This document shows, piece by piece, positions 1 through 64,000 of a stretch of DNA of 64,000 nucleotides. Below the pieces are notes generated by a model. The model was not told where the DNA came from. It searched no databases and worked only from the letters and a program-made list of their open reading frames with translations. The position numbers and the translations under genes were made by a program. Within the stretch, counting starts at the first letter, position 1. Each line of letters starts with the position of its first letter. The stretch covers positions 62,001-126,000 of the forward strand of contig CAMCXF010000005.1 of NCBI GenBank assembly GCA_945883235.1, written 5' to 3'. The stretch is from Phenylobacterium deserti. GTDB lineage: Bacteria; Pseudomonadota; Alphaproteobacteria; Caulobacterales; Caulobacteraceae.

Positions 1-29
1 TCTGCGCCGCCAGCCCGGCTTCAGCCAAG

Positions 30-50
30 GTTCATCCTGAACGCGGTTCA
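30..50. promoter_or_regulatory. Triple GTTCA/TGAAC motif upstream of crystallin-like gene
   Basis: Three GTTCA half-sites in alternating orientation occur here: GTTCA at 30-34, TGAAC at 38-42 and GTTCA at 46-50. The last two form a perfect TGAAC-GCG-GTTCA dyad. A related cluster of three half-sites lies upstream of the RcnB-like gene at 26,606. Both precede small secreted-protein genes, so a shared regulator is inferred, not shown. Confidence 0.3.
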
Positions 51-86
51 AATGGAGCTACGAGGCTCAACAGAGGTCGCAGGACG

Positions 87-683
87 ATGAAAACGACGGT
101 TGCTATGATCTTTGCCGGGGCTGTGGCCTTGAGCGGCGCGGTCCAGGCCCAGCCCTATCGGCCGGGCTCGGTCACGCTATATGACCAGCCCGGCTTTCAG
201 GGCGCGTCGGTGACGATCACCCAGTCGGCGCCGGACCTTGGCAAATGGCGCTTCAATGATCGCGCCCAGAGCGCCCGCTTCGAGGGTCGCTGGTTGATTT
301 GCGAGCACGACGACTTCAAGGGCCGTTGCCAGGAGGTGAGGGGCGACGTCGCCAATCTCCACACCCTGGGTCTGATGGCGCAGGTGTCGTCGTTGCAACC
401 TGTTGGCCGTCCCGCAGGCCTTGGACCAGGGCGTCCTGACACCCCCCGGCGCGATGCGCGCGGAATTGAAGGCGTAACCACGGTGTTCTTCCCCCGCCCG
501 ACTGTCGACGGGCTCGACGTAGCGGCGGGTGATCGCGGCGCAGATGTGTTCTGCCGCAGCCAGGGACTGGACCGAGCCCAGTGGTTTGATTCCAGCCAGC
601 GCGCCCCGCAGGCCATCGGCCCCGAGGGCCAGATCGTCGGGCGCTCCAGCGTCCTGCGCGACCTGCTCTGCCGCAAACCTTGA
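87..683 (+). CDS. Secreted beta/gamma-crystallin-like protein
   Basis: This 198-residue protein is probably exported. Residues 1-21 form a signal peptide ending in VQA before QPYRPG. Residues about 27-107 read as a beta/gamma-crystallin repeat pair: an SVTLYDQPGFQG strand-turn start, then the WRFNDRAQSARF core, and a second motif containing CEHDDFKGRCQEV with two cysteines. The C-terminal third (about 130-198) is a separate cysteine-containing segment that I do not recognise. Bacterial relatives bind calcium or act as stable envelope proteins, but no substrate can be named here. It is a single gene, preceded by AGGA and by a GTTCA-type dyad cluster. The family call is good; the function is unknown. 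Confidence 0.75.
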   Translation: MKTTVAMIFAGAVALSGAVQAQPYRPGSVTLYDQPGFQGASVTITQSAPDLGKWRFNDRAQSARFEGRWLICEHDDFKGRCQEVRGDVANLHTLGLMAQVSSLQPVGRPAGLGPGRPDTPRRDARGIEGVTTVFFPRPTVDGLDVAAGDRGADVFCRSQGLDRAQWFDSSQRAPQAIGPEGQIVGRSSVLRDLLCRKP

Positions 684-744
684 CCGCGACGTACCCGCCT
701 GCCTCTCTCGCGGACGGCGCTAGAAGTTAATTCGAGCAACCTTG

Positions 745-864
745 GCTCCACTCCCCTTGTGGTGCCGTTGCGTAATTCCAGATTGGCTCCTGCGACGGGA
801 GGTCATGGCCCTTCGCCCCTTGTGGGAGAAGGTGGGCCGCGCGAGCGGCTCGGATGAGGGGTCG
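745..864. repeat. Left inverted-repeat arm of the DUF559 cassette
   Basis: The core at 808-864 (starting GCCCTTCGCCCCTTGTGGGA and ending GGATGAGGGGTCG) is a near-perfect reverse complement of 1247-1302. A weaker match extends outward to about 745. The arm contains its own small hairpin (GGCCGC-GCGA-GCGGCT). It ends 31 bases before the start of the DUF559 gene remnant. Confidence 0.75.
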
Positions 865-895
865 AAAGCCGGTTCAGGATAAGTCACGCTGCAAT

Positions 896-1239
896 ATGGC
901 TCGCCTCACCACCGTTCCGCAGGCTCGCGCTCTGCGCCGCAATGCGCCGGAGACCGAACGCCTGCTGTGGAAGCTGCTGCGTGATCGCAAGCTGGAAGGT
1001 TCCGGCGACAGGTCCCGCTCGGGCCTTACGTTCTGGACTTCGTCTGTATGCGCCATCGTTTGGTGATCGAGGCGGACGGCCCGTTTCACGATCCTGAACG
1101 GGATGCTGTGCGAGACGCCTGGCTGGCGGCAAAGGGTTTTCGGGTCCTGCGTTTCCCGAACACCGAGATCCAGCTCAAGGACTGGCAGGTCATCGGGCGA
1201 ATTCTCGAAGTCGTCGGAACGCCGCCACTCCAGCCATAG
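896..1239 (+). pseudogene. DUF559 (Vsr-like) endonuclease-fold gene, frameshifted
   Basis: The N-terminal part (ATG at 896) reads ARALRRNAPETERLLWKLL, the usual start of DUF559 proteins. The rest, from about base 1000 in another frame, reads FRRQVPLGPYVLDF followed by RLVIEADGPFH and ends at the TAG at 1237-1239. Both halves together match a complete domain of about 115 residues except at the junction LEG/FRRQ, where the family normally has two more residues (G-F-K-F-R-R-Q). A 7-base loss between two repeated TTC-like triplets would explain both the missing residues and the frame change; this is an inference. The domain belongs to the restriction-endonuclease-like fold, and its cellular role is not established. 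Inverted-repeat arms lie on both sides. A sequencing error is the alternative. Confidence 0.8.
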
Positions 1240-1246
1240 GGCGGCA

Positions 1247-1372
1247 CGACCCCTCATCCGACCGCCTTCGGCGGCCACCTTCTCCCACAAGGGGCGAAGG
1301 GGCATAGGGTCAAGTTCCGCCGCCAATCCGGAATGACCCAGCGGTCCCACAAAAGGCGAAGGGCGGCAGTGG
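1247..1372. repeat. Right inverted-repeat arm of the DUF559 cassette
   Basis: The core at 1247-1302 (CGACCCCTCATCCGACCGCC onward) pairs with 808-864 in inverted orientation. Imperfect similarity continues to about 1372, for example GCCAATCCGGAAT against ATTCCAGATTGGC on the left. An internal hairpin CCGCC-TTC-GGCGG is present. It begins 7 bases after the stop of the DUF559 remnant. Confidence 0.75.
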
Positions 1373-1426
1373 CTTTCGTAGACAAAGTGTGACTGCCTAA
1401 CGCGGACGGCGACGGAGTTTGGCGAC

Positions 1427-2230
1427 ATGTTTCGAACAGCAACGGTTCTTTTTGCGGCCCTGGGTCTCATCGGCGCGGCGCCGGCGGATTTCCGGCAGCT
1501 TGATCCCGAAAACACCCTGGTGATCGACACCACAAAGGGCCGCATTGTCGTCGAACTGCGCCCCGAATTTGCGCCACAGGCGGTGGCCCGCATCAAGCTG
1601 CTGGCGCGCGAGAAGGTCTATGACGGCCTGCAGTTTCACCGCGTCATCGACGGCTTCGTCGCCCAGACTGGCAACCCCAACAACCGTGACGGGGGCGTCT
1701 CGGCCCACCCCGACCTGCCGCCGGAGTTCAGCTTCCGCATCCCGACGGAGACCGCAACGGTGGTGGTCGGTCGCAGCGACGGTCGCGAGGGTTTTGTGGG
1801 TGCCACGCCGTTCGCCGCCGTGTCCGCCAATGAACAGCGACTGTCGCCGGACCAGCGGTTGCGGGGCTGGGGTGCCTATTGCCCCGGCGTCATGGGCATG
1901 GGCCGCCAGGCCGACCCTGGCACGGCGAACAGCGAAATCTTCTTCATGCGAGAGGCGTCGCGGCGTCTGGACCATGACTATACCGTCGTGGGGCGCGCGG
2001 TCGAAGGCCTGGAGGTTCTGCGCGCGGTGAACGTCGGCGAGCCTCCGGCCGTGCCGGACCTGATGCTGCGCGTGCGGGTGGCCGCCGACATTCCCGTCGC
2101 CGAGCGGCCCGACCTGAGGGCGCAGGACCCGCGTGGACCGGCGTTTCAGGCCAGGATCGCTGCTCTCAAACGGTCAAAGGGCGCTGGCTTTACCATCTGC
2201 GATCCGGAAATTTCGCCGCCCCGGCGCTGA
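1427..2230 (+). CDS. Cyclophilin-type peptidyl-prolyl cis-trans isomerase, exported
   Basis: The 267-residue protein catalyses cis-trans isomerisation of X-Pro bonds and probably acts in the periplasm. An apparent signal peptide covers residues 1-20 (FRTATVLFAALGLIGAAPA). The cyclophilin core runs from about 31 to 210. It contains the FHRVIDGFVAQTGNP motif at 70-84, with the catalytic Arg at 72, and the MGMGRQADPGTANSEIFF motif near 156-173. The insert at about 118-150 and a C-terminal tail of about 50 residues make it longer than minimal cyclophilins, as is common for alphaproteobacterial exported forms. It stands alone between the DUF559 cassette and the symporter gene. Confidence 0.9.
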   Translation: MFRTATVLFAALGLIGAAPADFRQLDPENTLVIDTTKGRIVVELRPEFAPQAVARIKLLAREKVYDGLQFHRVIDGFVAQTGNPNNRDGGVSAHPDLPPEFSFRIPTETATVVVGRSDGREGFVGATPFAAVSANEQRLSPDQRLRGWGAYCPGVMGMGRQADPGTANSEIFFMREASRRLDHDYTVVGRAVEGLEVLRAVNVGEPPAVPDLMLRVRVAADIPVAERPDLRAQDPRGPAFQARIAALKRSKGAGFTICDPEISPPRR

Positions 2231-2316
2231 TCCGCCTTCGGCATCAGACTCGCGGGGTTGCCATCGGCCGCTGACATGCGCCTGATTGCAGCCTGTTTCT
2301 ACGGGGCGCGCCGAAC

Positions 2317-3573
2317 TTGAAGTTCCTGAAGTCTCTCAGCGTCCTGGTGCTGATCGCCCTGATCGCGGGCCTGGCCATCGGCGCCGTCGCGGCTGCCTGG
2401 GGCGGAGCCGCCGCAACACCGATCATTGAAGCCATCGAGGCGCTGGGCGGGCTCTGGCTGAACGCTCTTAGAATGACCGTGGTGCCGCTGATCTTCGCGG
2501 TGCTGGTGACCGGTATCGCCCAGGTCTCCGACGCGGCCGCCACAGGGCGGCTGGCGATGAAAGCCACGCTCTGGTTCCTGGGATTGCTGGCGATTTCGGC
2601 GGTCACAGCAGTCCTCCTGGTGAACGGCGTGCTGGCCGCATGGCCGGTCGGTGAGGCCGCCTCCGCCGCGCTAAGGGCCGGAGCCCAGGCACCTGCGGCC
2701 GGCATGGCCACAGCGCCGGACTTCGCCGCCTGGGTGAAAAGCCTGGCGCCGTCCAACCCCATCAAGGCTGCTGCCGAAGACGCCGTGCTGCCTGTGGTGG
2801 TGTTTGCCATATTCACCGGTTTCGCCCTGACCCGGCTGCCGGACGGGCGCGGGCGGGCGCTGCTCGAGGTGTTCAACGGTCTGGGCGAGGCGATGATCGT
2901 CATCGTCCGCTGGGTATTGATGGCCGCACCCTTGGGCGTCTTCGCGCTGGGTCTCGGCGTCGGCCTGCGCGCCGGGGTCGGGGCTGCGGGCGTGCTGGGG
3001 CACTATGTCGTGACGGCGTCCCTGGCCGGTCTCGTCATTGCGATTATGGGCTACATTCTGGCCGTGACCGTGGGGCGCGTGCCGCTGGGGCGCTGGGCGC
3101 GCGCCACGTCACCGGTGCTGGCGGCGGCGTTCGCCACCCAGTCATCGCTGTCCTGTCTGCCGGCGATGATCGAGCGGTCGCGCGACAATCTGGGCGTCCC
3201 GGCCCGGATCGCCAACCTGGTGCTACCCCTGGCTGTCGCGGTCTTCCGGATGACCAGCCCGGCCGTCAACCTGGCGGTCTGCATCTTCGTGGCCAAGGTC
3301 TATGGTCTTGAGCCGTCGCCGCTTCAGTACGCGGGTGGCGTATTGGTGGCGCTGGCTGTCAGTGTGGGCTCGGTCGGCCTGCCGGGCCAGGTCTCCTTCA
3401 TCGTCAGCGTGGCCCCGATCTGCATCGCGCTCGGCATTCCCATCGACCTGTTGCCGATCCTGCTGGCCGTCGAGGTCGTCCCCGACATCTTCCGCACCCT
3501 CGGCAACGTCACCGGCGACATGGCCGTCACCGCCATCGTGGCGCGGGACGAGCCGGAGGAGACGGCTGGATAG
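2317..3573 (+). CDS. Dicarboxylate/amino acid:cation symporter (SDF family)
   Basis: This 418-residue inner-membrane protein of the DAACS/SDF (DctA/GltP) family imports C4-dicarboxylates or acidic amino acids with H+ or Na+. The TTG at 2317 is the best start, opening directly into a hydrophobic helix. Family signatures seen are NPIKAAAEDAVLPVVVFAIF in the middle, the serine-rich re-entrant loop AAFATQSSLSCLPAMI, and FRMTSPAVNLAVCIF, which corresponds to the conserved NMDGT-type segment but reads RMTSPAVN. The C-terminal segment VEVVPDIFRTLGNVTGD matches the family's VDWLLDRFRTMVNVTGD region. Substrate cannot be decided from sequence alone. No operon partner is evident. Confidence 0.85.
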   Translation: MKFLKSLSVLVLIALIAGLAIGAVAAAWGGAAATPIIEAIEALGGLWLNALRMTVVPLIFAVLVTGIAQVSDAAATGRLAMKATLWFLGLLAISAVTAVLLVNGVLAAWPVGEAASAALRAGAQAPAAGMATAPDFAAWVKSLAPSNPIKAAAEDAVLPVVVFAIFTGFALTRLPDGRGRALLEVFNGLGEAMIVIVRWVLMAAPLGVFALGLGVGLRAGVGAAGVLGHYVVTASLAGLVIAIMGYILAVTVGRVPLGRWARATSPVLAAAFATQSSLSCLPAMIERSRDNLGVPARIANLVLPLAVAVFRMTSPAVNLAVCIFVAKVYGLEPSPLQYAGGVLVALAVSVGSVGLPGQVSFIVSVAPICIALGIPIDLLPILLAVEVVPDIFRTLGNVTGDMAVTAIVARDEPEETAG

Positions 3574-3912
3574 CTTCGTGGAGTCCTTGCCACCCTCTTG
3601 ATGTATCAACGTGAATCGGCCCTTCGTCCACCTGAACCGACATTAGTTGCGTCCGCTTATAGGTCGGTTAGCCGGAGGTCTGTTTCCGGGCACCGATCCA
3701 CCGGGGAGAAACGACCCTTGGCGGGACTCGGGAGGGTCCGCTCAAGGCGGAGCAGACGGGACGGGGTTGCCTGCCGCGCTCCGGTCCAGGAAGAAGGCGA
3801 AGCCCCCGGATGGAGCGCCCGTTACCCGCGCCGCGATTTGCGCTACTCTCCGGTTCCAGTTGGCCCCACGGCGTGGATCGCGCGAGAAAGGGCCGTGGGG
3901 AGGAACCGGCAC
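3574..3912. other. Intergenic region without recognised content
   Basis: About 340 bases separate the symporter from the next start. The frame of the downstream gene stays open through this stretch, but the translation (Arg/Ser-rich, no family likeness) does not look coding. A GGAGGAAC ribosome-binding site lies just before the ATG at 3913. I see no RNA gene or repeat. Confidence 0.4.
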
Positions 3913-5091
3913 ATGGCGTCGCTTCGCTTGACTGCTCTGTTGATAGCCGCGGGCGCTTTGCTCGCGGCTGGCCCGGCGCCAGCCCAGGAGCTCAAGGTTC
4001 GGCCCGGCACCAGCGCTGTAGAGGGCGCGTCGGGCTCGCTGCAAGACGTGGACGCGCCGGTACCGATTCTCGGACCGCGTATCGCACCCGGCTTCTCGCC
4101 GCCGCGCTTCAACGGCAAGCCCGACTTCACTGGAGTGTGGAACAACGAAACCCTCACAGGCATCAGCCGGGCGCCGGTCTTTGGCTCGCGACTTGTCCTG
4201 ACCGCGGCAGAGGCCCGGATCATCGAGAGCGCCAACGACAACCTGCTTGCCCGCGCCAGCGCGCCCACAGAGGCAGGCGCCACCGTAGAGGACATCGAAG
4301 CCAAGGACACCTGCTCGGGCGGCCGCTCGGGCGCGGCCCAGGTCTGCAACTACGATGCGGCATGGACAGCGCCCGGAGACAAGGTGATGCGGGTCAACGG
4401 TCAGCCCCGCACGTCCCTCCTGACCACACCGGACGGCCAGTATCCGAGAGCCAAACGTCAGCAGACCGTGGCGGAACAGGAGCGCCGTGCCCGGGCGACC
4501 ACAGGCGAAGGCGGCTCCAGCGCCGCCGAGCTGAACCGTGGTCCGCAGAACGACAACCCCGAGACACGTGGCCTTGCCGAGCGCTGCATCGTCGTGCGGT
4601 CCGATCCGCCGATGTTCGATGGGCTCTACAACAATAATCACTTCTTCCAGATGGGGACCGACCACGTCGCCATTGTCACCGAGATGATCCACGACCTTCG
4701 GGACATCCGGCTGAATTCCACCCACCGCAGGGATGACGTGCGGCACTGGTTCGGCGACTCCATCGGCTGGTGGGAGGGCGACACCCTGGTGGTCGAGACC
4801 ACGCACCTGCCGGAAAGCCAGGCGTATCGGGGGGCGTGGAAGAACCTGAAGGTGATCGAGCGCTTCACCATGGTCTCGCCCCAGCGGATGAACTACCGCT
4901 TCGAGATCATCGACCCAACCATGTGGGACCAGCCTTGGGGCGGCGAGTACGAGTTCGTACGCGGCGAGCGAATGTTCGAATACGCCTGCCACGAGGGCAA
5001 CTATGGACTGGCGAACATACTCGCCGGGGCTCGGGCTGAAGACGCCCAGGCCGCGGGACGAGAGCAGGGTCAGGTGCCGGCGGGGCGGTAG
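3913..5091 (+). CDS. Secreted protein of unknown function, companion of PQQ dehydrogenase
   Basis: I place the start at ATG 3913, giving 392 residues with a clear signal peptide (MASLRLTALLIAAGALLAAG, cleavage near AQA/QE). The frame is open further upstream, but that part lacks protein-like character. The mature protein has the motif KPDFTGVWNN near its N-terminus and GDSIGWWEGDTLVVETTH in the C-terminal half. These are hallmarks of a widespread uncharacterised family often seen beside quinoproteins in soil bacteria. It ends YACHEGNYGLANILAGAR plus a polar tail. The PQQ dehydrogenase follows on the same strand after 291 bases containing a palindromic repeat. Function unknown; a periplasmic role linked to that oxidation step is an inference. 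Confidence 0.7.
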   Translation: MASLRLTALLIAAGALLAAGPAPAQELKVRPGTSAVEGASGSLQDVDAPVPILGPRIAPGFSPPRFNGKPDFTGVWNNETLTGISRAPVFGSRLVLTAAEARIIESANDNLLARASAPTEAGATVEDIEAKDTCSGGRSGAAQVCNYDAAWTAPGDKVMRVNGQPRTSLLTTPDGQYPRAKRQQTVAEQERRARATTGEGGSSAAELNRGPQNDNPETRGLAERCIVVRSDPPMFDGLYNNNHFFQMGTDHVAIVTEMIHDLRDIRLNSTHRRDDVRHWFGDSIGWWEGDTLVVETTHLPESQAYRGAWKNLKVIERFTMVSPQRMNYRFEIIDPTMWDQPWGGEYEFVRGERMFEYACHEGNYGLANILAGARAEDAQAAGREQGQVPAGR

Positions 5092-5135
5092 TTTCCTTCC
5101 AGGGTCGATCGTGGCCTGACGGTCCGCGAACCCTG

Positions 5136-5240
5136 GAGCCTGTCCGTTTCAGATGGAGTCATCTGAAACGGATAAACAGGCTCGATTTCATATGTTTAGA
5201 GCACGACGGGCGCTTGAACCGGTATCCACTGCCGTGCTCT
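5136..5240. repeat. Palindromic intergenic repeat, copy A
   Basis: The first 48 bases (5136-5183) form a dyad starting GAGCCTGTCCGTTTCAGATG and ending with its reverse complement around a short loop. They differ from copy B at 48187 by one base. The second part (about 5195-5240) is another stem (AGAGCACG paired with CGTGCTCT) around CTTGAACCGGTATCCACT, and is more diverged between copies. It resembles the bulk extragenic palindromes of alphaproteobacteria. Confidence 0.8.
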
Positions 5241-5382
5241 GGTCAGGCGAGCTCAGCGGAGTCCGCGTCCGGGCATTGCGTGCGGCGCGCACCTTGCGGC
5301 CTTGCGAGGCCTATTCAACGCCTTAGACTGCGCCCAGATTTCACGATCCGGCGCGCCAGCCGGGCGGGCGGGGGAGAATCCG

Positions 5383-7689
5383 ATGCGGCGAGTTCTGCGG
5401 GGCCCCGCGGCCTTGGGGCTTTCGCTGTCCATGGCACTGGCCGCGCCCACTTCCGCCGGCCCGGTCACCTCGACCATGGACACCTACGACCCCGGCAAGT
5501 GGCTCTACTGGGGCGGCGACGCCGGCCAGACGCGCTTTGCGCCGCTGAACCAAATCAACGGCTCGAACGTGGGCCGGCTGAAGATCGCCTGGCGCTGGAG
5601 TGCGGATACGTCGGGCGGGGCGTCGTCGAACAGTTACAAGTCCACCCCGCTGCTCACGGACGGGGTGCTCTACGTCCCCTGGGTCAACAACGGCATGGCC
5701 GCTATCGACGCCGGCACGGGCAAGACGCTGTGGACCTTCGAGCCACAGCCGGTGGAGATCGCGCCCGGCGCGTCGTTGGCGCCGCGCTCGCTGGCCTACT
5801 GGACCGATGGCGCGGAGAAACGCCTCTTCCACAACTCCCTGGACGGCCGCCTGATCTCCGTCGACGCGAGGACCGGTAAGGCGGACCCGAAGTTCGGCGG
5901 CCGCGGCTGGATCGACCTGCGCAAGAACCTCACGGAGGGGCGGGCCGTCACCGAGGTGCGCTCGGTCTCGCCCGCCATCGTCGTCGGCGACGTGATCGTC
6001 ACTCAGGTGATTCCAGGCGGCGCGCGCAACAAGGAGGCGACGCCGGGCAATTTCCGCGGCTTCGACGTGCGCACCGGCAAGCTCATCTGGAGCTTCAACG
6101 TCGTCCCGCAGACCGGCGAGTTCGGCAACGAGACCTGGGAGAACGACAGCTGGAAGTACGCCGGCAACTCCGGGACCTGGACGATGATGAGCGCCGACCC
6201 GGAGACCGGCTACGTTTACTTCGCCACTGACACCCCATCGAACGACTTCGGCGGGGTAGAGCGGCCGGGCGACAACCTGTTCGCCGAGAGCCTGCTGGTG
6301 CTCGATAGCAAGACCGGCAAGCGGGTCTGGCACTTTCAGACCGTCCACCACGGCATCTGGGACTATGATAACCCGGCGGCCCCGATCCTGCACGACATCG
6401 TCAAGGACGGGCGGCGGATCAAGGCGGTCAGCCTGCTCACCAAGCAGGGCTTCGTGTTCACCTTCGACCGGCGGACCGGGAAGCCGATCTGGCCGATCGT
6501 CGAACGCCCCGTGCCGCAGGGCGGCGTCCCCGGCGAGAAACTCTCGCCCACCCAGCCGTTCCCAACCAACCCCGCGCCGCTTGTGCGCCAGGGCTACGCC
6601 GAGGACATGCTGATCGACTTCACGCCGGCGCTCCGCGCCGAGGCCGTGGAGATGATGAAGGCCTATAACAAAGGTCCGATCTACACCCCCCTGGTGGAGC
6701 TGAAGCCGGGCCAGAAGGGCACGCTGATCAGCCCGGGTTACGGCGGCGGGGCCAACTGGAACGGTGCCGCGGTCGATCCCACCACGAACATCATGTACGT
6801 GCCGGTCCGCTACCGTTGGACCGCCGCCGGTCTGGTCAAGGGCGACCCGGCGCGCACGAACATGGCCTACGTCCAGTCGGGCAACCACGTCGTGGAGGGG
6901 CCGCGGGGCCTGCCCATCATGAAGCCGCCGTACTCGGAGGTGGTGGCCCTGGACATGGACAGCGGCCGCCAGCTCTGGCGCGTCCCCATCGGCGGGGCGC
7001 CCGACAGCGTCCGCAACCATCCGGCGCTGAAGGGGCTGAAACTGGACTTCGGCCGCATGGGCGCCTTCAACATCAAACCCAGCCCGCTGCTGACCCGCGA
7101 GCTCTTCTTTCTGGGCGAGTCCGGCAACATAAGCCCGGGCACGGGCAGCAACCACTTCCGCGCCTACGACAAGAGGACCGGCGCGATCCTGTTCGACACC
7201 CGCCTGCCCAGCTTCGTAACCGCCGCACCCATGACCTACGTGCAAAAGGGCCGCCAGTACGTCGTCGTGGCCATCTCCGGCCCAGGCAGACCGGCCGAAC
7301 TGGTGGCGCTCACCCTCGAGGGTGCCAGCGACAACGGTCCTGCGCCGCCAGGCGGGGTACGAGTCGCCGCGGCGCCGCCATCCTCGACCGCGGTCGCCGC
7401 CGCCATCACAGCCTCGCCGGAGGATCTCGCCGTCGGCAAGGCGCATTACGCTACCCGCTGCGCGGCCTGCCACGGCGCGGAGGGCGGTGGCGGCGCGGCG
7501 CCGTCGCTCGCCGGGCGCACCGACTTCGGCAACATCGTCCGCGTGGTCGCCCAGGGACAGGGGGAGATGCCGGCGCTCGGCGGCACCATGAGTCCGTCCG
7601 AGGTCGAGGCCGTCGCCAAGTTCGTCATCAAGACTTGGCCGCCCGCTCTTCCTGCCGCGCGGCCCTCGCGGGAGGAGGCGGGGCGCTAG
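5383..7689 (+). CDS. PQQ-dependent dehydrogenase with C-terminal cytochrome c domain
   Basis: A periplasmic quinoprotein of 768 residues from ATG 5383, with a signal peptide over about 1-25 (ending PTSAG). The body is an eight-bladed quinoprotein propeller: KWLYWGGDAGQTRFAPLNQI opens it, HHGIWDYDNPAAPIL carries the WDYD active-site region, and GGGANWNGAAVDP is a typical blade motif. A single c-type heme site, CAACH, lies at 693-697 in a C-terminal domain with methionines suitable as the second axial ligand. It would oxidise an alcohol, aldose or similar substrate and pass electrons through its own heme to the respiratory chain; the substrate is unknown. PQQ biosynthesis genes are not in the window. 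Confidence 0.88.
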   Translation: MRRVLRGPAALGLSLSMALAAPTSAGPVTSTMDTYDPGKWLYWGGDAGQTRFAPLNQINGSNVGRLKIAWRWSADTSGGASSNSYKSTPLLTDGVLYVPWVNNGMAAIDAGTGKTLWTFEPQPVEIAPGASLAPRSLAYWTDGAEKRLFHNSLDGRLISVDARTGKADPKFGGRGWIDLRKNLTEGRAVTEVRSVSPAIVVGDVIVTQVIPGGARNKEATPGNFRGFDVRTGKLIWSFNVVPQTGEFGNETWENDSWKYAGNSGTWTMMSADPETGYVYFATDTPSNDFGGVERPGDNLFAESLLVLDSKTGKRVWHFQTVHHGIWDYDNPAAPILHDIVKDGRRIKAVSLLTKQGFVFTFDRRTGKPIWPIVERPVPQGGVPGEKLSPTQPFPTNPAPLVRQGYAEDMLIDFTPALRAEAVEMMKAYNKGPIYTPLVELKPGQKGTLISPGYGGGANWNGAAVDPTTNIMYVPVRYRWTAAGLVKGDPARTNMAYVQSGNHVVEGPRGLPIMKPPYSEVVALDMDSGRQLWRVPIGGAPDSVRNHPALKGLKLDFGRMGAFNIKPSPLLTRELFFLGESGNISPGTGSNHFRAYDKRTGAILFDTRLPSFVTAAPMTYVQKGRQYVVVAISGPGRPAELVALTLEGASDNGPAPPGGVRVAAAPPSSTAVAAAITASPEDLAVGKAHYATRCAACHGAEGGGGAAPSLAGRTDFGNIVRVVAQGQGEMPALGGTMSPSEVEAVAKFVIKTWPPALPAARPSREEAGR

Positions 7690-8056
7690 TCGCAGCGAGC
7701 GATGGTCGGGTGGGGTGGTGGATGGTCCACGGACCTCACGACGCCCGGGTCGCCGCGATTGGCGGGTATATCGTGAGGGTGGTGTCAGTCCTATGAAAAC
7801 TGCGCTCTAGGCCAACTTCCCCGAATGCGCCTTAGACGAGGGTTGCGTTGCCTGTTCAGCGGGTAGGTCGGGAGCGTCCGACTATGGTCGCTAAGCCAAC
7901 GACTGCTATCCCCCAACTCAGACCTTCTGAAGGTCTGCTCACAGGCAGGGATCGGCTGCCGCCGTGCGAGGCTGGTTGCCGCCCTCTTGGACGGGTGCCA
8001 AACGCCGGAGCCTATCCACTAGCCAAATCCGGGCGACTCCGGCAGGGTCCGCCGCC
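7690..8056. other. Intergenic region with a short dyad
   Basis: About 370 bases between the quinoprotein and the thioesterase gene. The only structure I see is the dyad at 7919-7937. The open frame upstream of 8057 does not resemble a protein extension. Confidence 0.4.
7919..7937. promoter_or_regulatory. Operator-like dyad CAGACCTTC/GAAGGTCTG
   Basis: Two perfect 9-base arms around a single T, too tight for a hairpin loop and therefore more like a protein-binding dyad. It lies 119 bases upstream of the thioesterase start. No regulator gene is adjacent, so the role is a guess. Confidence 0.25.
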
Positions 8057-8827
8057 ATGACAAACGAACCTTTCTTTCTAAAATCTGGCGACACATTCCA
8101 GCCTACCCGCGCCGGTGTCGGACCATGGGATGCCAACTCGCTGCACGGCCGGGTGATCATCGGCCTGCTGGGGTCCGAAATCGAGCGCCGGCACGGCAGC
8201 CCGGACTACATGCCGGCCCGCCTGACAGTGGACATGTACAAACTGCCTGACCTGTCGCCGGTTGAGGTCGTGACCCGGATCGTCAAGGACGGCTACCGGA
8301 TCAAGGTCATCGACGCCGAGTTCATCTCCGGCGGAGTCAGCGCCGGTCGCGCCACCTGCCAGCTGCTGCGCAGAACCGAGAATGCGCCCGGCACCGTCTG
8401 GAAGCGCGAACCCTGGGATGCCCCGCCGCCGATGGACTGCGAACAGGCCGCACAGAGCCCGATGGGCGGCATGTGGAAGATGCGCCCGATCTCCGGCACG
8501 ATGCGCGGTGCGGAGCCGCGCCGGACCTGGATGGCCGAGGTACGCGAGGTGGTGGGTGGCGAGCCGCTGACCCCGTTCGTCCGGGTGGTTGTGGCCGCCG
8601 ATTTCGCCAGCCCCTTCGCCCACGCCAGCGATCAGGGGCTGGGCTATATCAACACCGATGTGACGGTCTATCTGCACCGCGAACCGGTCGGCGAATGGAT
8701 CGGCTTCGAGACCCTGACCCACGGCGCGACAGATGGCGTGGCGGTGGGCGATTGCCTGCTGCACGACGAGCAGGGCTTTATCGGCTCGGCCAGCTGCACA
8801 GCCCTCGCACAGAAGCGCAAACTCTGA
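8057..8827 (+). CDS. Acyl-CoA thioesterase family protein (double hotdog)
   Basis: From ATG 8057 the protein has 256 residues; an upstream in-frame start is possible but adds no family sequence. The N-terminal half (about 25-115) contains LHGRVIIGLLGSEIERRHG, then PARLTVDMYKLPDLSPVEV and IKVIDAEFISGGVSAGRATC. This pattern of beta strands and helix is seen in thioesterase-like (4HBT_3 type) tandem hotdog proteins. The second half carries VYLHREPVGEWIGFETLTHG and DCLLHDEQGFIGSASCTAL, the usual closing hotdog. It likely hydrolyses acyl-CoA or similar thioesters in the cytoplasm. It is a lone gene followed by a cluster of palindromic repeats. Confidence 0.75.
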   Translation: MTNEPFFLKSGDTFQPTRAGVGPWDANSLHGRVIIGLLGSEIERRHGSPDYMPARLTVDMYKLPDLSPVEVVTRIVKDGYRIKVIDAEFISGGVSAGRATCQLLRRTENAPGTVWKREPWDAPPPMDCEQAAQSPMGGMWKMRPISGTMRGAEPRRTWMAEVREVVGGEPLTPFVRVVVAADFASPFAHASDQGLGYINTDVTVYLHREPVGEWIGFETLTHGATDGVAVGDCLLHDEQGFIGSASCTALAQKRKL

Positions 8828-8864
8828 TTTTGCCGCGCGTGCAGCGTGCTGCAGCCGCCCTTCT

Positions 8865-8925
8865 CCTCCTCCATCGGGGGAGGGGGACCGCGCGAAGCGG
8901 GGTGGAGGGGGCCGCCGTCGCCCGG
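8865..8925. repeat. Palindromic repeat (CTCCTCCATCGGGGGAGGGGG type)
   Basis: The stretch pairs CCTCCTCC/GGGGGAGG and holds the CCGCGCGAAGCGGGG hairpin followed by GGAGGGGG. It is the first of three different palindromic units in the 567-base gap between the thioesterase and the PqaA-like gene. Confidence 0.6.
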
Positions 8926-9059
8926 CGCCTATGCGTTCGGCTCCGGCGGTGACATCTGGCGACGGATTGTGGTTGTCGGAGTTCGCAAGGGGGCCAGAAT
9001 GTCAACATGTGGGGGGCGGCAAGCCGGGCAACGAATCCGGGCCAAGTTTTCCTTAAACA

Positions 9060-9170
9060 CCGTCATCCCGGACGCAGCGCAGCGGAGATCCGGGACCCAG
9101 GGGCCCAGCGCACCGCCCTGGGTCCCGGCTCTTCGGCCTGCTGACGCAGGCCTGCGGCCGGGATGACGGG
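9060..9170. repeat. Palindromic repeat with CCGTCATCCCGG ends
   Basis: The ends are CCGTCATCCCGG and CCGGGATGACGG in inverted orientation. Inside, CCGGGACCCAGG pairs with CCTGGGTCCCGG around a short loop. This long nested dyad is a common alphaproteobacterial extragenic element. Confidence 0.75.
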
Positions 9171-9217
9171 GAATTTTATGATCTGATCAACCCGAGTTCG
9201 CTGCCTTGGGGCGGCAA

Positions 9218-9270
9218 GCCCTCTCCACCAGACTTCGTCTGGTCCCATTCCCCCGACGGGGGAGGAGAAA
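9218..9270. repeat. Palindromic repeat with CCAGACTTCGTCTGG hairpin
   Basis: The unit contains the hairpin CCAGAC-TTC-GTCTGG and the stem CCCCC-GAC-GGGGG. It is the third repeat unit in this intergenic mosaic, ending about 125 bases before the PqaA-like start. Nothing else is recognised in the remaining bases of the gap. Confidence 0.6.
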
Positions 9271-9394
9271 GAAAGCCGGGCCTGCCATCGTGGCCACTGA
9301 ATCACCTCCGTGCACTCGGCAGCCCACGAATAGGTGCGGCAAGTATGCTATCGTGCGCCCAAGGACTGCCGACAGGTCCAGGGGAGGCAATGCG

Positions 9395-10807
9395 ATGAGG
9401 GTTTTCAAACTGCTGGGCGGCGTGCTGACTGCGATGTTTCTGGCGACCGCGCCGGCCACCGCCGGTCCGCCCAACGCGCTCGACGCCTATGTGGCCAAGG
9501 CCGATCCCAGCTACGATGTGAAGGTCGTGGGCTCCTGCAAGGGCGAGGGCTATCGCTGCGCCATCCTGCAACTGACCAGCCAGACCTGGGGCCCCAAGGA
9601 CGTCGACGACAGGGTCTGGAAGCACTGGATGACGGTCGTCATCCCCGACAAGGTGAGCCATACCAAGGCCTTCCTCTACATCACCGGCGGCGAAAAGGGC
9701 GACGCGGCCCCCACAAAGCCTGCGGATCGCTTCGCCAGGCTGGCGGTCGAGACCAGCTCGGTGGTGGTCGAGCTGGATGACGTTCCCAACCAACCCTTGA
9801 CCTTCGCCGACGATCCCAAGCGCAAGGCCCGCGTTGAGGACGAGATCATCGCCTACCTGCAGGCCCGTTATGCCACGACGCAAAACGCCGATGAGTTGCT
9901 CCGCCTGCCGATGGTCAAGAGCGGGACACAGGCGATGACCGCCGTACAGACCTTCATCAAGGCCGAGACCGGCGGCAAGCTCAAGATCGACGGTTTCGTC
10001 GTATCCGGTGGCTCCAAACGCGGTTGGACGGCCTGGCTCGTGGGTGCGGTCGACAAGCGCGTCGTGGCCATCGTGCCCATCGTCATCAACGTGCTCAGCG
10101 TTGAGGACACCGCGATCCATCACTGGCGGGCGCTTGGCTACTTCTCGCCGGCGCTGCAGGACTACGTCGACGCTGGCCTGATCCCTGGCCAGATCGGCAA
10201 ACCCGGCCTGGCCGGCGTGAACCTGATCGAGGACCCGCTGAACTATCAGGATCGGGCCACGATGAAGATCCCGAAGTACGTGATCAATGCGGTGGGCGAC
10301 GAGTATTTCCCGCCAGACAACACCCGTTATGGCTACCACAAGGTGGCCCAACCAAAGCGACTGCGGATGATCCCGAACGCCAACCACTCTACGGCCGGCA
10401 CGGACATCATGGAGAGCATCACCGCCTTCCACGATGCGGTGCTGAACCAGCGCGCGATGCCGGACTATGCCTGGACGGTGCGTGCCGACGGAGCCATCGT
10501 GGTGACGCCGCAAGGGGCACCGTCCGAGGTCCTTCTCTGGCAGGGGACCAACCCGAAGGATCGTGATTTCCGTGTCGACACGATCGGCAAGTCGTTCACC
10601 AGCACGCCCCTGACGCGCCAGCCGGACGGGACGTTTGTGGGCGATGTCCCCAAGCCCGCCAGTGGTTACACGGCCTATTTCGTCGAACTGGTCTATCCAA
10701 GTGGCGGCAGGTATCCGCTGAAGTTCACCACCGAGGTCTCGGTGAAGCCGGACGTGCTGCCCTATCGCTGGGAGGATGCGCGGCCGATTACGTCGCCGCC
10801 AAAATAG
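9395..10807 (+). CDS. PhoPQ-activated pathogenicity-related (PqaA-like) protein, secreted
   Basis: The start is ATG 9395, which follows a strong GGGGAGG site; the ATG four bases earlier opens into an immediate stop. The 470-residue protein has a signal peptide (residues 1-24, ending ATAGPP). It matches the PqaA family: WKHWMTVVIPD, then KAFLYITGG, then an alpha/beta-hydrolase-like elbow VVSGGSKRGWTAW with a candidate nucleophile Ser at 207, and NANHSTAGTD near the expected His position. The C-terminal part is an immunoglobulin-like beta domain. PqaA was named for regulation by PhoPQ in Salmonella; the enzymatic activity of the family is unclear. It is a single gene without operon partners. 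Confidence 0.82.
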   Translation: MRVFKLLGGVLTAMFLATAPATAGPPNALDAYVAKADPSYDVKVVGSCKGEGYRCAILQLTSQTWGPKDVDDRVWKHWMTVVIPDKVSHTKAFLYITGGEKGDAAPTKPADRFARLAVETSSVVVELDDVPNQPLTFADDPKRKARVEDEIIAYLQARYATTQNADELLRLPMVKSGTQAMTAVQTFIKAETGGKLKIDGFVVSGGSKRGWTAWLVGAVDKRVVAIVPIVINVLSVEDTAIHHWRALGYFSPALQDYVDAGLIPGQIGKPGLAGVNLIEDPLNYQDRATMKIPKYVINAVGDEYFPPDNTRYGYHKVAQPKRLRMIPNANHSTAGTDIMESITAFHDAVLNQRAMPDYAWTVRADGAIVVTPQGAPSEVLLWQGTNPKDRDFRVDTIGKSFTSTPLTRQPDGTFVGDVPKPASGYTAYFVELVYPSGGRYPLKFTTEVSVKPDVLPYRWEDARPITSPPK

Positions 10808-10867
10808 GAGTGCAATTGCCGCGGGGCGGGAGTTTGCGTCTCGCGCGGCCTGGCCTATGTGAGGGGT

Positions 10868-12028
10868 ATGTTCTCGCCCACACCGCGCCCGGAGGTCCAG
10901 AACCTCCGGCTGTCCAAGATCCGTGAAGTCGCCAATGCCGGCATGGGTCGCGACGACATCCTGGCGTTCTGGTTCGGCGAAGGCGACCAGCCGACCCCGG
11001 CGTTCATCCGTGAGGCCGCGTCAAAGGCGCTGCTGGATGGCCGGACGTTCTATACCCACAACCTGGGCCGCCCCGACCTTCGGCAATCCCTGTCGACCTA
11101 TCTGAGCCGCCTGCACGGTGTCCCGATCGGGACCGACCGACTGGCGATCACCAGTGCAGGCGTGAACGCCATCATGCTTGCCTCGCAGCTGGTGCTGTCG
11201 CCTGGCGACCGCACGGTGGTGGTCGGGCCGATCTGGCCGAATGTGGTCGAGATTCCCCGGATTCTCTCAAGCAGCGTCGAGGTGGTTTCGCTCGAAGCCG
11301 CCCAGGGCCGCTGGCGGCTGGACCTCGACCGGTTGATGCAGGCTTTGACGCCGGACACCCGCGCGCTGGTCCTTAACTCCCCGAACAATCCCAGCGGCTG
11401 GATGCTGCCGGAGGAGGATCGCGCCGCGATCCTGGAGCGATGCCGCAAGTATGGCATCTGGCTGGTCGGCGATGACGTCTATGAGCGGCTGACGTTCGAA
11501 CGACCGAGTGCACCTTCGTTCCTGCCGATGGCGACCGACGAGGACCGCATCATCTCGACGAACAGCTTTTCCAAGGCCTGGCGGATGACCGGCTGGCGGC
11601 TGGGCTGGATGGTGGTTCCCCCGAAACTGCTCGAGGGGCTGGGGGTGCTGATCGAATACAATACCTCCTGTGCGCCGGACTTCGTGCAGGAGGGTGCCAA
11701 GGCCGCGCTCGACCATGGGGATGCGATCACCGCAGAAGTCCGGGCGGACCTGACGGCAGCACGTGATCAGGTGATCGGTGCGCTCCGCGCCATGCCAGGC
11801 GTTGAGGCCCCGATGCCTGACGGTGGCTTCTACGCCTTTTTCCGGATCGCTGGCCACGAGGACTCCATGGCCACCTGCAAGGCGATGATCCAGGAGGTCG
11901 GCCTCGGCCTGGCACCCGGCTCCGCATTCGGGCCGGAAGGCGAGGGCTGGTTCCGCTGGTGCTTCGCCGCGCGTCCGGAGAAGAACGCTGCCGGACTGGC
12001 GCGACTGGCGGCCTATATCAACCGGTAG
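10868..12028 (+). CDS. PLP-dependent aminotransferase class I/II
   Basis: Translation from ATG 10868 (a GTG nine bases upstream is possible) gives 386 residues of fold-type I aminotransferase. Visible landmarks are WFGEGDQPTP near the substrate loop, YTHNLGRPDLRQSLSTYLSR, NSPNNPSGWMLPEEDR, VGDDVYERLTF with the cofactor Asp and Tyr, and NSFSKAWRMTGWRLGWMV with the Schiff-base Lys at 236. The C-terminal Arg that binds the substrate carboxylate is probably in FRWCFA. It transfers amino groups between amino acids and 2-oxo acids in the cytoplasm; the exact substrate is not predictable. Its 3' end overlaps the convergent DUF1294 gene by 16 bases. Confidence 0.88.
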   Translation: MFSPTPRPEVQNLRLSKIREVANAGMGRDDILAFWFGEGDQPTPAFIREAASKALLDGRTFYTHNLGRPDLRQSLSTYLSRLHGVPIGTDRLAITSAGVNAIMLASQLVLSPGDRTVVVGPIWPNVVEIPRILSSSVEVVSLEAAQGRWRLDLDRLMQALTPDTRALVLNSPNNPSGWMLPEEDRAAILERCRKYGIWLVGDDVYERLTFERPSAPSFLPMATDEDRIISTNSFSKAWRMTGWRLGWMVVPPKLLEGLGVLIEYNTSCAPDFVQEGAKAALDHGDAITAEVRADLTAARDQVIGALRAMPGVEAPMPDGGFYAFFRIAGHEDSMATCKAMIQEVGLGLAPGSAFGPEGEGWFRWCFAARPEKNAAGLARLAAYINR

Positions 12029-12285
12029 GCGGCTATCGCCACGAGGACCAGATGCAGCGCGGCCAGGGTCCACAGTGTTGAGCGAAACGGCTCCTTGCGG
12101 GTCTTGTGACGCAACATCTGCTGGGCGACCAAAGCCCCCGCCGTGCCGCCGATGAAGGCCAGGGTCAGCAGGTCTCGCTCGGGCGTCCTGCGCCGTCCAA
12201 GCTCTGCCGCGCGCTTGTCGCCCGCAACGGCGATATAGGTTATTATGTTGATAATAAAGAGATAAATTACAAAAAATCCGGACAT
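12013..12285 (-). CDS. DUF1294 small membrane protein
   Basis: The 90-residue protein has two or three membrane helices: FFVIYLFIINIITYIAVAGD at the N-terminus, then LLTLAFIGGTAGALVAQQM and LWTLAALHLVLVAIAAYRL. The central segment RRTPERDLLTLAFIGGTAGA followed by RHKTRKEPFR is the DUF1294 signature. Function is unknown. It starts three bases after the stop of the upstream secreted-protein gene, so the two are probably translated from one mRNA. The first 50 bases are strikingly AT-rich compared with the surrounding DNA, partly dictated by the Ile/Tyr/Asn-rich helix. Confidence 0.75.
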   Translation of the reverse strand: MSGFFVIYLFIINIITYIAVAGDKRAAELGRRRTPERDLLTLAFIGGTAGALVAQQMLRHKTRKEPFRSTLWTLAALHLVLVAIAAYRLI

Positions 12286-12288
12286 GGG

Positions 12289-12894
12289 CTAGTGGTCGTG
12301 TTGATGCGACGTTTCAGTATGGCCGGGTGCCGGCTCCGCAGGCTGTGCAGTGGGCACCGGGGCCTCAGCGTTCATCCGAAGGGTAGCGCCCATCAGCCGT
12401 GATCGAGCTTCCAGCGACGCCGCCACCGTGTCGCAGCGCGCCGGCAGCGCCCAGCTCATCCACTCCTGGGCCTTGCGGGCCTTGGTGACCGAAGGCCCCG
12501 CGCTCCAGGTCTGGCGCCCTTGACGGACCGCCTGGGCACCCACGGCATTGATCGGCCGCACCGAGGCCTTTTCGGCGGCGGTCAGGGCACCCTGGAAGGT
12601 CCGGAGCTGGACCTTGCCGTCGCGTTCCATGTCGTCGTAGACCTTGAGGTCATCGGCGAGGCGGGTCCCGGGCTTCCGGAACTGGTTTTCGATGCGGGTG
12701 ACCTCAGGCATCACCTCGGCCTTCATGTCGAGGTAGCCGCGCAGCGCTCCATAGCACCAGGCGACAAAGGGGTAGTCGTCTCTTGGCGCGCCGTTGGGGA
12801 TGCGATCTTCAGCAGCAACAGGAGGTGCAGCCGCAATGGGTGCGGCCTCCGGCGTCTGAGCCAGAAGTGCAAGGGAGATCAACAGAGGGGTCAT
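12289..12894 (-). CDS. Exported hypothetical protein with His-rich tail
   Basis: A 201-residue protein with an N-terminal hydrophobic stretch (TPLLISLALLAQ) that looks like a signal peptide, followed by an Ala/Pro linker. Its central part contains FVAWCYGALRGYLDMKAEVM and, later, ARKAQEWMSWALPARCDTV; the two cysteines may pair. It ends with GHTETSHQHDH, a histidine-rich tail that could bind metal. I do not recognise a named family. It lies between the hydantoinase fusion gene and DUF1294, all on the minus strand. Confidence 0.65.
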   Translation of the reverse strand: MTPLLISLALLAQTPEAAPIAAAPPVAAEDRIPNGAPRDDYPFVAWCYGALRGYLDMKAEVMPEVTRIENQFRKPGTRLADDLKVYDDMERDGKVQLRTFQGALTAAEKASVRPINAVGAQAVRQGRQTWSAGPSVTKARKAQEWMSWALPARCDTVAASLEARSRLMGATLRMNAEAPVPTAQPAEPAPGHTETSHQHDH

Positions 12895-12926
12895 TCAGAG
12901 CCTTGTGTTCAGGGAAAGTGTCAGCT

Positions 12927-15900
12927 TCACGCCCTACCAAAGCCACCGCCGCCGGGCGTCTCGATCTCGATCATGTCATCAACCTTCACCACAACGGAGA
13001 AACAGCCGGAAAGTTCAGTAACTTCGCCCGACGCTGCGATCAAACGCTGGGTGCCCACCAATCCGGGCGAGCCGCCCCTCAAGCCCTGGGGCGCATGAAT
13101 ACGTCGTGAACCCAGCAGGGCGGCCTCCATCGGTGCCAGGAACCGGATCCGTCGTAGCGAGCCATCACCACCTCGACGAATGCCGTGGCCGCCAGAACCC
13201 TTCCGCACGCTGAATGCCTCGACCCGAACCGGGAAACGTCGCTCCAGGATCTCAGGATCCGTGAGCCGGGAGTTGGTCATGTGAGTCTGAAGCGCGCTGG
13301 GGCCGTCCGTGGTTGCTGTCGCACCCCCGCCGCCGCAGATGGTTTCGTAGTACTGCCGGGTCTCGTCGCCAAAGGTGAAGTTGTTCATGGAGCCCTGGCT
13401 GTTGGCCATCACCCCCAGAGCTTCATAGAGTGCGTCAACCACATGCTGGCTGGTCTCGACATTGCCCGCGACCACAGCGGCTGGAAAATGCGGCGCCAGC
13501 ATCGAACCGTCCCGGGTCAGGATCCTGAGCGGCTCAAGGCACCCTGCGTTCAGGGGTATGTCGTCGTCGACCAAGGTGCGGAACACATAGAGCGCCGCCG
13601 CATCGACAATGGCGGATGGGGCGTTGAAGTTCGATGTCAGCTGATCGGATGAGCCGGAGAAGTCGAGGGTGGCCTCACGCGCCGCCGCATCCACGGTGAT
13701 CTTCACCGCGATCTCGCCGCCGCAGTCCATCGGAACCCGCGCCTCGCCGTTGGACAGGCGGTCCAGCGCGCGGCGGACACATTCAGCGGCGTTGGCCTGC
13801 ACAAATCCCATATAGCGGGCGACGACCCCGGCACCATGGCTCCGGATCATCTCGGCGACCGCCGTGGCACCGGCCTGGCACGAGGCAACCTGGGCTTTCA
13901 GGTCGGCGATGTTGCGATCCGGCGCGCGGGCTGGATATGGACCTGCAGCCAGGGCCGTGCGGACTTCGGGGTCCAGAAACCGCCCCTCAACCATGATCGG
14001 CAGGGCGTCCAGCAATACGCCTTCCTCGCCGAGGGAGGTTGAAAACGGCGGCATGGACCCCGGCTGGATACCCCCTACATCGGCATGGTGGCCCCGCGCT
14101 GCGACGTAGAAGGCCGGTGCGGTTGCCGGTCCCGCCATGAACACCGGCATGACCACAGTGATATCCGGCAGGTGGGTGCCGCCGGCATAGGGGTTGTTCA
14201 GCGCAAAGGCCTGGTCTGGCTTCAGGTCAGGATGACGATTCCTGACAGCGCGCACGCTGGCACCCATCGAGCCCAGGTGAACCGGCATGTGCGGTGCATT
14301 GGCCACCAGACCTCCATCTGCGTCGAACAGGGCGCAGGAGAAATCGAGCCGCTCCTTGATATTGACCGACTGGGCCGTGCGCTCCAGCGCCGCACCCATC
14401 GCTTCCGCCACACCCATGAAGCGACGATTGAACAGCTCGAGCGTTATGGGATCAGGCTTGTCGATGGCAATCGATGTGCGCTGCGCCTGCATCGTTCGCG
14501 AGAGGTGGATCAGACCGTCCAACCCGGCGATGGCGCGCCAGCCGGGCAGCAAGGCGATCTGGGTATCGTTTCGAACGATCAATGCGGGACCATCGGCGAC
14601 GATCAGGGTGTCCGCAGCGATCACGGTCGCGGCGCGCCATTTCCCGTGGGCGAACATCCGAAAGCCCTCTCGCTCTTGCGGGGAGAGAGTTGGGAGTGGG
14701 GGTGTCGGCTCAGGGTTTCCGGTCTGGACAGCCCCACCCCCAACCCCTCTCCGCAAGGGGGAGGGGAGCGCGCTGACTTCCACTTCCACAGCTGCGATCA
14801 GGATCGTGCGCTCGGGCTCTACAAAGCCGAATAGTCTCTGGTGTCCGGCTTCAAAGGTAGCCTGTGCGCTGGCCGGCTCTGCAAACGCCACGGGCAATTC
14901 CGCATCTGCCCCGTCGTAGCGCAGCCGCAGGGTGCGACGGATTTCGCCGACCTCAGCACCCTGAACGGCCATGTCGGCCCGGGCCAGGATTTCAAGTTCG
15001 GTCAGGGTGGCCTCAGCAGCAACAAGTCCGGCAACACCTAACGGCGCATCGACACCGGCAAGTCGCAAAGCGGTAACCTCGGCCTGACCGATCCCCCAGG
15101 CCGACAGGACACTGCCGTAGCGGGGGCAGAGCACCTCATCCACGCCCAGCGTCTCGGCAGTCTGGCAGGCGACCTGGCCGGCAGCGCCGCCAAATGCCAC
15201 CAAGGCGTGATCGCGTGGGTCGAACCCCCGCTCCGTAGAGATGCGGCGCACCGCCTGCGCCATCTGCTCTACGGCCACCGCCACGAACCCATCTGCGGCT
15301 GTTTCAACATCCTGCGCACCCATGGCCGATGCCAGCTCTGCCAGGCGAGCGCGACTGGCATCAGGGTCGAGGGCCGCGTCGCCGTTCGGGCCGAACACTT
15401 TCGGAAAATCCCGGGGATCGATCCTGCCCAGCACCAGATTGGCGTCCGTGATGGTCGCAGGCCCGCCCCGGCCATAGCAGGCCGGTCCAGGATCTGCACC
15501 GGCGCTAGCGGGACCGGACCGCGCGCGCATGCCGTCAAAGGTCAGGATCGAGCCGCCGCCTGCCGCCACGGTTTCCACATCCAGCATCGGCGCGCGCAGT
15601 TTCACTCCGGCGACCTTGGCGGTGTCTCGCCGTTCCAGCTGACCGGCGTAGCGGCAGACATCGGTTGATGTGCCGCCCATGTCGAAACCCAGAACCATCG
15701 CTGTCCCAGCGGATACGGCGGTTCGTGAGACACCGACTACGCCGCCTGCGGGTCCGGACACCACGGCGTCGCGTCCGCGGAATCCCTCTGCCTGAACCAG
15801 GCCGCCGGCCGAGGTCATGAAGTAGAGAGGTGCGCCGGCGACCGCACTGGTCACCCGGCGCACATAGGCCTGCAGAACGGGGGTCAGATAGGCGTCAGCG

Positions 15901-16526
15901 ACCGTAGTTTCGGCGCGTGGGATGAAGCGCGGCAGAGGTGAGACTTCCGAACTTAGCGCGACAAACTCGAATCCGGCTGCCCGCGCGATTTCGCCCGCCC
16001 GATGCTCATGGGCCGGATTGAGGTCTGAGTGCAGAAAGGCGATGGCCGCTGAGGTGAACCCTGCCGTGACGGCGGCCACAAGACGTGTCCGAAGGGCGAG
16101 TTCGTCCAACGACCTTACCACTGATCCGTCGGCCGCCATCCGCTCATCAGCTTCCAGGACGCCGGAATAGAGGGGCTCCGGCTTGGCGATGTTCAAAGCG
16201 AACAGGTCCGGCCGCGACTGGTCACCGATGGTCAACGCATCAGCGAACCCGGCGGTTGTCACAAACAGCGTCTTGGTACCCTGGCGTTCCAGAAGCGCAT
16301 TGGTGGCCACGGTGGTGCCCATCTTGATGGCCTGTACGCGATCCGCAGGAAACGGCACGCCGGGCGCGACGCCAAGGATGCGTCGCATCGCCTCTACGGC
16401 GGCGTCAGGATAGGCCGACGAAGCCGAGAGCAACTTCAGCGAAACCTCGCCGTGATCGTCTCCATGACCGATCACATCGGTGAACGTGCCCCCGCGATCG
16501 ATCCAGAATGTGAAACGTCTGTCCAA
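12927..16526 (-). CDS. Hydantoinase/5-oxoprolinase A-B fusion with in-frame repeat insertion
   Basis: This 1199-residue cytoplasmic protein joins HyuA and HyuB as in ATP-dependent 5-oxoprolinases, which open cyclic amides such as 5-oxoproline or hydantoins. The HyuA half (1 to about 580) starts [19 protein letters not shown] and contains [19 protein letters not shown] with the ATP-binding acetate-kinase-like fold. The HyuB half (about 665-1199) holds [28 protein letters not shown]-like [17 protein letters not shown], and a Gly-rich C-terminus ending [10 protein letters not shown]. Residues about 587-621 are encoded by an inverted repeat and read as low-complexity Pro/Gly/Arg sequence. The frame is kept, so the enzyme may still work. 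A dyad at 16540 precedes the start. Confidence 0.88.
14665..14766. repeat. Palindromic repeat inserted inside the oxoprolinase gene
   Basis: The left arm CCCTCTCGCTCTTGCGGGGA onward (14665-14702) and the right arm CCCCACCCCCAACCCCTCTC onward (14732-14766) are imperfect inverted copies around about 29 bases. The unit resembles intergenic palindromes of many alphaproteobacteria, but here it is translated without a stop inside a conserved gene, between the HyuA and HyuB domains. Confidence 0.8.
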
Positions 16527-16539
16527 AACTTAACCTCTG

Positions 16540-16556
16540 CGTGTGATTGTCACACG
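16540..16556. promoter_or_regulatory. Operator-like dyad CGTGTGA-TTG-TCACACG
   Basis: Perfect 7-base arms with a 3-base spacer sit in the 63-base gap between the divergent oxoprolinase and TerB/J-domain genes, 14 bases from the oxoprolinase start. Position and symmetry suggest a repressor site for one or both genes. No linked regulator is seen. Confidence 0.4.
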
Positions 16557-16589
16557 TCCGCCCCAGTCGTAAGGCATGCCCATAGCGAA

Positions 16590-17285
16590 ATGAGCTTCTG
16601 GCGCAAAATTGCCGGTCTAGCCGCCCGTAATCTGGACGAGGCGGAATGTGACCAATGCCCACCGGGCCTCCCGGGGGAGGACCCTGCGTTCTCCACCGCT
16701 GTAACCGCGCTTGGCGCAAAGTTGGCGAAGGTGGATGGAGAGGCGCAATCGGTAGAGTACGACGCCTTTTCCCTGGTCTTTCAGTCTGATGATCGTAGCG
16801 AAGGCAATATCCGCCGACTCTACCAGCTGGCCCGCCAGACTACGCGTGGATTCGAAGGCTATGCGCGTCGGCTGAAAAATCGATACGGCAGTTGCCCGCA
16901 GATCCTCGAAGACGTGCTCGATGGCCTCTTTCACATCGCCCGGTCAGACGGCGCGGTGACCGGCGACGAGCTTGCCTATCTCGAACAGGTCAGCGGGCTC
17001 TTCGGTCTCTCGGCACTGACCTTTCGACGGATCAAGGCCACCCACCTCGGTGCCGCCAATGACGACCCGTATGTGATCCTGGGCGTGGTGCCCGATGCGT
17101 CGGATGCAGAGGTCCGGTTGGCCTGGCGAGGATTGCTGTCGCAATCGCATCCCGATCGGGCGCGGGGGCGGGGGCTTCCCGAAGAATTCGTTGAGGTCGC
17201 CGAGGCCAAGTCTTCTGCAATAAATGCTGCCTATGGCGAGATCGTACGCGAGCGGAAGTCTTTGTCGCTTCAAGGCGTGGCATGA
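16590..17285 (+). CDS. DjlA-like protein with TerB and C-terminal J domain
   Basis: I choose ATG 16590 (231 residues, starting MSFWRKIAGLAARN), because the longer frame would run into the divergent gene. Residues about 35-150 have the alpha-helical TerB-like pattern, including EGNIRRLYQLARQTTRGFEG and DGLFHIARSDGAVTGDELAY. Residues about 158-225 are a J domain with DPYVILGVVPDASDAEVRLA and the diagnostic HPD at 187-189. It would stimulate DnaK and recruit it to a particular site. Unlike enteric DjlA there is no obvious N-terminal membrane helix. It is divergent from the oxoprolinase gene. Confidence 0.85.
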   Translation: MSFWRKIAGLAARNLDEAECDQCPPGLPGEDPAFSTAVTALGAKLAKVDGEAQSVEYDAFSLVFQSDDRSEGNIRRLYQLARQTTRGFEGYARRLKNRYGSCPQILEDVLDGLFHIARSDGAVTGDELAYLEQVSGLFGLSALTFRRIKATHLGAANDDPYVILGVVPDASDAEVRLAWRGLLSQSHPDRARGRGLPEEFVEVAEAKSSAINAAYGEIVRERKSLSLQGVA

Positions 17286-17389
17286 CGTCACGTAATAATA
17301 TTTGCCCGGCATCACCAGTTGACGTCGGCATGAAGTGTGACGACATTGACGTATCAGTGAACGGCCCTGTGGCCCGCTGAGGAGCAACG

Positions 17390-17680
17390 ATGGTCAAGGA
17401 TTTCGCCTCGAACCGGAGTTCTGCACTGCGCAGTCTTGCAGCGCTTGCAGCCGGGTTGGCGACCATTGCGGCTGTGATCGTCGGGGCAGTTCTGGCGGTG
17501 TTCGCTGCCGCAACCGTCGCCGTGATTGCTGTCATGGCCTCCGCGCTGCTCGCCTTCGCCGGATTGGCCATGCGGGCCCGCCGGACAGTTCGTGCCCGAC
17601 GTCGTGGCGACGATGTGATCGAAGCCCGGCACCAGGGCGGCCATCACTGGGTGGCTTACGGCTGGAACGAGCGCCGCTAA
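17390..17680 (+). CDS. Small membrane protein, function unknown
   Basis: The 96-residue protein follows a good GAGGAGC ribosome-binding site. Residues about 17-62 are almost entirely Ala, Val, Ile and Leu, enough for two closely spaced membrane helices. A basic stretch follows (RARRTVRARRRGDD), then a tail with HQGGHHWVAYGWNERR. Positive-inside logic puts the basic tail in the cytoplasm. I know of no named family. It lies alone between the J-domain gene and the monooxygenase gene. Confidence 0.65.
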   Translation: MVKDFASNRSSALRSLAALAAGLATIAAVIVGAVLAVFAAATVAVIAVMASALLAFAGLAMRARRTVRARRRGDDVIEARHQGGHHWVAYGWNERR

Positions 17681-17757
17681 CGGGTGGCCGCGACGTCAGG
17701 CTTGCTGCGCTGCGCTCCCGCCTCTACCCTCCATTCAAACAGACGTTGGGAGGACGC

Positions 17758-18051
17758 ATGTCCATCGGTGTGATTGCGACGATCAGGATCCAGGACGGCA
17801 AGGCGGCCGAGTTTGAGGCGTTTGCCTCTGAGTTGGCCGGGCAGGTCCGCGCCAACGAGCCTGGCAATCTGGTCTATTCTCTGACCAGGAGCCGGACCGA
17901 ACCCAATACATACAAATTCCTGGAGCTCTATGTGGACCAGGATGCACTGACGCTTCACGGCGGCACCGACTACTTCAAGGCTGCAGGCCCGAAGTTCGCT
18001 GGCGTGCTCGCGGGGCGGCCGGAAATTGAATATCTTGATGGCGTAGGGTGA
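17758..18051 (+). CDS. Putative quinol monooxygenase (ABM domain)
   Basis: The 97-residue protein begins at ATG 17758 behind GGGAGG. The sequence IGVIATIRIQDGKAAEFEAF, then ELAGQVRANEPGNLVYSLTR and the FLELYVDQDALTLHGGTDYF segment is a typical antibiotic-biosynthesis-monooxygenase ferredoxin-like fold. Such small dimers act as cofactor-less quinol or aromatic monooxygenases, or handle heme. It ends 6 bases before the acyl-CoA dehydrogenase start, so the pair is very likely one operon. That suggests a role in breaking down an aromatic or lipid compound, which is an inference. Confidence 0.78.
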   Translation: MSIGVIATIRIQDGKAAEFEAFASELAGQVRANEPGNLVYSLTRSRTEPNTYKFLELYVDQDALTLHGGTDYFKAAGPKFAGVLAGRPEIEYLDGVG

Positions 18052-18057
18052 CCCGAC

Positions 18058-19281
18058 ATGGATCTGAACTTTTCACCTGAGGATCTGGCGTTCGGCGACG
18101 AGGTCCGCGCTTTCATCAACGAGGCATTTGACGACGAGATGCGCGACAAACTGGCGCAGTCGAAGAATCATCATCTGGACAAGGCAAGTCAGGTGCGGTG
18201 GCTGAAGCGCCTGGGCGAAAAGGGCTGGATGGCCCCCGATTGGCCGGTGGAACACGGCGGCACGGGCTGGAGCCTGAGCAAGAAATACGTGTTCGACATG
18301 GAGATGGCTCTGGCCGGCGCTCCCTCGACCTCGAACATGGGCACCACAATGTGCGCGCCTGTGGTCATGGCGTTCGGTACGGACGAGCAGAAATCCCAGC
18401 ACCTCTCGAAAATCCTCACCACCGACGTCTGGTGGTGCCAGGGTTACTCTGAGCCCGGCTCCGGGTCTGATCTGGCCTCGCTCTCCATGAAGGCTGTCCG
18501 TGACGGCGACGACTATGTGCTGAACGGGTCCAAGACGTGGACAACGCTGGCGCAATGGGCCGACTGGATGTTCTGTCTGGTGCGGACGTCGACTGAAGAT
18601 ATCCGGCAGAAGGGTATCAGCTTCCTGCTGATCGACATGAAGACGCCGGGAATCACCATTCGCCCGATCCCGACCCTTGATGGCCCGGCAGAGGGCGAGC
18701 AGGAGATCAACGAGACCTTCTTCGACAATGTCCGCGTGCCGGTCGCCAACCGCATCGGCAAGGAAGGCGAAGGCTGGACCTACGCCAAATATCTGCTGCA
18801 GTTCGAACGCGGCAATCCCTATGCGGCGGGTCTTTCGATGCAGATGCGCAAGGTCCGCAAGATCGCTGGTGTTGAGCGAGCTGACCGCGGCGGCACGATG
18901 ATGGATGACCCTGATTTCCGCAAAAAACTGTGCGAGGCCGAGATCAAGATCGAGGCGCTCAATGCAACCGAACTGCGTGCCTTCGCCGGCCGCTCGAGCG
19001 GCGAGGCCATGGGCGCGGTGTCCTCGATGCTGAAGCTGGAAGGTAGCCAGATGCAGCAGGCAGTTACGGAACTGGCGCTGGAGGCGGCGGGCGTCTACGC
19101 CCAACCCTTCGTGCGCGACACCTGGGAAATGCTGAAGCCGGATGGCAACACCTTCCGCGCGGGCCCGGACTATGCCGCAACGGTGGCCCCGCACTATTTC
19201 AACTACCGCAAGACCTCGATCTATGCGGGATCAAACGAGATCCAGCACAACATTATGGCCAAGATGGTGCTGGGGCTCTGA
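18058..19281 (+). CDS. Acyl-CoA dehydrogenase
   Basis: The 407-residue flavoenzyme introduces a double bond at C2-C3 of an acyl-CoA, passing electrons to electron-transfer flavoprotein. The N-terminal helical domain starts MDLNFSPEDLAFGDEVRAF. The middle beta domain has WCQGYSEPGSGSDLASLSMK and YVLNGSKTWTTLAQWADWMF, the FAD-contact signatures. The C-terminal domain ends YAGSNEIQHNIMAKMVLGL, the usual terminal motif. The sequence resembles the longer-chain or steroid/pimeloyl-type dehydrogenases of actinobacteria and alphaproteobacteria more than short-chain FadE-like ones, an impression only. It probably shares an operon with the upstream ABM monooxygenase. Confidence 0.92.
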   Translation: MDLNFSPEDLAFGDEVRAFINEAFDDEMRDKLAQSKNHHLDKASQVRWLKRLGEKGWMAPDWPVEHGGTGWSLSKKYVFDMEMALAGAPSTSNMGTTMCAPVVMAFGTDEQKSQHLSKILTTDVWWCQGYSEPGSGSDLASLSMKAVRDGDDYVLNGSKTWTTLAQWADWMFCLVRTSTEDIRQKGISFLLIDMKTPGITIRPIPTLDGPAEGEQEINETFFDNVRVPVANRIGKEGEGWTYAKYLLQFERGNPYAAGLSMQMRKVRKIAGVERADRGGTMMDDPDFRKKLCEAEIKIEALNATELRAFAGRSSGEAMGAVSSMLKLEGSQMQQAVTELALEAAGVYAQPFVRDTWEMLKPDGNTFRAGPDYAATVAPHYFNYRKTSIYAGSNEIQHNIMAKMVLGL

Positions 19282-19329
19282 GGCCTGGAGGCCTTGGCCA
19301 GGTGCGCGGCTTTCGTCTATGTCTTGGAC

Positions 19330-19959
19330 ATGCGCCGCTTCGCCCACCTGCTCGGAAGTCTCGTTTGCCTGATCGCTGCATGCGCGGCGACCAGAGCCTC
19401 GGCGCGTACATTCTATATCATTCAATCGGGGCCTGAGGCCTGGACGGTGATGGACCCCCAAGGAATCGAGTCGGTTTCCGGGTCGGGCGTGCTTCGCCAA
19501 GCGTGGGCCGTCCGGGTCCAGCGCAATATCCTGACCGGCAATCCGCCGCAACCGGGCTATGTGCGGACTTTGTCGGAATATGACTGCGACCAAAGCCGCG
19601 TCCGCTGGCGGGAATTTTCGGCCTATTCGCGATCTGGCAGCGCGCTGATCAGCAAGCGCAATCCCAACCCCGAATGGGGACCTGCAACTGAAGCGGGGGA
19701 GTCCTATGCCGCGTTTAAGGTGGTGTGCCAAAGCGTCGGCGGTGATGCCGTAGTCTCGGCCGACAGTATCGCCAAAGTTGTGATCAGCCTTATGGCCTCC
19801 TGGGATCCCCCGCTCCCGTTAGCGGTGGTGCCGCCGGCGAAGGTCGCACCATCGGCTACGGTCCCGCTGAAGGGACCGGCGAAGAAGCCTTCGAGCGTCG
19901 CGTCAGTGAAGGCCCCTGCGACCAAGGGACCTCCGGTCGTCCGACCCAAGGCACCTTGA
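19330..19959 (+). CDS. Exported surface-adhesin-like hypothetical protein
   Basis: I start at ATG 19330 (209 residues), which opens directly into a signal peptide, MRRFAHLLGSLVCLIAACAA and onwards. The mature N-terminal domain (about 30-140) contains TFYIIQSGPEAWTVMDPQG, SEYDCDQSRVRWREFSAYS and YAAFKVVCQSVGG. This pattern, with two cysteines, resembles surface-adhesin-E type beta proteins common in Caulobacterales. The last 60 residues are a Pro/Ala/Lys-rich tail with no fold. The exact role is unknown. It is on the plus strand 48 bases behind the acyl-CoA dehydrogenase and converges on the CHRD gene. Confidence 0.65.
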   Translation: MRRFAHLLGSLVCLIAACAATRASARTFYIIQSGPEAWTVMDPQGIESVSGSGVLRQAWAVRVQRNILTGNPPQPGYVRTLSEYDCDQSRVRWREFSAYSRSGSALISKRNPNPEWGPATEAGESYAAFKVVCQSVGGDAVVSADSIAKVVISLMASWDPPLPLAVVPPAKVAPSATVPLKGPAKKPSSVASVKAPATKGPPVVRPKAP

Positions 19960-19973
19960 CGCGCTCCGGGTTC

Positions 19974-20411
19974 CTACTTCGCAAGCTGCCCGCGCACGGC
20001 ACCGCCTCTGAATTCCGCATTGTGGACGTTGACATAGTAGCCGCCCGGGTTGGCCAGCATGTCCGTCACCACGGCGGCATCCACAGTCGCACATCCAGCG
20101 CTCTTGCCCGCAGCATCTGGCGAGGTCAGTGGTACGGCCACCGGACCGGCAGCGTCCGCTCCGCCCTTGTGTATGTGTGCCATGGTGGCGGCAGCGATGC
20201 CCTCGACCATCAGCGTGTAGCAAACCTGGGATTTGCCGGCGTCGATCTTGAGGGTCGCATGGCCCATGCCATCGGGGTCGCCAGCCGCAGGCTTCTCGGC
20301 CATTCCCATAAGATGAGCGGAGAGCGCGACTTCCGCCGCCGTCACCGGGGTTGCGGCGAGCCCGCCAGTGGCGAGGGCGACCGCGACAGACCAAGCTTTG
20401 ATGTGCGTCAT
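19974..20411 (-). CDS. Secreted CHRD-domain protein
   Basis: From the ATG at 20411 (after GGAG) the protein has 145 residues; a longer frame to 20462 would place a non-hydrophobic leader before the signal peptide. Residues 1-25 are the signal sequence (ending PVTAAEV). The rest is one CHRD domain: GHATLKIDAGKSQVCYTLMV, MAHIHKGGADAAGPV, GYYVNVHNAEFRGGAVRGQL. CHRD domains were named from chordin and are found in many bacterial secreted proteins of unknown role. A Cys pair (in QVCYT and AGCAT) may form a disulfide. A CCCCGACTTGAGCCGGGG hairpin lies just upstream. Confidence 0.8.
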   Translation of the reverse strand: MTHIKAWSVAVALATGGLAATPVTAAEVALSAHLMGMAEKPAAGDPDGMGHATLKIDAGKSQVCYTLMVEGIAAATMAHIHKGGADAAGPVAVPLTSPDAAGKSAGCATVDAAVVTDMLANPGGYYVNVHNAEFRGGAVRGQLAK

Positions 20412-20487
20412 AGGTAACTCCGTTGCGCCCCGACTTGAGCCGGGGTACGGAACCCTAGTCACACCTGTCCGTCAATCGACGAAGAGA

Positions 20488-21765
20488 TCAATTCCGCGTT
20501 GGGATGATCACCGGCAGGTACTCATAGCCCTTCACGAACGACGACGGCACGCGGCGTGGCGGGCCCATCACCTCGATTTTCGGGAATCGCTTGAGTATTT
20601 CTTCCCAGATGATCTTCAGTTGCAGTTCGGCCAGACGATTGCCGACGCAGCGGTGGATGCCAAACCCGAACGAGAGGTGTTGACGCACCCGGGGCCGCTC
20701 GATCCAGAAGTCGTTGGGGCGGTCGATAACCTCTTCGTCGCGGTTGCCTGACACGTACCACATGGCGACCTTATCGCCCTTCTTAATGGTCTTGCCGCCC
20801 AGTTCCACGTCCTGCAAAGCCGTGCGGCGCATGTAGGCCAGAGGTGTCTGCCAGCGAATGGTCTCCGAGACCATGGCCGGGATCAGGCTGTGGTCTGCCC
20901 GCAGCAAGGCTTCCTGGTTAGGGTTTTGGCTCAACGCCAGGATCGAGCCGGTGATCGAATTGCGCGTCGTGTCGTTACCGCCGACGATCAGCAGGATCAG
21001 GTTCCCGAGGTACTCCATCCGGTCCATGTTGCGGGTAGACTCCCCATGGGCCAGCATCGAAATCAGGTCCGGTTGCGGGGGAGCATTCACCCGCTCGTTC
21101 CAGAGCCGCATGAAATAGTCGACGCACTCGAAGAGTTCGGCGCGCCCTTCGGCCTTGGCGACCTCGGGGTCATTGGAACTGAACAGGCCGCTATTCGGGG
21201 CCGCCGTGGCCACGTCGGACCAACGGGTCAGCTTGCGGCGATCTTCCCAGGGGAAATCGAACAGGGTCGCCAGCGTCATGGTGGTCAGCTCGATGGAAAC
21301 CTTGTCTACCCAGTTGAACTCCTCGCCGATCGGCAGGCTGTCGAGAATGGCACCAGCGCGCTCCCGGATCACCGGCTCGAGGTTCATCAGCTGGGCGGGA
21401 GACACCGCAGGACTCACGGTCTTGCGCTGCTCGTCGTGCTTGGGCTGATCCATGGCGATGAACATGGGCAGGGTGAAGTCTTCGTCAGGATCCGGCAGGA
21501 CGATCGTCGGCTCCGACGAAAAGGCCTCGTGGTTCGTGTCCACGGCCATGATGTCGTTGTACTTGGTAATCGACCAGTAGCCGCCGATCTCCGCCTCCGG
21601 CGAGGTCGACCAGTGGACCGGGTCTTCCTTCCGCAGCCGCTCGAAGTACGGCCACATGGTGTCGTTGCGGAAGAGCTCGGGATCGCTCGGATCGATGTCC
21701 GCCAGCGGCATGTTGTACGCGGCCTCACGGGCTGCGCGTTTCAGATCGATGGCGCCGTCGTCCAT
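20488..21765 (-). CDS. Cytochrome P450, CYP153-like
   Basis: The 425-residue soluble P450 has all core motifs: IVGGNDTTRNSITGSILALS (I-helix acid-Thr), ETIRWQTPLAYMRR (ExxR) and FGFGIHRCVGNRLAELQLK with the heme Cys at 373. The IHRCxGNRLAE stretch, FVKGYEYLPV near the end, and GNDTTRNS are shared with the CYP153 group, whose known members hydroxylate alkanes or alicyclics at the terminal carbon. I judge CYP153-like as likely but not proven. It needs a ferredoxin and reductase, and none are nearby. It is divergent from an Old Yellow Enzyme gene across a 203-base region with two similar dyads. Confidence 0.88.
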   Translation of the reverse strand: MDDGAIDLKRAAREAAYNMPLADIDPSDPELFRNDTMWPYFERLRKEDPVHWSTSPEAEIGGYWSITKYNDIMAVDTNHEAFSSEPTIVLPDPDEDFTLPMFIAMDQPKHDEQRKTVSPAVSPAQLMNLEPVIRERAGAILDSLPIGEEFNWVDKVSIELTTMTLATLFDFPWEDRRKLTRWSDVATAAPNSGLFSSNDPEVAKAEGRAELFECVDYFMRLWNERVNAPPQPDLISMLAHGESTRNMDRMEYLGNLILLIVGGNDTTRNSITGSILALSQNPNQEALLRADHSLIPAMVSETIRWQTPLAYMRRTALQDVELGGKTIKKGDKVAMWYVSGNRDEEVIDRPNDFWIERPRVRQHLSFGFGIHRCVGNRLAELQLKIIWEEILKRFPKIEVMGPPRRVPSSFVKGYEYLPVIIPTRN

Positions 21766-21852
21766 GGCTCACCCTCCAGTGTCGCGGGTCGAAAGCGCCC
21801 GCTGAATGATGGACGATACGATGAGCGTGCGAAGGTTCTGAGTCAATTAAGA

Positions 21853-21914
21853 TGACGTGGGCGTCAACTTCCAGTGACGACTGATTGAGCCTTCAGGAAA
21901 TCTGACGTGGCGTC
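21853..21914. promoter_or_regulatory. Paired dyads in P450/OYE divergent region
   Basis: TGACG-TGGG-CGTCA lies at 21853-21866. A second, TGACGTGGCGTC, lies at 21903-21914 and contains the dyad GACG-TGG-CGTC. The two centres are about 50 bases apart. Both share TGACGTGG and CGTC, as expected for two operators of one dimeric regulator controlling the divergent P450 and ene-reductase genes. The regulator is not in the neighbourhood. Confidence 0.4.
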
Positions 21915-21968
21915 TTGCCGATCAACGGATAAACAGACGTTTGAATTTTTACCCATACAGGTGCCCGC

Positions 21969-23069
21969 ATGGCCTCCGACGTCCTCTTCTCGCCTTTCGC
22001 CCTCAAAGGTCTGACGCTCCCCAACCGCATCGTCATGGCGCCGATGACCCGCTCGTTCTCGCCCGGGGGCGTGGCAACGGAAGAGGTGGCCGCTTACTAT
22101 CGCCGTCGCGCCGAGAACCAGGTGGGCCTGATCATCACCGAAGGCACGGGCGTGGATCGCCCGGCGTCCCTGAACGATCCGAACATTCCGCGGTTCCATG
22201 GTGAGGCTGAACTGGCCGCCTGGAAGCGTGTTGTAGATGAAGTCCACGCCGTGGGCGGCCTTATCGCACCCCAACTCTGGCATGTGGGTGCCGTGCGGTC
22301 CCGCAGCGAGACCTGGCAGCCGTCCGGCCCCTATGACAGCCCGTCCGGCTACTCCAGCCCCGGCAAGCAGTTCGGAGAGGCGATGAGCGAGGAAGAGGTC
22401 GCCGACGCCATCCGCGCGTTCGCCGACGCCGCCGCCAGTGCCAAGTCGCTGGGCTTCGATGCCATCGAGCTTCACGGTGCCCATGGCTACCTGATCGACC
22501 AGTTTTTCTGGGACGGCACCAATGTCCGCGAAGACGCCTACGGATCCAAAGAATTGCCCGGTCGGGCCCGCTTCGCCGCCGACATCCTGCGCGCCGTCCG
22601 CAGGGCCGTGGGACCGGACTATCCGGTGATCATTCGCGTCAGCCAGTGGAAGCAGCAGGATTTCACGGTCAAGCTGGCCCACGACCCCAAGTCGCTGGAA
22701 GCCTGGCTGGGCGCCCTGGTCGATGCCGGTGCCGACGTCATCCATTGCTCTCAGCGCCGGTTCTGGGAGCCGGAGTTCGACGGTTCGGATCTCAATTTCG
22801 CGGGCTGGACCAAGAAGATCACCGGCGTTCCTACCATCACCGTAGGGTCTGTGGGCCTGAGCGGCGACTTCATCGGCGGCTATGCGGGCGAAAAGTCCGA
22901 GCCCGCATCACTCGACCGGCTGGAAGAGATGCTGGACCGCGGCGACTTCGACATGGTCGCCGTCGGCCGCGCTCTACTGCAGGATCCCGAGTGGGTGGTG
23001 AAAATCCGCGAGGGCCGCCACAGCGAACTCTCCGCCTTTGACCGGACGGCGATGGCGACGCTGTACTAG
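21969..23069 (+). CDS. NADH:flavin oxidoreductase, Old Yellow Enzyme family
   Basis: The 366-residue FMN TIM barrel reduces activated C=C bonds, nitro compounds or enones with NAD(P)H. It starts FSPFALKGLTLPNRIVMAPM, has GGLIAPQLWHVGAVRS, the substrate-binding pair in ELHGAHGYLIDQFFWDGTN (HGAH where classic OYE has HGAN), VREDAYGSKELPGRARFA, and the phosphate-binding end TITVGSVGLSG and DMVAVGRALLQDPEWV. It faces the P450 gene across a shared promoter region. Its 3' end overlaps the antisense 51-residue gene by 4 bases. Joint use with the P450 on a hydrophobic substrate is an inference. Confidence 0.9.
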   Translation: MASDVLFSPFALKGLTLPNRIVMAPMTRSFSPGGVATEEVAAYYRRRAENQVGLIITEGTGVDRPASLNDPNIPRFHGEAELAAWKRVVDEVHAVGGLIAPQLWHVGAVRSRSETWQPSGPYDSPSGYSSPGKQFGEAMSEEEVADAIRAFADAAASAKSLGFDAIELHGAHGYLIDQFFWDGTNVREDAYGSKELPGRARFAADILRAVRRAVGPDYPVIIRVSQWKQQDFTVKLAHDPKSLEAWLGALVDAGADVIHCSQRRFWEPEFDGSDLNFAGWTKKITGVPTITVGSVGLSGDFIGGYAGEKSEPASLDRLEEMLDRGDFDMVAVGRALLQDPEWVVKIREGRHSELSAFDRTAMATLY

Positions 23070-23221
23070 TCGGGGCCCGGGCCGTCATCTGGGCCTGGGC
23101 CGCCGGGGTCGATATTCCCACTATGTGGGGCCCCGACGGGTCGGCCGAAGATCACCATCAAGCTTACAACGAAAATGACCCCGCCTCCGATCGCCAAGCT
23201 TATGAGTACGACTTGATCCAT
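23066..23221 (-). CDS. 51-residue single-pass membrane peptide
   Basis: The ATG at 23221 lies 5 bases after the stop of the SMP-30 gene on the same strand, and the frame ends at TAG 23068-23066. The product begins MDQVVLISLAIGGGVIFVVS, continuing through LMVIFG as one membrane helix. After RPVGAPHSGNID it ends in a Pro/Gly/Asp-rich tail (GGPGPDDGPGPD). Gene spacing, the clean hydrophobic-then-polar pattern and the absence of any other gene here support it. I know of no family. It could be translated together with SMP-30. Confidence 0.45.
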   Translation of the reverse strand: MDQVVLISLAIGGGVIFVVSLMVIFGRPVGAPHSGNIDPGGPGPDDGPGPD

Positions 23222-23225
23222 CGTG

Positions 23226-24137
23226 TCACCCGTTGAAGTTCAGCTTCAGACCCGGCCTTGGCCACCTTGCCTTGAACAGCTTTCCGGTCGCCGAGGCGGT
23301 GATCCAGGCCGTCGACATATCCGCCCCGCCGAAGCAGATGTTGGTCACGATCAGGTCCGGGAATGGGTAGTGCTCGGTCGTTCCGGACGGGCCAAAGGCC
23401 GTGATTCCCCCGTTGATGATGGTGGCGACGCAGACCTTGCCGTTTGCCTCCACCGCCAGGCTGTCCAGCAACTGATAGCCGGGCAGGTTGCAGATCACCC
23501 GGCCCGGCGCGAACCCGGCGTTGGGAGCCAGAACACCGGGCTCTGCCACGTCAAACGCCCACAGGCGGCCCAGCTGGGTATCGGCCACGTAGACCACCGT
23601 TTCATCTGGCGACAGGCCAATACCGTTGGGGCTGATCAGGTGGCCTTTCTGACGGCTGATGTGGCTGCCGTCGGTGCGGGCGTAATAGACCGCGCCATTC
23701 TTGCGACCCTCCGGCGTTGAACAGCCGTGATCGGTGAACCAGAAGCCGCCGGCCTTGTCGAAGACAAGGTCATTGGGTCCGACCAGTCGTTGGCCCTCGC
23801 AGCTGTCGTACACCGTCGTCAGCGCACCCGTCGTCAGGTCAAAGCGCTGGATCGACCCGCCGGTGTGTGACGCCGGCGTTGGGCCGGGAATGGTCAGGCC
23901 GCCGTTGTCCAGCCACTCAAACGCGCCACCGTTGTTGGTGATCCAGATCGCCCCGTCCGGGCCGATGGCCGCGCCGTTCGGGCCGCCACCGGTCTCGACC
24001 ACCAGTGTTTTGGTGCCATCCGGCGCTACCCGAGTCAGCCGCCGTCCCTTGATCTCGGTCAGGATCACCGAGCCGTCGGCCATGGCAATCGGCCCCTCGG
24101 GGAACTCAAAGCCTTCCGCGACCAGTTCGATGTCCAT
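23226..24137 (-). CDS. SMP-30/gluconolactonase/LRE family protein
   Basis: The 303-residue six-bladed beta-propeller is probably a lactonase or related hydrolase dependent on a divalent metal. Metal-site residues fit the family: Glu in AEGFEFPEGPIAMADGSVIL, Asn in LISPNGIGLSPDETVVYVAD (together with its Asp), and Asn in RLVGPNDLVFDKAGGFWFTD. These three segments are the standard SMP-30 signatures. No signal peptide is present, so it is cytoplasmic. Substrates range from sugar lactones to organophosphates. It sits 46 bases below folA on the same strand and is followed by the 51-residue membrane peptide. Confidence 0.87.
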   Translation of the reverse strand: MDIELVAEGFEFPEGPIAMADGSVILTEIKGRRLTRVAPDGTKTLVVETGGGPNGAAIGPDGAIWITNNGGAFEWLDNGGLTIPGPTPASHTGGSIQRFDLTTGALTTVYDSCEGQRLVGPNDLVFDKAGGFWFTDHGCSTPEGRKNGAVYYARTDGSHISRQKGHLISPNGIGLSPDETVVYVADTQLGRLWAFDVAEPGVLAPNAGFAPGRVICNLPGYQLLDSLAVEANGKVCVATIINGGITAFGPSGTTEHYPFPDLIVTNICFGGADMSTAWITASATGKLFKARWPRPGLKLNFNG

Positions 24138-24183
24138 GGTGGTGGTCTCCGATTTGAGTGTTGAGAGTGACCATCGCGCCGGT

Positions 24184-24702
24184 TCAGCGGCGTTCCAGCA
24201 CCCGGAAAGTAAACGCGAACTCGTCCTCTTCGCCCGCCTCGTAGCGCTGGGACCGAACCTCGGTCCAGCGGGTCTCGTCGATGGGGGACAGGACCACGTC
24301 GCCCTCGACGTCGGCGTCCACCTCGGTGAGGTACAGTCGCCGTGCCTTGGTCAGCGCGATCTCGAAGATCGAGGCACCGCCGATGACACAGACCTCATTG
24401 ACGCCGTCTTCCTCGGCCTGCTCGCGGGCGATGGACAGCGCATCCGAGAAATCCTCACACACCACCGCGCCTACCGGCTCAAACGACCCGTCGCGGCTGA
24501 GCACGATGTTGGTGCGGCCTACCAGCGGCTTCTTCGGGAGACTGGTCCAGGTCTTGCGGCCCATGATCACCGGCTTGCCCATGGTGGTGGCCCGGAAGAT
24601 CGCCATGTCCGACTTCAGGCGCCAAGGCAGCTTGCCGCCGCGACCGATGACGCCGTTGCGGGCGCGGGCGATGGGGCCGGCGGAGAGGATGGCGGGGGGC
24701 AT
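24184..24702 (-). CDS. folA: Dihydrofolate reductase
   Basis: The 172-residue enzyme reduces dihydrofolate to tetrahydrofolate with NADPH, regenerating the folate oxidised by thymidylate synthase. Visible motifs are RARNGVIGRGGKLPWRLKSD (substrate and Met20-loop region), MGKPVIMGRKTWTSLPKKPL (NADPH adenosine site) and VCVIGGASIFEIAL (the conserved GG). The catalytic acid is the Asp in LKSD. The length is normal. The gene is 9 bases downstream of the MazG-like gene, forming a thyA - MazG-like - folA operon, an arrangement that keeps dTMP synthesis and folate recycling together. Confidence 0.95.
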   Translation of the reverse strand: MPPAILSAGPIARARNGVIGRGGKLPWRLKSDMAIFRATTMGKPVIMGRKTWTSLPKKPLVGRTNIVLSRDGSFEPVGAVVCEDFSDALSIAREQAEEDGVNEVCVIGGASIFEIALTKARRLYLTEVDADVEGDVVLSPIDETRWTEVRSQRYEAGEEDEFAFTFRVLERR

Positions 24703-24711
24703 GGGGCGGTT

Positions 24712-25026
24712 TTACGCCACCGGCTCCAGCCAGGACAACCACTTGCGTCGCACAGCCTCTTCCGGATCGATCCTGAAGCGGCGGCAATAGAGCAGCAGCA
24801 TGCACAGAACGTCTGCCGCCTCGTCGCTGCGGTCCTGCTCGGTGGCCGTGCCCCGTCCACGCCCGGACAGCCGCAGGTGGGCCTGCGACAGTTCGCCCAA
24901 CTCTTCCTGCAGCTTCAGCAGGAACCAGTCATCATTGCGGTCGATGTCGTACTTGCCGGCATAGATGTCGGAGATCTGCTCGGCCGCATCGGAGACGCCG
25001 GAGAGGGTCAAGGGCGAAGGCGTCAC
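24712..25026 (-). CDS. MazG-like nucleotide pyrophosphohydrolase
   Basis: This 104-residue all-alpha protein starts at GTG 25026, overlapping the thyA stop by one base (TAGTG). It has the metal-binding pattern LLKLQEELGELSQAHLRL (EExxE-like) and RSDEAADVLCMLLLYCRRF (ExxD), as in MazG and dUTPase-2-like enzymes that hydrolyse nucleoside triphosphates to monophosphates. It ends FRIDPEEAVRRKWLSWLEPV. Position between thyA and folA suggests a house-cleaning or dUTP/dCTP-related job feeding thymidylate synthesis. That is an inference, and the true substrate is unknown. Confidence 0.8.
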   Translation of the reverse strand: MTPSPLTLSGVSDAAEQISDIYAGKYDIDRNDDWFLLKLQEELGELSQAHLRLSGRGRGTATEQDRSDEAADVLCMLLLYCRRFRIDPEEAVRRKWLSWLEPVA

Positions 25027-25871
25027 TAGACTGCGATCGGCGCTGAAATCGAAGGGTGGGCGGTGTAACCTTCCAGCTTGAAGTCCTCATAGTCGAAGGC
25101 CGTCAGGTCGTCCTTGTCAGCCACATGCAGGACCGGCAGCGGCATCGGCTCGCGGGTCAGCTGCAGCTTCGCCTGGTCCAGATGGTTGAGATAGAGGTGT
25201 GTGTCGCCCAAAGTGTGCACGAACTCGCCGGGCTCATAGCCGGTGACCTTGGCCATCATCAGGGTCAGCAGAGCATAGCTGGCGATGTTGAACGGCACGC
25301 CCAGGAAGACGTCGGCAGAGCGCTGGTAGAGTTGGCAGCTTAGCTTTCCCTCCGCCACGAAGAACTGGAACAGGCAGTGACAGGGCGGCAGGGCCATGTC
25401 GTCCACGTCGGCCGGGTTCCAGGCCGAGACGATGTGACGCCTGCTGTTGGGGTTGGTTTTCAGGCTGTGAACGACCGCCGCGATCTGGTCGATCACCCGA
25501 CCGTCCGGCGCGGCCCACGAGCGCCACTGCTTGCCATAGACCGGGCCAAGCTCCCCGTCGGCGTCAGCCCATTCATTCCAGATCGAGACGCCGCGCTCCT
25601 GCAGCCAGTGCACATTGGTGTCGCCACGCAGGAACCACAACAGCTCCAGGATGATCGACTTCTTATGCAGCTTCTTGGTGGTCAGGAGCGGGAAGCCCTT
25701 GGTCAGGTCAAACCGCATCTGGCGCCCGAAGACGCCCAGGGTGCCTGTGCCGGTCCGGTCGCCACGCTGCACGCCATTGGCCAGAATGTCCGCGAGCAGG
25801 TTCAGATACTGCCGCTCAGGGTGGTCGGCAGGCGCAAGGCCAAGGCTGGCCGGAGAGACGGGGGCGTTCAT
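25026..25871 (-). CDS. thyA: Thymidylate synthase
   Basis: ThyA methylates dUMP to dTMP using methylene-tetrahydrofolate. From ATG 25871 the protein has 281 residues; the longer open frame upstream does not match the family. Signatures are [20 protein letters not shown] near the N-terminus, [20 protein letters not shown] with the nucleophilic Cys, [20 protein letters not shown], and [20 protein letters not shown], all canonical. It is the first gene of the thyA - MazG-like - folA operon. Confidence 0.96.
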
Positions 25872-25956
25872 CAGGATACAACCTTGCCCATCCGGCGATT
25901 CTCCAACAGCCCAATCGACGCCATGCACAGCCTCGTCCACAGACTGATTCGCCTGG

Positions 25957-26499
25957 TCAGCCTGAAAAGCCGCCGCCATCCAGAAAGACATGCTCCTCCG
26001 CCGTGTTGGTGCGCCCCAGCAACGGATTGCGGTGCGGGAAGCGTCCAAAGCGGGCAATGATGTCGCGGTGGATCCGGGTCCACTTGATCAGTTCGCCATC
26101 GCCCAGATCTTCGGCCAGATGCACGCCATACTCCTGGTCGCCCAGGTCTTCGGAGTGTTCGAACGGCAGCAACAGGAACTGTCGCATGTCGGCCTCCACG
26201 ACGTGGTGCCAGCCGCGTTCGGTGGCGACGCGCGCAACCGCGCGGGCCTTGGGATCGGTGGCAAAGCTGTGCGCCGAGCCGCGGTAGAGATTGCGCGGGA
26301 ACTGGTCCAGCAGGATCACCAGCGCCAGAGCACCCTCCGGCGTGTGTCCCCAGGTGTCGTATTCCCCGCACGCGGCGCGATGGTGCACGGGTTCGAATTT
26401 CAGCCGGATGGCGTCGTCGAAGCGCTCGCTCTTGACGAACCACTTCGCAGGACCGGCGTTCCGCCAGAACCCCAGGACATCGTTTGGCGTGGCGGCCAA
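25957..26499 (-). CDS. DUF924 family protein
   Basis: I place the start at TTG 26499, because AAGGAGG lies 5 bases upstream and the 180-residue product then fits the family; an ATG at 26580 would add an unrelated leader. Signatures are [40 protein letters not shown] and [19 protein letters not shown], followed by [14 protein letters not shown], all typical of DUF924. The family has a TPR-like helical fold and no known biochemical role. It lies 85 bases upstream of thyA on the same strand. Confidence 0.85.
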
Positions 26500-26605
26500 C
26501 CCAGCCTCCTTGTTGCGGTCGCCGGAGGGGAACCCTTCCCGGAGCCTTCTGTGTTTCGCGTGACTCGATAGCCAGCCCACACCACCACCCTGTAGATCGG
26601 ATATG

Positions 26606-26628
26606 TGAACCCGTTCAAGCGCGGTTCA
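26606..26628. promoter_or_regulatory. Triple TGAAC/GTTCA motif upstream of RcnB-like gene
   Basis: TGAAC at 26606-26610, GTTCA at 26613-26617 and GTTCA at 26624-26628. The first two make a TGAAC-CC-GTTCA dyad. A larger GTGAACC/GGTTCAC inverted repeat spans 26605-26629. This resembles the cluster at 30-50 and lies about 75 bases before the RcnB-like start. Confidence 0.3.
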
Positions 26629-26702
26629 CCCGATCCCTGTGCATCCTGCTGCTCAAGGGACCAAGGGCCGTGCTCCACGGCCCAAGATGGAAGACCGAGA
26701 CG

Positions 26703-27572
26703 ATGAAGTTCGCAACCACCGCATTGGCGATTGTGCTGCTGGCTCAGGCCGCGCCGGCGCTGGCACAGCGCGACGAGATCGAGCGCCCGGAGCCGGCGGA
26801 AGCGCAGCGCGCCGAGCGAAGTAATGAAGCTCCACAAAGCGTCCAGCCGAGGGGTGCCTCGCGCGATGATGGCTTCCGGAACGGAGGCTCCCGCTACGAC
26901 GAGGACGGTCGTCGTGGCCTCGACGCACCGAAGCCGCCGATCGCCTCCGATGCCCCGCAGCCTCCAGCAGCACCGCAAGGCGGTGGCCGCGGCCGGGGCG
27001 GATGGGTTCCGGGCGACTCGGTCGGACGGCCGGGGCCCTGGACCCCGAACACCGGGCGCGGTTACAGCCCGAAAGATCAAGGCAGCCCGCGTGTCGATGA
27101 CCGCCGGGTCGACGGTGACCAGGCGAATGACAATCGCGGTGATCGCCGGCATGACACGCGCGGCGATGGTCGCGGGACCCGGGATCGAAATGGCGAAAGA
27201 GACGACCGGCGCGGCGACGGCCGCCGGGACTGGGATCGCGGGAACAATGATCGACGCGACTGGAACCGCCGTGATCGCGACAATCGCTACAGTCATTGGC
27301 AACGCGGGCGCTATCCGTCCGTCTACTTCAGTTCCAGCCGCTACCGCTACGCGTGGCGGCCACCCAGCGGCTACTACGCCTACAGCTGGGGTTTCGGCGA
27401 CTTTCTGCCGCGCACCTGGTTTGGCCCGGGGTCCTGGCTGATCGATCCGTGGCGCTATGATCTGCCACTGCCGCCGCCCGGCTATGACTGGGTGAGGGCA
27501 GGCTATGACGCCTTGCTGATCGACGCCTATTCCGGGCGCATCGTCCAGGTGGTGCGCAATGTGTTCTGGTAA
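26703..27572 (+). CDS. RcnB-like periplasmic protein with Arg/Asp-rich region
   Basis: The 289-residue protein from ATG 26703 has a signal peptide (KFATTALAIVLLAQAAPALA). Residues about 130-205 are highly charged and repetitive, full of DRR, RGD and DWDR units. The C-terminal domain (about 210-289) contains YRYAWRPPSGYYAYSWGFGD and LPLPPPGYDWVRAGYDALLI and ends GRIVQVVRNVFW, as in the RcnB family of periplasmic nickel/cobalt-homeostasis or envelope proteins. The biochemical role is uncertain outside E. coli. Its TAA abuts the stop of the convergent zur gene without a gap. Confidence 0.78.
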   Translation: MKFATTALAIVLLAQAAPALAQRDEIERPEPAEAQRAERSNEAPQSVQPRGASRDDGFRNGGSRYDEDGRRGLDAPKPPIASDAPQPPAAPQGGGRGRGGWVPGDSVGRPGPWTPNTGRGYSPKDQGSPRVDDRRVDGDQANDNRGDRRHDTRGDGRGTRDRNGERDDRRGDGRRDWDRGNNDRRDWNRRDRDNRYSHWQRGRYPSVYFSSSRYRYAWRPPSGYYAYSWGFGDFLPRTWFGPGSWLIDPWRYDLPLPPPGYDWVRAGYDALLIDAYSGRIVQVVRNVFW

Positions 27573-28055
27573 TCAGCTGGCGCGACAGGCGGCACAGAGG
27601 CCGCGGGCCTCCAGGGTAACCTGGCGCACAGTGTAGCCGGCCGCCTCGGCGGCGGACAATTGGGCGGCGAAGTCGGGGGCGAACTCCTCGGCCTCGCCGC
27701 AGCAGTCGCAAATCAGAAACGCTGCGGCATGCCCGCCTTCCAGCCGGCAAGGCACATAGGCGTTCAGGCTCTCGATGCGGTGCGCAAAGCCCAGTCGCTC
27801 CAGGAACTCCAGCGCACGATAGACGGTCGGCGGCTTGGCGGACCCGCCATCCGTCCCGAAGGCGGCGATCAGATCATAGGCCTTTAGGGGCGCGTCAGCC
27901 TTCAGCAACAGTTCAAGCACACGGCGGCGCGGCGCGGTCAGCCGCTCCTGCACTGCCGTGCAGCGCGCTTCTGCGGCCTGCAGGGCAGGGCCCAGATCGG
28001 CGGTCTTCAGCCCGTGGTGCAGGTGCTGATCGTGATGGCTGCAGGCGTCCGGCAT
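27573..28055 (-). CDS. Fur-family regulator, Zur-like
   Basis: This 160-residue Fur-fold protein has a winged-helix domain (VQERLTAPRRRVLELLLKAD, then KPPTVYRALEFLERLGFAHR) and a C-terminal dimerisation domain. The structural zinc site is formed by CDCC and CAAC. The metal-sensing residues appear in EGGHAAAFLICDCCGEAEEF. The N-terminus is His-rich (SHHDQHLHHG), which together with the CDCC arrangement favours a zinc regulator (Zur) over iron Fur. It would repress zinc-uptake genes when zinc is plentiful. It is convergent with the RcnB-like gene. Confidence 0.82.
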   Translation of the reverse strand: MPDACSHHDQHLHHGLKTADLGPALQAAEARCTAVQERLTAPRRRVLELLLKADAPLKAYDLIAAFGTDGGSAKPPTVYRALEFLERLGFAHRIESLNAYVPCRLEGGHAAAFLICDCCGEAEEFAPDFAAQLSAAEAAGYTVRQVTLEARGLCAACRAS

Positions 28056-28121
28056 GGCGTCGAGCTAACCCCGTTCAGACGCCGACGGCAACGTAATTGG
28101 TCGCGAGCGCCGCAGGTGGCG

Positions 28122-29153
28122 CTATGCGTCTTCGGTTTCCGAGGGGCCTGGACCTTCGCCAGCTTCAACCGCCTTCGGTTTGCGACGGCGAACACGGACC
28201 GGCTTTTCGACATCGGCGTCTGCTGCCGCGGCCGACGCGGGAACGGGGCGTGCTTGCAGGAACGCCGGCGCATGGCTGGCGCCGCCGTCAGAATCGCGCA
28301 GCATGGCTCCGCCGCGGGGTTCGACCGCCTCTGGAGCCGCAGCCTGCACGACAGGCTGCGGATCACGCTCGACGCGTTCCGGACGATCATTCCGGTCCTG
28401 GCGGTCGTAGCGCTCACGACGCGGCTCTTCGCCCTCCGTGCGAGGCGTATCGGCGCGAGGTGCATCAGCGCGGGGCCGGTCATCGCGAGGCCGGTCGTCG
28501 CGGGGTCTGTCGTCACGCGGGCGGTCATCGCGATTGCGATTGCGGTCACGGTTATTGTCACGCCCGTAGCGGTCGCGGTTGCCGCCTTCATTGCGCGGGC
28601 GATCATCGCGAGGCCGATCATCACGTGGACGGTCATCGCGAGGTCGTTCGTCGCGGGGTCGTTCATCGCGCGGCCGCTCGTCACGGGGGCGATCTTCCCG
28701 GGGCTGCCAGTCATTGCGATTGCGCGGCTGTTCACGAGGTTCATTGTCCTCGGCTGGGTCGCCGGCCGCCGTTGCGGCCTCATCGGCGGCCAGAGCCTGG
28801 GCCTGACCGGTTTCGTCTTCGAAATCGATGTCATAGCCCGATGAAAAGTGGTCGCGTCCCAGAATTTCGCTGGCCGGCCGGTTTGGCTGGATGGCGCGAA
28901 GCAGGCGGAAATAATGTTCAGCGTGCTGGAGATAGTTTTCCCCCAGGACCCGGTCACCGGCGGCGTTCGCGTCACGCGCCAGCTGCTGGTACTTTTCGAA
29001 AACGTGTTGCGGATTGCCCCGCACCTTGACGCCTTCGGGACCGTTGGAATCAAACGCCCGGTTGGCATTTTGCGTTGGCTTCGTATTGCCGCCGCTACTG
29101 CCACCACTGCGATTGCGCCCACGTTGGCGCTTCATACCTTTGAAATCTCTCAT
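28122..29153 (-). CDS. DUF4167 protein with arginine/aspartate repeat region
   Basis: The 343-residue protein starts MRDFKGMKRQRGRNRSG; a second ATG at 29135 is possible. The DUF4167 domain covers about 1-100, with VRGNPQHVFEKYQQLARDAN and NYLQHAEHYFRLLRAIQ, a basic helical domain thought to bind RNA. Residues about 140-235 consist of repeated RPRDER or RPRDDR heptad-like units, plainly seen in the DNA as tandem copies (28460-28730). The C-terminus has KPVRVRRRKPKAVEAG. It is conserved beside prmC and prfA in Caulobacterales, suggesting a translation-linked role, which is an inference. Confidence 0.85.
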   Translation of the reverse strand: MRDFKGMKRQRGRNRSGGSSGGNTKPTQNANRAFDSNGPEGVKVRGNPQHVFEKYQQLARDANAAGDRVLGENYLQHAEHYFRLLRAIQPNRPASEILGRDHFSSGYDIDFEDETGQAQALAADEAATAAGDPAEDNEPREQPRNRNDWQPREDRPRDERPRDERPRDERPRDDRPRDDRPRDDRPRNEGGNRDRYGRDNNRDRNRNRDDRPRDDRPRDDRPRDDRPRADAPRADTPRTEGEEPRRERYDRQDRNDRPERVERDPQPVVQAAAPEAVEPRGGAMLRDSDGGASHAPAFLQARPVPASAAAADADVEKPVRVRRRKPKAVEAGEGPGPSETEDA

Positions 29154-29402
29154 ACTTTGAAAACCGTTCGGCTCTTTCCTGAGCGCCAGTTCGGCGGCTA
29201 TGCCTTCAGCTTATCGGGCCTCCGGCCCGGTCAGAATGTTGAAGACGCAAGTGTTCCCCGTCTTCCACCCTTGATCTCATCAGCGAGAGGCCCTTTTTGA
29301 GGAAAGCGTCACGCCTGTCGGGCCGGGCGGGCGTCCCTTGAGGGAACGCGTCTACCTACAACACCGACGAATTTGGGTGGAGACGACGCAAGATGTAACG
29401 GG

Positions 29403-30272
29403 TCAGGTCGCGGTTTCCAAGGGCTTTTTCTTGCCGACGACAACACGGTCGCGGTCACTGAGGTCGCGGATGGTCTGGACACCCTGGGCCCCGGCGTTTC
29501 GAAACAGCGTTTCGACGGGCTCCTTCTGGTCAAATCCAATCTCGACGGCGAACCTGCCGCCGGGTTTCAGAACCCGTAGAATCTCTGGCGCCAGCGTCCG
29601 GTAGTGATCCAGGCCATCGGGTCCGCCCTCCAGCGCCAGACGCGGCTCATGATCCCGAACCTCTGGTTCCAGGGTCTCGATCACGTGGTTGGCGATATAC
29701 GGCGGGTTGGACACCACGAGATCAAATGTTCCGTCGTCCAGGATGGCCGACCAGTCGCTGCGCAGCAGGGCCACGCGGCCGGCCAGACCCAGCGCCGCCG
29801 CATTGTCACGCGCGACGGCCAGGGCTTCCTCCGAGATATCGATGCCCAATCCCTTTGCCGCCGGGCGCTCGGCCAGCAACGCCAGCAGGATCGCGCCTGA
29901 CCCCACGCCCAGATCGAGGATTGACCACGCCGCGTGTTCCGGAAAGTCACGTAGCGAATACTCCACGACTGTCTCCGTATCGGGTCGTGGCGTCAGAACA
30001 TCGGCTGTGACGTTCAGCATGATCTTCCAGAACCCCTTGCGACCCAGGATGTGGCTGACCGGCTCGCGGCGTTCGCGACGCGAAAGGTAGTCATCCAGTA
30101 TTGCTTCCTGGGCTGGCGTCAGCAGCCGTTGGGGATCGGTGACGATGTCCACGCGTGTTGCATCAGCGGCAGCCTCCACCAGCAGTCGCGCGTCGATCAC
30201 CGGGCCCGCAATTCCGGCCGCCGACAGCCGCGCCTTGGCCTCGCCCCAGGCCTTCACCAGCGTCAAGCTCAT
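29403..30272 (-). CDS. prmC: Peptide chain release factor glutamine N5-methyltransferase
   Basis: PrmC (HemK) methylates the glutamine of the GGQ motif in release factors. The 289-residue protein has an N-terminal helical release-factor-binding domain (about 1-85, ending LSRRERREPVSHILGRKGFW). The SAM-binding fold shows SILDLGVGSGAILLALLAER and the catalytic NPPY in FDLVVSNPPYIANHV. The ATG overlaps the MOSC gene stop by 4 bases, so the two are translationally coupled. Its substrate gene prfA lies upstream on the same strand, separated by the MOSC gene and a small secreted-protein gene. Confidence 0.94.
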   Translation of the reverse strand: MSLTLVKAWGEAKARLSAAGIAGPVIDARLLVEAAADATRVDIVTDPQRLLTPAQEAILDDYLSRRERREPVSHILGRKGFWKIMLNVTADVLTPRPDTETVVEYSLRDFPEHAAWSILDLGVGSGAILLALLAERPAAKGLGIDISEEALAVARDNAAALGLAGRVALLRSDWSAILDDGTFDLVVSNPPYIANHVIETLEPEVRDHEPRLALEGGPDGLDHYRTLAPEILRVLKPGGRFAVEIGFDQKEPVETLFRNAGAQGVQTIRDLSDRDRVVVGKKKPLETAT

Positions 30273-31036
30273 GGCTTGGGCTCGGTCACAGCGTCACCCA
30301 GGCTGACCCGGCCTGCCGTCGACATCTGGATATAGATTCCGCAGAACATGTGGCCATAGTGGTCGAACAGGGCCTTCACGACATCGTGGTCCCGAACTGC
30401 GGTCGTAGGGTCAACATGCGTCGCCGCGCAGCGGACAATCGGCTTGAACACCTTGGCACGTGCCCATCCCACCATCAGGTCACGACCCGACCAGTCGTTT
30501 TCCACCCAGGCCGGCCAGCCCTCGACATAGAGGTTGGCGCGGAACCGCAACGGGTCGAGGTCGACGCCCATCTGCTGTGACAGGTCGCGGACGCTGGCCA
30601 GATTGATGATCGAGACCTGTCCGTTGGGGTGGTCTGTGAACCGAAAGTCGCCCCGCGCTTCCACCACGTTCAACGGACCTTTGGCCTCATCGTCGAGCAG
30701 AGCTGCCAGCCAGATCGCAAACGCGTTGCGTCCTTCATGGTCAGTTAGCCTGCCTGCGAAACCGGGATGACCGGAAGCCTGAGCGCTCAGGACGCCAGTG
30801 GCATCGTCGAACTGCGTCCGGGCCGCTGCCACCCGCGGGATCGCCGCCAGCACAGTGAACTTCTGTTTCGGCACAAAGGCCGGTGCCGCCGCGTCGTAGC
30901 CCGAGGGACCGTTCTCGACAGCCCAGGCGCGGTCGTATGGAAAGCCCTCGTCGGGGGCAAGGTCGACGTGTGTCATGCCTTCGGGCGTAAAGCCCTTGAC
31001 CGGGTGTCGAAAGATCGCCGCGATGTGACCGTTCAT
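30269..31036 (-). CDS. MOSC domain protein
   Basis: I choose ATG 31036 (255 residues) because NGHIAAIFRHPVKGFTPEGM matches the normal MOSC N-terminal beta barrel; a frame to 31072 adds twelve unconvincing residues. The domain continues with PYDRAWAVENG and ends in the MOSC core, with RFRANLYVEGWPAWVENDWS and VRCAATHVDPTTAVRD, where Cys is the expected sulfur/molybdenum-cofactor ligand. MOSC proteins carry sulfur or moco; examples are YiiM and mARC. The substrate is unknown. It lies between prfA and prmC, an insertion into that conserved pair. Confidence 0.85.
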   Translation of the reverse strand: MNGHIAAIFRHPVKGFTPEGMTHVDLAPDEGFPYDRAWAVENGPSGYDAAAPAFVPKQKFTVLAAIPRVAAARTQFDDATGVLSAQASGHPGFAGRLTDHEGRNAFAIWLAALLDDEAKGPLNVVEARGDFRFTDHPNGQVSIINLASVRDLSQQMGVDLDPLRFRANLYVEGWPAWVENDWSGRDLMVGWARAKVFKPIVRCAATHVDPTTAVRDHDVVKALFDHYGHMFCGIYIQMSTAGRVSLGDAVTEPKP

Positions 31037-31098
31037 GTCGCGGTATCTGGCCGAAATGCAGGCCGCCGACAAGCCGGTGCGGCGGCTTGGGCTTTAGG

Positions 31099-31437
31099 CT
31101 AGTTGCCGGGCGGGCGGTCGCTTGCACCGCAATTGGTACCCCCGCTGTCGCAGCCGATCATCTTGAAGTCGTCGCCCGCCCGCCCGCGCGATTTGGAGTT
31201 TGCGGCCCACTCGCTGCGTTTGCGACAGACTTTTGCGGGGCGCAGCCGCGAGCCGGTGTTTGGCGAGGACCGGCAGACAACCGGATCGTCTATGGCATCA
31301 GGCGGTACCGGACCGGTCACAGTCACAACGGCCAAGTCTGCCGGCTTGCTTGCCGTTGCAGGCACCGTAGGCGGATCCGCGGCCATGGCGGAACTTGCCA
31401 GGAAGGCCATGAGTGTCAGGATCAGGGTCCGCCGCAT
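31099..31437 (-). CDS. Small exported hypothetical protein
   Basis: The 112-residue product has a signal peptide (RRTLILTLMAFLASSAMAAD). The mature part has a Pro/Ala-rich start and then VVCRSSPNTGSRLRPAKVCR followed by KRSEWAANSK. That CR...CRKRSEW pattern is common in small Caulobacterales and Sphingomonadales secreted proteins of unknown role; the two Cys may form a disulfide. Near the end are two further cysteines (IGCDSGGTNCG). It is between prfA and the MOSC gene on the same strand, possibly in the same transcript. Confidence 0.65.
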   Translation of the reverse strand: MRRTLILTLMAFLASSAMAADPPTVPATASKPADLAVVTVTGPVPPDAIDDPVVCRSSPNTGSRLRPAKVCRKRSEWAANSKSRGRAGDDFKMIGCDSGGTNCGASDRPPGN

Positions 31438-31529
31438 TGATGTCGCCGTTGCTCGAATGTGCCTGAAGCAACCTTCGGATAACTGGCCGATGGTGACAAG
31501 CCCTTCGGGCGTTAGAGAGGCTCGCCGGC

Positions 31530-32606
31530 CTATCCGAACTCGTCCTCGAGCGCCGCCAGACGTGCCGCCTGATCTTCGGCGATCAGCGGCTTGATCACGT
31601 CATCCAGGGCGTCACCCTCCATCACCTTGGCCAGGTTGTAGAGGGTGAGGTTGATCCGGTGGTCGGTGACCCGGCCCTGGGGGAAGTTGTAGGTGCGAAT
31701 CCGCTCTGAACGGTCACCAGAGCCGACCTGGCTCTTGCGGGCGTCGGACCGGGCGCTGTCCAGGGCCTCGCGCTGTTGATCGTACAGCTTCACCTTCAGC
31801 GCCTTCATGGCGCGCGCACGGTTCTGGTGCTGGGATTTTTCGGATGAGGTGACCACGATGCCTGAGGGCAGGTGGGTGATGCGTACGGCTGAGTCGGTCT
31901 TGTTGACGTGCTGTCCGCCCGCGCCAGACGAGCGGTAGGTGTCGATCCGAAGGTCCTGGTCGCGGATGTCGATCTCGACCTCTTCAGGTTCGGGCAGCAC
32001 GGCGACTGTGGCAGCCGAGGTATGGATACGGCCTTGTGCCTCGGTGGCCGGCACCCGCTGCACCCGGTGGACGCCGCTCTCGAACTTCAGGCGTCCAAAC
32101 ACGCCGTCGCCGGTGACGGCGGCGACGATTTCCTTGTAACCGCCCATTTCGCCTTCCGAGATGCTGTCGATCTCCACCTGCCAGCCCTGGGTCTGGGCAT
32201 AGCGCTGGTACATCCGGAACAGGTCGCCGGCGAACAAGGCTGCCTCGTCGCCACCCGTGCCGGCGCGGACTTCGAGGATCGCCGAGGCGTTTTCGTCGCG
32301 ATCCTTGGGAGCCAGCAGCAGCGCGACCTCGTGCTCAAGCGCGGGCAGCTTGTCTTTCAGGGCTTCCAGTTCGTCGCGCGCCATCTGCGCCATCTCGGGA
32401 TCGCCACTCGCGGCCATCTCCTCCAGCTCCGGTGCCTCGGCCATCACCCGGGCCAGCGCCATTACTGCGTCGGCCACAGGTTTCAGCTCCGCATGTTCCT
32501 TGGACAGGCGCACGATCTCGGCCCCGTCCTTGGCCGCGCCCATGCGCGCCTCGATCTCGCGGAAGCGGTCGAGCACCTGATCGAGCCGGGCCTGGGGAAG
32601 TCGCAA
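31530..32606 (-). CDS. prfA: Peptide chain release factor 1
   Basis: The 358-residue RF1 terminates translation at UAA and UAG codons. Motifs are PEVQ-type domain 1 ([16 protein letters not shown]), [20 protein letters not shown], and the catalytic GGQ within [20 protein letters not shown]. The anticodon-like tripeptide PxT is visible as PAT in [16 protein letters not shown], as expected for RF1 rather than RF2. The C-terminus ends [17 protein letters not shown] and so on, of normal length. The downstream genes include prmC, which modifies RF1. Confidence 0.95.
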
Positions 32607-32701
32607 AGGGGTTTGTCCTGAACGCGGGGCGTGTCTCTAACCCACACGAGGCCGGGCGACAATTTCGGTTATCATGGTCAGGCAAGACCGGGAGACACCC
32701 A

Positions 32702-33286
32702 ATGCCGCACTATCATCAAGGCAACCGCGATCTGCAGGACGACTTCGGCAGTCGGGCCTTGGCCGACCGGTTGGCCGACAGGCTCGGGCGGGTCAGCTTC
32801 AATGAGACTGACACGGCCTTCATCGCCGCACAGTCGTTCTTCTTCCTGGCGACAGCAGACGCCGACGGCAGGCCGGATTGTTCCTTCAAGGGCGGCGCGC
32901 CCGGGTTCGCGCGGGTGATGGCCCCGGATCTGCTGATCTTCCCCGACTATGACGGCAACGGCATGTTCAAGAGTCTCGGGAACATCCTGGCCAACCCGCA
33001 CGTCGGCTTGCTTTTCATCGCCATGGACGAGCGGCCAGCCCGGCTACGGGTCAACGGCCGCGCCGAGGTTGTGCGCAATGATCCGCTGATGTCCGACTTT
33101 CCGGGCGCCCAGTTGCTGGTCAAGGTCAAGCCCCTCGACATCTTCCCCAACTGTCCCCGTTACATTCCGGACTTGGCTCTGACTTCAGCGTCGACGGATG
33201 CGCCAGTGGCCGGGGTGGCGCCGGTCGAACCGCGCTGGAAATCGATGGAAGCCTTCAGCGACGTCGTGCCGCCGCGTAGGCTCTAA
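32702..33286 (+). CDS. Pyridoxamine 5'-phosphate oxidase family flavin-binding protein
   Basis: The start is ATG 32702, giving 194 residues; the frame runs on upstream through prfA antisense but that is not coding. It has the split-barrel fold of PNPOx-like proteins: FIAAQSFFFLATADADGRPD, SFKGGAPGFARVMAPDLLIF, and LGNILANPHVGLLFIAMDER with RLRVNGRAEVVR. These are typical of a family whose members bind FMN, F420 or heme. YxPxCPRYIPDLAL-like CPRYIPDLAL near the C-terminus is shared with the general-stress-like subgroup. The substrate is unknown. It is divergent from prfA across 95 bases. Confidence 0.8.
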   Translation: MPHYHQGNRDLQDDFGSRALADRLADRLGRVSFNETDTAFIAAQSFFFLATADADGRPDCSFKGGAPGFARVMAPDLLIFPDYDGNGMFKSLGNILANPHVGLLFIAMDERPARLRVNGRAEVVRNDPLMSDFPGAQLLVKVKPLDIFPNCPRYIPDLALTSASTDAPVAGVAPVEPRWKSMEAFSDVVPPRRL

Positions 33287-33318
33287 CGAAAAGGCCCCCT
33301 CCGTCGCCGGAAGGGGCC
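33287..33318 (-). terminator. Rho-independent terminator of the 97-residue gene
   Basis: On the minus strand GGCCCC-type arms (33313-33318 with 33293-33298) plus an inner TTCCGG/CGGAGG-like stem are followed by CCTTTTCG. The hairpin and T run lie 29 bases past the stop of the small gene at 33347. The plus strand shows no T run, so it serves the minus strand. Confidence 0.65.
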
Positions 33319-33346
33319 CAATCACTGCGCTGATAGCGCGAAGGTG

Positions 33347-33640
33347 TTAGGCGCGTTCGCCGGTCAGGGCGGCGTTGCCGAACATGCCGAGCTTCACATT
33401 GCCGCTCATCTTGTCGCCATCGACCTTGGCCAAGAAGTCGAGCTTCATCGGCATCGGGGTGGTGATTTCAGTGCTCCAGGTCAGGGTGTCGCCATCGATC
33501 TTGCCGGAGACCTCGCCCGGGCCCATTTCGGACTCGACCTTGCCGGTGAAGCTGTCACCGCTCGTCGTGATGGAGACATCCATGGTGCGCGCGCCCATGG
33601 GTGTGTTCATCGTGATCTTCCAATTGCCGTCCGCAGACAT
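33347..33640 (-). CDS. Small conserved hypothetical protein
   Basis: The 97-residue protein has no signal peptide and reads as one beta barrel or sandwich. Repeating strands are seen in GNWKITMNTPMGARTMDVSI, TSGDSFTGKVESEMGPGEVS, GDTLTWSTEITTPMPMKLDF and AKVDGDKMSGNVKLGMFGNA. Such alternating polar/nonpolar strands with turn Gly-Asp pairs resemble small lipid- or cofactor-binding barrel proteins, without a name I can give. It is followed by a clear terminator and stands alone. Confidence 0.7.
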   Translation of the reverse strand: MSADGNWKITMNTPMGARTMDVSITTSGDSFTGKVESEMGPGEVSGKIDGDTLTWSTEITTPMPMKLDFLAKVDGDKMSGNVKLGMFGNAALTGERA

Positions 33641-33730
33641 TTCATATCTCCCTGGAATTGAGCCTTCACCTAAGCGCGGATATCGCCGACTTGCAAGAGT
33701 GACGCAGGTGTCACTTTTGTAATGCCTCCC

Positions 33731-34870
33731 TTATCGTGGGGAGAGGGAACTCACTGTCGCGGCGTCCAGTTCCGCAGCCTTGGCTTCGACCAGTTCGACG
33801 ATGTGGTCGACCATCTGGTCATTGTCCATTTTGTGGTGCGCCTTGCCGGCCAGGTAGACCATGCCCGCACCCTTGCCGCCGCCGGTGAAGCCGATGTCTG
33901 TCATCAGCGCCTCGCCAGGCCCGTTCACGACACAGCCGATGATCGACAGGCTGAGCGACGTGGAGATGTGGGCCAGTCGCAACTCCAGCGCCTCCACGGT
34001 CTTGATCACATTGAACCCCTGCCGCGCGCACGAGGGGCAAGCGATGATGTTCACGCCGCGATGGCGCAGGCCCAGGCTCTTAAGGATGTCGAAGCCGACT
34101 TTGACCTCTTCCACCGGGTCAGCGGCCAGGCTGACGCGGATGGTGTCGCCGATCCCCGCCCACAGCATCGCGCCGATGCCGATTGACGACTTTACAGTGC
34201 CAGTGCGCAACGCCCCGGCTTCGGTGACGCCCAGGTGCAGCGGACAGTCGATGGCCTCGGCCAACTGCTGATAGGCCGCCACCGTCATGAACGGGTCGGA
34301 TGCCTTCACGCTGATCTTGAACTCGTGGAAGTCGTGATCCTGCAGGATGCGGGCATGGCGCAGGGCACTCTCGACCATCGCCTCGGGGCAGGGCTCGCCA
34401 TACTGCTCCAGCAGATCACGCTCCAGCGACCCGGCGTTGACCCCGATCCGCATCGAACAGCCGTGGTCGCGGGCCGCCTGAATGACGTCGTGCACGCGGG
34501 AGGCATTGCCGATGTTGCCGGGATTGATCCGCAGGCAGGCTGCCCCTGCCTGGGCCGCCTCGATGCCGCGCTTGTAGTGAAAATGGATGTCCGCCACGAG
34601 GGGAACGCTGGCCGCCTTGACGATCGCCTTGAATGCCGCCGTGGAGTCCTCATCCGGACAGGAAACCCGCACGATATCGCATCCGGCCTCCGCCAGCTCC
34701 CGCACCTGATTGATCGTCGCCTGGGCGTCAGCGGTCAGGGTATTGGTCATTGACTGGACGGTGATCGGCGCGTCACCGCCTACTTCGACGTTACCGACGC
34801 GGATCTTGCGGCTGGGTCGGCGGTGGATGGCGCGCCAGGGGCGGACAGAGGTGTGGGCTTCTGCGGTCAT
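33731..34870 (-). CDS. ispG: 4-hydroxy-3-methylbut-2-en-1-yl diphosphate synthase
   Basis: IspG (GcpE) reductively opens methylerythritol cyclodiphosphate to HMBPP in the MEP isoprenoid pathway. From ATG 34870 the protein has 379 residues; an upstream in-frame extension is not family-like. Motifs are [20 protein letters not shown] at the N-terminus, [20 protein letters not shown], and the [4Fe-4S] cysteines in [15 protein letters not shown] and [20 protein letters not shown]. The last five residues (SLSPR) come from a palindrome-like sequence at 33722-33750, which also supplies the stop. It follows the RodZ-like gene. Confidence 0.93.
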
Positions 34871-34931
34871 GCTGCTTGCGAAAATAGGCGGTTTGGACGG
34901 GAAACCCAAGCGCGCAGACATCTGCGGTTCA

Positions 34932-36029
34932 TCAGGGGCCTGGACGAGCCGGGCCCGACAGGGGCGCCTCGAGCTTTGATGCAAGCACCTGCTGCGCCGG
35001 CAGGACGCCCCTGGATCGCCCTGAGACAAAGACCTGGATGTCGTCGGCTCTGGACACATCGAGGGTCAGGCCCGGCAGCTTTGGCACGCGGAAGGCTTCG
35101 CCCTTGGCGAACTGGCGGGCGAAATAGACCGATCCGTCTGTCCCGCGAATGATCAGCGACACCGGCTTCAGGGCCTGAAGGATAACGACCGAGGCCTGTT
35201 GCGGCGTTCCCGCATCATAGATCTTGCCTTGGGGCGTAAAGGTCTGCGGCAACGACGCCACGTCTACCGTCGGTGCCGTTCCAGCCGTCGAAGTGGCCCC
35301 TCCAGCTGGAAGGTCGGTCTTCAGTCCCATGGAGGCCGCAAGTCCCGGCGTTTCGTACGCGGGCGGCGTGGTGGATTCGACTGGCGCTGGTAGTGGATAC
35401 CCCAACTCCATCACCCCGGTTTTCACACTGGCCAGGGCCTTTGCAGTCGCGGCCTTCGGTGTCAGTGACGAGGGTGGCGCGTTGGCCGTCATGGCGCGCT
35501 GGGCGACGTTCCAGAGCACGATGGCCGAAATGATCACCAGGGCCCCGATCAGGAACGCGGCGACCCGGGGGTCGCGTTCATCCGGCATGCCGACGGGTGC
35601 CTGCAAGGGCTCGTCCAGCACTGGATCGTCGGTCTTGAACCGTTCAATGGCCACATCGGGGTCCAGACCCAGGCTGGTCGCAAACGCGCGGATGTAGCCC
35701 ATGGCGAACGGACGTGAGGGTAGGGCCTCCAGCCGCATCTCCTCGATAGCTTCCAGATAGACCCGCCGCACACGGGTATCGTCGGCAACATCCTGCACCG
35801 TGCGGCCAAGGCCAATCCGTGCCGCGCGCAGGGCCGCGCCGAGCGTCTCATGGGCCAGTAGCGCATTGGCCGGCGGCGGCGGGATCTCAAACGCGTGCTC
35901 GGCCGTCACCACGTTCAGCACGGGCGTATCGATCGCCTCAAGGCCTGGCGCGGGGCCATTGAACACGTCCCGCGCGCGCGCGCGATCCGCGTTTTTGGCC
36001 GACTTCCAGAAGGGACGTTTGGTCGACAC
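34932..36029 (-). CDS. RodZ-like helix-turn-helix membrane protein
   Basis: This 365-residue protein has an N-terminal HTH_25 domain (about 60-130, with [20 protein letters not shown] and [20 protein letters not shown]), a single membrane helix at about 156-178 ([20 protein letters not shown]), a Pro/Thr-rich linker, and a C-terminal DUF4115 domain with [20 protein letters not shown]. That layout is RodZ: the cytoplasmic domain binds MreB and the outer domain supports elongation-type cell shape. It is 61 bases upstream of ispG and 62 downstream of ptsP on the same strand, an order often conserved in alphaproteobacteria. Confidence 0.85.
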
Positions 36030-36091
36030 GCGGTTCTAAATGGCTCCAGAGCGGGCGAGGATCGACCCGGCGATCCTCAGTATGACCTGAG

Positions 36092-38257
36092 TCAGACCGC
36101 GAGGTAGAATTTGCGCGCGAGCGTTTCAATCTCGTTGCGGACCGTACCTGCGCTGGATTTCAGCAAGGCGGTGACACCCTTGCGGGCCGCCTCGCGGTCG
36201 CAACCGAGCACCATCTGTTTGACTGGGCCAATCCCGGCGGGCGGCATCGACAGCCTTTCAAAGCCCAACGCCACCAGCGCAAAGGCCTCCAGGGGTCGTC
36301 CCGCCATCTCGCCACAGACGCTGACCGGGGTGTTGAACTCCGCGCAAGACCTCTGGATGGTTTCGAGCGCGCGCAGGGCCGGCGGCGAAAGTGGATCATA
36401 ACGCTCCGCCACCCGGGGGTTCCCCCGGTCCGCCGCGAACAGATACTGCATCAGGTCATTGGTCCCGACGCTGACGAAATCGGTCATTGGTAGCAAGGCG
36501 TCCAGGTGCCAGATCAACGACGGCGCCTCGATCATCGCCCCGACATCAAGTCGAGAGGGTTCCGGTCGACCCCGCCGCAGGGCCCAGGCGACCTCGGTGT
36601 CAACCAGGGCTCGGGCGGCCCGGAACTCGTCCACACTGGCCACCAGCGGGAACATGATCCGCAAGGGCCGGCCCTTGGATGCCGCGATCAACGCTCGAAG
36701 TTGCAGCCTCAGCAGCGCCGGCCGATCCAGGCCCATGCGGATCGCCCGCCAGCCCAGCGCCGGGTTGTCCTCGCGCTCGGCCTCCATGTAGGGCAACACC
36801 TTGTCGCCGCCCAGGTCCAGCGTGCGGAAGGTCACCGGCAGGTCGCCGGCCGCATCCATCACTCGCGAGTAAAGCGCCGTCTGGGCGTTGAAGCGCGGCA
36901 TCTCCTCGGAGACCATGAACTGGAACTCGGTGCGGAACAGGCCGATCCCCTCGGCACCGGTGTCGCCCAGGCTTTCCAGATCGACATCCAGTCCGGCGTT
37001 CATCAGTAGCGTGATTTTAGCGCCATCGCGGGTGACGGCTGGTGTATCCTTCAGCTTGGCGAATTCGGCCTTGCGCTGGCGGCGGACATCGATGCGGGCC
37101 TGGATCGCCTTCACCACGTCGGGCCGCGGACGCAGATAGGCCTCGCCGGTTTCAGCGTCGACGATCACCCGGTCGCCTTCGGAGACCCGGTCCCGCAGCC
37201 CCTGAAGACGACCTACACAAGGGATGTCGAGAGCCTTGGCCACAATGGTGGCATGGCTCGCCGAAGAGCCTTCTTCCAGCAACAACCCGCGCAATTTGGT
37301 GCGGTCATATTCCAGCAGGTCGGCAGGCCCGAGGTTGCGGGCGATCAATACGGCGTTGTCAGGCAGCTCGCGGGCCACGCTGCCATTGCCGGCCAGATGG
37401 CGCAGCAGCCGGTCGTTGAGATCTTCCAGGTCGTGCAACCGCTCCCGCAGATAGGGGTCCCGCGCCTGTCCCAGACGGGCGCGGTGTTCGGAGCGCACCC
37501 GTTCCACGGCCGCCTCGGCGGTCAGGCCGTTCTTGACCGCTTCCTCGAGGTTGCGGTTCCAGCTGCCGGAATGCGCAAACATCCGGTAGCTTTCCAGCAC
37601 GTCATATGAGGCGTCGACCAGGCCGTGCTGGCCCTCCAGCATCTGGTCGATCTGGGCCCTGAGCGCGGCCAGCGCGGTATTCAGCCGCAGTTCCTCAGCG
37701 ACCACGTCGTCGGACAGAAGTTGTGACGATGCGACTGGCGGCTCGTGAAGCACGACGACGCCATAGGCCAGACCCTCGGCGAACTTGGACCCTATCAGGC
37801 GCTCCGGTCGCCGGGGCGACAGCTCCACGCCGTCCAGATCCTCGACCGAGATCAGCTCGCCCGACGCGACCATTTCGGCCAGCACCATGGCGACGATCTG
37901 CAGGTCCTCGACCTCGTCGTCGGTATAGACCCGTGCCGTGCGGTTCTGCACCACCAGCACCCCTATGGCCCGCCCGCCCCGCAACAGGGGCACGCCCAGG
38001 AACGCGTGGTAGGGGTCTTCGCCGGTTTCGGGCCGATACGAGAACGCCGGGTGCTCAGGCGCATCGGCCAGGTTGAGCGGCGCGCCCTGCTTCATGATCT
38101 CGCCGACCAGGCCCTCGCCGGGCTTCATACGCGTGACGTGGACGGCCTTGTCGTCGAGGCCTTCGGTGGCGAAGAACTCCATTTCGCCATTGGCGCGACG
38201 CAGGTAGATCGAGCAGACCTCCGCCACCATCGACAGCGCGATCGTGCGCACAACCAT
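36092..38257 (-). CDS. ptsP: Phosphoenolpyruvate-protein phosphotransferase PtsP with GAF domain
   Basis: Enzyme I of the nitrogen phosphotransfer system. I annotate the ATG at 38257 (721 residues) but the GAF domain clearly extends further: upstream in frame, bases 38258 to about 38353 encode LASQIAPRGQRSLLKQIREA and LAGGGPAQQRLD, which complete its first helix. No ATG, GTG or TTG lies between the upstream TAA and 38257. A CTG at 38353 with GGGAGG about 14 bases before it is possible. The body has the phospho-His motif SSASHATIVAKALDIPCVGR, GIGLFRTEFQFMVSEEMPRF and the C-terminal PEP barrel ending SVGTNDLMQYLFAADRGNPR. It donates phosphate to NPr and can influence (p)ppGpp in Caulobacter. 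Confidence 0.88.
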   Translation of the reverse strand: MVVRTIALSMVAEVCSIYLRRANGEMEFFATEGLDDKAVHVTRMKPGEGLVGEIMKQGAPLNLADAPEHPAFSYRPETGEDPYHAFLGVPLLRGGRAIGVLVVQNRTARVYTDDEVEDLQIVAMVLAEMVASGELISVEDLDGVELSPRRPERLIGSKFAEGLAYGVVVLHEPPVASSQLLSDDVVAEELRLNTALAALRAQIDQMLEGQHGLVDASYDVLESYRMFAHSGSWNRNLEEAVKNGLTAEAAVERVRSEHRARLGQARDPYLRERLHDLEDLNDRLLRHLAGNGSVARELPDNAVLIARNLGPADLLEYDRTKLRGLLLEEGSSASHATIVAKALDIPCVGRLQGLRDRVSEGDRVIVDAETGEAYLRPRPDVVKAIQARIDVRRQRKAEFAKLKDTPAVTRDGAKITLLMNAGLDVDLESLGDTGAEGIGLFRTEFQFMVSEEMPRFNAQTALYSRVMDAAGDLPVTFRTLDLGGDKVLPYMEAEREDNPALGWRAIRMGLDRPALLRLQLRALIAASKGRPLRIMFPLVASVDEFRAARALVDTEVAWALRRGRPEPSRLDVGAMIEAPSLIWHLDALLPMTDFVSVGTNDLMQYLFAADRGNPRVAERYDPLSPPALRALETIQRSCAEFNTPVSVCGEMAGRPLEAFALVALGFERLSMPPAGIGPVKQMVLGCDREAARKGVTALLKSSAGTVRNEIETLARKFYLAV

Positions 38258-38502
38258 GTCCAGACGCTGCTGCGCTGGCCCTCCGCCGGCCAGCGCCTCG
38301 CGGATCTGCTTCAGCAGGCTCCGCTGCCCCCGAGGGGCGATCTGTGAGGCCAGGTTTGGCGAAACGTCCTCCCGTACTTCCGTCGTTCCTTAACAGATCG
38401 GTCTTTCAGAATAGAGACTGAATGCACGGGCGTGCCCCGATACCGGCGTTTGCCTGGACAGTAGGCATGGCGGGACGGAACGCGGCGTCCTAAATTGAAA
38501 AC

Positions 38503-39879
38503 GTGAACGCGGAAAACGACATACCCCTGAACTTCACCCCGCCCGGTGTGATCCCGCCGGAGGAACCGCTGCCGTTCTTCCACGCTCTGTGGAAGTTGAT
38601 GGACAATCCCATCGAGGCCTGGCCCCGGGCGGTCTATGAGGAACCGTACTTCCTCAGCGGCACTGACCGGCAGATGGTCCTCTATGCGGCCGATCCTTCG
38701 ATGTTGAAGGATATCCTGCTCGACAAGGCCGAGGCCTTTCCCAAGGACTGGATGTTCGACCGGGTGACCAAGCCCGCGCTGGGCGAGGGCCTGCTGACCG
38801 CCCAGGGTGACCACTGGCGCTGGCAGCGCCGCGCCGCCGCCCCCGGTTTTCGGCCCGACAACGTGGCCGCCATGACACCGGTGATGGTCCAGGCCGCCGA
38901 GGCCGCGCTGGCCCGATGGCGTGACCGGGGCGAGGGTGCGCGCCTCGACATCGCCACCGAGATGACCGGCATCACCTTCCAGGTGATCCTCGACACAATG
39001 CTGTCTGGGGGCGAGGGGATCGACGTGCCCGCCGCTGCGCGGATGATCACCGACTATCTGGAGACCCTGGGCAAGATCACCCCCGCTGACCTGCTGCAGT
39101 GGCCCACCTGGACGCGGGTGGCTTTGGCCCCACGTGGCTACCGGGCCATGGTGTCGCTGAAGGCCATGGTCGACCGCATGGTGACTGCCCGTCGACGAGC
39201 TTCGGCGCGCGGCGATCTGGTCGACATGCTGATGCAGGCCAAGGATCCTGAGACAGGCCGCCAGATGGACGATGTCCTGCTGCGCGACAATCTGCTGACC
39301 TTCATTGGTGCCGGCCACGAAACCACCGCGCTGGCGCTGACCTGGTCGCTCTACCTGCTGGGCGCGGATCCGCCCACGGCCGCCCGAGTGCGCGCCGAGA
39401 TTGCGCAGGTCGCCGGTGAGGCCACCCTGACCCACGCCCACGTCGAGCGTCTGACCTTCACCCGCCAGGTGGTGCAGGAGGCGATGCGTCTCTACCCCTC
39501 CCTGCCGCTGATGAGCCGGATGTGCGCGGAGGACGTCGAGGTCGGTGGCCTGAATGTGACCAAGGGCACCTTCGTCTTCATCCCGATCTATGCCATCCAC
39601 CGTCACCGCCTATTGTGGGACGACCCTGACGTCTTCGACCCCGATCGCTTCAGTCCGGAACGCAGCGCCGGTCGCCACCGCTTCGCCTACCTGCCCTTCG
39701 GCGCCGGCCCCCGCGTCTGCATCGGCCAGGCCTTCGCCCAGACCGAGACCGTCGCCATCCTTGCCACCCTGGTGCGCGGCGCAACGCTGGAACCCGACCC
39801 GGGCCACAGAATCCGACCCCTGATGCGGGTTTCCATGCGCCCCGAGGGGGGAATGCCGATGACGCTCCGGTTGGGGTAG
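38503..39879 (+). CDS. Cytochrome P450, CYP4/CYP102-like class
   Basis: The 458-residue P450 starts at GTG 38503. Motifs are WRWQRRAAAPGFRPDNVAAM (C-helix WxxxR), LLTFIGAGHETTALALTWSL (I-helix), QEAMRLYPSLPLMSRM (ExxR), HRLLWDDPDVFDPDRFSPER and the heme loop LPFGAGPRVCIGQAFAQTET with Cys at 406. This loop style (FGxGPRxCIG) is typical of the larger eukaryote-like bacterial P450s that hydroxylate fatty acids or terpenes, in contrast to the CYP153-like gene at 20488. There is no fused reductase. It is divergent from ptsP and followed by a hydrolase-membrane fusion gene. Confidence 0.9.
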   Translation: MNAENDIPLNFTPPGVIPPEEPLPFFHALWKLMDNPIEAWPRAVYEEPYFLSGTDRQMVLYAADPSMLKDILLDKAEAFPKDWMFDRVTKPALGEGLLTAQGDHWRWQRRAAAPGFRPDNVAAMTPVMVQAAEAALARWRDRGEGARLDIATEMTGITFQVILDTMLSGGEGIDVPAAARMITDYLETLGKITPADLLQWPTWTRVALAPRGYRAMVSLKAMVDRMVTARRRASARGDLVDMLMQAKDPETGRQMDDVLLRDNLLTFIGAGHETTALALTWSLYLLGADPPTAARVRAEIAQVAGEATLTHAHVERLTFTRQVVQEAMRLYPSLPLMSRMCAEDVEVGGLNVTKGTFVFIPIYAIHRHRLLWDDPDVFDPDRFSPERSAGRHRFAYLPFGAGPRVCIGQAFAQTETVAILATLVRGATLEPDPGHRIRPLMRVSMRPEGGMPMTLRLG

Positions 39880-39886
39880 TGGCTCT

Positions 39887-39912
39887 ACCTCCCGCCGCTT
39901 CGTGGGGGAGGT
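39887..39912. repeat. Short palindromic repeat
   Basis: ACCTCCC (39887-39893) pairs with GGGAGGT (39906-39912) around CGCCGCTTCGTGG-like loop sequence. It resembles a half unit of the intergenic palindromes seen elsewhere in the window, and lies between the P450 stop and the hydrolase gene. Confidence 0.45.
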
Positions 39913-39986
39913 GAGGATACGCTTGAGCTTCCGCCGCACCCGGCGCATCGTCCCCGCAACAAGAGAACACCCCGGGGGGCAACGTA

Positions 39987-41711
39987 ATGCGGAAGTGGCT
40001 GGCATTTGGTCTGGCGTGGGCCTTGATCCTGGGCGGCGCGTTCCTGGCGCATTCCATCCAGACGTCCGGCGGCACCACAGTCACTGAAGTGCGCATTCGG
40101 GCGGAGGAGGGGGTCACCGTCTCCGGCTTGCTCTACACCCCATCCAACGCCACCGCACAGACACCGGCCCCGGCGGTGCTGGTCTCCCACGGCTATATCA
40201 ACACCCGCGAGATGCAGAGCCCCTTTGCCATCGAGCTGGCCCGGCGCGGGTTCGTGGTGCTGGCCATGGACATGACTGGCCACGGTTATTCCGGCGGCAT
40301 CGTGGGCACGGCGGGCTTCGGCGGGCCAGCGGCTTTGCGCTACCTGCGCAGCCTGCCGATCGTGGACAAGGCCAACGTCGGCATGGAGGGGCACTCCATG
40401 GGAAGCGGGCCGGTGATGGCGGCGGCCGTCGAGGTTCCCGACGGCTATCGCGCAATCGTGCTGGAAGGCTCCACCCCAGGTCTGCTGGGTGCCAAGGCCC
40501 CGGCAAATCCCCGGAATCTCGCGGTCGTGTTCGGCCAGTACGACGAGTTTGCCGGCCTGATGTGGGGCGTTCCCAAGGGCTCTCTGGTCGCCACCTCGCC
40601 CAAGCTGGCAAAGGTTTTCGGCGTCACCGGGCCGGTCGAGGTCGGCCGCGTCTATGGCTCGGTTGCGGAGGGGACGGCCCGCGTGCTGCTAAATCCCCCG
40701 ATCACCCACCCGTGGGAGCATTTCTCCGGGTCCGGTGTCGGTGACGCCGTGACGTGGTTCCAGAAGACCTTGCCGGCGCCTCGGGCTATGGTGGCCAACG
40801 ACCAGATCTGGCTCTGGAAAGAGATCGGGACCCTGATTGCCTTTGCCGGCATGGTCTACCTGATCCTGGCGACCTTTGACTTGCTACTGGGGTTTGCGCC
40901 CTTCGCCTCGCTGGCGCAGCCGGCGCAGCCGCTTGCAGAGCGGCGCGACGGACGCTGGTGGCAGGGTCTGGCGATCACCGCCGCCCTACCAGCCCTGACC
41001 TACTTCCCCCTTATGAAGGTGGGGCAGCTGTTCTTCCCGATGGCCCTGTTCCCGCAGTGGATCCAGAATCAGCTGCTGGTCTGGGCGCTGGGGACCGCTC
41101 TCATCACCCTGGTGATCGGCCTGGTGCTCAAGCGCGGCAAGCCGACCTTCACCAACCGCTGGGCTCTGTCGCTGGGCGCGGCGGTGGTGACCATGGCGGT
41201 GGCCTACCTGTCGCTGGTGCTGGTCGACGGTTTGTTCAAGGTCGACTACCGGTTTTGGGTGCTGGGGCTGAAGCCGCTGGACGCGACGCGGGCGATGCAG
41301 CTGCCGGCCTATCTGGTGCTCTGGACGCTGTTCTTCCTGGTGGCGCTGCGGGCGCTGGCCATCAACTTGCCGGTGCGCGGCGAAGGCCTCATCGCCCAGG
41401 TCGGCTGGGCCAAGACCGCCATGGCCGGCGGGTTCCTGGTGCTGGTGGTCTGGCAGTACGCGGCCCTGTTCACCACCGGCCTGCTGGCCACGCCCACCGA
41501 GCCGCTGAACGTCATCGTCGCGATCCAGTTCATCCCCCTGCTGGCGGTCGTGGGGGTGATCGCAGCCTTTACCTGGCGGCGGACCAATTCCTACGTGCCG
41601 GGCGCGCTGATCTGCGCTCTGTTGATCAGCTGGTACATGACCTCCGGCACCGCCAATCATCGCCAGCCAGGGTTCGAGCCGCAGCTCCCGGGAGCTAGTG
41701 CGCGGCGCTAA
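39987..41711 (+). CDS. Alpha/beta hydrolase fused to polytopic membrane domain
   Basis: This 574-residue protein begins with a membrane anchor (WLAFGLAWALILGGAFLA). A periplasmic-type alpha/beta hydrolase follows (about 35-270), with APAVLVSHGYINTREMQSPF, GFVVLAMDMTGHGYSGGIVG and the nucleophile elbow GMEGHSMGSGPVMAAAVEVP. From about 285 the protein has many hydrophobic helices (such as IGTLIAFAGMVYLILATFDL and ALGTALITLVIGLVLKRGKP), at least seven, to the end. Such hydrolase-plus-membrane proteins are found in bacteria but not well characterised. It probably hydrolyses a lipid-like ester at the membrane. The 3' end overlaps the convergent SufR-like regulator gene by 17 bases. Confidence 0.8.
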   Translation: MRKWLAFGLAWALILGGAFLAHSIQTSGGTTVTEVRIRAEEGVTVSGLLYTPSNATAQTPAPAVLVSHGYINTREMQSPFAIELARRGFVVLAMDMTGHGYSGGIVGTAGFGGPAALRYLRSLPIVDKANVGMEGHSMGSGPVMAAAVEVPDGYRAIVLEGSTPGLLGAKAPANPRNLAVVFGQYDEFAGLMWGVPKGSLVATSPKLAKVFGVTGPVEVGRVYGSVAEGTARVLLNPPITHPWEHFSGSGVGDAVTWFQKTLPAPRAMVANDQIWLWKEIGTLIAFAGMVYLILATFDLLLGFAPFASLAQPAQPLAERRDGRWWQGLAITAALPALTYFPLMKVGQLFFPMALFPQWIQNQLLVWALGTALITLVIGLVLKRGKPTFTNRWALSLGAAVVTMAVAYLSLVLVDGLFKVDYRFWVLGLKPLDATRAMQLPAYLVLWTLFFLVALRALAINLPVRGEGLIAQVGWAKTAMAGGFLVLVVWQYAALFTTGLLATPTEPLNVIVAIQFIPLLAVVGVIAAFTWRRTNSYVPGALICALLISWYMTSGTANHRQPGFEPQLPGASARR

Positions 41712-42321
41712 TCCGGTAAGCGCACCGCCTGGCACCGGCCAGAATGTGGTCGGTGCGTTCGACCGTGACGTCTGGCCCCATGACGTCACGGAAAACCTGC
41801 AGTTCGGCGCGGCAAAATCCCTGGCAGGCGGCTGCCGCCGCGCAGATGGGGCAGTGGTTTTCCACGAGCAGGAAGCCGCCGCCAGGGTCGGGCGAGCAGT
41901 CGGCCATATAGCCTTCCGCCGTCCGAAGCTCAGTCAGGCGGGCCACGCGGGCCGCGAGGCTCTGCAAGGGTGCCAGCGCCTGGGCATAGGATTGGGTCGT
42001 CACCGCTTCGCGCCGCGCGATCAGCCGGTCGACACCGCCGTCGCCGAACTCGGCGCGCACCGCGTCCAGCATTTCGACGGTCAGTTGGGCGTGGGTGTCG
42101 GAGAACCGCGCCTGGGCCGCCAGAGTTAGCGACCAGATTCGCCGCGGACGGCCAACGCCGCGCCGTTCGTCGGCGTGGGAAATCAGACCCTCCGCGACAA
42201 GGCGCTCCAGCTGCTGCAGGGTCGTCTGGCGGCTGACGCCCAGCGTGACAGCCAGCGCCAGCGTCTCCGCCGGGCCACGGGTCTTGAGCAGGAACAGGAT
42301 GCGGTCAGCGGGAGTGTTCAT
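41695..42321 (-). CDS. SufR-like DeoR/ArsR-type regulator with cysteine cluster
   Basis: From ATG 42321 the regulator has 208 residues. Residues about 1-65 are a winged helix (ADRILFLLKTRGPAETLALA, SRQTTLQQLERLVAEGLISH, then GRPRRIWSLT). The C-terminal half ends with CSPDPGGGFLLVENHCPICA and AAAACQGFCRAELQVFRDV, a cysteine pattern like SufR, which uses an iron-sulfur cluster to sense iron or oxidative stress. It is divergent from an MFS exporter and probably controls it and itself. Upstream of the start there is no Shine-Dalgarno sequence, only TTGTCAA directly before ATG, so it may be translated from a leaderless mRNA. The extension to 42519 is not coding. Confidence 0.82.
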   Translation of the reverse strand: MNTPADRILFLLKTRGPAETLALAVTLGVSRQTTLQQLERLVAEGLISHADERRGVGRPRRIWSLTLAAQARFSDTHAQLTVEMLDAVRAEFGDGGVDRLIARREAVTTQSYAQALAPLQSLAARVARLTELRTAEGYMADCSPDPGGGFLLVENHCPICAAAAACQGFCRAELQVFRDVMGPDVTVERTDHILAGARRCAYRISAAH

Positions 42322-42373
42322 TTGACAATCTATATGTTGCAAAATCAACGCGTGCCGTCTAGTCAAATTTGAC
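42322..42373. promoter_or_regulatory. Divergent promoter region with GTCAAATTTGAC palindrome
   Basis: The 52-base gap between the SufR-like gene and the MFS gene holds a perfect 12-base palindrome GTCAAATTTGAC (42362-42373) touching the MFS ATG. A related TTTGAC half lies at 42321-42326 by the regulator start, and a GTTG-CAAAAT-CAAC dyad in the middle. Both starts lack a Shine-Dalgarno site. The spacing suggests an autoregulated operator overlapping both transcript starts. Confidence 0.45.
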
Positions 42374-43783
42374 ATGAGTGAAGCTGTCAAAACCAGGGAT
42401 CCCGCCAACAGCTGGGCAGATCTGCTGGCCGACGGGCGACTGCCTCGCTTCGCCCTGATCTGCCTGGGCGTCTGGTTGAACGCGGCCGACAGTCTGGTCA
42501 CGGCCACCATCATGCCCAACGTTGGCGCGGATCTGGGCGGCTATGCCTACTTCGCCTGGGCCACGGCCGGGTTTCTGGTCGGTGCCATCATGGCAGGCGC
42601 CAGCGCCGGACGATTGTCCGAGCAGTTCGGCCTTCGCCTCGCCACCGCGCTGGCCGGAGCCATCATGGCGGTGGGCTGCGTGATGAGCGCGCTGGCCCCG
42701 GATATCACCATGTTCCTTGCCGGTCGCGTGGTGCAGGGCCTGGGCAGCGGCTGGATCTCGGGCTTCGCGATGGTGGCCATCGCGCTGCTGTTCCCCGAGC
42801 GCCACCTGGCCCGGGTGTTTGCCGCCGTGACCTTCGTCTGGGGTGTGGCCACGGTTCTGGGCCCGCTGGTCGGCGGGCTGGTGGTCGAGACGGCGGACTG
42901 GCGCGATGTCTTCTGGTTGTTTGCACTGCAGGCGGCGGTGTTCGCGGTGGCTGCACCGTTTCTGCTGGCTGGTTCTGCGAAGGGGCAGGGCGGCCCCGGA
43001 ATTCCTTGGGTCCAGTTGGGCGTCCTGTCCGTCGGTGTTGTCTCTATCGCGATGGCCAACATCCTTGACGATCTGGCGTCGGCCGCAGGATTGGTGGTCG
43101 CGGGCTTTGCTGTCCTGGCGCTGGTGATCTGGATCGATGGGCGGGCGAAAGTCAGGCTGCTTCCGGTGACCGCAGGCGATCTGCGGACGGTGGTGGGCGC
43201 GGGCTATCTGGCCATGTTTGCCATGACGGCCGCCACCATGGGGTTCGGCATCTACGGGCCTCCAATTCTGCAACAGCTTCGCGGGTTCTCCCCGCTGTGG
43301 GCCGGTTATGCCATCGGCTCAGAGGCCATGGCCTGGACCCTTGCCGGCATCGCGGTGGCGGGAGTCACGGGGGCCTGGGACGGGCGCTGGATCCGTATCG
43401 GCGCGGCGTGCCTGATCGCCAGCCTGGTGATCCTGACGTGGGCAATGGCCGATGGGCCCTTGGCCTGGGTGCTGATTGGCGGCGCGCTGATGGGAGTGGC
43501 GTTCGGGTTCTCATTCGCCTTCATGACGCGGCGTATTATGGCCGCGCTGTCCGATGAGGACCGCGCCATCGGCTCGTCGGCCGTCTCCGCCGTCCGCCAG
43601 ACCGGTGCGGCTGCGGGTGCAGCGATCTCAGGTGTGGCGGCCAATATGGCAGGCTTCTCGCACGGCCTGACCGAGGCCAGCGCCCGCTCGGCCGCGATCT
43701 GGGTGTTTGCCTCTGTTGTCCCCATCGCACTTGTCGGGGCATGGGCGGCGTTCAGGATGACGAGGGTCGCAGAGGAAACCTGA
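42374..43783 (+). CDS. MFS transporter (drug-efflux type)
   Basis: The 469-residue inner-membrane protein has about 14 hydrophobic helices. Motifs include ATIMPNVGADLGGYAYFAWA (start of helices 1-2), GASAGRLSEQFGLRLATALA (MFS motif A region) and VVQGLGSGWISGFAMVAIAL and VFAAVTFVWGVATVLGPLVG (motif C type GxxxGPxxGG-like). That, and FAMTAATMGFGIYGPPILQQ in the second half, fit multidrug exporters of the DHA2 group. It is divergent from a Cys-containing regulator and may export a compound that damages iron-sulfur proteins, an inference. No membrane-fusion or outer-membrane partner is present. Confidence 0.85.
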   Translation: MSEAVKTRDPANSWADLLADGRLPRFALICLGVWLNAADSLVTATIMPNVGADLGGYAYFAWATAGFLVGAIMAGASAGRLSEQFGLRLATALAGAIMAVGCVMSALAPDITMFLAGRVVQGLGSGWISGFAMVAIALLFPERHLARVFAAVTFVWGVATVLGPLVGGLVVETADWRDVFWLFALQAAVFAVAAPFLLAGSAKGQGGPGIPWVQLGVLSVGVVSIAMANILDDLASAAGLVVAGFAVLALVIWIDGRAKVRLLPVTAGDLRTVVGAGYLAMFAMTAATMGFGIYGPPILQQLRGFSPLWAGYAIGSEAMAWTLAGIAVAGVTGAWDGRWIRIGAACLIASLVILTWAMADGPLAWVLIGGALMGVAFGFSFAFMTRRIMAALSDEDRAIGSSAVSAVRQTGAAAGAAISGVAANMAGFSHGLTEASARSAAIWVFASVVPIALVGAWAAFRMTRVAEET

Positions 43784-43964
43784 ACCTCAATCCCTGGCTG
43801 GACGCCAAAGCGGCCCGACGGCGATCAGCAGCACCACGACCTTCTTCTTCAATGCTGCCGCAAACTGGCGCAACAGTTCGTCGAAAGGCAATGACCTGAC
43901 AGGTAAGGCCTTGAACCATGCGTCATCTCGCCCAGCTTGGGGAGGCGGACTTCAGGAGAATGCG

Positions 43965-44873
43965 GTGGCGCGGAAACGACCCAAGGGATTGCTGGCGATG
44001 GGCTGGGCCGCCATCGACGCTGCCGCCCGGGGCCGGACCGAGCACGCGCCGACCCTGGCCGACTATCCCGAGCATGCGGTTCGCCGCACCAGTTTCATTT
44101 CGGGTGGGCATCATGGATGGCGCATTTCGGCCATCGAGACGCCACGCGTACGGCCGGCGCCGTGGAAAATCGTGGTGACCACCGGCGCGCCGTCATGGGC
44201 GGAGTATTGGGCCGAGACCCTGGCCGAGTTGCCCTAGGACCGTGAGATGATTGTCGTCGACCGGCCCGGTTACGCAGCCTCCGAGCCGCTCCATCCGGTG
44301 CACGACATTCGCATCCAGGCGGAGGCTATGGCCTCTGTGCTGAACGCGGCCCGAGGCCAGAAGGTACTGTTGGTCGGCCAGAGCTATGGCGCAGCTATCG
44401 CCGCGATCATGGCCGAGCAGAATCCGCGCCAGGTCGCCGGCCTGGTGCTGTTGTCCGGCTTTTTCGGCGAGGCCGGCCCCACCGCCCGCTGGTTGCTGGA
44501 TGTGGGCTCCCGGACGCTGAAGCTGATCCCGCGCGACCTGCGCAACGCCGTGATCGAGGTCAACGGCCAGAAGGCCCAGCTGCCGCACGCCGAGCAGGGG
44601 CTGTCGCGCCTGCGCATCCCGATCCACATGATCCACGGCGACAAGGACGACTTCGCGCCGCTGGAAGTGGCCGAGCGGATGGCCGCCGAAACCGTAACCC
44701 GCCGCCCGATCCGTGTGGTGCGGACCGAGGGTGCCAACCACTTTCTCAACGACGGCCCGGCCGAGGTGCTGATCGCCGCCATTGAAGGCTGCATTCCGCG
44801 CAGGAAGCAGCTTTGGACCCTCCGTTGGCCCAGGTTGCCCGCCCTTTGGGGCACCAAACCCGTCTCAGCCTAG
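43965..44873 (+). pseudogene. Alpha/beta hydrolase gene interrupted by in-frame TAG
   Basis: Translation from GTG 43965 (after AGGAG) gives ARKRPKGLLAMGWAAIDAAA and then, past residue 80, IVVTTGAPSWAEYWAETLAE. A TAG follows at 44235-44237. The same frame continues DREMIVVDRPGYAASEPLHP, then VLLVGQSYGAAIAAIMAEQN with the Ser elbow, and HMIHGDKDDFAPLEVAERMA and EGANHFLNDGPAEVLIAAIE near the end. So one complete hydrolase of about 302 codons is split by one nonsense codon; TCG to TAG would restore it. The TAG overlaps TAGGA, which stands 7 bases before ATG 44247, so the C-terminal 208 residues might still be made by re-initiation. Loss of function is the simpler reading. Confidence 0.82.
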
Positions 44874-44874
44874 C

Positions 44875-46083
44875 TCAGGGCAGAAACACCGCCGTGGCCA
44901 CCGCGAACCCGATCACCACCATCCAGGGCGGTGCCCTGGCGATCGCCAGGAACACATAGGCCGCAGCCACCAGCGCCCAGTCGGCGGGGCGGCGAACGGC
45001 GATCATCAGCACCGGATCCCACAACGCCGCGGCCAGCAGGCCGACGACCGCCGCGCCCAGCCCGGCGCTGACCCCACGTGCCCAACCGTTGTGTTTCAAC
45101 CGGTCCCAATGCGGCATCACGCCCACCACCAGCAACAGCCCCGGCATGGAGATCGCCAACAGGGCGATCAGGCCGCCCACGATCCCACCGGGACCGTAAG
45201 TCTGGGCCGCGCCCACATACCCCGCGAAGCCGAACAGCGGGCCGGGCAGTGCCTGGACCAGGCCATAGCCGGCCACGAACGTCTGCGCATCCAGCCAGCC
45301 ACGCTCGACCACCTCGCGCTCCAGCAGCGGCATCACCACGTGGCCGCCGCCGAACACCATAGCGCCGGTGCGGTAGAAGACGCCGGCCATTCCGAGCCCC
45401 GGGTTTGCAAGCAGGCTCGCGGCAATCGGCAAGCCCACCAGCAACAGCGCAAACAGGCCAAGCGCGACATTGGCGCTGCCGGTATCGACCACAGGCGGCT
45501 GATCATCGCGAGGCGGATCCGGGTCCGTTTCGCGCAGAAGCGCCATTCCGAACGCCCCGCCAGCCGCCAGAACCATCAAATGTGCCACTGGTCCCTGCGC
45601 AATGATCAAACCCAGCGCCGCGCCGATGGCCAGACCGGCCCTTACCGGCCCCACGGCCAGGGTGCGGGCCATCTGGATCACCGCCTGCAATACGACGGCG
45701 GCGGCCGCCACCTGCAGCCCATGCAGCCAACCGGGTCCCAAGTGCACGGTCAGCAGAGGTGCCAGCCTGGCGAGCGCGATCATCGCCACGGCGGCGGGCA
45801 GCGTGAAGCCCGCGAACGCCGCCAGCGCCCCGGAAACGCCTGCCATCCGCAGGCCGATCGCAATGCCCAGCTGGCTGGACGCCTGTCCCGGCAGAACGTG
45901 GCAGAGCGCCAGCAGGTCTGCAAAAGCGGCCTCCGACAGCCAGCGGCGGCGTTCCACAAACTCGGCCCGGAAGTAGGCCAGATGCGCGGTCGGTCCGCCG
46001 AACGCAGTCAGGCCCTGCCGCAGGAACGCCACGAACACGGTCAGGGCGGTCACGTTCCGGGGCGTCGGGGCGTCTTCCATCAA
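44875..46083 (-). CDS. chrA: Chromate transporter, intact two-domain
   Basis: The 402-residue CHR-family protein exports chromate by chromate-proton antiport. It consists of two homologous halves. The first has RQGLTAFGGPTAHLAYFRAE and RRRWLSEAAFADLLALCHVL followed by PGQASSQLGIAIGLRMAG. The second has MVFGGGHVVMPLLEREVVER and YGLVQALPGPLFGFAGYVGA, the FGG and PGP signatures of the family. About ten membrane helices can be traced. A second, disrupted chromate transporter gene lies at 54864, and this one is the intact copy. It ends 1 base after the split hydrolase on the other strand and is divergent from the zinc alcohol dehydrogenase gene. Confidence 0.88.
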   Translation of the reverse strand: MMEDAPTPRNVTALTVFVAFLRQGLTAFGGPTAHLAYFRAEFVERRRWLSEAAFADLLALCHVLPGQASSQLGIAIGLRMAGVSGALAAFAGFTLPAAVAMIALARLAPLLTVHLGPGWLHGLQVAAAAVVLQAVIQMARTLAVGPVRAGLAIGAALGLIIAQGPVAHLMVLAAGGAFGMALLRETDPDPPRDDQPPVVDTGSANVALGLFALLLVGLPIAASLLANPGLGMAGVFYRTGAMVFGGGHVVMPLLEREVVERGWLDAQTFVAGYGLVQALPGPLFGFAGYVGAAQTYGPGGIVGGLIALLAISMPGLLLVVGVMPHWDRLKHNGWARGVSAGLGAAVVGLLAAALWDPVLMIAVRRPADWALVAAAYVFLAIARAPPWMVVIGFAVATAVFLP

Positions 46084-46199
46084 CGCCTAGATGGGAGTGC
46101 TTCGCGCCGCTGTCGACCGGTTTCGCCGATAAGGGCTTCCCACGGCCATCTGAACGGCGATAAGGATTCCCAAATTCACAAAGTCCAAGGGGAAATGCC

Positions 46200-47279
46200 A
46201 TGAAAGCTGCTGTACTGCGCGAAGTCGGCAAGCCGCTCCAGATCGAAGACGTGCAGATCAACAAGCCGGGCCCGCATGAGGTGCTGATCCGCACCGCGGC
46301 CGCCGGCGTCTGCCATTCGGATTTGCACTTCATCGAAGGCAAGTATCCCCACCCGCTGCCCGCAGTTCTGGGTCACGAGAGCGCGGGCGTTGTCGAGGCT
46401 ATCGGCTCCGAAGTCCGCACGGTGAAGGTCGGCGACCACGTGATCACCTGCCTGTCGGCCTTCTGCGGCCACTGCGAGAGCTGCCTGACCGGCCGCATGA
46501 GCCTCTGCGTCTCGTCCGACACCAAGCGCGGCAAGGAAGACGAGCCGCGCCTGTCCACGCCGACCGGCCCGATGCTGCAGTACCTGAACCTCTCGTCCTT
46601 CGCCGAGCAGATGCTGATTCACGAGCATGCCTGCGTGGCGATCCGCAAGGACATGCCCCTGGACCGCGCCGCCCTGATTGGCTGCGGCGTGATGACCGGC
46701 GTCGGCGCCGTGATCCACACGTCCAACGTCCGCCCGGGCGATACCGTGGCCGTGATCGGCTGCGGCGGCGTGGGCCTGGCGGCCATCAACGGCGCGGCGA
46801 TGGCCGGCGCAGGCCGCATCATCGCCATCGACATGTCACCGGGTAAGGCGAACCTGGCCAAGGCCATGGGTGCCACCGACTTCGTCATGGGCGGCCCCGA
46901 TGCGGTCAAGGAGGTCATGGAGCTGACCAGCGGCGGCGTACAGCACGCCTTCGAGGCCATTGGTCTCGCGGTCACCGCCGAGCAGTCGTTTAACATGCTG
47001 CGTCGCGGCGGCACGGCCAACATCATCGGCATGATCCCGGTCGGCCAGATGATCAGCCTGATGGGCGCGGCTTTCCTGGGCGAAAAACGCATCCAGGGCT
47101 CGCTGATGGGATCAAACAGGTTCCCGGTCGACATGCCCCGGCTTGTCGATGCCTACATGACCGGCAAACTGCACCTGGACGACATGATCTCTCGCCGCAT
47201 CCGCCTGGACCAGGTGAACGAGGCCTTCGAGGAAATGAAGACCGGCGCCGTGGCGCGCTCGGTCATCGTCTTCAACTGA
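46200..47279 (+). CDS. Zinc-dependent alcohol dehydrogenase
   Basis: The 359-residue medium-chain dehydrogenase has catalytic-zinc ligands in TAAAGVCHSDLHFIEGKYPH and VLGHESAGVVEAIGSEVRTV, and the four-cysteine structural-zinc lobe in CLSAFCGHCESCLTGRMSLC. The NAD-binding Rossmann site is DTVAVIGCGGVGLAAINGAA followed by AGRIIAIDMSPGK, where the Asp favours NAD over NADP. It oxidises an alcohol to an aldehyde; the sequence falls within the Zn-ADH/threonine-DH-like group sometimes called class III-like. A strong RBS AAGGGGA precedes it. It stands alone between chrA and the convergent fkbM gene. Confidence 0.9.
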   Translation: MKAAVLREVGKPLQIEDVQINKPGPHEVLIRTAAAGVCHSDLHFIEGKYPHPLPAVLGHESAGVVEAIGSEVRTVKVGDHVITCLSAFCGHCESCLTGRMSLCVSSDTKRGKEDEPRLSTPTGPMLQYLNLSSFAEQMLIHEHACVAIRKDMPLDRAALIGCGVMTGVGAVIHTSNVRPGDTVAVIGCGGVGLAAINGAAMAGAGRIIAIDMSPGKANLAKAMGATDFVMGGPDAVKEVMELTSGGVQHAFEAIGLAVTAEQSFNMLRRGGTANIIGMIPVGQMISLMGAAFLGEKRIQGSLMGSNRFPVDMPRLVDAYMTGKLHLDDMISRRIRLDQVNEAFEEMKTGAVARSVIVFN

Positions 47280-47315
47280 TCGGCAACTTCAGCCGGGGTT
47301 CCCGCATCATCGGGC

Positions 47316-48137
47316 TCAGGAATATCCGTATCGGGCAAGATACGGATAGGCCGTGCTACCGTTTGGTCGTCGCTCGCCGGGTCCGCTGACCGCAGTCAGC
47401 TGCCAAGTGTTCGCAACACCCGGCGGAGGCGCAACAATGTTGGAGTCCCCAGCACCAGGCTCGAGGGGTGGATCCTTTTCGGACCTTGGTGTCGCAAGCG
47501 GGGCGTAGAACCAGAATACCGCATAGCCCAGACCTTGAAAGATCGAGATGACCTGAGAGGTCGCTTCAGGATTCTGGATTGTCGCTTCGACAAGCCAGAT
47601 TGCCCTTCTTCGAGCCAGCAACCCGGTCGCCCCCTTCAAGACTTGCGGCTCAAAACCCTCGACGTCGATTTTGACCAGCCGCGTGTCGTCGCTGGAAATC
47701 TCATCGAGCGTCAGCATACGCACCGTCTCGGTGTGCGAGGTGGTCGAGCCAAAACCCAAGGCCCCGAAGTTGAAGTGCTCCGCGAGCGACAGGGCAGGGA
47801 ACTCTACAAGGCCTCTCTCTGCCCCGGCTGCGGCGTGGTGGACCTCGGTGTTGTAGAGGCGGTTCGTCACCGCATTGGCGGCCAGAAGTCCGTGCAAGCC
47901 TCTGTGCGCCTCAATAGCCAGGACTGTCCAATCGGGACATCGCCTGGCGAACGGGAGTGCAATGGCACCAATATTGGCACCGACATCGACCATGGTGCCC
48001 GAGCCGGTGGCTTGATCCACCAGAAAATCAAGCTCCACGCGCGCGAACTCACCATGCCGACGCAAAGAAGCCCCAACAATCTTGTCACCGGCTGGAAATG
48101 TGAATTCAAGGCCGTACGCAGTCGTTTTGTCGAGCAT
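47316..48137 (-). CDS. FkbM family methyltransferase
   Basis: The 273-residue SAM-dependent methyltransferase has the motif TGSGTMVDVGANIGAIALPF, VLAIEAHRGLHGLLAANAVT, and VRMLTLDEISSDDTRLVKID followed by VEGFEPQVLKGATGLLAR, the characteristic FkbM pattern. Family members O-methylate sugars or macrolide precursors; here the substrate is unknown. No sugar-transfer genes are nearby. The last ten codons form a perfect stem-loop at 47323-47348. Confidence 0.85.
   Translation of the reverse strand: MLDKTTAYGLEFTFPAGDKIVGASLRRHGEFARVELDFLVDQATGSGTMVDVGANIGAIALPFARRCPDWTVLAIEAHRGLHGLLAANAVTNRLYNTEVHHAAAGAERGLVEFPALSLAEHFNFGALGFGSTTSHTETVRMLTLDEISSDDTRLVKIDVEGFEPQVLKGATGLLARRRAIWLVEATIQNPEATSQVISIFQGLGYAVFWFYAPLATPRSEKDPPLEPGAGDSNIVAPPPGVANTWQLTAVSGPGERRPNGSTAYPYLARYGYS
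47323..47348. other. Perfect 10-base stem-loop at the end of fkbM
   Basis: TATCCGTATC and GATACGGATA are exact reverse complements around GGGCAA. It lies inside the 3' end of the fkbM coding region (encoding PYLARYGYS) between convergent genes. There is no T run, so a classical terminator is unlikely; an mRNA 3' structure is possible. Confidence 0.5.
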
Positions 48138-48186
48138 GGACGACAGATATCAGCTTCGTCCGGTCCAACGCCAGCACTGGACGCTA

Positions 48187-48290
48187 GAGCCTGTCCGTTT
48201 CAGATGGACTCATCTGAAACGGATAAACAGGCTCGTTCTTCATACATTTGGCGCGTGACGGGCGCCTGAACCGGTATCCACTTCAGGCTC
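48187..48290. repeat. Palindromic intergenic repeat, copy B
   Basis: The first 48 bases match copy A at 5136 except for one base in the loop. The following part is diverged: A keeps an AGAGCACG stem, whereas B retains only GACGGGCG, CTTGAACCGGTATCCACT-like core sequence and a GGCTC end. It lies between fkbM and the arsC-like gene. Confidence 0.8.
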
Positions 48291-48295
48291 CACAT

Positions 48296-48646
48296 CTAGA
48301 TCAGACCCAACACCTGCTCCGGCGGGCGACACAGCTTCACGCCCTTGGCCGTCACGACGATGGGGCGGTTCACGAGCTTCGGTTCCTTGACCATGGCGGC
48401 GATCAGGGTTTCGTCGGAGACACCGGGTTTCGTCAGGCCCAGGGCCTCGGCGTCCGTCCCCATGACGCGCAGGATCTGATGCGCGGAAACCCCCATTCGC
48501 TTCAGCATGTCCTCCAGTTGCGGCCGGGTCCAGCCGACCTTGAGGTATTCCACCACTGTGGGCTCGACGCCCTTCTCCCGCAGCAGGGCCAGGGTGTTGC
48601 GCGAGGTGCCGCACGCGGGGTTGTGGTAGATGGTGACGTCGCTCAT
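48296..48646 (-). CDS. arsC: ArsC-family reductase
   Basis: From ATG 48646 the thioredoxin-fold protein has 116 residues. DVTIYHNPACGTSRNTLALL places the catalytic Cys at 12, and VEYLKVGWTRPQLEDMLKRM and LVNRPIVVTAKGVKLCRPPE are the family's conserved segments, including the proline and arginine needed for arsenate binding. It would reduce arsenate using glutathione and glutaredoxin. Arsenite exporter genes are absent here, so a related YffB/Spx-like role cannot be excluded. It starts 46 bases downstream of the M28 peptidase stop on the same strand and may be co-transcribed with it. Confidence 0.85.
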   Translation of the reverse strand: MSDVTIYHNPACGTSRNTLALLREKGVEPTVVEYLKVGWTRPQLEDMLKRMGVSAHQILRVMGTDAEALGLTKPGVSDETLIAAMVKEPKLVNRPIVVTAKGVKLCRPPEQVLGLI

Positions 48647-48692
48647 GGTCTCTCCGATAGCGTCTTGCCCAGTTCTTACCAGATAAAGGGGC

Positions 48693-51077
48693 TCACCAAG
48701 TAAAGGCGCGGGTTCCCACCACAAAGGTGCTATCTGAATCGTCCCAGGGCATCAGGTCGGCGGGGCGGGGCGGCAGGGCAGGCACGCCGGCGGGCCAACG
48801 CCCCAGCACCATCCGGTAGCGCACATCCAGCTGCCCTGGCCCGCCCGGCCGGATCGTCAGGTTCAACGGATAGCGCGCCGTCGCCCAGGAAATCTGCACC
48901 CACTTGCCGGGCGGCAGGGCCAGCGCGGTGGCGACGCCGTTGATCGCCGTCAGACGCCCCGCCGTGGTCGCCCTGACGCGCAGGATCATGGTTGCCGCGT
49001 CCGGCGGGGCCAACGCTGCCAGATTGAGGGTCCCGTCCGCTGCCCGCTGGACGGTAATCTCGGGTGGCGTCTCATTCAGCGGCGTGGCCGGAGCCGCCAG
49101 CATCGGCTGATGCCAGGCCCAATGAGCGCGCTTGGCGATCTCGCCGCCGCCGGCGCGCAGGACGGCTTCGGTCCAGCTGCTGTGGTCAAAAATCGGGCTG
49201 TAGCGCCAGGCGCGACCGGTGTCCTGGTCCATCTGGTAGCCGACGAAGGTCACCTGCGGGTGTCGGGTACTCCACGGATCATCGGAGCGCACAAACAGGG
49301 TGATGACCAGCCCTGCGATCAGTAGCGTGGACCCCACGACCAGTCCCTTTCGTGCGCCCTTGTCAGGTTGCGCCAGCGGCCACAGCACCAGTCCTGCAGT
49401 GATCATCTGCAGCGAGAACAACGCCATCATGTCCATGCCCAGGAAGGCGAAGTGCGAGATGCCGCCCTGCCATCCCAGCGCCGCCACCGCCAGCACTGCC
49501 AACAGCGCCAGCGACAGGATGCCGCGCTTGGCGCTGAGTGCCGTCGCCGCGGCCCCGATTGAGGCCACCAGCAGTGGCCAGACCACCACATAGGCTGCAC
49601 CAGGTGCCAGGATCTGGGCGGCGATGGCAATAATCAGGCCCAGCAGCAAGGCACCGCCCCAGGCACCCTTGCGGGTGGTCGGACGGTCATAGATCAGGAC
49701 GCCGATCACCCCGGCCAGCACACCCGTCACCGCGCCGGTGATCTCAAAGCCGCCGAACGCTGAGCAGCCCAGACCCGCGGCCACGGGGATCGCGGCCATC
49801 CAGCGACGGCCCGTGGCCATGTCACCCGCCGACAGCATGATGACGCCCAGCGACAGCAGCATGATCGCCCATTCCCAGCGGTCGACCTGGGCCAGCAGGA
49901 ACCGCTGTTCGAGGTATCCGAACTCTGCCCCGGTCAGCAGGCGCGCGAACTGCAGGACCGCCACGGTTGTCAGCGCGCCGAACATCAGGCCGCCCATGCC
50001 GCGCAGGATATCGGATGGGGGGAACGCGCCGTCATGCCGCGCCCACCGGACGGCGAAGGCCAGCAACACGACAACCGCGCCGATCAGCACCCAGCCGAAC
50101 CAGACCGGATAGGCAACCAACACGTCGCCAAACAGGTTGGAATAGACCACCGACGGTGCCTTGCCCGGCAGTTGGGTCGCGAACGCCGCCTCGCCCGCCG
50201 CTGCCAGCACCTGTGTGCCCATATCCTGCAGCGACCCACGTTGCAGATTGGCGGGCGTTGACGTGGGGCTGTGATAGTCGAACTGCGAGCCGATGATGGC
50301 ATAGTTCATGCCCGGCAGACCCGCGCGCAGGGTCTCGGTCAGGTCCGTATCGTTGGGCATCTTTTCGTAGATCAGCACCGCCAGCGACGATGACGCCGGT
50401 CGGGTGGCGGTGCGCTGGTAGAGGTCGATGATCTCGCCGTTTTGCGGGCTGGTCTGGAACATCTGCACGCGCCCGCCGCCACCGCGCGCTTCCACATTCA
50501 GCGTCAGGCCGATCCGCTTTACCAGCGGGTCACGCTGGAAAAACTGGTTCGCGCCCAGTAGGCCCGCTTCCTCGCCATCGGTGATCACCAGCATGACGTC
50601 GCGGGCCGGGACGCCCCGCGCCTTGATGGCGCGCACGGTCTCCAGGATCGCCGCAACGCCCATGATGTCGTCGGCCGCGCCCGGCGAGGCGGGGACGCTG
50701 TCATAGTGCGCCATCAGGGCCACGGCTGGCGCCTGCCTATCCCTGCCGGGCAGGATGCCCACGATATTCTCGACATAGCCGGCGGAAACCCGGTCAGATG
50801 CGTATCGTGAGAGCTGAACGCCGGTCCCCGGCCGCACCTGCGGCGAAAGGCCCAATTCGGTCATGCGGCCGATCAGGGCGTCGCGCACCCGCATATTCTG
50901 GGGTGAACCGACGGGATGCGGCACGGCGGCCATCAGGCTGACGTCGACAAAGGCGCGCTCGCCGGAGAAGCTGGTCGCCGGCGCGCTGACCGGGATGGGC
51001 TCCGGCAGTTGCTGGTCTGTGAACGCGATCCAGGACCCGGCAATCAACGCCAGCAACAGCGCGAGATAGCGACCCAT
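48693..51077 (-). CDS. M28 family zinc peptidase with C-terminal membrane domain
   Basis: Translation from ATG 51077 (794 residues) begins with a signal anchor (GRYLALLLALIAGSWIAF). A zinc aminopeptidase domain follows (about 45-310). Its ligands are visible as AVALMAHYDSVPASPGAADD (H and D), LVITDGEEAGLLGANQFFQR (E), PNDTDLTETL (D) and the His in SQFDYHSPTSTPANLQ. From about 335 the chain has at least seven membrane helices, followed by a soluble C-terminal part. It resembles membrane M28 peptidases such as the Fxna/ERMP1 type. It likely trims peptides on the outer face of the inner membrane. The substrate is unknown. Confidence 0.88.
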   Translation of the reverse strand: MGRYLALLLALIAGSWIAFTDQQLPEPIPVSAPATSFSGERAFVDVSLMAAVPHPVGSPQNMRVRDALIGRMTELGLSPQVRPGTGVQLSRYASDRVSAGYVENIVGILPGRDRQAPAVALMAHYDSVPASPGAADDIMGVAAILETVRAIKARGVPARDVMLVITDGEEAGLLGANQFFQRDPLVKRIGLTLNVEARGGGGRVQMFQTSPQNGEIIDLYQRTATRPASSSLAVLIYEKMPNDTDLTETLRAGLPGMNYAIIGSQFDYHSPTSTPANLQRGSLQDMGTQVLAAAGEAAFATQLPGKAPSVVYSNLFGDVLVAYPVWFGWVLIGAVVVLLAFAVRWARHDGAFPPSDILRGMGGLMFGALTTVAVLQFARLLTGAEFGYLEQRFLLAQVDRWEWAIMLLSLGVIMLSAGDMATGRRWMAAIPVAAGLGCSAFGGFEITGAVTGVLAGVIGVLIYDRPTTRKGAWGGALLLGLIIAIAAQILAPGAAYVVVWPLLVASIGAAATALSAKRGILSLALLAVLAVAALGWQGGISHFAFLGMDMMALFSLQMITAGLVLWPLAQPDKGARKGLVVGSTLLIAGLVITLFVRSDDPWSTRHPQVTFVGYQMDQDTGRAWRYSPIFDHSSWTEAVLRAGGGEIAKRAHWAWHQPMLAAPATPLNETPPEITVQRAADGTLNLAALAPPDAATMILRVRATTAGRLTAINGVATALALPPGKWVQISWATARYPLNLTIRPGGPGQLDVRYRMVLGRWPAGVPALPPRPADLMPWDDSDSTFVVGTRAFTW

Positions 51078-51130
51078 CACGGTTCCCCCAATGCCCACTC
51101 AAGTGCCAAGGCTAAACCGCGTCGCACTCA

Positions 51131-51160
51131 AACAGAAACGCCCGCCGGTGAGGGCGGGCG
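51131..51160 (-). terminator. ctrA: Rho-independent terminator of ctrA
   Basis: On the minus strand CGCCCGCC (51153-51160) pairs with GGCGGGCG (51139-51146) around a 6-base loop, followed by TTTCTGTTT. It lies 27 bases after the ctrA stop. Confidence 0.75.
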
Positions 51161-51186
51161 CTTCCGGAATTCGAAGGTCGCCGGGG

Positions 51187-51888
51187 TCAGGCGGCGACGG
51201 TCATCACCGCTTCGTGCGGGTCGCGCAGCACATAGCCGCGGCCCCAGACGGTTTCGATGTGATGCTTGCCATCGGCCGCCGCCGCCAGCTTCTTGCGAAG
51301 CTTGCAGATGAAGACGTCGATGATCTTCAGTTCGGGCTCGTCCATGCCGCCATAGAGGTGGTTCAGAAACATTTCCTTGGTCAGCGTGGTACCCTTGCGG
51401 AGCGAGAGCAGCTCCAGCATCTGGTATTCCTTGCCGGTCAGGTGAACGCGCATACCGCCCACTTCCACAGTCTTGGCATCCAGGTTGACCACGATGTCGC
51501 CGGTCTTGATCACCGACTGGGCATGGCCCTTGGAGCGGCGGATGACGGCGTGAATCCGGGCGACCAGCTCGTCCTTGTGGAAGGGTTTGGTCATGTAGTC
51601 GTCGGCACCGCCGGAGAAGGTCTTCACCTTGGTCTCGATCTCTGCCGTGCCGGAAAGGATCATGATCGGGGTGTTGATCTTGCCGACCCTGAGCGTGCGC
51701 AGAACATCCATGCCGCTCATGTCGGGCAGGTTCAGGTCGAGCAGGATCAGATCATAGTCATAGATCTTGCCCAGATCGACGCCTTCCTCACCCAGGTCGG
51801 TCGTATAGACATTGAAACCTTCCGACTTCAGCATCAACTCGATGCTTTGCGCTGTGGCGCTGTCGTCCTCGATCAACAATACGCGCAT
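51187..51888 (-). CDS. ctrA: Cell-cycle master response regulator CtrA
   Basis: CtrA (233 residues) is the OmpR-type regulator that drives flagellar, division and polarity genes and blocks replication at the origin in Caulobacter. The receiver (1-120) has the acidic pair EDD at 7-9, the phospho-acceptor D51 in [10 protein letters not shown], and the Lys in [17 protein letters not shown]. The winged-helix domain (about 130-225) includes [19 protein letters not shown] and [20 protein letters not shown]. The C-terminus ends MTVAA, i.e. with the Ala-Ala degron recognised by ClpXP. Length and sequence are as expected for Caulobacteraceae. Regulation is probably by the upstream GANTC and TTAA boxes. 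Confidence 0.97.
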
Positions 51889-52020
51889 TCGGCTCTCCTA
51901 CCGCGTCCCGCATTCCCGGACGAATTCTGCTGAATCCGCCCCTTTCGTTCTCGTTAACCTGCCTTGGTCGTTCTTTAAGACCGGTTAACGGTGCTGGCCC
52001 CTCGTCCCGAATCGTTAGTC
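51889..52020 (-). promoter_or_regulatory. ctrA: ctrA upstream regulatory region
   Basis: Two GAATC sites at 51932-51936 and 52009-52013 match GANTC, the CcrM methylation site used to time ctrA P1 in Caulobacter. TTAA boxes lie at 51954-51957, 51975-51978 and 51985-51988. The last two are spaced by six bases, one short of the canonical CtrA TTAA-N7-TTAA. Together they suggest cell-cycle-timed, autoregulated expression. The transcript start cannot be placed exactly. Confidence 0.55.
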
Positions 52021-52172
52021 TGATTTCGGAACCGGGAACAAGGCGTGGCGGTGGTGCAACGGGGTGCGTGGCCGTTGAATCTTTCGTGATTGGACAGGCT
52101 GATCGAACAGGTGGGCGGGAACTCCCTGCGCGGCAAGGGGTTAGCCCGGCACACCAACAATCCGAGGCTATC

Positions 52173-52541
52173 ATGACCGACCGTACCGAAACGCTCTCGC
52201 GCTACCGCCTGCCGTTGAATAGCGATCATATGAAGCTGGCCAGAAGCTATATGGCACCGATGCTGCGCTACGCACCACGCCATCCCATGTTCCTCGTCGG
52301 CGCAGTCCTGGTGGGTATTGGCGGCATCCTGGCCTGGCGCAATCGCGATGCCATTGCCCGCACCGCCTCGCCGATCATCGAAGACGCCCGGACCAAGGGG
52401 CATGCGCTGATCGAGGAGGCGCTGACCAAAGGCCATGACCTGATGGAAGAGGCCAAGGTGGCCAGCGCAAAGATCGGGGCCAAGGCCAACGGCCTGCGCC
52501 ATGGCGATAAAGGCCGGGATACCGTTTCCAACGTTTACTGA
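52173..52541 (+). CDS. Small membrane-anchored hypothetical protein between ctrA and fliI
   Basis: From ATG 52173 (after GAGG) the protein has 122 residues. It opens with a polar 30-residue stretch, has one membrane helix (MFLVGAVLVGIGGILAWRNR, about 40-56), then a helical part with two repeats ARTKGHALIEEALTKGHDLM. It ends DKGRDTVSNVY. The repeated A-L-I-E-E and K-G-H units look amphipathic or coiled-coil, facing the cytoplasm. I know no named family. Position beside ctrA and fliI on the divergent strand suggests a link to polar or flagellar biology, an inference only. Confidence 0.65.
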   Translation: MTDRTETLSRYRLPLNSDHMKLARSYMAPMLRYAPRHPMFLVGAVLVGIGGILAWRNRDAIARTASPIIEDARTKGHALIEEALTKGHDLMEEAKVASAKIGAKANGLRHGDKGRDTVSNVY

Positions 52542-52608
52542 GCCTAACTCTTCATCACCCCTTAAGCGTGTCGGGCTGACAGTCCCCTCATAGCTTTAAG
52601 GGGTGGGT

Positions 52609-53946
52609 TTGAAGAGCCTGGTGGCTGCGGTCGAGCGGCTGGATCCATTGACCGTATCGGGGCGCGTCGCCGCCGTGAACGGCCTGCTGATTGAGGCACG
52701 CGGCGGGCTGTCGCGGCTGGCCATCGGAGCGCGCGCCGAAATCGTCCGGTTCGCCGACCAACCTATCGCCGCCGAAGTCGTGGGCTTCCGCGACAACCGC
52801 GCGCTGCTGATGCCGTTCGGGCCGGTTGAGGGTGTCGCCCCCGGTGCCGAAATCCGCATACAGCCATTGGGCTCAGCCGTTCGCCCAACCAAAGCGTGGC
52901 TCGGCCGCATCGTCGACAGCTTCGGGCAGCCCATCGATGGCAAGGGGCCATTGCCACAGGGCATCGCCGCCTATCCGCTGCGCGCCTCGCCGCCATCCGC
53001 ACACTCCCGCGCCCGGGTGGGCGCCCGACTGGATCTGGGCGTCCGCGCCATGAACGTCTTCACCACCTGCTGTCGCGGCCAGCGGCTGGGCGTCTTTGCC
53101 GGCTCAGGCGTCGGCAAGTCGGTGCTGCTGTCGATGCTCGCCAAGAACGCCGACTGTGATGCCGTCGTCGTCGGCCTGATCGGCGAACGAGGCCGCGAAG
53201 TTCGCGAGTTCATCGAGGAAACGCTGGGCGAAGAGGGGCTGAAACGCGCCATCGTAGTTGTCGCCACCTCCGACGAGCCCGCCCTGAAGCGCCGTCAGGC
53301 CGCCTATATGACCATGGCCATCGCCGAATTCCTGCGTGACCAGGACATGGAGGTGCTGTGCCTGATGGACAGCGTCACCCGCTTTGCCATGGCGCAACGC
53401 GAAATCGGCCTTGCCGCGGGCGAACCGCCCACCACCAAGGGCTACACCCCCACCGTCTTTACCGAACTTCCGAAGTTGCTGGAGCGCGCGGGACCGGGTC
53501 CGATCCGGCCAGATGGCACAACCGCTGGCCCGATCACCGGGCTATTCACTGTGCTGGTGGACGGCGACGACCACAACGAACCCATCGCCGACGCCGTGCG
53601 CGGAATCCTGGACGGCCACATCGTCATGGAACGCGCCATCGCCGAGCGCGGGCGGTTCCCGGCGATCAACGTCCTGAAGTCGATCAGCCGGACCATGCCG
53701 GGGTGCCTGCTGCCCCACGAGCGGGACATCGTCTCCCGCGCTCGCCTGACGATGTCCGCCTACGCCAATATGGAAGAACTGATCCGCATCGGTGCCTACC
53801 GCGCCGGCGCTGACCCCCTGATCGACCGCGCCATCGATCTGAACCCCGCCCTGGAGCGCTTCCTGGGCCAGGACAAGGATGACGCCACCAGCCTGGAGGC
53901 CTCGTTTGACGGCCTCGACGACATCCTGAACGGAGCCGCCGCGTGA
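52609..53946 (+). CDS. fliI: Flagellar export ATPase FliI
   Basis: FliI powers and gates flagellar type III export together with FliH and FliJ. I prefer the TTG at 52609 (445 residues), which stands 5 bases after AAGGGG; a GTG at 52603 would overlap that site. The F1-beta-like core has a Walker [21 protein letters not shown] near residue 165 and [21 protein letters not shown] Walker B follows in [20 protein letters not shown], then the Arg-finger region and the C-terminal helical domain. It overlaps fliJ by 4 bases. Confidence 0.93.
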
Positions 53947-54350
53947 GTTGGGCCCAGTCTCTTATCAAACTGTCGAGCTATGAGGCCGAGGTGCTGCAAA
54001 AGCGCCTGTCCGAAATCGTTGACCGCCGGGTCGCCGCCGAACTGAAACTGGCCATGCTGCACGCCGAGGGCGACGCCGAAGATGCTTTCTCCGCCGATGA
54101 AGCCGCCACCGGCCTCTATCGCCCCGGTTTCCTGGACGGCCTTCGCCTGCGCAAGTCCAGCGCGCAGGTCGCCATCGATGTGATCCTGCTGGAAGAACAA
54201 GGTGCCCGCGACGCCCTGGCCGAGGCCTTCGAGACCCAGAAGAAGTACGAGCATATCGCCGAAAACATCCGCGTCGTCGAACGCAAGGAACTGGGCCGGC
54301 GGGAAGTCGCTGCGCTGGACGAACTGGGGATCCGGCGCGCCACGCGTTAG
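53943..54350 (+). CDS. fliJ: Flagellar export chaperone-like protein FliJ
   Basis: This 135-residue all-alpha protein begins at GTG 53943, overlapping the fliI stop (GTGA). It has long heptad-like helices, for example [20 protein letters not shown] near the start and [20 protein letters not shown] followed by [19 protein letters not shown]. FliJ forms a coiled coil resembling F1-gamma at the centre of the FliI ring and helps couple export to the proton motive force. The sequence is weakly conserved in alphaproteobacteria, so the call rests on length, coiled coil and fliI coupling. Its TAG overlaps the TAA of the convergent DUF4282 gene by two bases. Confidence 0.82.
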
Positions 54351-54718
54351 GGTCGGTGTCCCTGCTTGGCGCGTTCGGCTTCCACGTCCTGACGCAGGAC
54401 GTGCAGGTCCTCGCTGATCTTGAAGATCGTCACATAGAACTCACAGAACGCGCGCCACAGCAGCACGCCCACGCCGACCCCCAGCATGCCGATGCCCAGG
54501 ATACCCAGCGCCAGCAGAATGCCTAGGAAGATGTTGCTGTCGCGGATCGCCACGCCGATGGCGGCACCGATCACGCCGAACGCGATGATGCCGATGATGC
54601 CCAGCCCGGCCCAGTAGACCAGGTGGATGACGCTTCCCGTCAGCATCTTTTCAAAAGTCAGGAGGTCCCAGAAAAACCTGCCGTCCTGGCCTTCGGGTCG
54701 TTGGAGTGGTCGACGCAT
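54347..54718 (-). CDS. DUF4282 membrane protein
   Basis: From ATG 54718 the product has 123 residues: a polar N-terminus (RRPLQRPEGQDGRFFWDLLT), two membrane helices (SVIHLVYWAGLGIIGIIAFG and LGILLALGILGIGMLGVGVG), and a C-terminal segment RAFCEFYVTIFKISEDLHVL that is the DUF4282 signature. The family is uncharacterised and widespread. It converges on fliJ with overlapping stop codons. The start at 54796 would add 26 unconvincing residues. Confidence 0.78.
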   Translation of the reverse strand: MRRPLQRPEGQDGRFFWDLLTFEKMLTGSVIHLVYWAGLGIIGIIAFGVIGAAIGVAIRDSNIFLGILLALGILGIGMLGVGVGVLLWRAFCEFYVTIFKISEDLHVLRQDVEAERAKQGHRP

Positions 54719-54863
54719 CCGTATCCTGAGACTGAAAAGCACCGGGGGCACGGCCCCGAGGTCCAAACCGCTACCAGCCGACGACGCAGGCTGCAACGCC
54801 GCAGAATATCAGGCAGCGGCCAAATGGCACCCATCGCACTGCGCGTGTCGGTGGCGTGACCGC

Positions 54864-56243
54864 TCAGACCCATCCGGCGAGATGCAGGCCAACGCCGATT
54901 GCGGCACATCCCAGCAGTAGCGGAATCACCCCCACCTTGAACCGGAACGCGGCGACGGCGGCTGCCAGTGCGAACAACAGGCTGGGCCAGTGGACGGACG
55001 CCAGCGTGGGGATGTCGAGGCTGATCGGCCCCGCGCTGACCTCACGGACCTCGCCGAACAGCACATGCAGGCTGAACCAGAGCGCGAGGTTCAGGATCAC
55101 TCCGACTACCGCCGCTGTGATCGCGGCCAGCGCCGCGTTGAGCGCCCGGGCCCCGCGCAGGGCCTCAGCGAAGGGTGCGCCCAGGAAGATCCACAGGAAG
55201 CAGGGCGTGAAGGTGACCCAGGTGGTCAGCACCCCGCCCAGCACACCGGCCAGCAGCGGATCCATGCCGGTCACGTTCCGGTAGGCCCCCATGAAGCCCA
55301 CGAACTGGGTGACGATGATCAGCGGGCCCGGCGTTGTCTCCGCCATGGCCAGTCCATCCAGCATCTCGCCGGGCTGCAGTCATTGGTACGTCTGGACCGC
55401 CTCCTGCGCCACATAGGCCAGCACGGCGTAGGCACCGCCGAACGTCACCACCGCCATTTTCGAGAAGAACACCGCGATCTGCGAGAACGGATTGTCCCAG
55501 CCCAAGCCGACCCCAAGCGCCAGCACCGGAACCAGCCACAGGGCCATCAGGACGCCTCCGGTGGCGAGCGCCCAGCGAAAGTTGGGCCGCGCGTGTTCGG
55601 GCGTTTCCTCCCCCAGAAGCGTGTCAGCGTCGGGGACTTCGTTGGCGACCTTGGGCCCATGTCCACTGCTGACGATGAAGGCCGGGACGCCCGCGCGTTC
55701 TCCCAGATAGCCGACGGCGGCGGCGGCCAGGATGATCAGCGGAAACGGGATGTCAAAGGCGTAGATGCCGATGAAGGCCGCAGCGGCCAGCCCCTTCATC
55801 ACCGAATTTTTTAAGGCCCGGCTGCCGACCCGGATCACCGCCTGCACCACCACCACCAGGACGGCGGCTTTCAATCCAAAGAACAGCGCGGCGACCGGCC
55901 CGAGCGACCCGAACAAGGTATAGATGATGCTGAGGCCCATAATCGCCAGGAAGCCGGGCAGCACGAACAACGCTCCCGCCATCAGCCCGCCCGCCGTGCG
56001 GTTCATCAGCCAGCCGATGTAAATGGCCAGTTGCTGTGCCTCAGGACCCGGTAGCAGCATGCAGTAGTTCAGCGCGTGCAGAAACCGCCGCTCACCCAGC
56101 CAGCGCTTCTCCTCCACCAGGATGCGATGCATCACCGCGATCTGACCGGCGGGGCCGCCGAAGCTCAGGGCCGCAACCCGCGCCCAGACCTTGACGGCCT
56201 CACCGAACGGGACGGCGGGTATCGGATGAATGGTCGCAGTCAT
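54864..56243 (-). pseudogene. chrA: Chromate transporter gene interrupted by in-frame TGA
   Basis: Reading from ATG 56243, the first 287 codons encode KVWARVAALSFGGPAGQIAV, RRFLHALNYCMLLPGPEAQQ and FSKMAVVTFGGAYAVLAYVA, ending VQTYQ before TGA (55382-55380). The same frame continues LQPGEMLDGLAMAETTPGPL and IIVTQFVGFMGAYRNVTGMD and completes the second half of a CHR protein. Family members usually have Trp (TGG) at this place (YGW-L), so one G-to-A change explains the stop. The gene lies right after the phosphatase-like gene with a 4-base overlap. An intact chrA is at 44875. Residual function of the separate halves is conceivable, since split CHR pairs exist. Confidence 0.82.
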
Positions 56244-56749
56244 CGCGCTTTGCGCTCACAACCGGTCGGGCTACGGCCTGCCAATTCGTCGAGGAGCGTG
56301 TCGAGGCGTGCGGCCAGTGCAGCTTTGGCCCCCGGATAGTCGGCATTCCAAGACGGGCTGGTCCAGGGCCGTGCCTGACCCAGCCGGGAATCCGCCGCTG
56401 CGTCATCGAAGGCCACGACGATCGTCGCAGCGGCGACATCTTCAGAGCTCAAAGCGCGCAGGGCTTCGGCACCAGGATTGATGCCATCGGCGGTCAGTTT
56501 CGCCGCAAGGGCGGGGGAGACGTGGTCTTCGGGGACAAGGCCCCGCGACTGTATCTGGACGCGAATACCCAACCTCGCGGCGCGAGACTTCAGGGTCTCG
56601 CGGGCAATGGCGCTCTTTACCGAGCCCGCAGGGCAGACGAACAGGACCTTCGGCAGGGGTGGACAGGGTTCAGTCCCGCCGCGCAATCCGGTCGGGGCGA
56701 ACGCCAGAGCTAGCGTGAGGGTTCTGCGTGAAAGGTTTGCGACAGGCAT
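56240..56749 (-). CDS. Secreted low-molecular-weight phosphatase-like protein
   Basis: The 169-residue protein has an N-terminal hydrophobic segment with RR (LSRRTLTLALAFAPTGL), possibly a signal sequence. The rest resembles LMW tyrosine phosphatase/ArsC: KVLFVCPAGSVKSAIARETL is the P-loop. In the catalytic CX5R(S/T) motif the Arg is replaced by Lys (C-P-A-G-S-V-K-S), so normal phosphatase activity is doubtful. The C-terminal part has WTSPSWNADYPGAKAALAAR. It overlaps the chrA pseudogene start by 4 bases (ATGA), forming an operon. What it binds or reduces is unknown. Confidence 0.65.
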   Translation of the reverse strand: MPVANLSRRTLTLALAFAPTGLRGGTEPCPPLPKVLFVCPAGSVKSAIARETLKSRAARLGIRVQIQSRGLVPEDHVSPALAAKLTADGINPGAEALRALSSEDVAAATIVVAFDDAAADSRLGQARPWTSPSWNADYPGAKAALAARLDTLLDELAGRSPTGCERKAR

Positions 56750-56871
56750 GCGCGGTCTCCGTGTGGAGATGCGCGGTGGTTGGGCCGAAGCCTGTCCGGG
56801 ACACCGCTTGATCCCGATGACAAACGGCTATGGCAAATCTGCCCGAGACGCAACTATGCGGCTGCTCAGTG

Positions 56872-58956
56872 TTAAAGCGCCCCCACCGTCTTCAGCCGCG
56901 CCCGGGGATGTATCTCGTTCTGGCTCATCACCGGGGTCTGACCCCTGAAGCGTTCGATGATCGAGCGGACGTACGGGCGGATGGTCGGGCTGGTCAGTAG
57001 CACCGGGCTGTCCCCGGCCAGCGCTGCGCGCTCGAAGGTTTCGCGGATGCCGCGGATAAAGTCCTGCAGGCGTGAGGGGGCCAGCGCCAGTTGCTTGTCG
57101 TCGCCCTGGCCGACCAGGGCGTCGGCGAAGGCGTTCTCCCACTCGGCCGACAGGGTGACGATCGGTAGCGCCCCGTCGTCGCCGCGATGGGCGTAGCAGA
57201 GCTGGCGCGACAGCCGACCGCGCACCTGTTCCACCAGCAGGGTAATCGAAGTGGTGTGCGGTGCCGCCTCGCCGATGCCCTCCAGGATCGCGCCCAGATC
57301 CCGGATCGAGACGCGCTCGCGCAGCAGGGCCTGCAACACCCGCTGCAGCGTGGAGGCGGTGACGATGGTGGGGATCAGGTCCTCCGATAGTTTCTTCTGC
57401 TCGGCTGGCAGGTCCTTGAGCAGCTTCTGGACCTCGGCGTAGGTCAGCAGGTCCGGCATGTTCTCCTTGAGGATTTCGGTCAGGTGCGTGGTCATCACCG
57501 TAGCCGGATCGACAATGGTGTACCCCCGGAACGTAGCCTCTTCGCGCAAGCCATCGTCGATCCAGGTGGCGGGCAGGCCAAATGCTGGCTCCTTCATGTG
57601 CTCGCCCGGCAGGTCGACCTGGGCGCCGCGCGGGTCCATGGCCATAAGCTGGCCAATGCGGACCTCACCCGACCCAGCCTCCATCTCCTTGATGCGCAGG
57701 CAGTAGCCCATGGCGGGCAGGCGCATGTTGTCGAGGATGCGGACGCTGGGCATCACAAAGCCGAAGTCGGCCGCCAGCGTCCGGCGCAGCGCCTTGATCT
57801 GGTCGGTGAGGCGGCGGCCCTCCAGATCGTTGATCAGAGGCAGCAGGCCATAGCCCAGCTCGATCTTGATCTCGTCGATGGCCAGGGTCTGGGAAATCGG
57901 CTCGTCTTCGGCCTCGGTAGGCGCGTCGCTGATCTTGACCGCCTCTGGCTGCGAGGCGTCCTTTGACCTGCGCCAGGCCAGCACGCCGGAACCGATCGAA
58001 ACCAGGCTGAAGGGGATGATCGGCATGCCGGGAATGATCGCCAGTACGCCTGCGGCCGCAGAGACCATGCCTAGGCTAATCGGATTGGTGGCAAGCTGGG
58101 TGACCAGGGCCTTGTCAGCCGAACCCTCGACACCGGCTTTGGAGACCAGGAAACCCGCCGCGATCGAGACGATCAGGGCCGGGATCTGGCTGACCAGACC
58201 GTCGCCGATGCTCATGATGGTGTAGGTCGAGAACGCCTCGCCGATCGGCACGTCGTGTTGAAGCACGCCGATCAGGATGCCGCCGATTACGTTGACGGCC
58301 AGGATCACCAGACCCGCAATGGCGTCGCCGCGGACAAACTTGGAGGCGCCGTCCATGGCACCGAAGAAGGTGGATTCCTGCTCCAGTTCCTTGCGACGGA
58401 GCTTTGCGTCATCAGTATCGATCAGTCCAGAAGACAGGTCGGCGTCGATGGCCATCTGTTTGCCGGGCATGGAATCCAGGGTGAACCGCGCCGCGACCTC
58501 TGCGATCCGGCCCGAGCCCTTGGTGATGACGACGAAGTTCACCACCACCAGGATGATGAAGACGATGACGCCGATCGCGAAATTGCCGCCCATCATCAAT
58601 TCGCCGAACGTCTCGATCACCTTACCTGCGCCGTGAACACCCTCATGGCCGTGACTGAGGATCAGCCGGGTCGTGGCGATATTGAGCGCCAGGCGGAACA
58701 GCGTCACGCCCAGCAACACGGTCGGGAATGCCGTGAACTCCAGCGGCTTCTTGATCAGCAGCGAGGTCATCAGGATCAGGATCGACGAGGCGATCGATAG
58801 CGAGAGCAGGCCATCCAGCAGCCACGCCGGAATGGGCACGATCAGCAGGACAACGACGCCGACAACGCCCAGCGCCAGCAGCACTTCGCCACGCGCCACC
58901 CAGCTCCAGACCCGGCCGGCGGAGGGTGCCGTATCGAAGCGGTAGGCGTCGGCCAT
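56872..58956 (-). CDS. flhA: Flagellar export gate protein FlhA
   Basis: FlhA is the main inner-membrane component of the flagellar type III export gate. The 694-residue protein has eight membrane helices in the first 330 residues, including GVVGVVVLLIVPIPAWLLDG and the FHIPEP-type loop KGSGRIAEVAARFTLDSMPG followed by KQMAIDADLSSGLIDTDDAK, the most conserved stretch of the family. The cytoplasmic part (about 360-694) has KIELGYGLLPLINDLEGRRL, which binds export chaperones. It is 32 bases downstream of flbD on the same strand, an extension of the fliF operon. Confidence 0.95.
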   Translation of the reverse strand: MADAYRFDTAPSAGRVWSWVARGEVLLALGVVGVVVLLIVPIPAWLLDGLLSLSIASSILILMTSLLIKKPLEFTAFPTVLLGVTLFRLALNIATTRLILSHGHEGVHGAGKVIETFGELMMGGNFAIGVIVFIILVVVNFVVITKGSGRIAEVAARFTLDSMPGKQMAIDADLSSGLIDTDDAKLRRKELEQESTFFGAMDGASKFVRGDAIAGLVILAVNVIGGILIGVLQHDVPIGEAFSTYTIMSIGDGLVSQIPALIVSIAAGFLVSKAGVEGSADKALVTQLATNPISLGMVSAAAGVLAIIPGMPIIPFSLVSIGSGVLAWRRSKDASQPEAVKISDAPTEAEDEPISQTLAIDEIKIELGYGLLPLINDLEGRRLTDQIKALRRTLAADFGFVMPSVRILDNMRLPAMGYCLRIKEMEAGSGEVRIGQLMAMDPRGAQVDLPGEHMKEPAFGLPATWIDDGLREEATFRGYTIVDPATVMTTHLTEILKENMPDLLTYAEVQKLLKDLPAEQKKLSEDLIPTIVTASTLQRVLQALLRERVSIRDLGAILEGIGEAAPHTTSITLLVEQVRGRLSRQLCYAHRGDDGALPIVTLSAEWENAFADALVGQGDDKQLALAPSRLQDFIRGIRETFERAALAGDSPVLLTSPTIRPYVRSIIERFRGQTPVMSQNEIHPRARLKTVGAL

Positions 58957-58988
58957 CTATCTGCCGATCATATTGAGCAGGGTGCGCG

Positions 58989-60356
58989 TCATGCCGCGCT
59001 CTGGCCCATTTGCGGGGCGGGGACGGCGACGCCGGCTTCGCCATATTCCTTCAGCTTGTTGCGCAGCGTCCGGATCGAGATGCCCAGGATATTGGCGGCG
59101 TGGGTGCGGTTGCCGAAGCAGTGTTCCAGGGTGTCGATGATCAGGTGCTGCTCCATCTCGGCCACTGTGTGCCCGACGAAGGCGCGACTGATGGTCTCTG
59201 CTGCGGTGGCCGCCGCCATCGCGGTGCGGGCGTGGGCGTCGGAGGGCGACAGGGGCTGTCCGTCGGGCAGGCGGATGGCGTGTTCGTCGATCTCTGTGCC
59301 GGGCGCGAGCAGTACCGCGCGGTGCATGGCGTTTTCCAGTTCGCGGACGTTGCCGGGCCAACGGTGGCCGATCAGGCGGCGGCGCGCTTCCTGGCTCAAC
59401 GGCTTTTCGGGTAGGCTGTTGGCGGCGGCGTACTTTTTGATGAAGAACTCGGCCATGGCGACCACATCGCCTGGTCGCTCGCGCAGCGGCGGCAGGCGCA
59501 GGTTCACGACGTTGAGGCGGTACAGCAAATCCTCGCGGAAGGTGCCGTCCTTGACCGCCTGGGTCAGGTCGCGGTTTGAGGTGGCCAGGATGCGGATGTC
59601 GACCTTTACGGGTTTGGTGCCGCCCACCCGGTCAATCTCACGCTCCTGGATCGCGCGCAGCAGCTTGGCCTGCAGGCGGGTGTCCATCTCCGAGATTTCG
59701 TCCAGCAACAGGGTGCCACCGGTGGCTTCCTCAAACTTGCCGATCCGCCGGGCGAGCGCGCCGGTGAATGCACCCTTCTCGTGGCCGAACAGCTCGCTTT
59801 CGAGCAGGTTCTCAGGGATCGCGGCGCAGTTCACCGATATGAACGGGCGGTTCGCCCGGCGCGATTTCTGGTGGACATACCGCGCAACGACCTCCTTCCC
59901 GACGCCGCTTTCGCCTGTGATCAGGATCGAGGCGTCCGAGCCCGCCACCTGGTCGGCCAGCGAGATTACCACCTGCATATTGGGGTCGCGCACGACCATC
60001 GGCCGGTTGTCGTCAGAGACGGCAGCCAGCACGGCGGCGATCAGTGCTGCCTCAGGCGGCAGCGGAATGAACTCCTTGGCTCCGGCCCGGATGGCGGCGG
60101 CGGCGCGCTGAGGGTCGGCGGCAATGCCACAGGCCACCACCGGTACGCGAATCCGTTCGTCCTCGTTGGCGGCGATCAGCCCGGCGATATCCAGATCATA
60201 ATCGACCATCAAAAGGTCAGCGCCCTGACCCGACCGCAGCGCATGCGTGGCCGCCTCAATAGTCTCGACGTGGCTTACCTTGGCACCCGCGCTCATCGCC
60301 ATTTTGACGGCGGTGGCGAGTTGCCCGCTTAGTTTTCCGACGACCAGAAGTCGCAT
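58989..60356 (-). CDS. flbD: Sigma-54-dependent flagellar regulator FlbD
   Basis: FlbD activates late (class III/IV) flagellar promoters with sigma-54 and represses fliF in Caulobacter. The 455-residue protein has a degenerate receiver (1-110; VVGKLS replaces the usual acidic pair, D52 in VDYD remains), an AAA+ domain with [20 protein letters not shown] and [20 protein letters not shown] (the GAFTGA sigma-54 contact), and a C-terminal Fis-type HTH ([20 protein letters not shown]). In Caulobacter it is activated through FliX rather than by a kinase, consistent with the weak receiver. It follows fliN by 31 bases. Confidence 0.94.
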
Positions 60357-60387
60357 GGGTCTACTCCTTGTTGACGCGAGGCCGGCA

Positions 60388-60723
60388 TTAGGCCGCCGCG
60401 TCGCCGTCCTTGATGATTTCCGTCATGGTCACGCCCAGGCGGTCGTCGACGATGACGACCTCGCCGCGTGCCACCAGGCGATTGTTGACATAGATGTCGA
60501 TGGCCTCGCCGACCTTGCGATCGAGTTCGAGGATGCTGCCATGACCCAGCTGCAGGAGCTGTGCGACGGTCATCGTCGAGCGGCCCAGAACGGCTGAAAT
60601 GGCCACAGGGACGTCGAACACCGTCTCCAGATCTGTTGCGCTCTTGATGCCGTCACCGCCACCATCGTGCACTGCGCCGTCGTCGGGCGCGAATTCGTCG
60701 AGCTTGAGGTCGTCATCGGCCAT
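60388..60723 (-). CDS. fliN: Flagellar motor switch protein FliN
   Basis: FliN (111 residues) forms part of the C-ring, with FliG and FliM, and helps dock the export ATPase complex. After an acidic N-terminus it contains the SpoA domain: [40 protein letters not shown] and [20 protein letters not shown], ending GVTMTEII. These are the family's hallmark strands. It starts 4 bases after the fliH stop, inside the fliF-fliG-fliH-fliN-flbD operon. Confidence 0.93.
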
Positions 60724-60727
60724 GGGT

Positions 60728-61375
60728 CTAGCTTTCGCTGCCGGGGATCAGAGGTTCGGCGTGCAGGCCTTCCGAGGCCAGTGCTGCCGTGAGCGCTTCA
60801 GAGACGCGTTCGGCCGCAATGGCGGGGTCGTAAGTCGCCTGGCCGTCGCCAAAGTCCAGGGTGAAGGCGTGGCTCCCGAACGTGGCATCACTCTTGACGA
60901 CGACAGCGCCTTCGAAACCGAGGCCGCGTGCCGCCGCGTCCAGGGTTGATTGCAACATCTCGGCGAGGGCGGGTTCGGCTGTGACCACCAGTCTCGGCTG
61001 GGCGTCGATCTCGCGGGCCAGCGCTTCCAGCGCGGCAAGGGCAGCAGCCTCCGGGAAGCGGTCCAGGGCCGCGCCGGCTATTGATTTCGCACAGGCCAGC
61101 GCCAGGTTGGCGGAGCCGACGCGATGATCATGGGCGACTTCGGCCAGTCGGGGCAAGGCCTGTCCACAGGCGATCATGATCTCACGGATCGCATTGGCCT
61201 GGCCGGCGCTGATGCTGGTGAGGGCGGCCTGTTCGCCGGCGGCATAGGCCGCAGCGCGGATCTGCTCGACCTCCTCGGCGGGAAACAGGCGCTTTACACG
61301 CTCCGGTACGAACGACACCTCACCGCCGGCGTCGAACTCGGTGTCGAATTGAAATCTTGCGAGGAGATCTGACAT
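60728..61375 (-). CDS. fliH: Flagellar assembly protein FliH (FlbE)
   Basis: The 215-residue protein holds FliI at the C-ring; the Caulobacter homologue is FlbE. It starts SDLLARFQFDTEFDAGGEVS, followed by RVKRLFPAEEVEQIRAAAYA and AGEQAALTSISAGQANAIRE. The middle is helical and coiled-coil-like, and the C-terminus has KSDATFGSHAFTLDFGDGQA, resembling the FliH/HrpE globular domain. The ATG overlaps the fliG stop by one base (TGATG), so translation is coupled. Weak conservation makes synteny an important part of the call. Confidence 0.88.
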   Translation of the reverse strand: MSDLLARFQFDTEFDAGGEVSFVPERVKRLFPAEEVEQIRAAAYAAGEQAALTSISAGQANAIREIMIACGQALPRLAEVAHDHRVGSANLALACAKSIAGAALDRFPEAAALAALEALAREIDAQPRLVVTAEPALAEMLQSTLDAAARGLGFEGAVVVKSDATFGSHAFTLDFGDGQATYDPAIAAERVSEALTAALASEGLHAEPLIPGSES

Positions 61376-62409
61376 CAGTAGATCAACTCGTCATCGCCGC
61401 TGCCCGAGCCTGCCAGCATGATTTCGCCCTTGTTGGCGAGATCCTTGGCGACCTGCACAATCGCCATCTGAGCTTGGTCAACATCCTTGAGGCGAACCGG
61501 GCCCATGGATTCCATGTCCTCGCGCATGATCTTCGAGGCGCGCTCGGACATGTTGGAGAAGAACATTTCCCTGAGCGCGTCGGAGGCTCCTTTAAGGCCC
61601 ATGGCCAGGCGATCCTTTTCGACAGTCCTCAACAGCGTCTGCACGCCGCCGGGGTCCAGCTTTGACAGATCCTCGAACACGAACATCAGAGCGCGGATGC
61701 GTTCGGCAGCCTCGCGGTTACGCTCCTCCAGGGCCGTGATGAACCGGGCCTCGGTCTGGCGGTCGAAGGCGTTGAAGATGTCGGCCATCATTTCATGGCT
61801 ATCGCGTTTGGTGGTTCGCGCCAGGTTGGACATGAACTCGTTGCGAAGCGTCTGCTCGATCTTGTCGAGGATCTCGCGCTGCACCGGCTCCATGCGCAGC
61901 ATCCGCATCACGCACTCCAGCGCAAAGTCCTCCGGCAGCGACGACAGCACGCGGGAGGCATGGTCCGGCCGGATCTTGGACAGCACCACGGCGACGGTCT
62001 GCGGGTACTCGTTCTTCAGATAGTTGGCGAGCACCGCCTCGTTCACATTGCCCAGCTTGTCCCACATGGTCCTGCCGGCCGGACCCCGGATCTCCTCCAT
62101 CAGGGACTCGACCTTGTCGTCGGGCATGATGGTGGCCAGCAGCTTCTGGGTCTGTTCGAACGAGCCCATGATGGCACCAGTCCCGGCCATGCCGGTGACG
62201 AATTCCAACAGCATCTGTTCGACGACCGTTGCGGAAACGTTGCCCAACCCTGCCATGGCTTGGGAGATTTCCTTTATCTCCTCCTCGTCGAGGGCCTTCC
62301 AGACCGAAGCGTGTTCTTCGCCCAGCGCCAGCAGAATGACGGCGCACTTTTCCGCACCCGTCAGGCGGGTGATATCGACGACATTCTTGGAGCCGGATTT
62401 TGCCGCCAT
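61375..62409 (-). CDS. fliG: Flagellar motor switch protein FliG
   Basis: FliG (344 residues) is the rotor protein that faces the stator and turns torque into rotation. Domain N begins [20 protein letters not shown] and the [20 protein letters not shown] stretch. The middle domain has [20 protein letters not shown] with the PEV-like segment. The C-terminal domain contains [20 protein letters not shown] with the charged torque helix ([18 protein letters not shown]). It ends [13 protein letters not shown]. It overlaps fliF and fliH by one base on either side (TGATG), tightly coupled. Confidence 0.95.
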
Positions 62410-64000
62410 CAGGCTGTCTCATGCAGCCAGGAGCGCAGAATCGAGACCGACTCGTCCGGATGGCTGGCGACGAAGTCCGAAACCTGCTTGACCTTGTTGG
62501 CGCGGACCTGGCCGTCAATGTTGGCGATGTCCAGCCGGGCACCGTCGCCATTGGGCCCGGGTAGTGCCAACTGGGACATGCTGCCGTCAGCGGCGACCTG
62601 CACCTGCTGTCCGTCAGGCAAAACCATAATGCGCGTGATTTTCGGCGGTCCGCCCAGCGCCGGGGTGCCATCTTTGCCGGTCTTGCCCTTTTTGCTTCCG
62701 CCCGCCCCCAGCAGGGGCCTGGCGACGAAGAAGATCATCAGGATGCCGACGATCGCCAGTACGGCCAGCTCGGCCGCGCGCATGATGTCGTTCTTGTCGA
62801 AGTCCTTGAGGGGATTGGCCGCTTCAACGCCGCCGGTGTCCGCCGCGACGGGGAACTTCACATTGATGACGCTGATCTGGTCGCCGCGCTCCTGGTTGAA
62901 TCCGACCGAGGCGCGAACCAGCTGTTCAATGCGCTGCATTTCCTCCGCGGAGCGCGCGGAGTAGGCACCCGGTTTCCCATCCTTGCCGATGGCTGTGGCC
63001 CCATCGACGGCTACAGCGACTGACAGCCGCTTGACGGTGCCCGGTTCCTGCACCTCGGTGCGCACGGTCTTGGAGATTTCGTAGTTGGTGGTGGAATCCT
63101 GGCGACCGGCGGAATTGGTGTTATCGGTCGTGTCACTCCCGCCTGCAGCGCCGGGAATGTTGGCGGCAACCGAGGCCTGACCGGACGCGTCCGCCGATTT
63201 TTCCCGGCTGTTCTCATCGGTGGTGGATTCGGACCGGATCACCTGACCGTCGGGGTCATATTTTTCTTCCTGCGTGGTGACCCGTGCCAGGTCCAGATCG
63301 GCTGATACGTTGACGCGGGCTTTACCGGCGCCGACCAGACCCTCGACCAAGGTCTTCACCTGTTTGGCGATGCGCTGTTCGACCTCGGACTTGCGGCCAT
63401 CGGCTTCGACTGCCATGCCGGTTTCACCGCCGGACAGGGTCTTGGCGTGCTGATCGACCACAGTGACGCGATCCGGCCGCATGTTGGGCACGGCACCTGC
63501 GACCAGGTTCTGGATGGCGCGCACCTGTTCGGCGGTCGGCTCACGCGCGCCCACGCCGATGCTCACAGACGAGGCGGGCTGCTCGGCGTCTTCCTCGAAC
63601 AGTTGGCGCTTGGGGAGAACCAAGTGTACGCGGGCTGATGTGATACCGTCCAGGGCACCGATGGTGCGGGCGAGCTCGCCTTCCAGTGCGCGCTGGCGGT
63701 TCAGCTGCTGGACAAAGTCGGTCTGGCCCAGCGCGCTGGCGTTGTCGAAGATCTCGTATCCGACTGACCCCGCTGTCGGCAGCCCTTTCCCCGATAGCAT
63801 CAGACGGGTCGAGGCCACCTCGTCGCGCGACACCAGGATTGTCGAGCCGTCGCCCTTGACCTCATACTTGACGCCGGCCTGATCGAGGGCGGCCGTAATC
63901 GAGCCCGCCTCTTTCAGATCCAGATTCGAATACAGAAGCGACTTGGGTTGACCCAGGTTCAGGAAGATGGCGGCCATGACGGCGGTAAAGCCGGCACCGA
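62409..64000 (-). CDS. fliF: Flagellar MS-ring protein FliF, cut by window end
   Basis: FliF forms the MS ring in the inner membrane, the first structure of the flagellum. About 530 codons are visible. Upstream of Met 63977 the frame continues to the window edge as GAGFTAVM, so the N-terminal membrane helix is incomplete. Motifs are [40 protein letters not shown] (ring-building fold) and [20 protein letters not shown]. The second membrane helix is near the C-terminus ([20 protein letters not shown]). The last segment [20 protein letters not shown] is the FliG-binding tail. It is the first gene of the operon. Confidence 0.95.

Follow-up and report, generated by a model that had tools for sequence, protein, structure and literature searches.

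The closest described counterparts of the element reported here are the Rickettsia palindromic elements (RPEs), which excerpted passages of three papers (PMC2229807, PMC10969869, PMC6649704) present as palindromes of about 100–150 bp that form several families, lie in frame within conserved genes, are tolerated there and lose their repeat identity with time. According to an excerpt of one of these sources, nearly half of the RPEs of R. conorii are found in genes, and another passage of the same source, a 2024 review of prokaryotic MITEs, regards RPE-like protein evolution as conceivable in other prokaryotes (PMC10969869). The bacterial MITEs ERIC/RU-1 and Correia/NEMIS (107 bp) are described in an excerpt of PMC2229807 as short dispersed repeats that have open frames and sometimes form in-frame fusions. 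Relatives of Caulobacter carry palindromes of about 110 bp, the CcrM-associated intergenic repeats (CIRs), which in the passages excerpted are reported to be absent from genes, to have stops in all frames and to contain GANTC (PMC2229807). Finally, an excerpt of PMC6649704 describes long inverted repeats in conserved coding genes of nematomorph mitochondria, which are perfect and in which both arms encode conserved residues. Searches of a mainly open-access collection of papers listed no report of palindromes repeatedly occupying one linker in the Caulobacteraceae.

The element that we investigated is located in a window of 64,000 nucleotides (the whole stretch of DNA that was analyzed), within a gene for a HyuA–HyuB (hydantoinase/oxoprolinase) fusion. 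The relevant features are:

12927..16526, minus strand: HyuA–HyuB fusion of 1199 aa with a TTG start (open frame, Pfam)
14663..14768, minus strand: class B palindromic element, 35 residues in the frame of the gene (fold, genomic copies, stop-free frames)
14669..14706, plus strand: left arm of the hairpin, with mismatches (centroid structure)
14727..14763, plus strand: right arm of the hairpin, with mismatches (centroid structure)
14592..14789, minus strand: variable linker, residues 580–645, from VEVEV.. to ..VAD before GPAL (columns of the orthologue alignment)

The element is an imperfect palindrome of about 106 bp that occupies residues ~587–621 of the open frame of 1199 codons, in agreement with the claim of an earlier, sequence-only reading that an inverted-repeat element lies inside the coding region and leaves the frame intact. 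The DNA fold of the palindrome had a z of −2.70, with 2 of 200 shuffles equally stable, and the hairpin of the linker exceeded codon shuffles (p 0.01). BLAST found the family to which it belongs (class B) at seven more places in the genome of the window, all with E 1.3e-6 or better and the best with 8.2e-26. Given these seven further places and a hairpin above codon shuffles, the palindrome is not a chance hairpin. The window had no match in Rfam at gathering scores, and an ungapped hairpin scan of it (score 13 or greater) returned three other hairpins and missed the element, which scores 12.

The sequence-only reading had erred in placing the element at the HyuA–HyuB junction. Pfam assigned Hydant_A_N to residues 7–184 of the fusion, Hydantoinase_A to 204–486 and Hydantoinase_B to 692–1198. 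The stand-alone HyuA chain 6yra_A aligned to residues 4–665, and structure comparison in a fold search, which served solely to place the two halves, put the HyuA half at 1–678 (5svb_B) and the HyuB half at 689–1199 (the stand-alone HyuB chain 6yra_B). As the HyuA alignments run past the element, it lies inside the HyuA half, in a loop, and ends at least 45 residues before the end of that half. In an AlphaFold2 model of the fusion (mean pLDDT 87.1, 34 sequences) the element is predicted to sit between a strand at 575–586 and strands from 623 onward. Residues 590–613 are the sole long stretch with a pLDDT below 50, a second one, 721–723, being three residues long, and this bears out the proposal that the position is a tolerant one.

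How does the element compare with the known systems? Like the RPEs, with which we compare them by description from the excerpted sources, the palindromes considered here are long, fall into several families and lie in frame inside conserved genes, and the likeness to in-gene Rickettsia palindromes that the earlier reading had drawn stands: the window element is in frame, belongs to a mostly intergenic family and occupies a tolerant site. The hosts, however, are distant from Rickettsia and free-living, and the elements are GC-rich. Like a MITE, the window element is itself an inverted repeat and so has terminal inverted repeats, but a direct repeat (5 or longer) was found close to the ends in 0 of 74 copies (the ends, set by BLAST, being uncertain by a few bases), and TA ends were not found beyond a few. 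In contrast to the CIRs, it lacks GANTC and is open in five of its six frames; among copies of the families, GANTC was present in 3 of 30 of class B, 0 of 18 of class A and 18 of 26 of class D. Dispersed intergenic palindromes are also a property of REP/BIME sequences with their RAYT, but neither the window element nor 29 of 30 class B copies contain the GTAG/CTAC motif, and CGTC/GACG occurs in 6 of the 30. Y1_Tnp, the sole transposase family sought, had matches in 4 of 10 genomes, 3 of them over the cut-off. RAYT was rejected as the mobilizer, as Y1_Tnp had no match in the copy-rich genomes G136 and G199 or in the window genome (G000).

Each of classes A–E proved to be dispersed in a genome whose own linker carries it. 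Ten chosen genomes were used per search (G047 in the first, with G199 in its place afterwards), and the matches listed, which count both strands of palindromes as well as partial matches, were at least 70 for class A in G136; at least 51, 23 and 14 for class B in G136, G199 and the window genome; at least 94, 43, 32 and 26 for class C in G172, G241, the window genome and G256; at least 74, 73 and 60 for class D in G136, G196 and G199; and at least 11 and 6 for class E in G172 and G098. The family carried by a linker was not always the commonest in its genome. Two genomes without a linker element had 12 (G006) and 1 (G140) matches in total, but G098, a carrier, had only 11. Between three and six of the six frames are free of stops in class B copies (five or six in 23 of 30), and between one and four in copies of classes A and D; with several frames open, in-frame survival is plausible.

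The family was held by the sequence-only reading to be of a type normally found between genes, and this is borne out: six of the seven other class B places in the window genome lie at or beyond the edges of genes, as judged from open frames and Pfam, with acyl-CoA dehydrogenase genes among the neighbors and one place directly upstream of a phosphoglycerate dehydrogenase-type gene. The seventh is inside the gene for an Lhr-type helicase, where it is read in the same frame and amounts to 28 residues. Mapping of the copies against genes, which had been proposed as a check, gave a divided picture. Two of the eight class B places in the window genome are in genes (HyuAB and lhr), a share above that in a census of dispersed copies of classes A, B and D in G136, G199 and G196, in which, with HyuAB copies outside the set, only 1 of 80 was flagged as being in a gene (L439, a doubtful case). 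For R. conorii the excerpt of PMC10969869 gives nearly half, against the 1 of 80 flagged in this census. The census test recognized 8 of 9 known in-gene copies, the control that it missed being the gene of the window. The one flag that a looser coding-flank test raised among the 80, L467, showed a wrong-strand pattern and was rejected as an in-gene copy. An earlier pass over 111 copies yielded 15 gene-like rows: eight in HyuAB, one in lhr, two from AsnB (one AsnB copy), one in E2 and three doubtful ones.

We then turned to the linker in orthologous genes, the nearest of which come from Phenylobacterium and from Caulobacteraceae or alphaproteobacterial bins. The alignment held 114 HyuAB sequences. 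Of these, 88 (the window included) share at least 65% identity with the window protein when the linker is disregarded and were taken as orthologues; the remaining 26, below that level, formed an outgroup composed of a Caulobacteraceae paralogue group and more distant homologues. Of 80 loci in a first listing, 33 duplicated newer rows and 13 were added to the table; left out were the partial L054, L055, L056 and L061, the frameshifted L050 and 29 others, mostly of ~50% identity. From a second listing 100 places were taken, most partial matches and many rows of ~53–55% being left out. L050 (1501–5177), the HyuAB gene of Phenylobacterium aquaticum, loses its frame toward the 3′ end, at a distance from the linker.

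A palindromic element was assigned to the linker in 53 of the 88 Caulobacteraceae orthologues, worn copies included, and none in the other 35. The labels were A in 23 cases, C and D in 8 each, E in 6, B in 4, F in 2, and G and H in 1 each, and the carried elements come from five dispersed families (A–E) and perhaps three more (F, G and H, classes that rest on peptide pattern or inspection by eye). Translated in the frame of the gene, class A reads HPREGGDP..LGPRLRGDER, class B SPLRGGVGGG..PSPQGGG (the window), class C SPLAGEGG..TDEGS..LLPQGEK, class D PPLHGEG..APPHEGEG and class E SPHSWGEGG..PLPPGDGGRG, with rarer peptides besides. Classes first set by peptide pattern were revised by blastn for L022, L118 and L134 and by eye for L148, L149, L157 and L170. 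Thus, unlike what is described for the RPEs, different families repeatedly occupy the same linker of orthologous proteins.

Two tests that make no use of peptide patterns agree with the labels. Copies outside HyuAB were matched by the linkers of 49 of the 88 orthologues and by none of the 26 outgroup and paralogue rows, using blastn at E<=1e-3 against a small library for which 5 of the 49 matching rows had themselves supplied queries. A hairpin exceeding codon shuffles was present in 46 of the 88 orthologues and in 1 of the 26 outgroup and paralogue rows; of 476 control windows taken from other parts of the genes of 30 orthologues, 2 had one. Seven rows classed by pattern had no significant hairpin, and four unclassed rows had one. 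The linkers of all 88 orthologues were open, with no stop codon.

Does the element add its own length to the protein? The sequence-only reading had it adding about 35 residues, and the element does encode about that number, but the median linker was 69 aa (40–85) with an element, 54 aa (42–75) without one and 57 aa (49–60) in the outgroup and paralogue rows (element versus element-free, Mann–Whitney p 4.6e-9, ignoring relatedness). The net difference is thus ~15 aa, so that in HyuAB the gain in length falls short of what the element itself encodes. It seems that insertion was accompanied by loss of native residues or that the element-free linkers are worn elements. All 88 orthologues have a linker of some kind, but they do not share an equally long one of unrelated DNA, as the sequence-only reading would expect of an ancestral region: the element-free linkers are shorter and the carriers hold several different palindromes.

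On a FastTree phylogeny computed with the linker columns omitted, the labels required 31 changes of state, or 16 when presence alone was counted. On strongly supported branches alone, class A changed at least 9 times, class C at least 7 and class D at least 5, many forks of the tree being weak. The labels were clustered (31 changes, against a mean of 49.5 for shuffled labels), a pattern expected of insertions that pass to descendants for some time. A five-member clade with a support of 100 had linkers labeled D, D, A, D and A. Recombination between species, by moving the linker together with its element, could inflate the count of changes.

Once in place, the segment evolves rapidly. In 11 pairs of related species that share an element class (pairs that overlap, some rows being in several), pN/pS was 0.38–0.83 in the linker versus 0.12–0.22 elsewhere in the gene. 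Synonymous divergence of the linker was within a factor of two of that of the remaining gene in 10 of the 11 pairs, L027/L126 being at 0.13 versus 0.32. Three pairs with element-free linkers also gave a high pN/pS, 0.37–0.52, so that the linker itself accounts for part of the fast evolution. The palindromes of the Caulobacteraceae differ from those of the Nematomorpha, as excerpted, in that their arms are imperfect and encode a fast-evolving linker. We note that the linker of L027 contains nested palindromes, a second pair of arms lying outside the class D element with a core that resembles that of L126.

Three other conserved proteins were found to contain elements. That of the Lhr helicase is located between DEAD (39–210) and Helicase_C (306–404), and that of asparagine synthetase (AsnB) between GATase (46–160) and the synthase domain (269–546), both in the window genome; that of the E2 component of pyruvate dehydrogenase lies between the lipoyl (4–76) and E3-binding (145–180) domains in G241. 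Matches came from 94, 52 and 54 genomes, respectively, and for each protein we listed 30 loci, picked as stop-free frames and for the most part those with the highest scores, a selection that biases the rows toward sites filled like that of the query. Twenty of the 30 Lhr rows had a long insert of one of several kinds and ten a short site; 12 of the 20 inserts matched a library element, most of them weakly and one being that element itself, and one short-site row, L348, looks like a class B remnant. The AsnB linker was a constant 43–44 aa in 12 of 30 rows and 57–84 aa in the other 18, the long linkers reading as classes D, G, H, A or B or as partial elements; library matches were found for 12 of these 18 (one being itself) and for none of the 12 short ones. 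Eight of the 20 Lhr inserts and 6 of the 18 from AsnB were assigned by peptide pattern or by eye. In these two proteins, whose empty sites are short or of constant length, insertion is evident. In E2 the linker was the usual Ala-Pro-rich one in most rows, with a strong match to class C in 3 of 30 and a weak match to some class in 4 of 30.

Close pairs of rows had one member filled and the other empty (L329/L346, L333/L347 and L401/L414) or the two filled differently, as for L386 (class D) and L388 (class B). The frame in which a family is read also differs between proteins: class A reads HPREGGDP in HyuAB and IPPKAETQ in AsnB, and class D reads PPLHGEG in one protein and LPFMGRD in another, which argues that no single favored peptide is required. 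As an aside, the AsnB linker of L403 is of element-free length and has a small TTCCTCCCC..GGGGAGGAA hairpin, which could be the remnant of a deleted element or a new seed.

We favor, with a probability of roughly 0.8, a process in which dispersed palindromes insert in a nearly neutral manner, are tolerated and presumably translated at flexible linkers, and then decay, are deleted and re-colonize the site. Genomes of the Caulobacteraceae hold several unrelated families of GC-rich imperfect palindromes of ~100–160 bp, which probably spread by replication. Nearly all of the copies examined are outside genes; some have nevertheless landed in genes, with selection probably filtering such landings, and those identified occupy linkers or loops of a flexible kind in four conserved proteins. 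Where length and frame suit, a landing would add a disordered peptide, as the open frames suggest. The segment is weakly constrained, its amino acids diverging several times faster than those of the remaining protein, and the hairpin decays. By comparison with their relatives some linkers look like deletion remnants, in an order of events that we infer. The site, still permissive, would then be re-taken by the same or another family, and neighboring species thereby come to differ in the palindrome that they carry there; the window copy is a class B case. It is improbable, in our judgment, that the matter goes further and that palindromes regularly supply the linkers of HyuAB, Lhr, AsnB and E2, with insertion favoring these sites and sometimes being beneficial.

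Could the linker instead attract palindromes through its DNA or RNA (for example, by CTCCC/GGGGAG microhomology), rather than merely allow those that arrive to survive? The single linker is filled in a very high share of orthologues (53 of 88) next to the rarity of in-gene copies in the census (1 of 80 flagged), the left and right edges fall, by eye, within a few codons of each other across families, and some short sites (L403 and L348) hold small CTCCC..GGGG hairpins, which may themselves be deletion remnants. Targeting is nonetheless doubtful, as the site is used by several families whose ends are dissimilar, a target sequence common to the four genes is not evident by eye, and target duplication was seen in 0 of 74 copies. 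Decidedly less likely still is that the hairpin is kept for a function in the mRNA, slowing translation or tuning expression of the two halves. That 46 of the 88 orthologues have one exceeding codon shuffles would fit such a role, but the families are unrelated, the hairpin is absent from the other 42 orthologues and from 25 of the 26 outgroup and paralogue rows, and it has been lost in some carriers (the seven labeled rows without a significant hairpin; L104 and L113 score 8 and 6). Moreover, on the coding strand the window hairpin is followed by no more than TTT and is thus no intrinsic terminator.

Two further explanations have hardly any probability. One is that hyuA and hyuB were once separate and were fused by reading through an intergenic palindrome. 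The mostly intergenic location of the elements would suit an old spacer, but the position of the element inside the HyuA half contradicts it; the 26 outgroup and paralogue rows are also single frames over both halves, 25 of them having no hairpin in the linker, and close relatives hold different families at the site. The other is that the insert remains untranslated and is removed by translational bypassing, as an excerpt of PMC6649704 describes for palindromic elements of yeast mitochondria. Bypassing would not require a fitting frame or length, and yet all 88 orthologue linkers are free of stops.

As we analyze it, the known part of the process of nearly neutral insertion would be its RPE-like behavior, and the new part would be the repeated and differently filled occupancy of homologous linkers. 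RPE-like behavior now appears among free-living bacteria of which many species have been sequenced, with sites in the same proteins that are filled repeatedly and differently. This amounts to a natural experiment in which rates of gain, decay and loss could be measured, as well as which positions tolerate some 40 arbitrary residues, and it allows one to ask whether selfish DNA supplies linkers. For annotation there is a warning, that such segments are not conserved protein.

Finally, we note other repeats in the window. Positions 5130–5230 and 48181–48282 are two copies, each of ~100 bp, of another palindrome (TCCGTTTCAGATG..CATCTGAAACGGA), which has GAGTC or GACTC (the GANTC motif) near its loop and resembles the described CIR repeats of Caulobacter. 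Positions 805–864 and 1247–1305 form an inverted pair of palindromic elements, the second of which is a class C match (G000:C5:63244-63300). Positions 28415–28708 contain two blocks of repeats with a period of 15 bases, and positions 9060–9169 a hairpin (CCGTCATCCCGGACGCAG..CTGCGGCCGGGATGACGG) that by eye resembles the class F element carried by L148 and L157.
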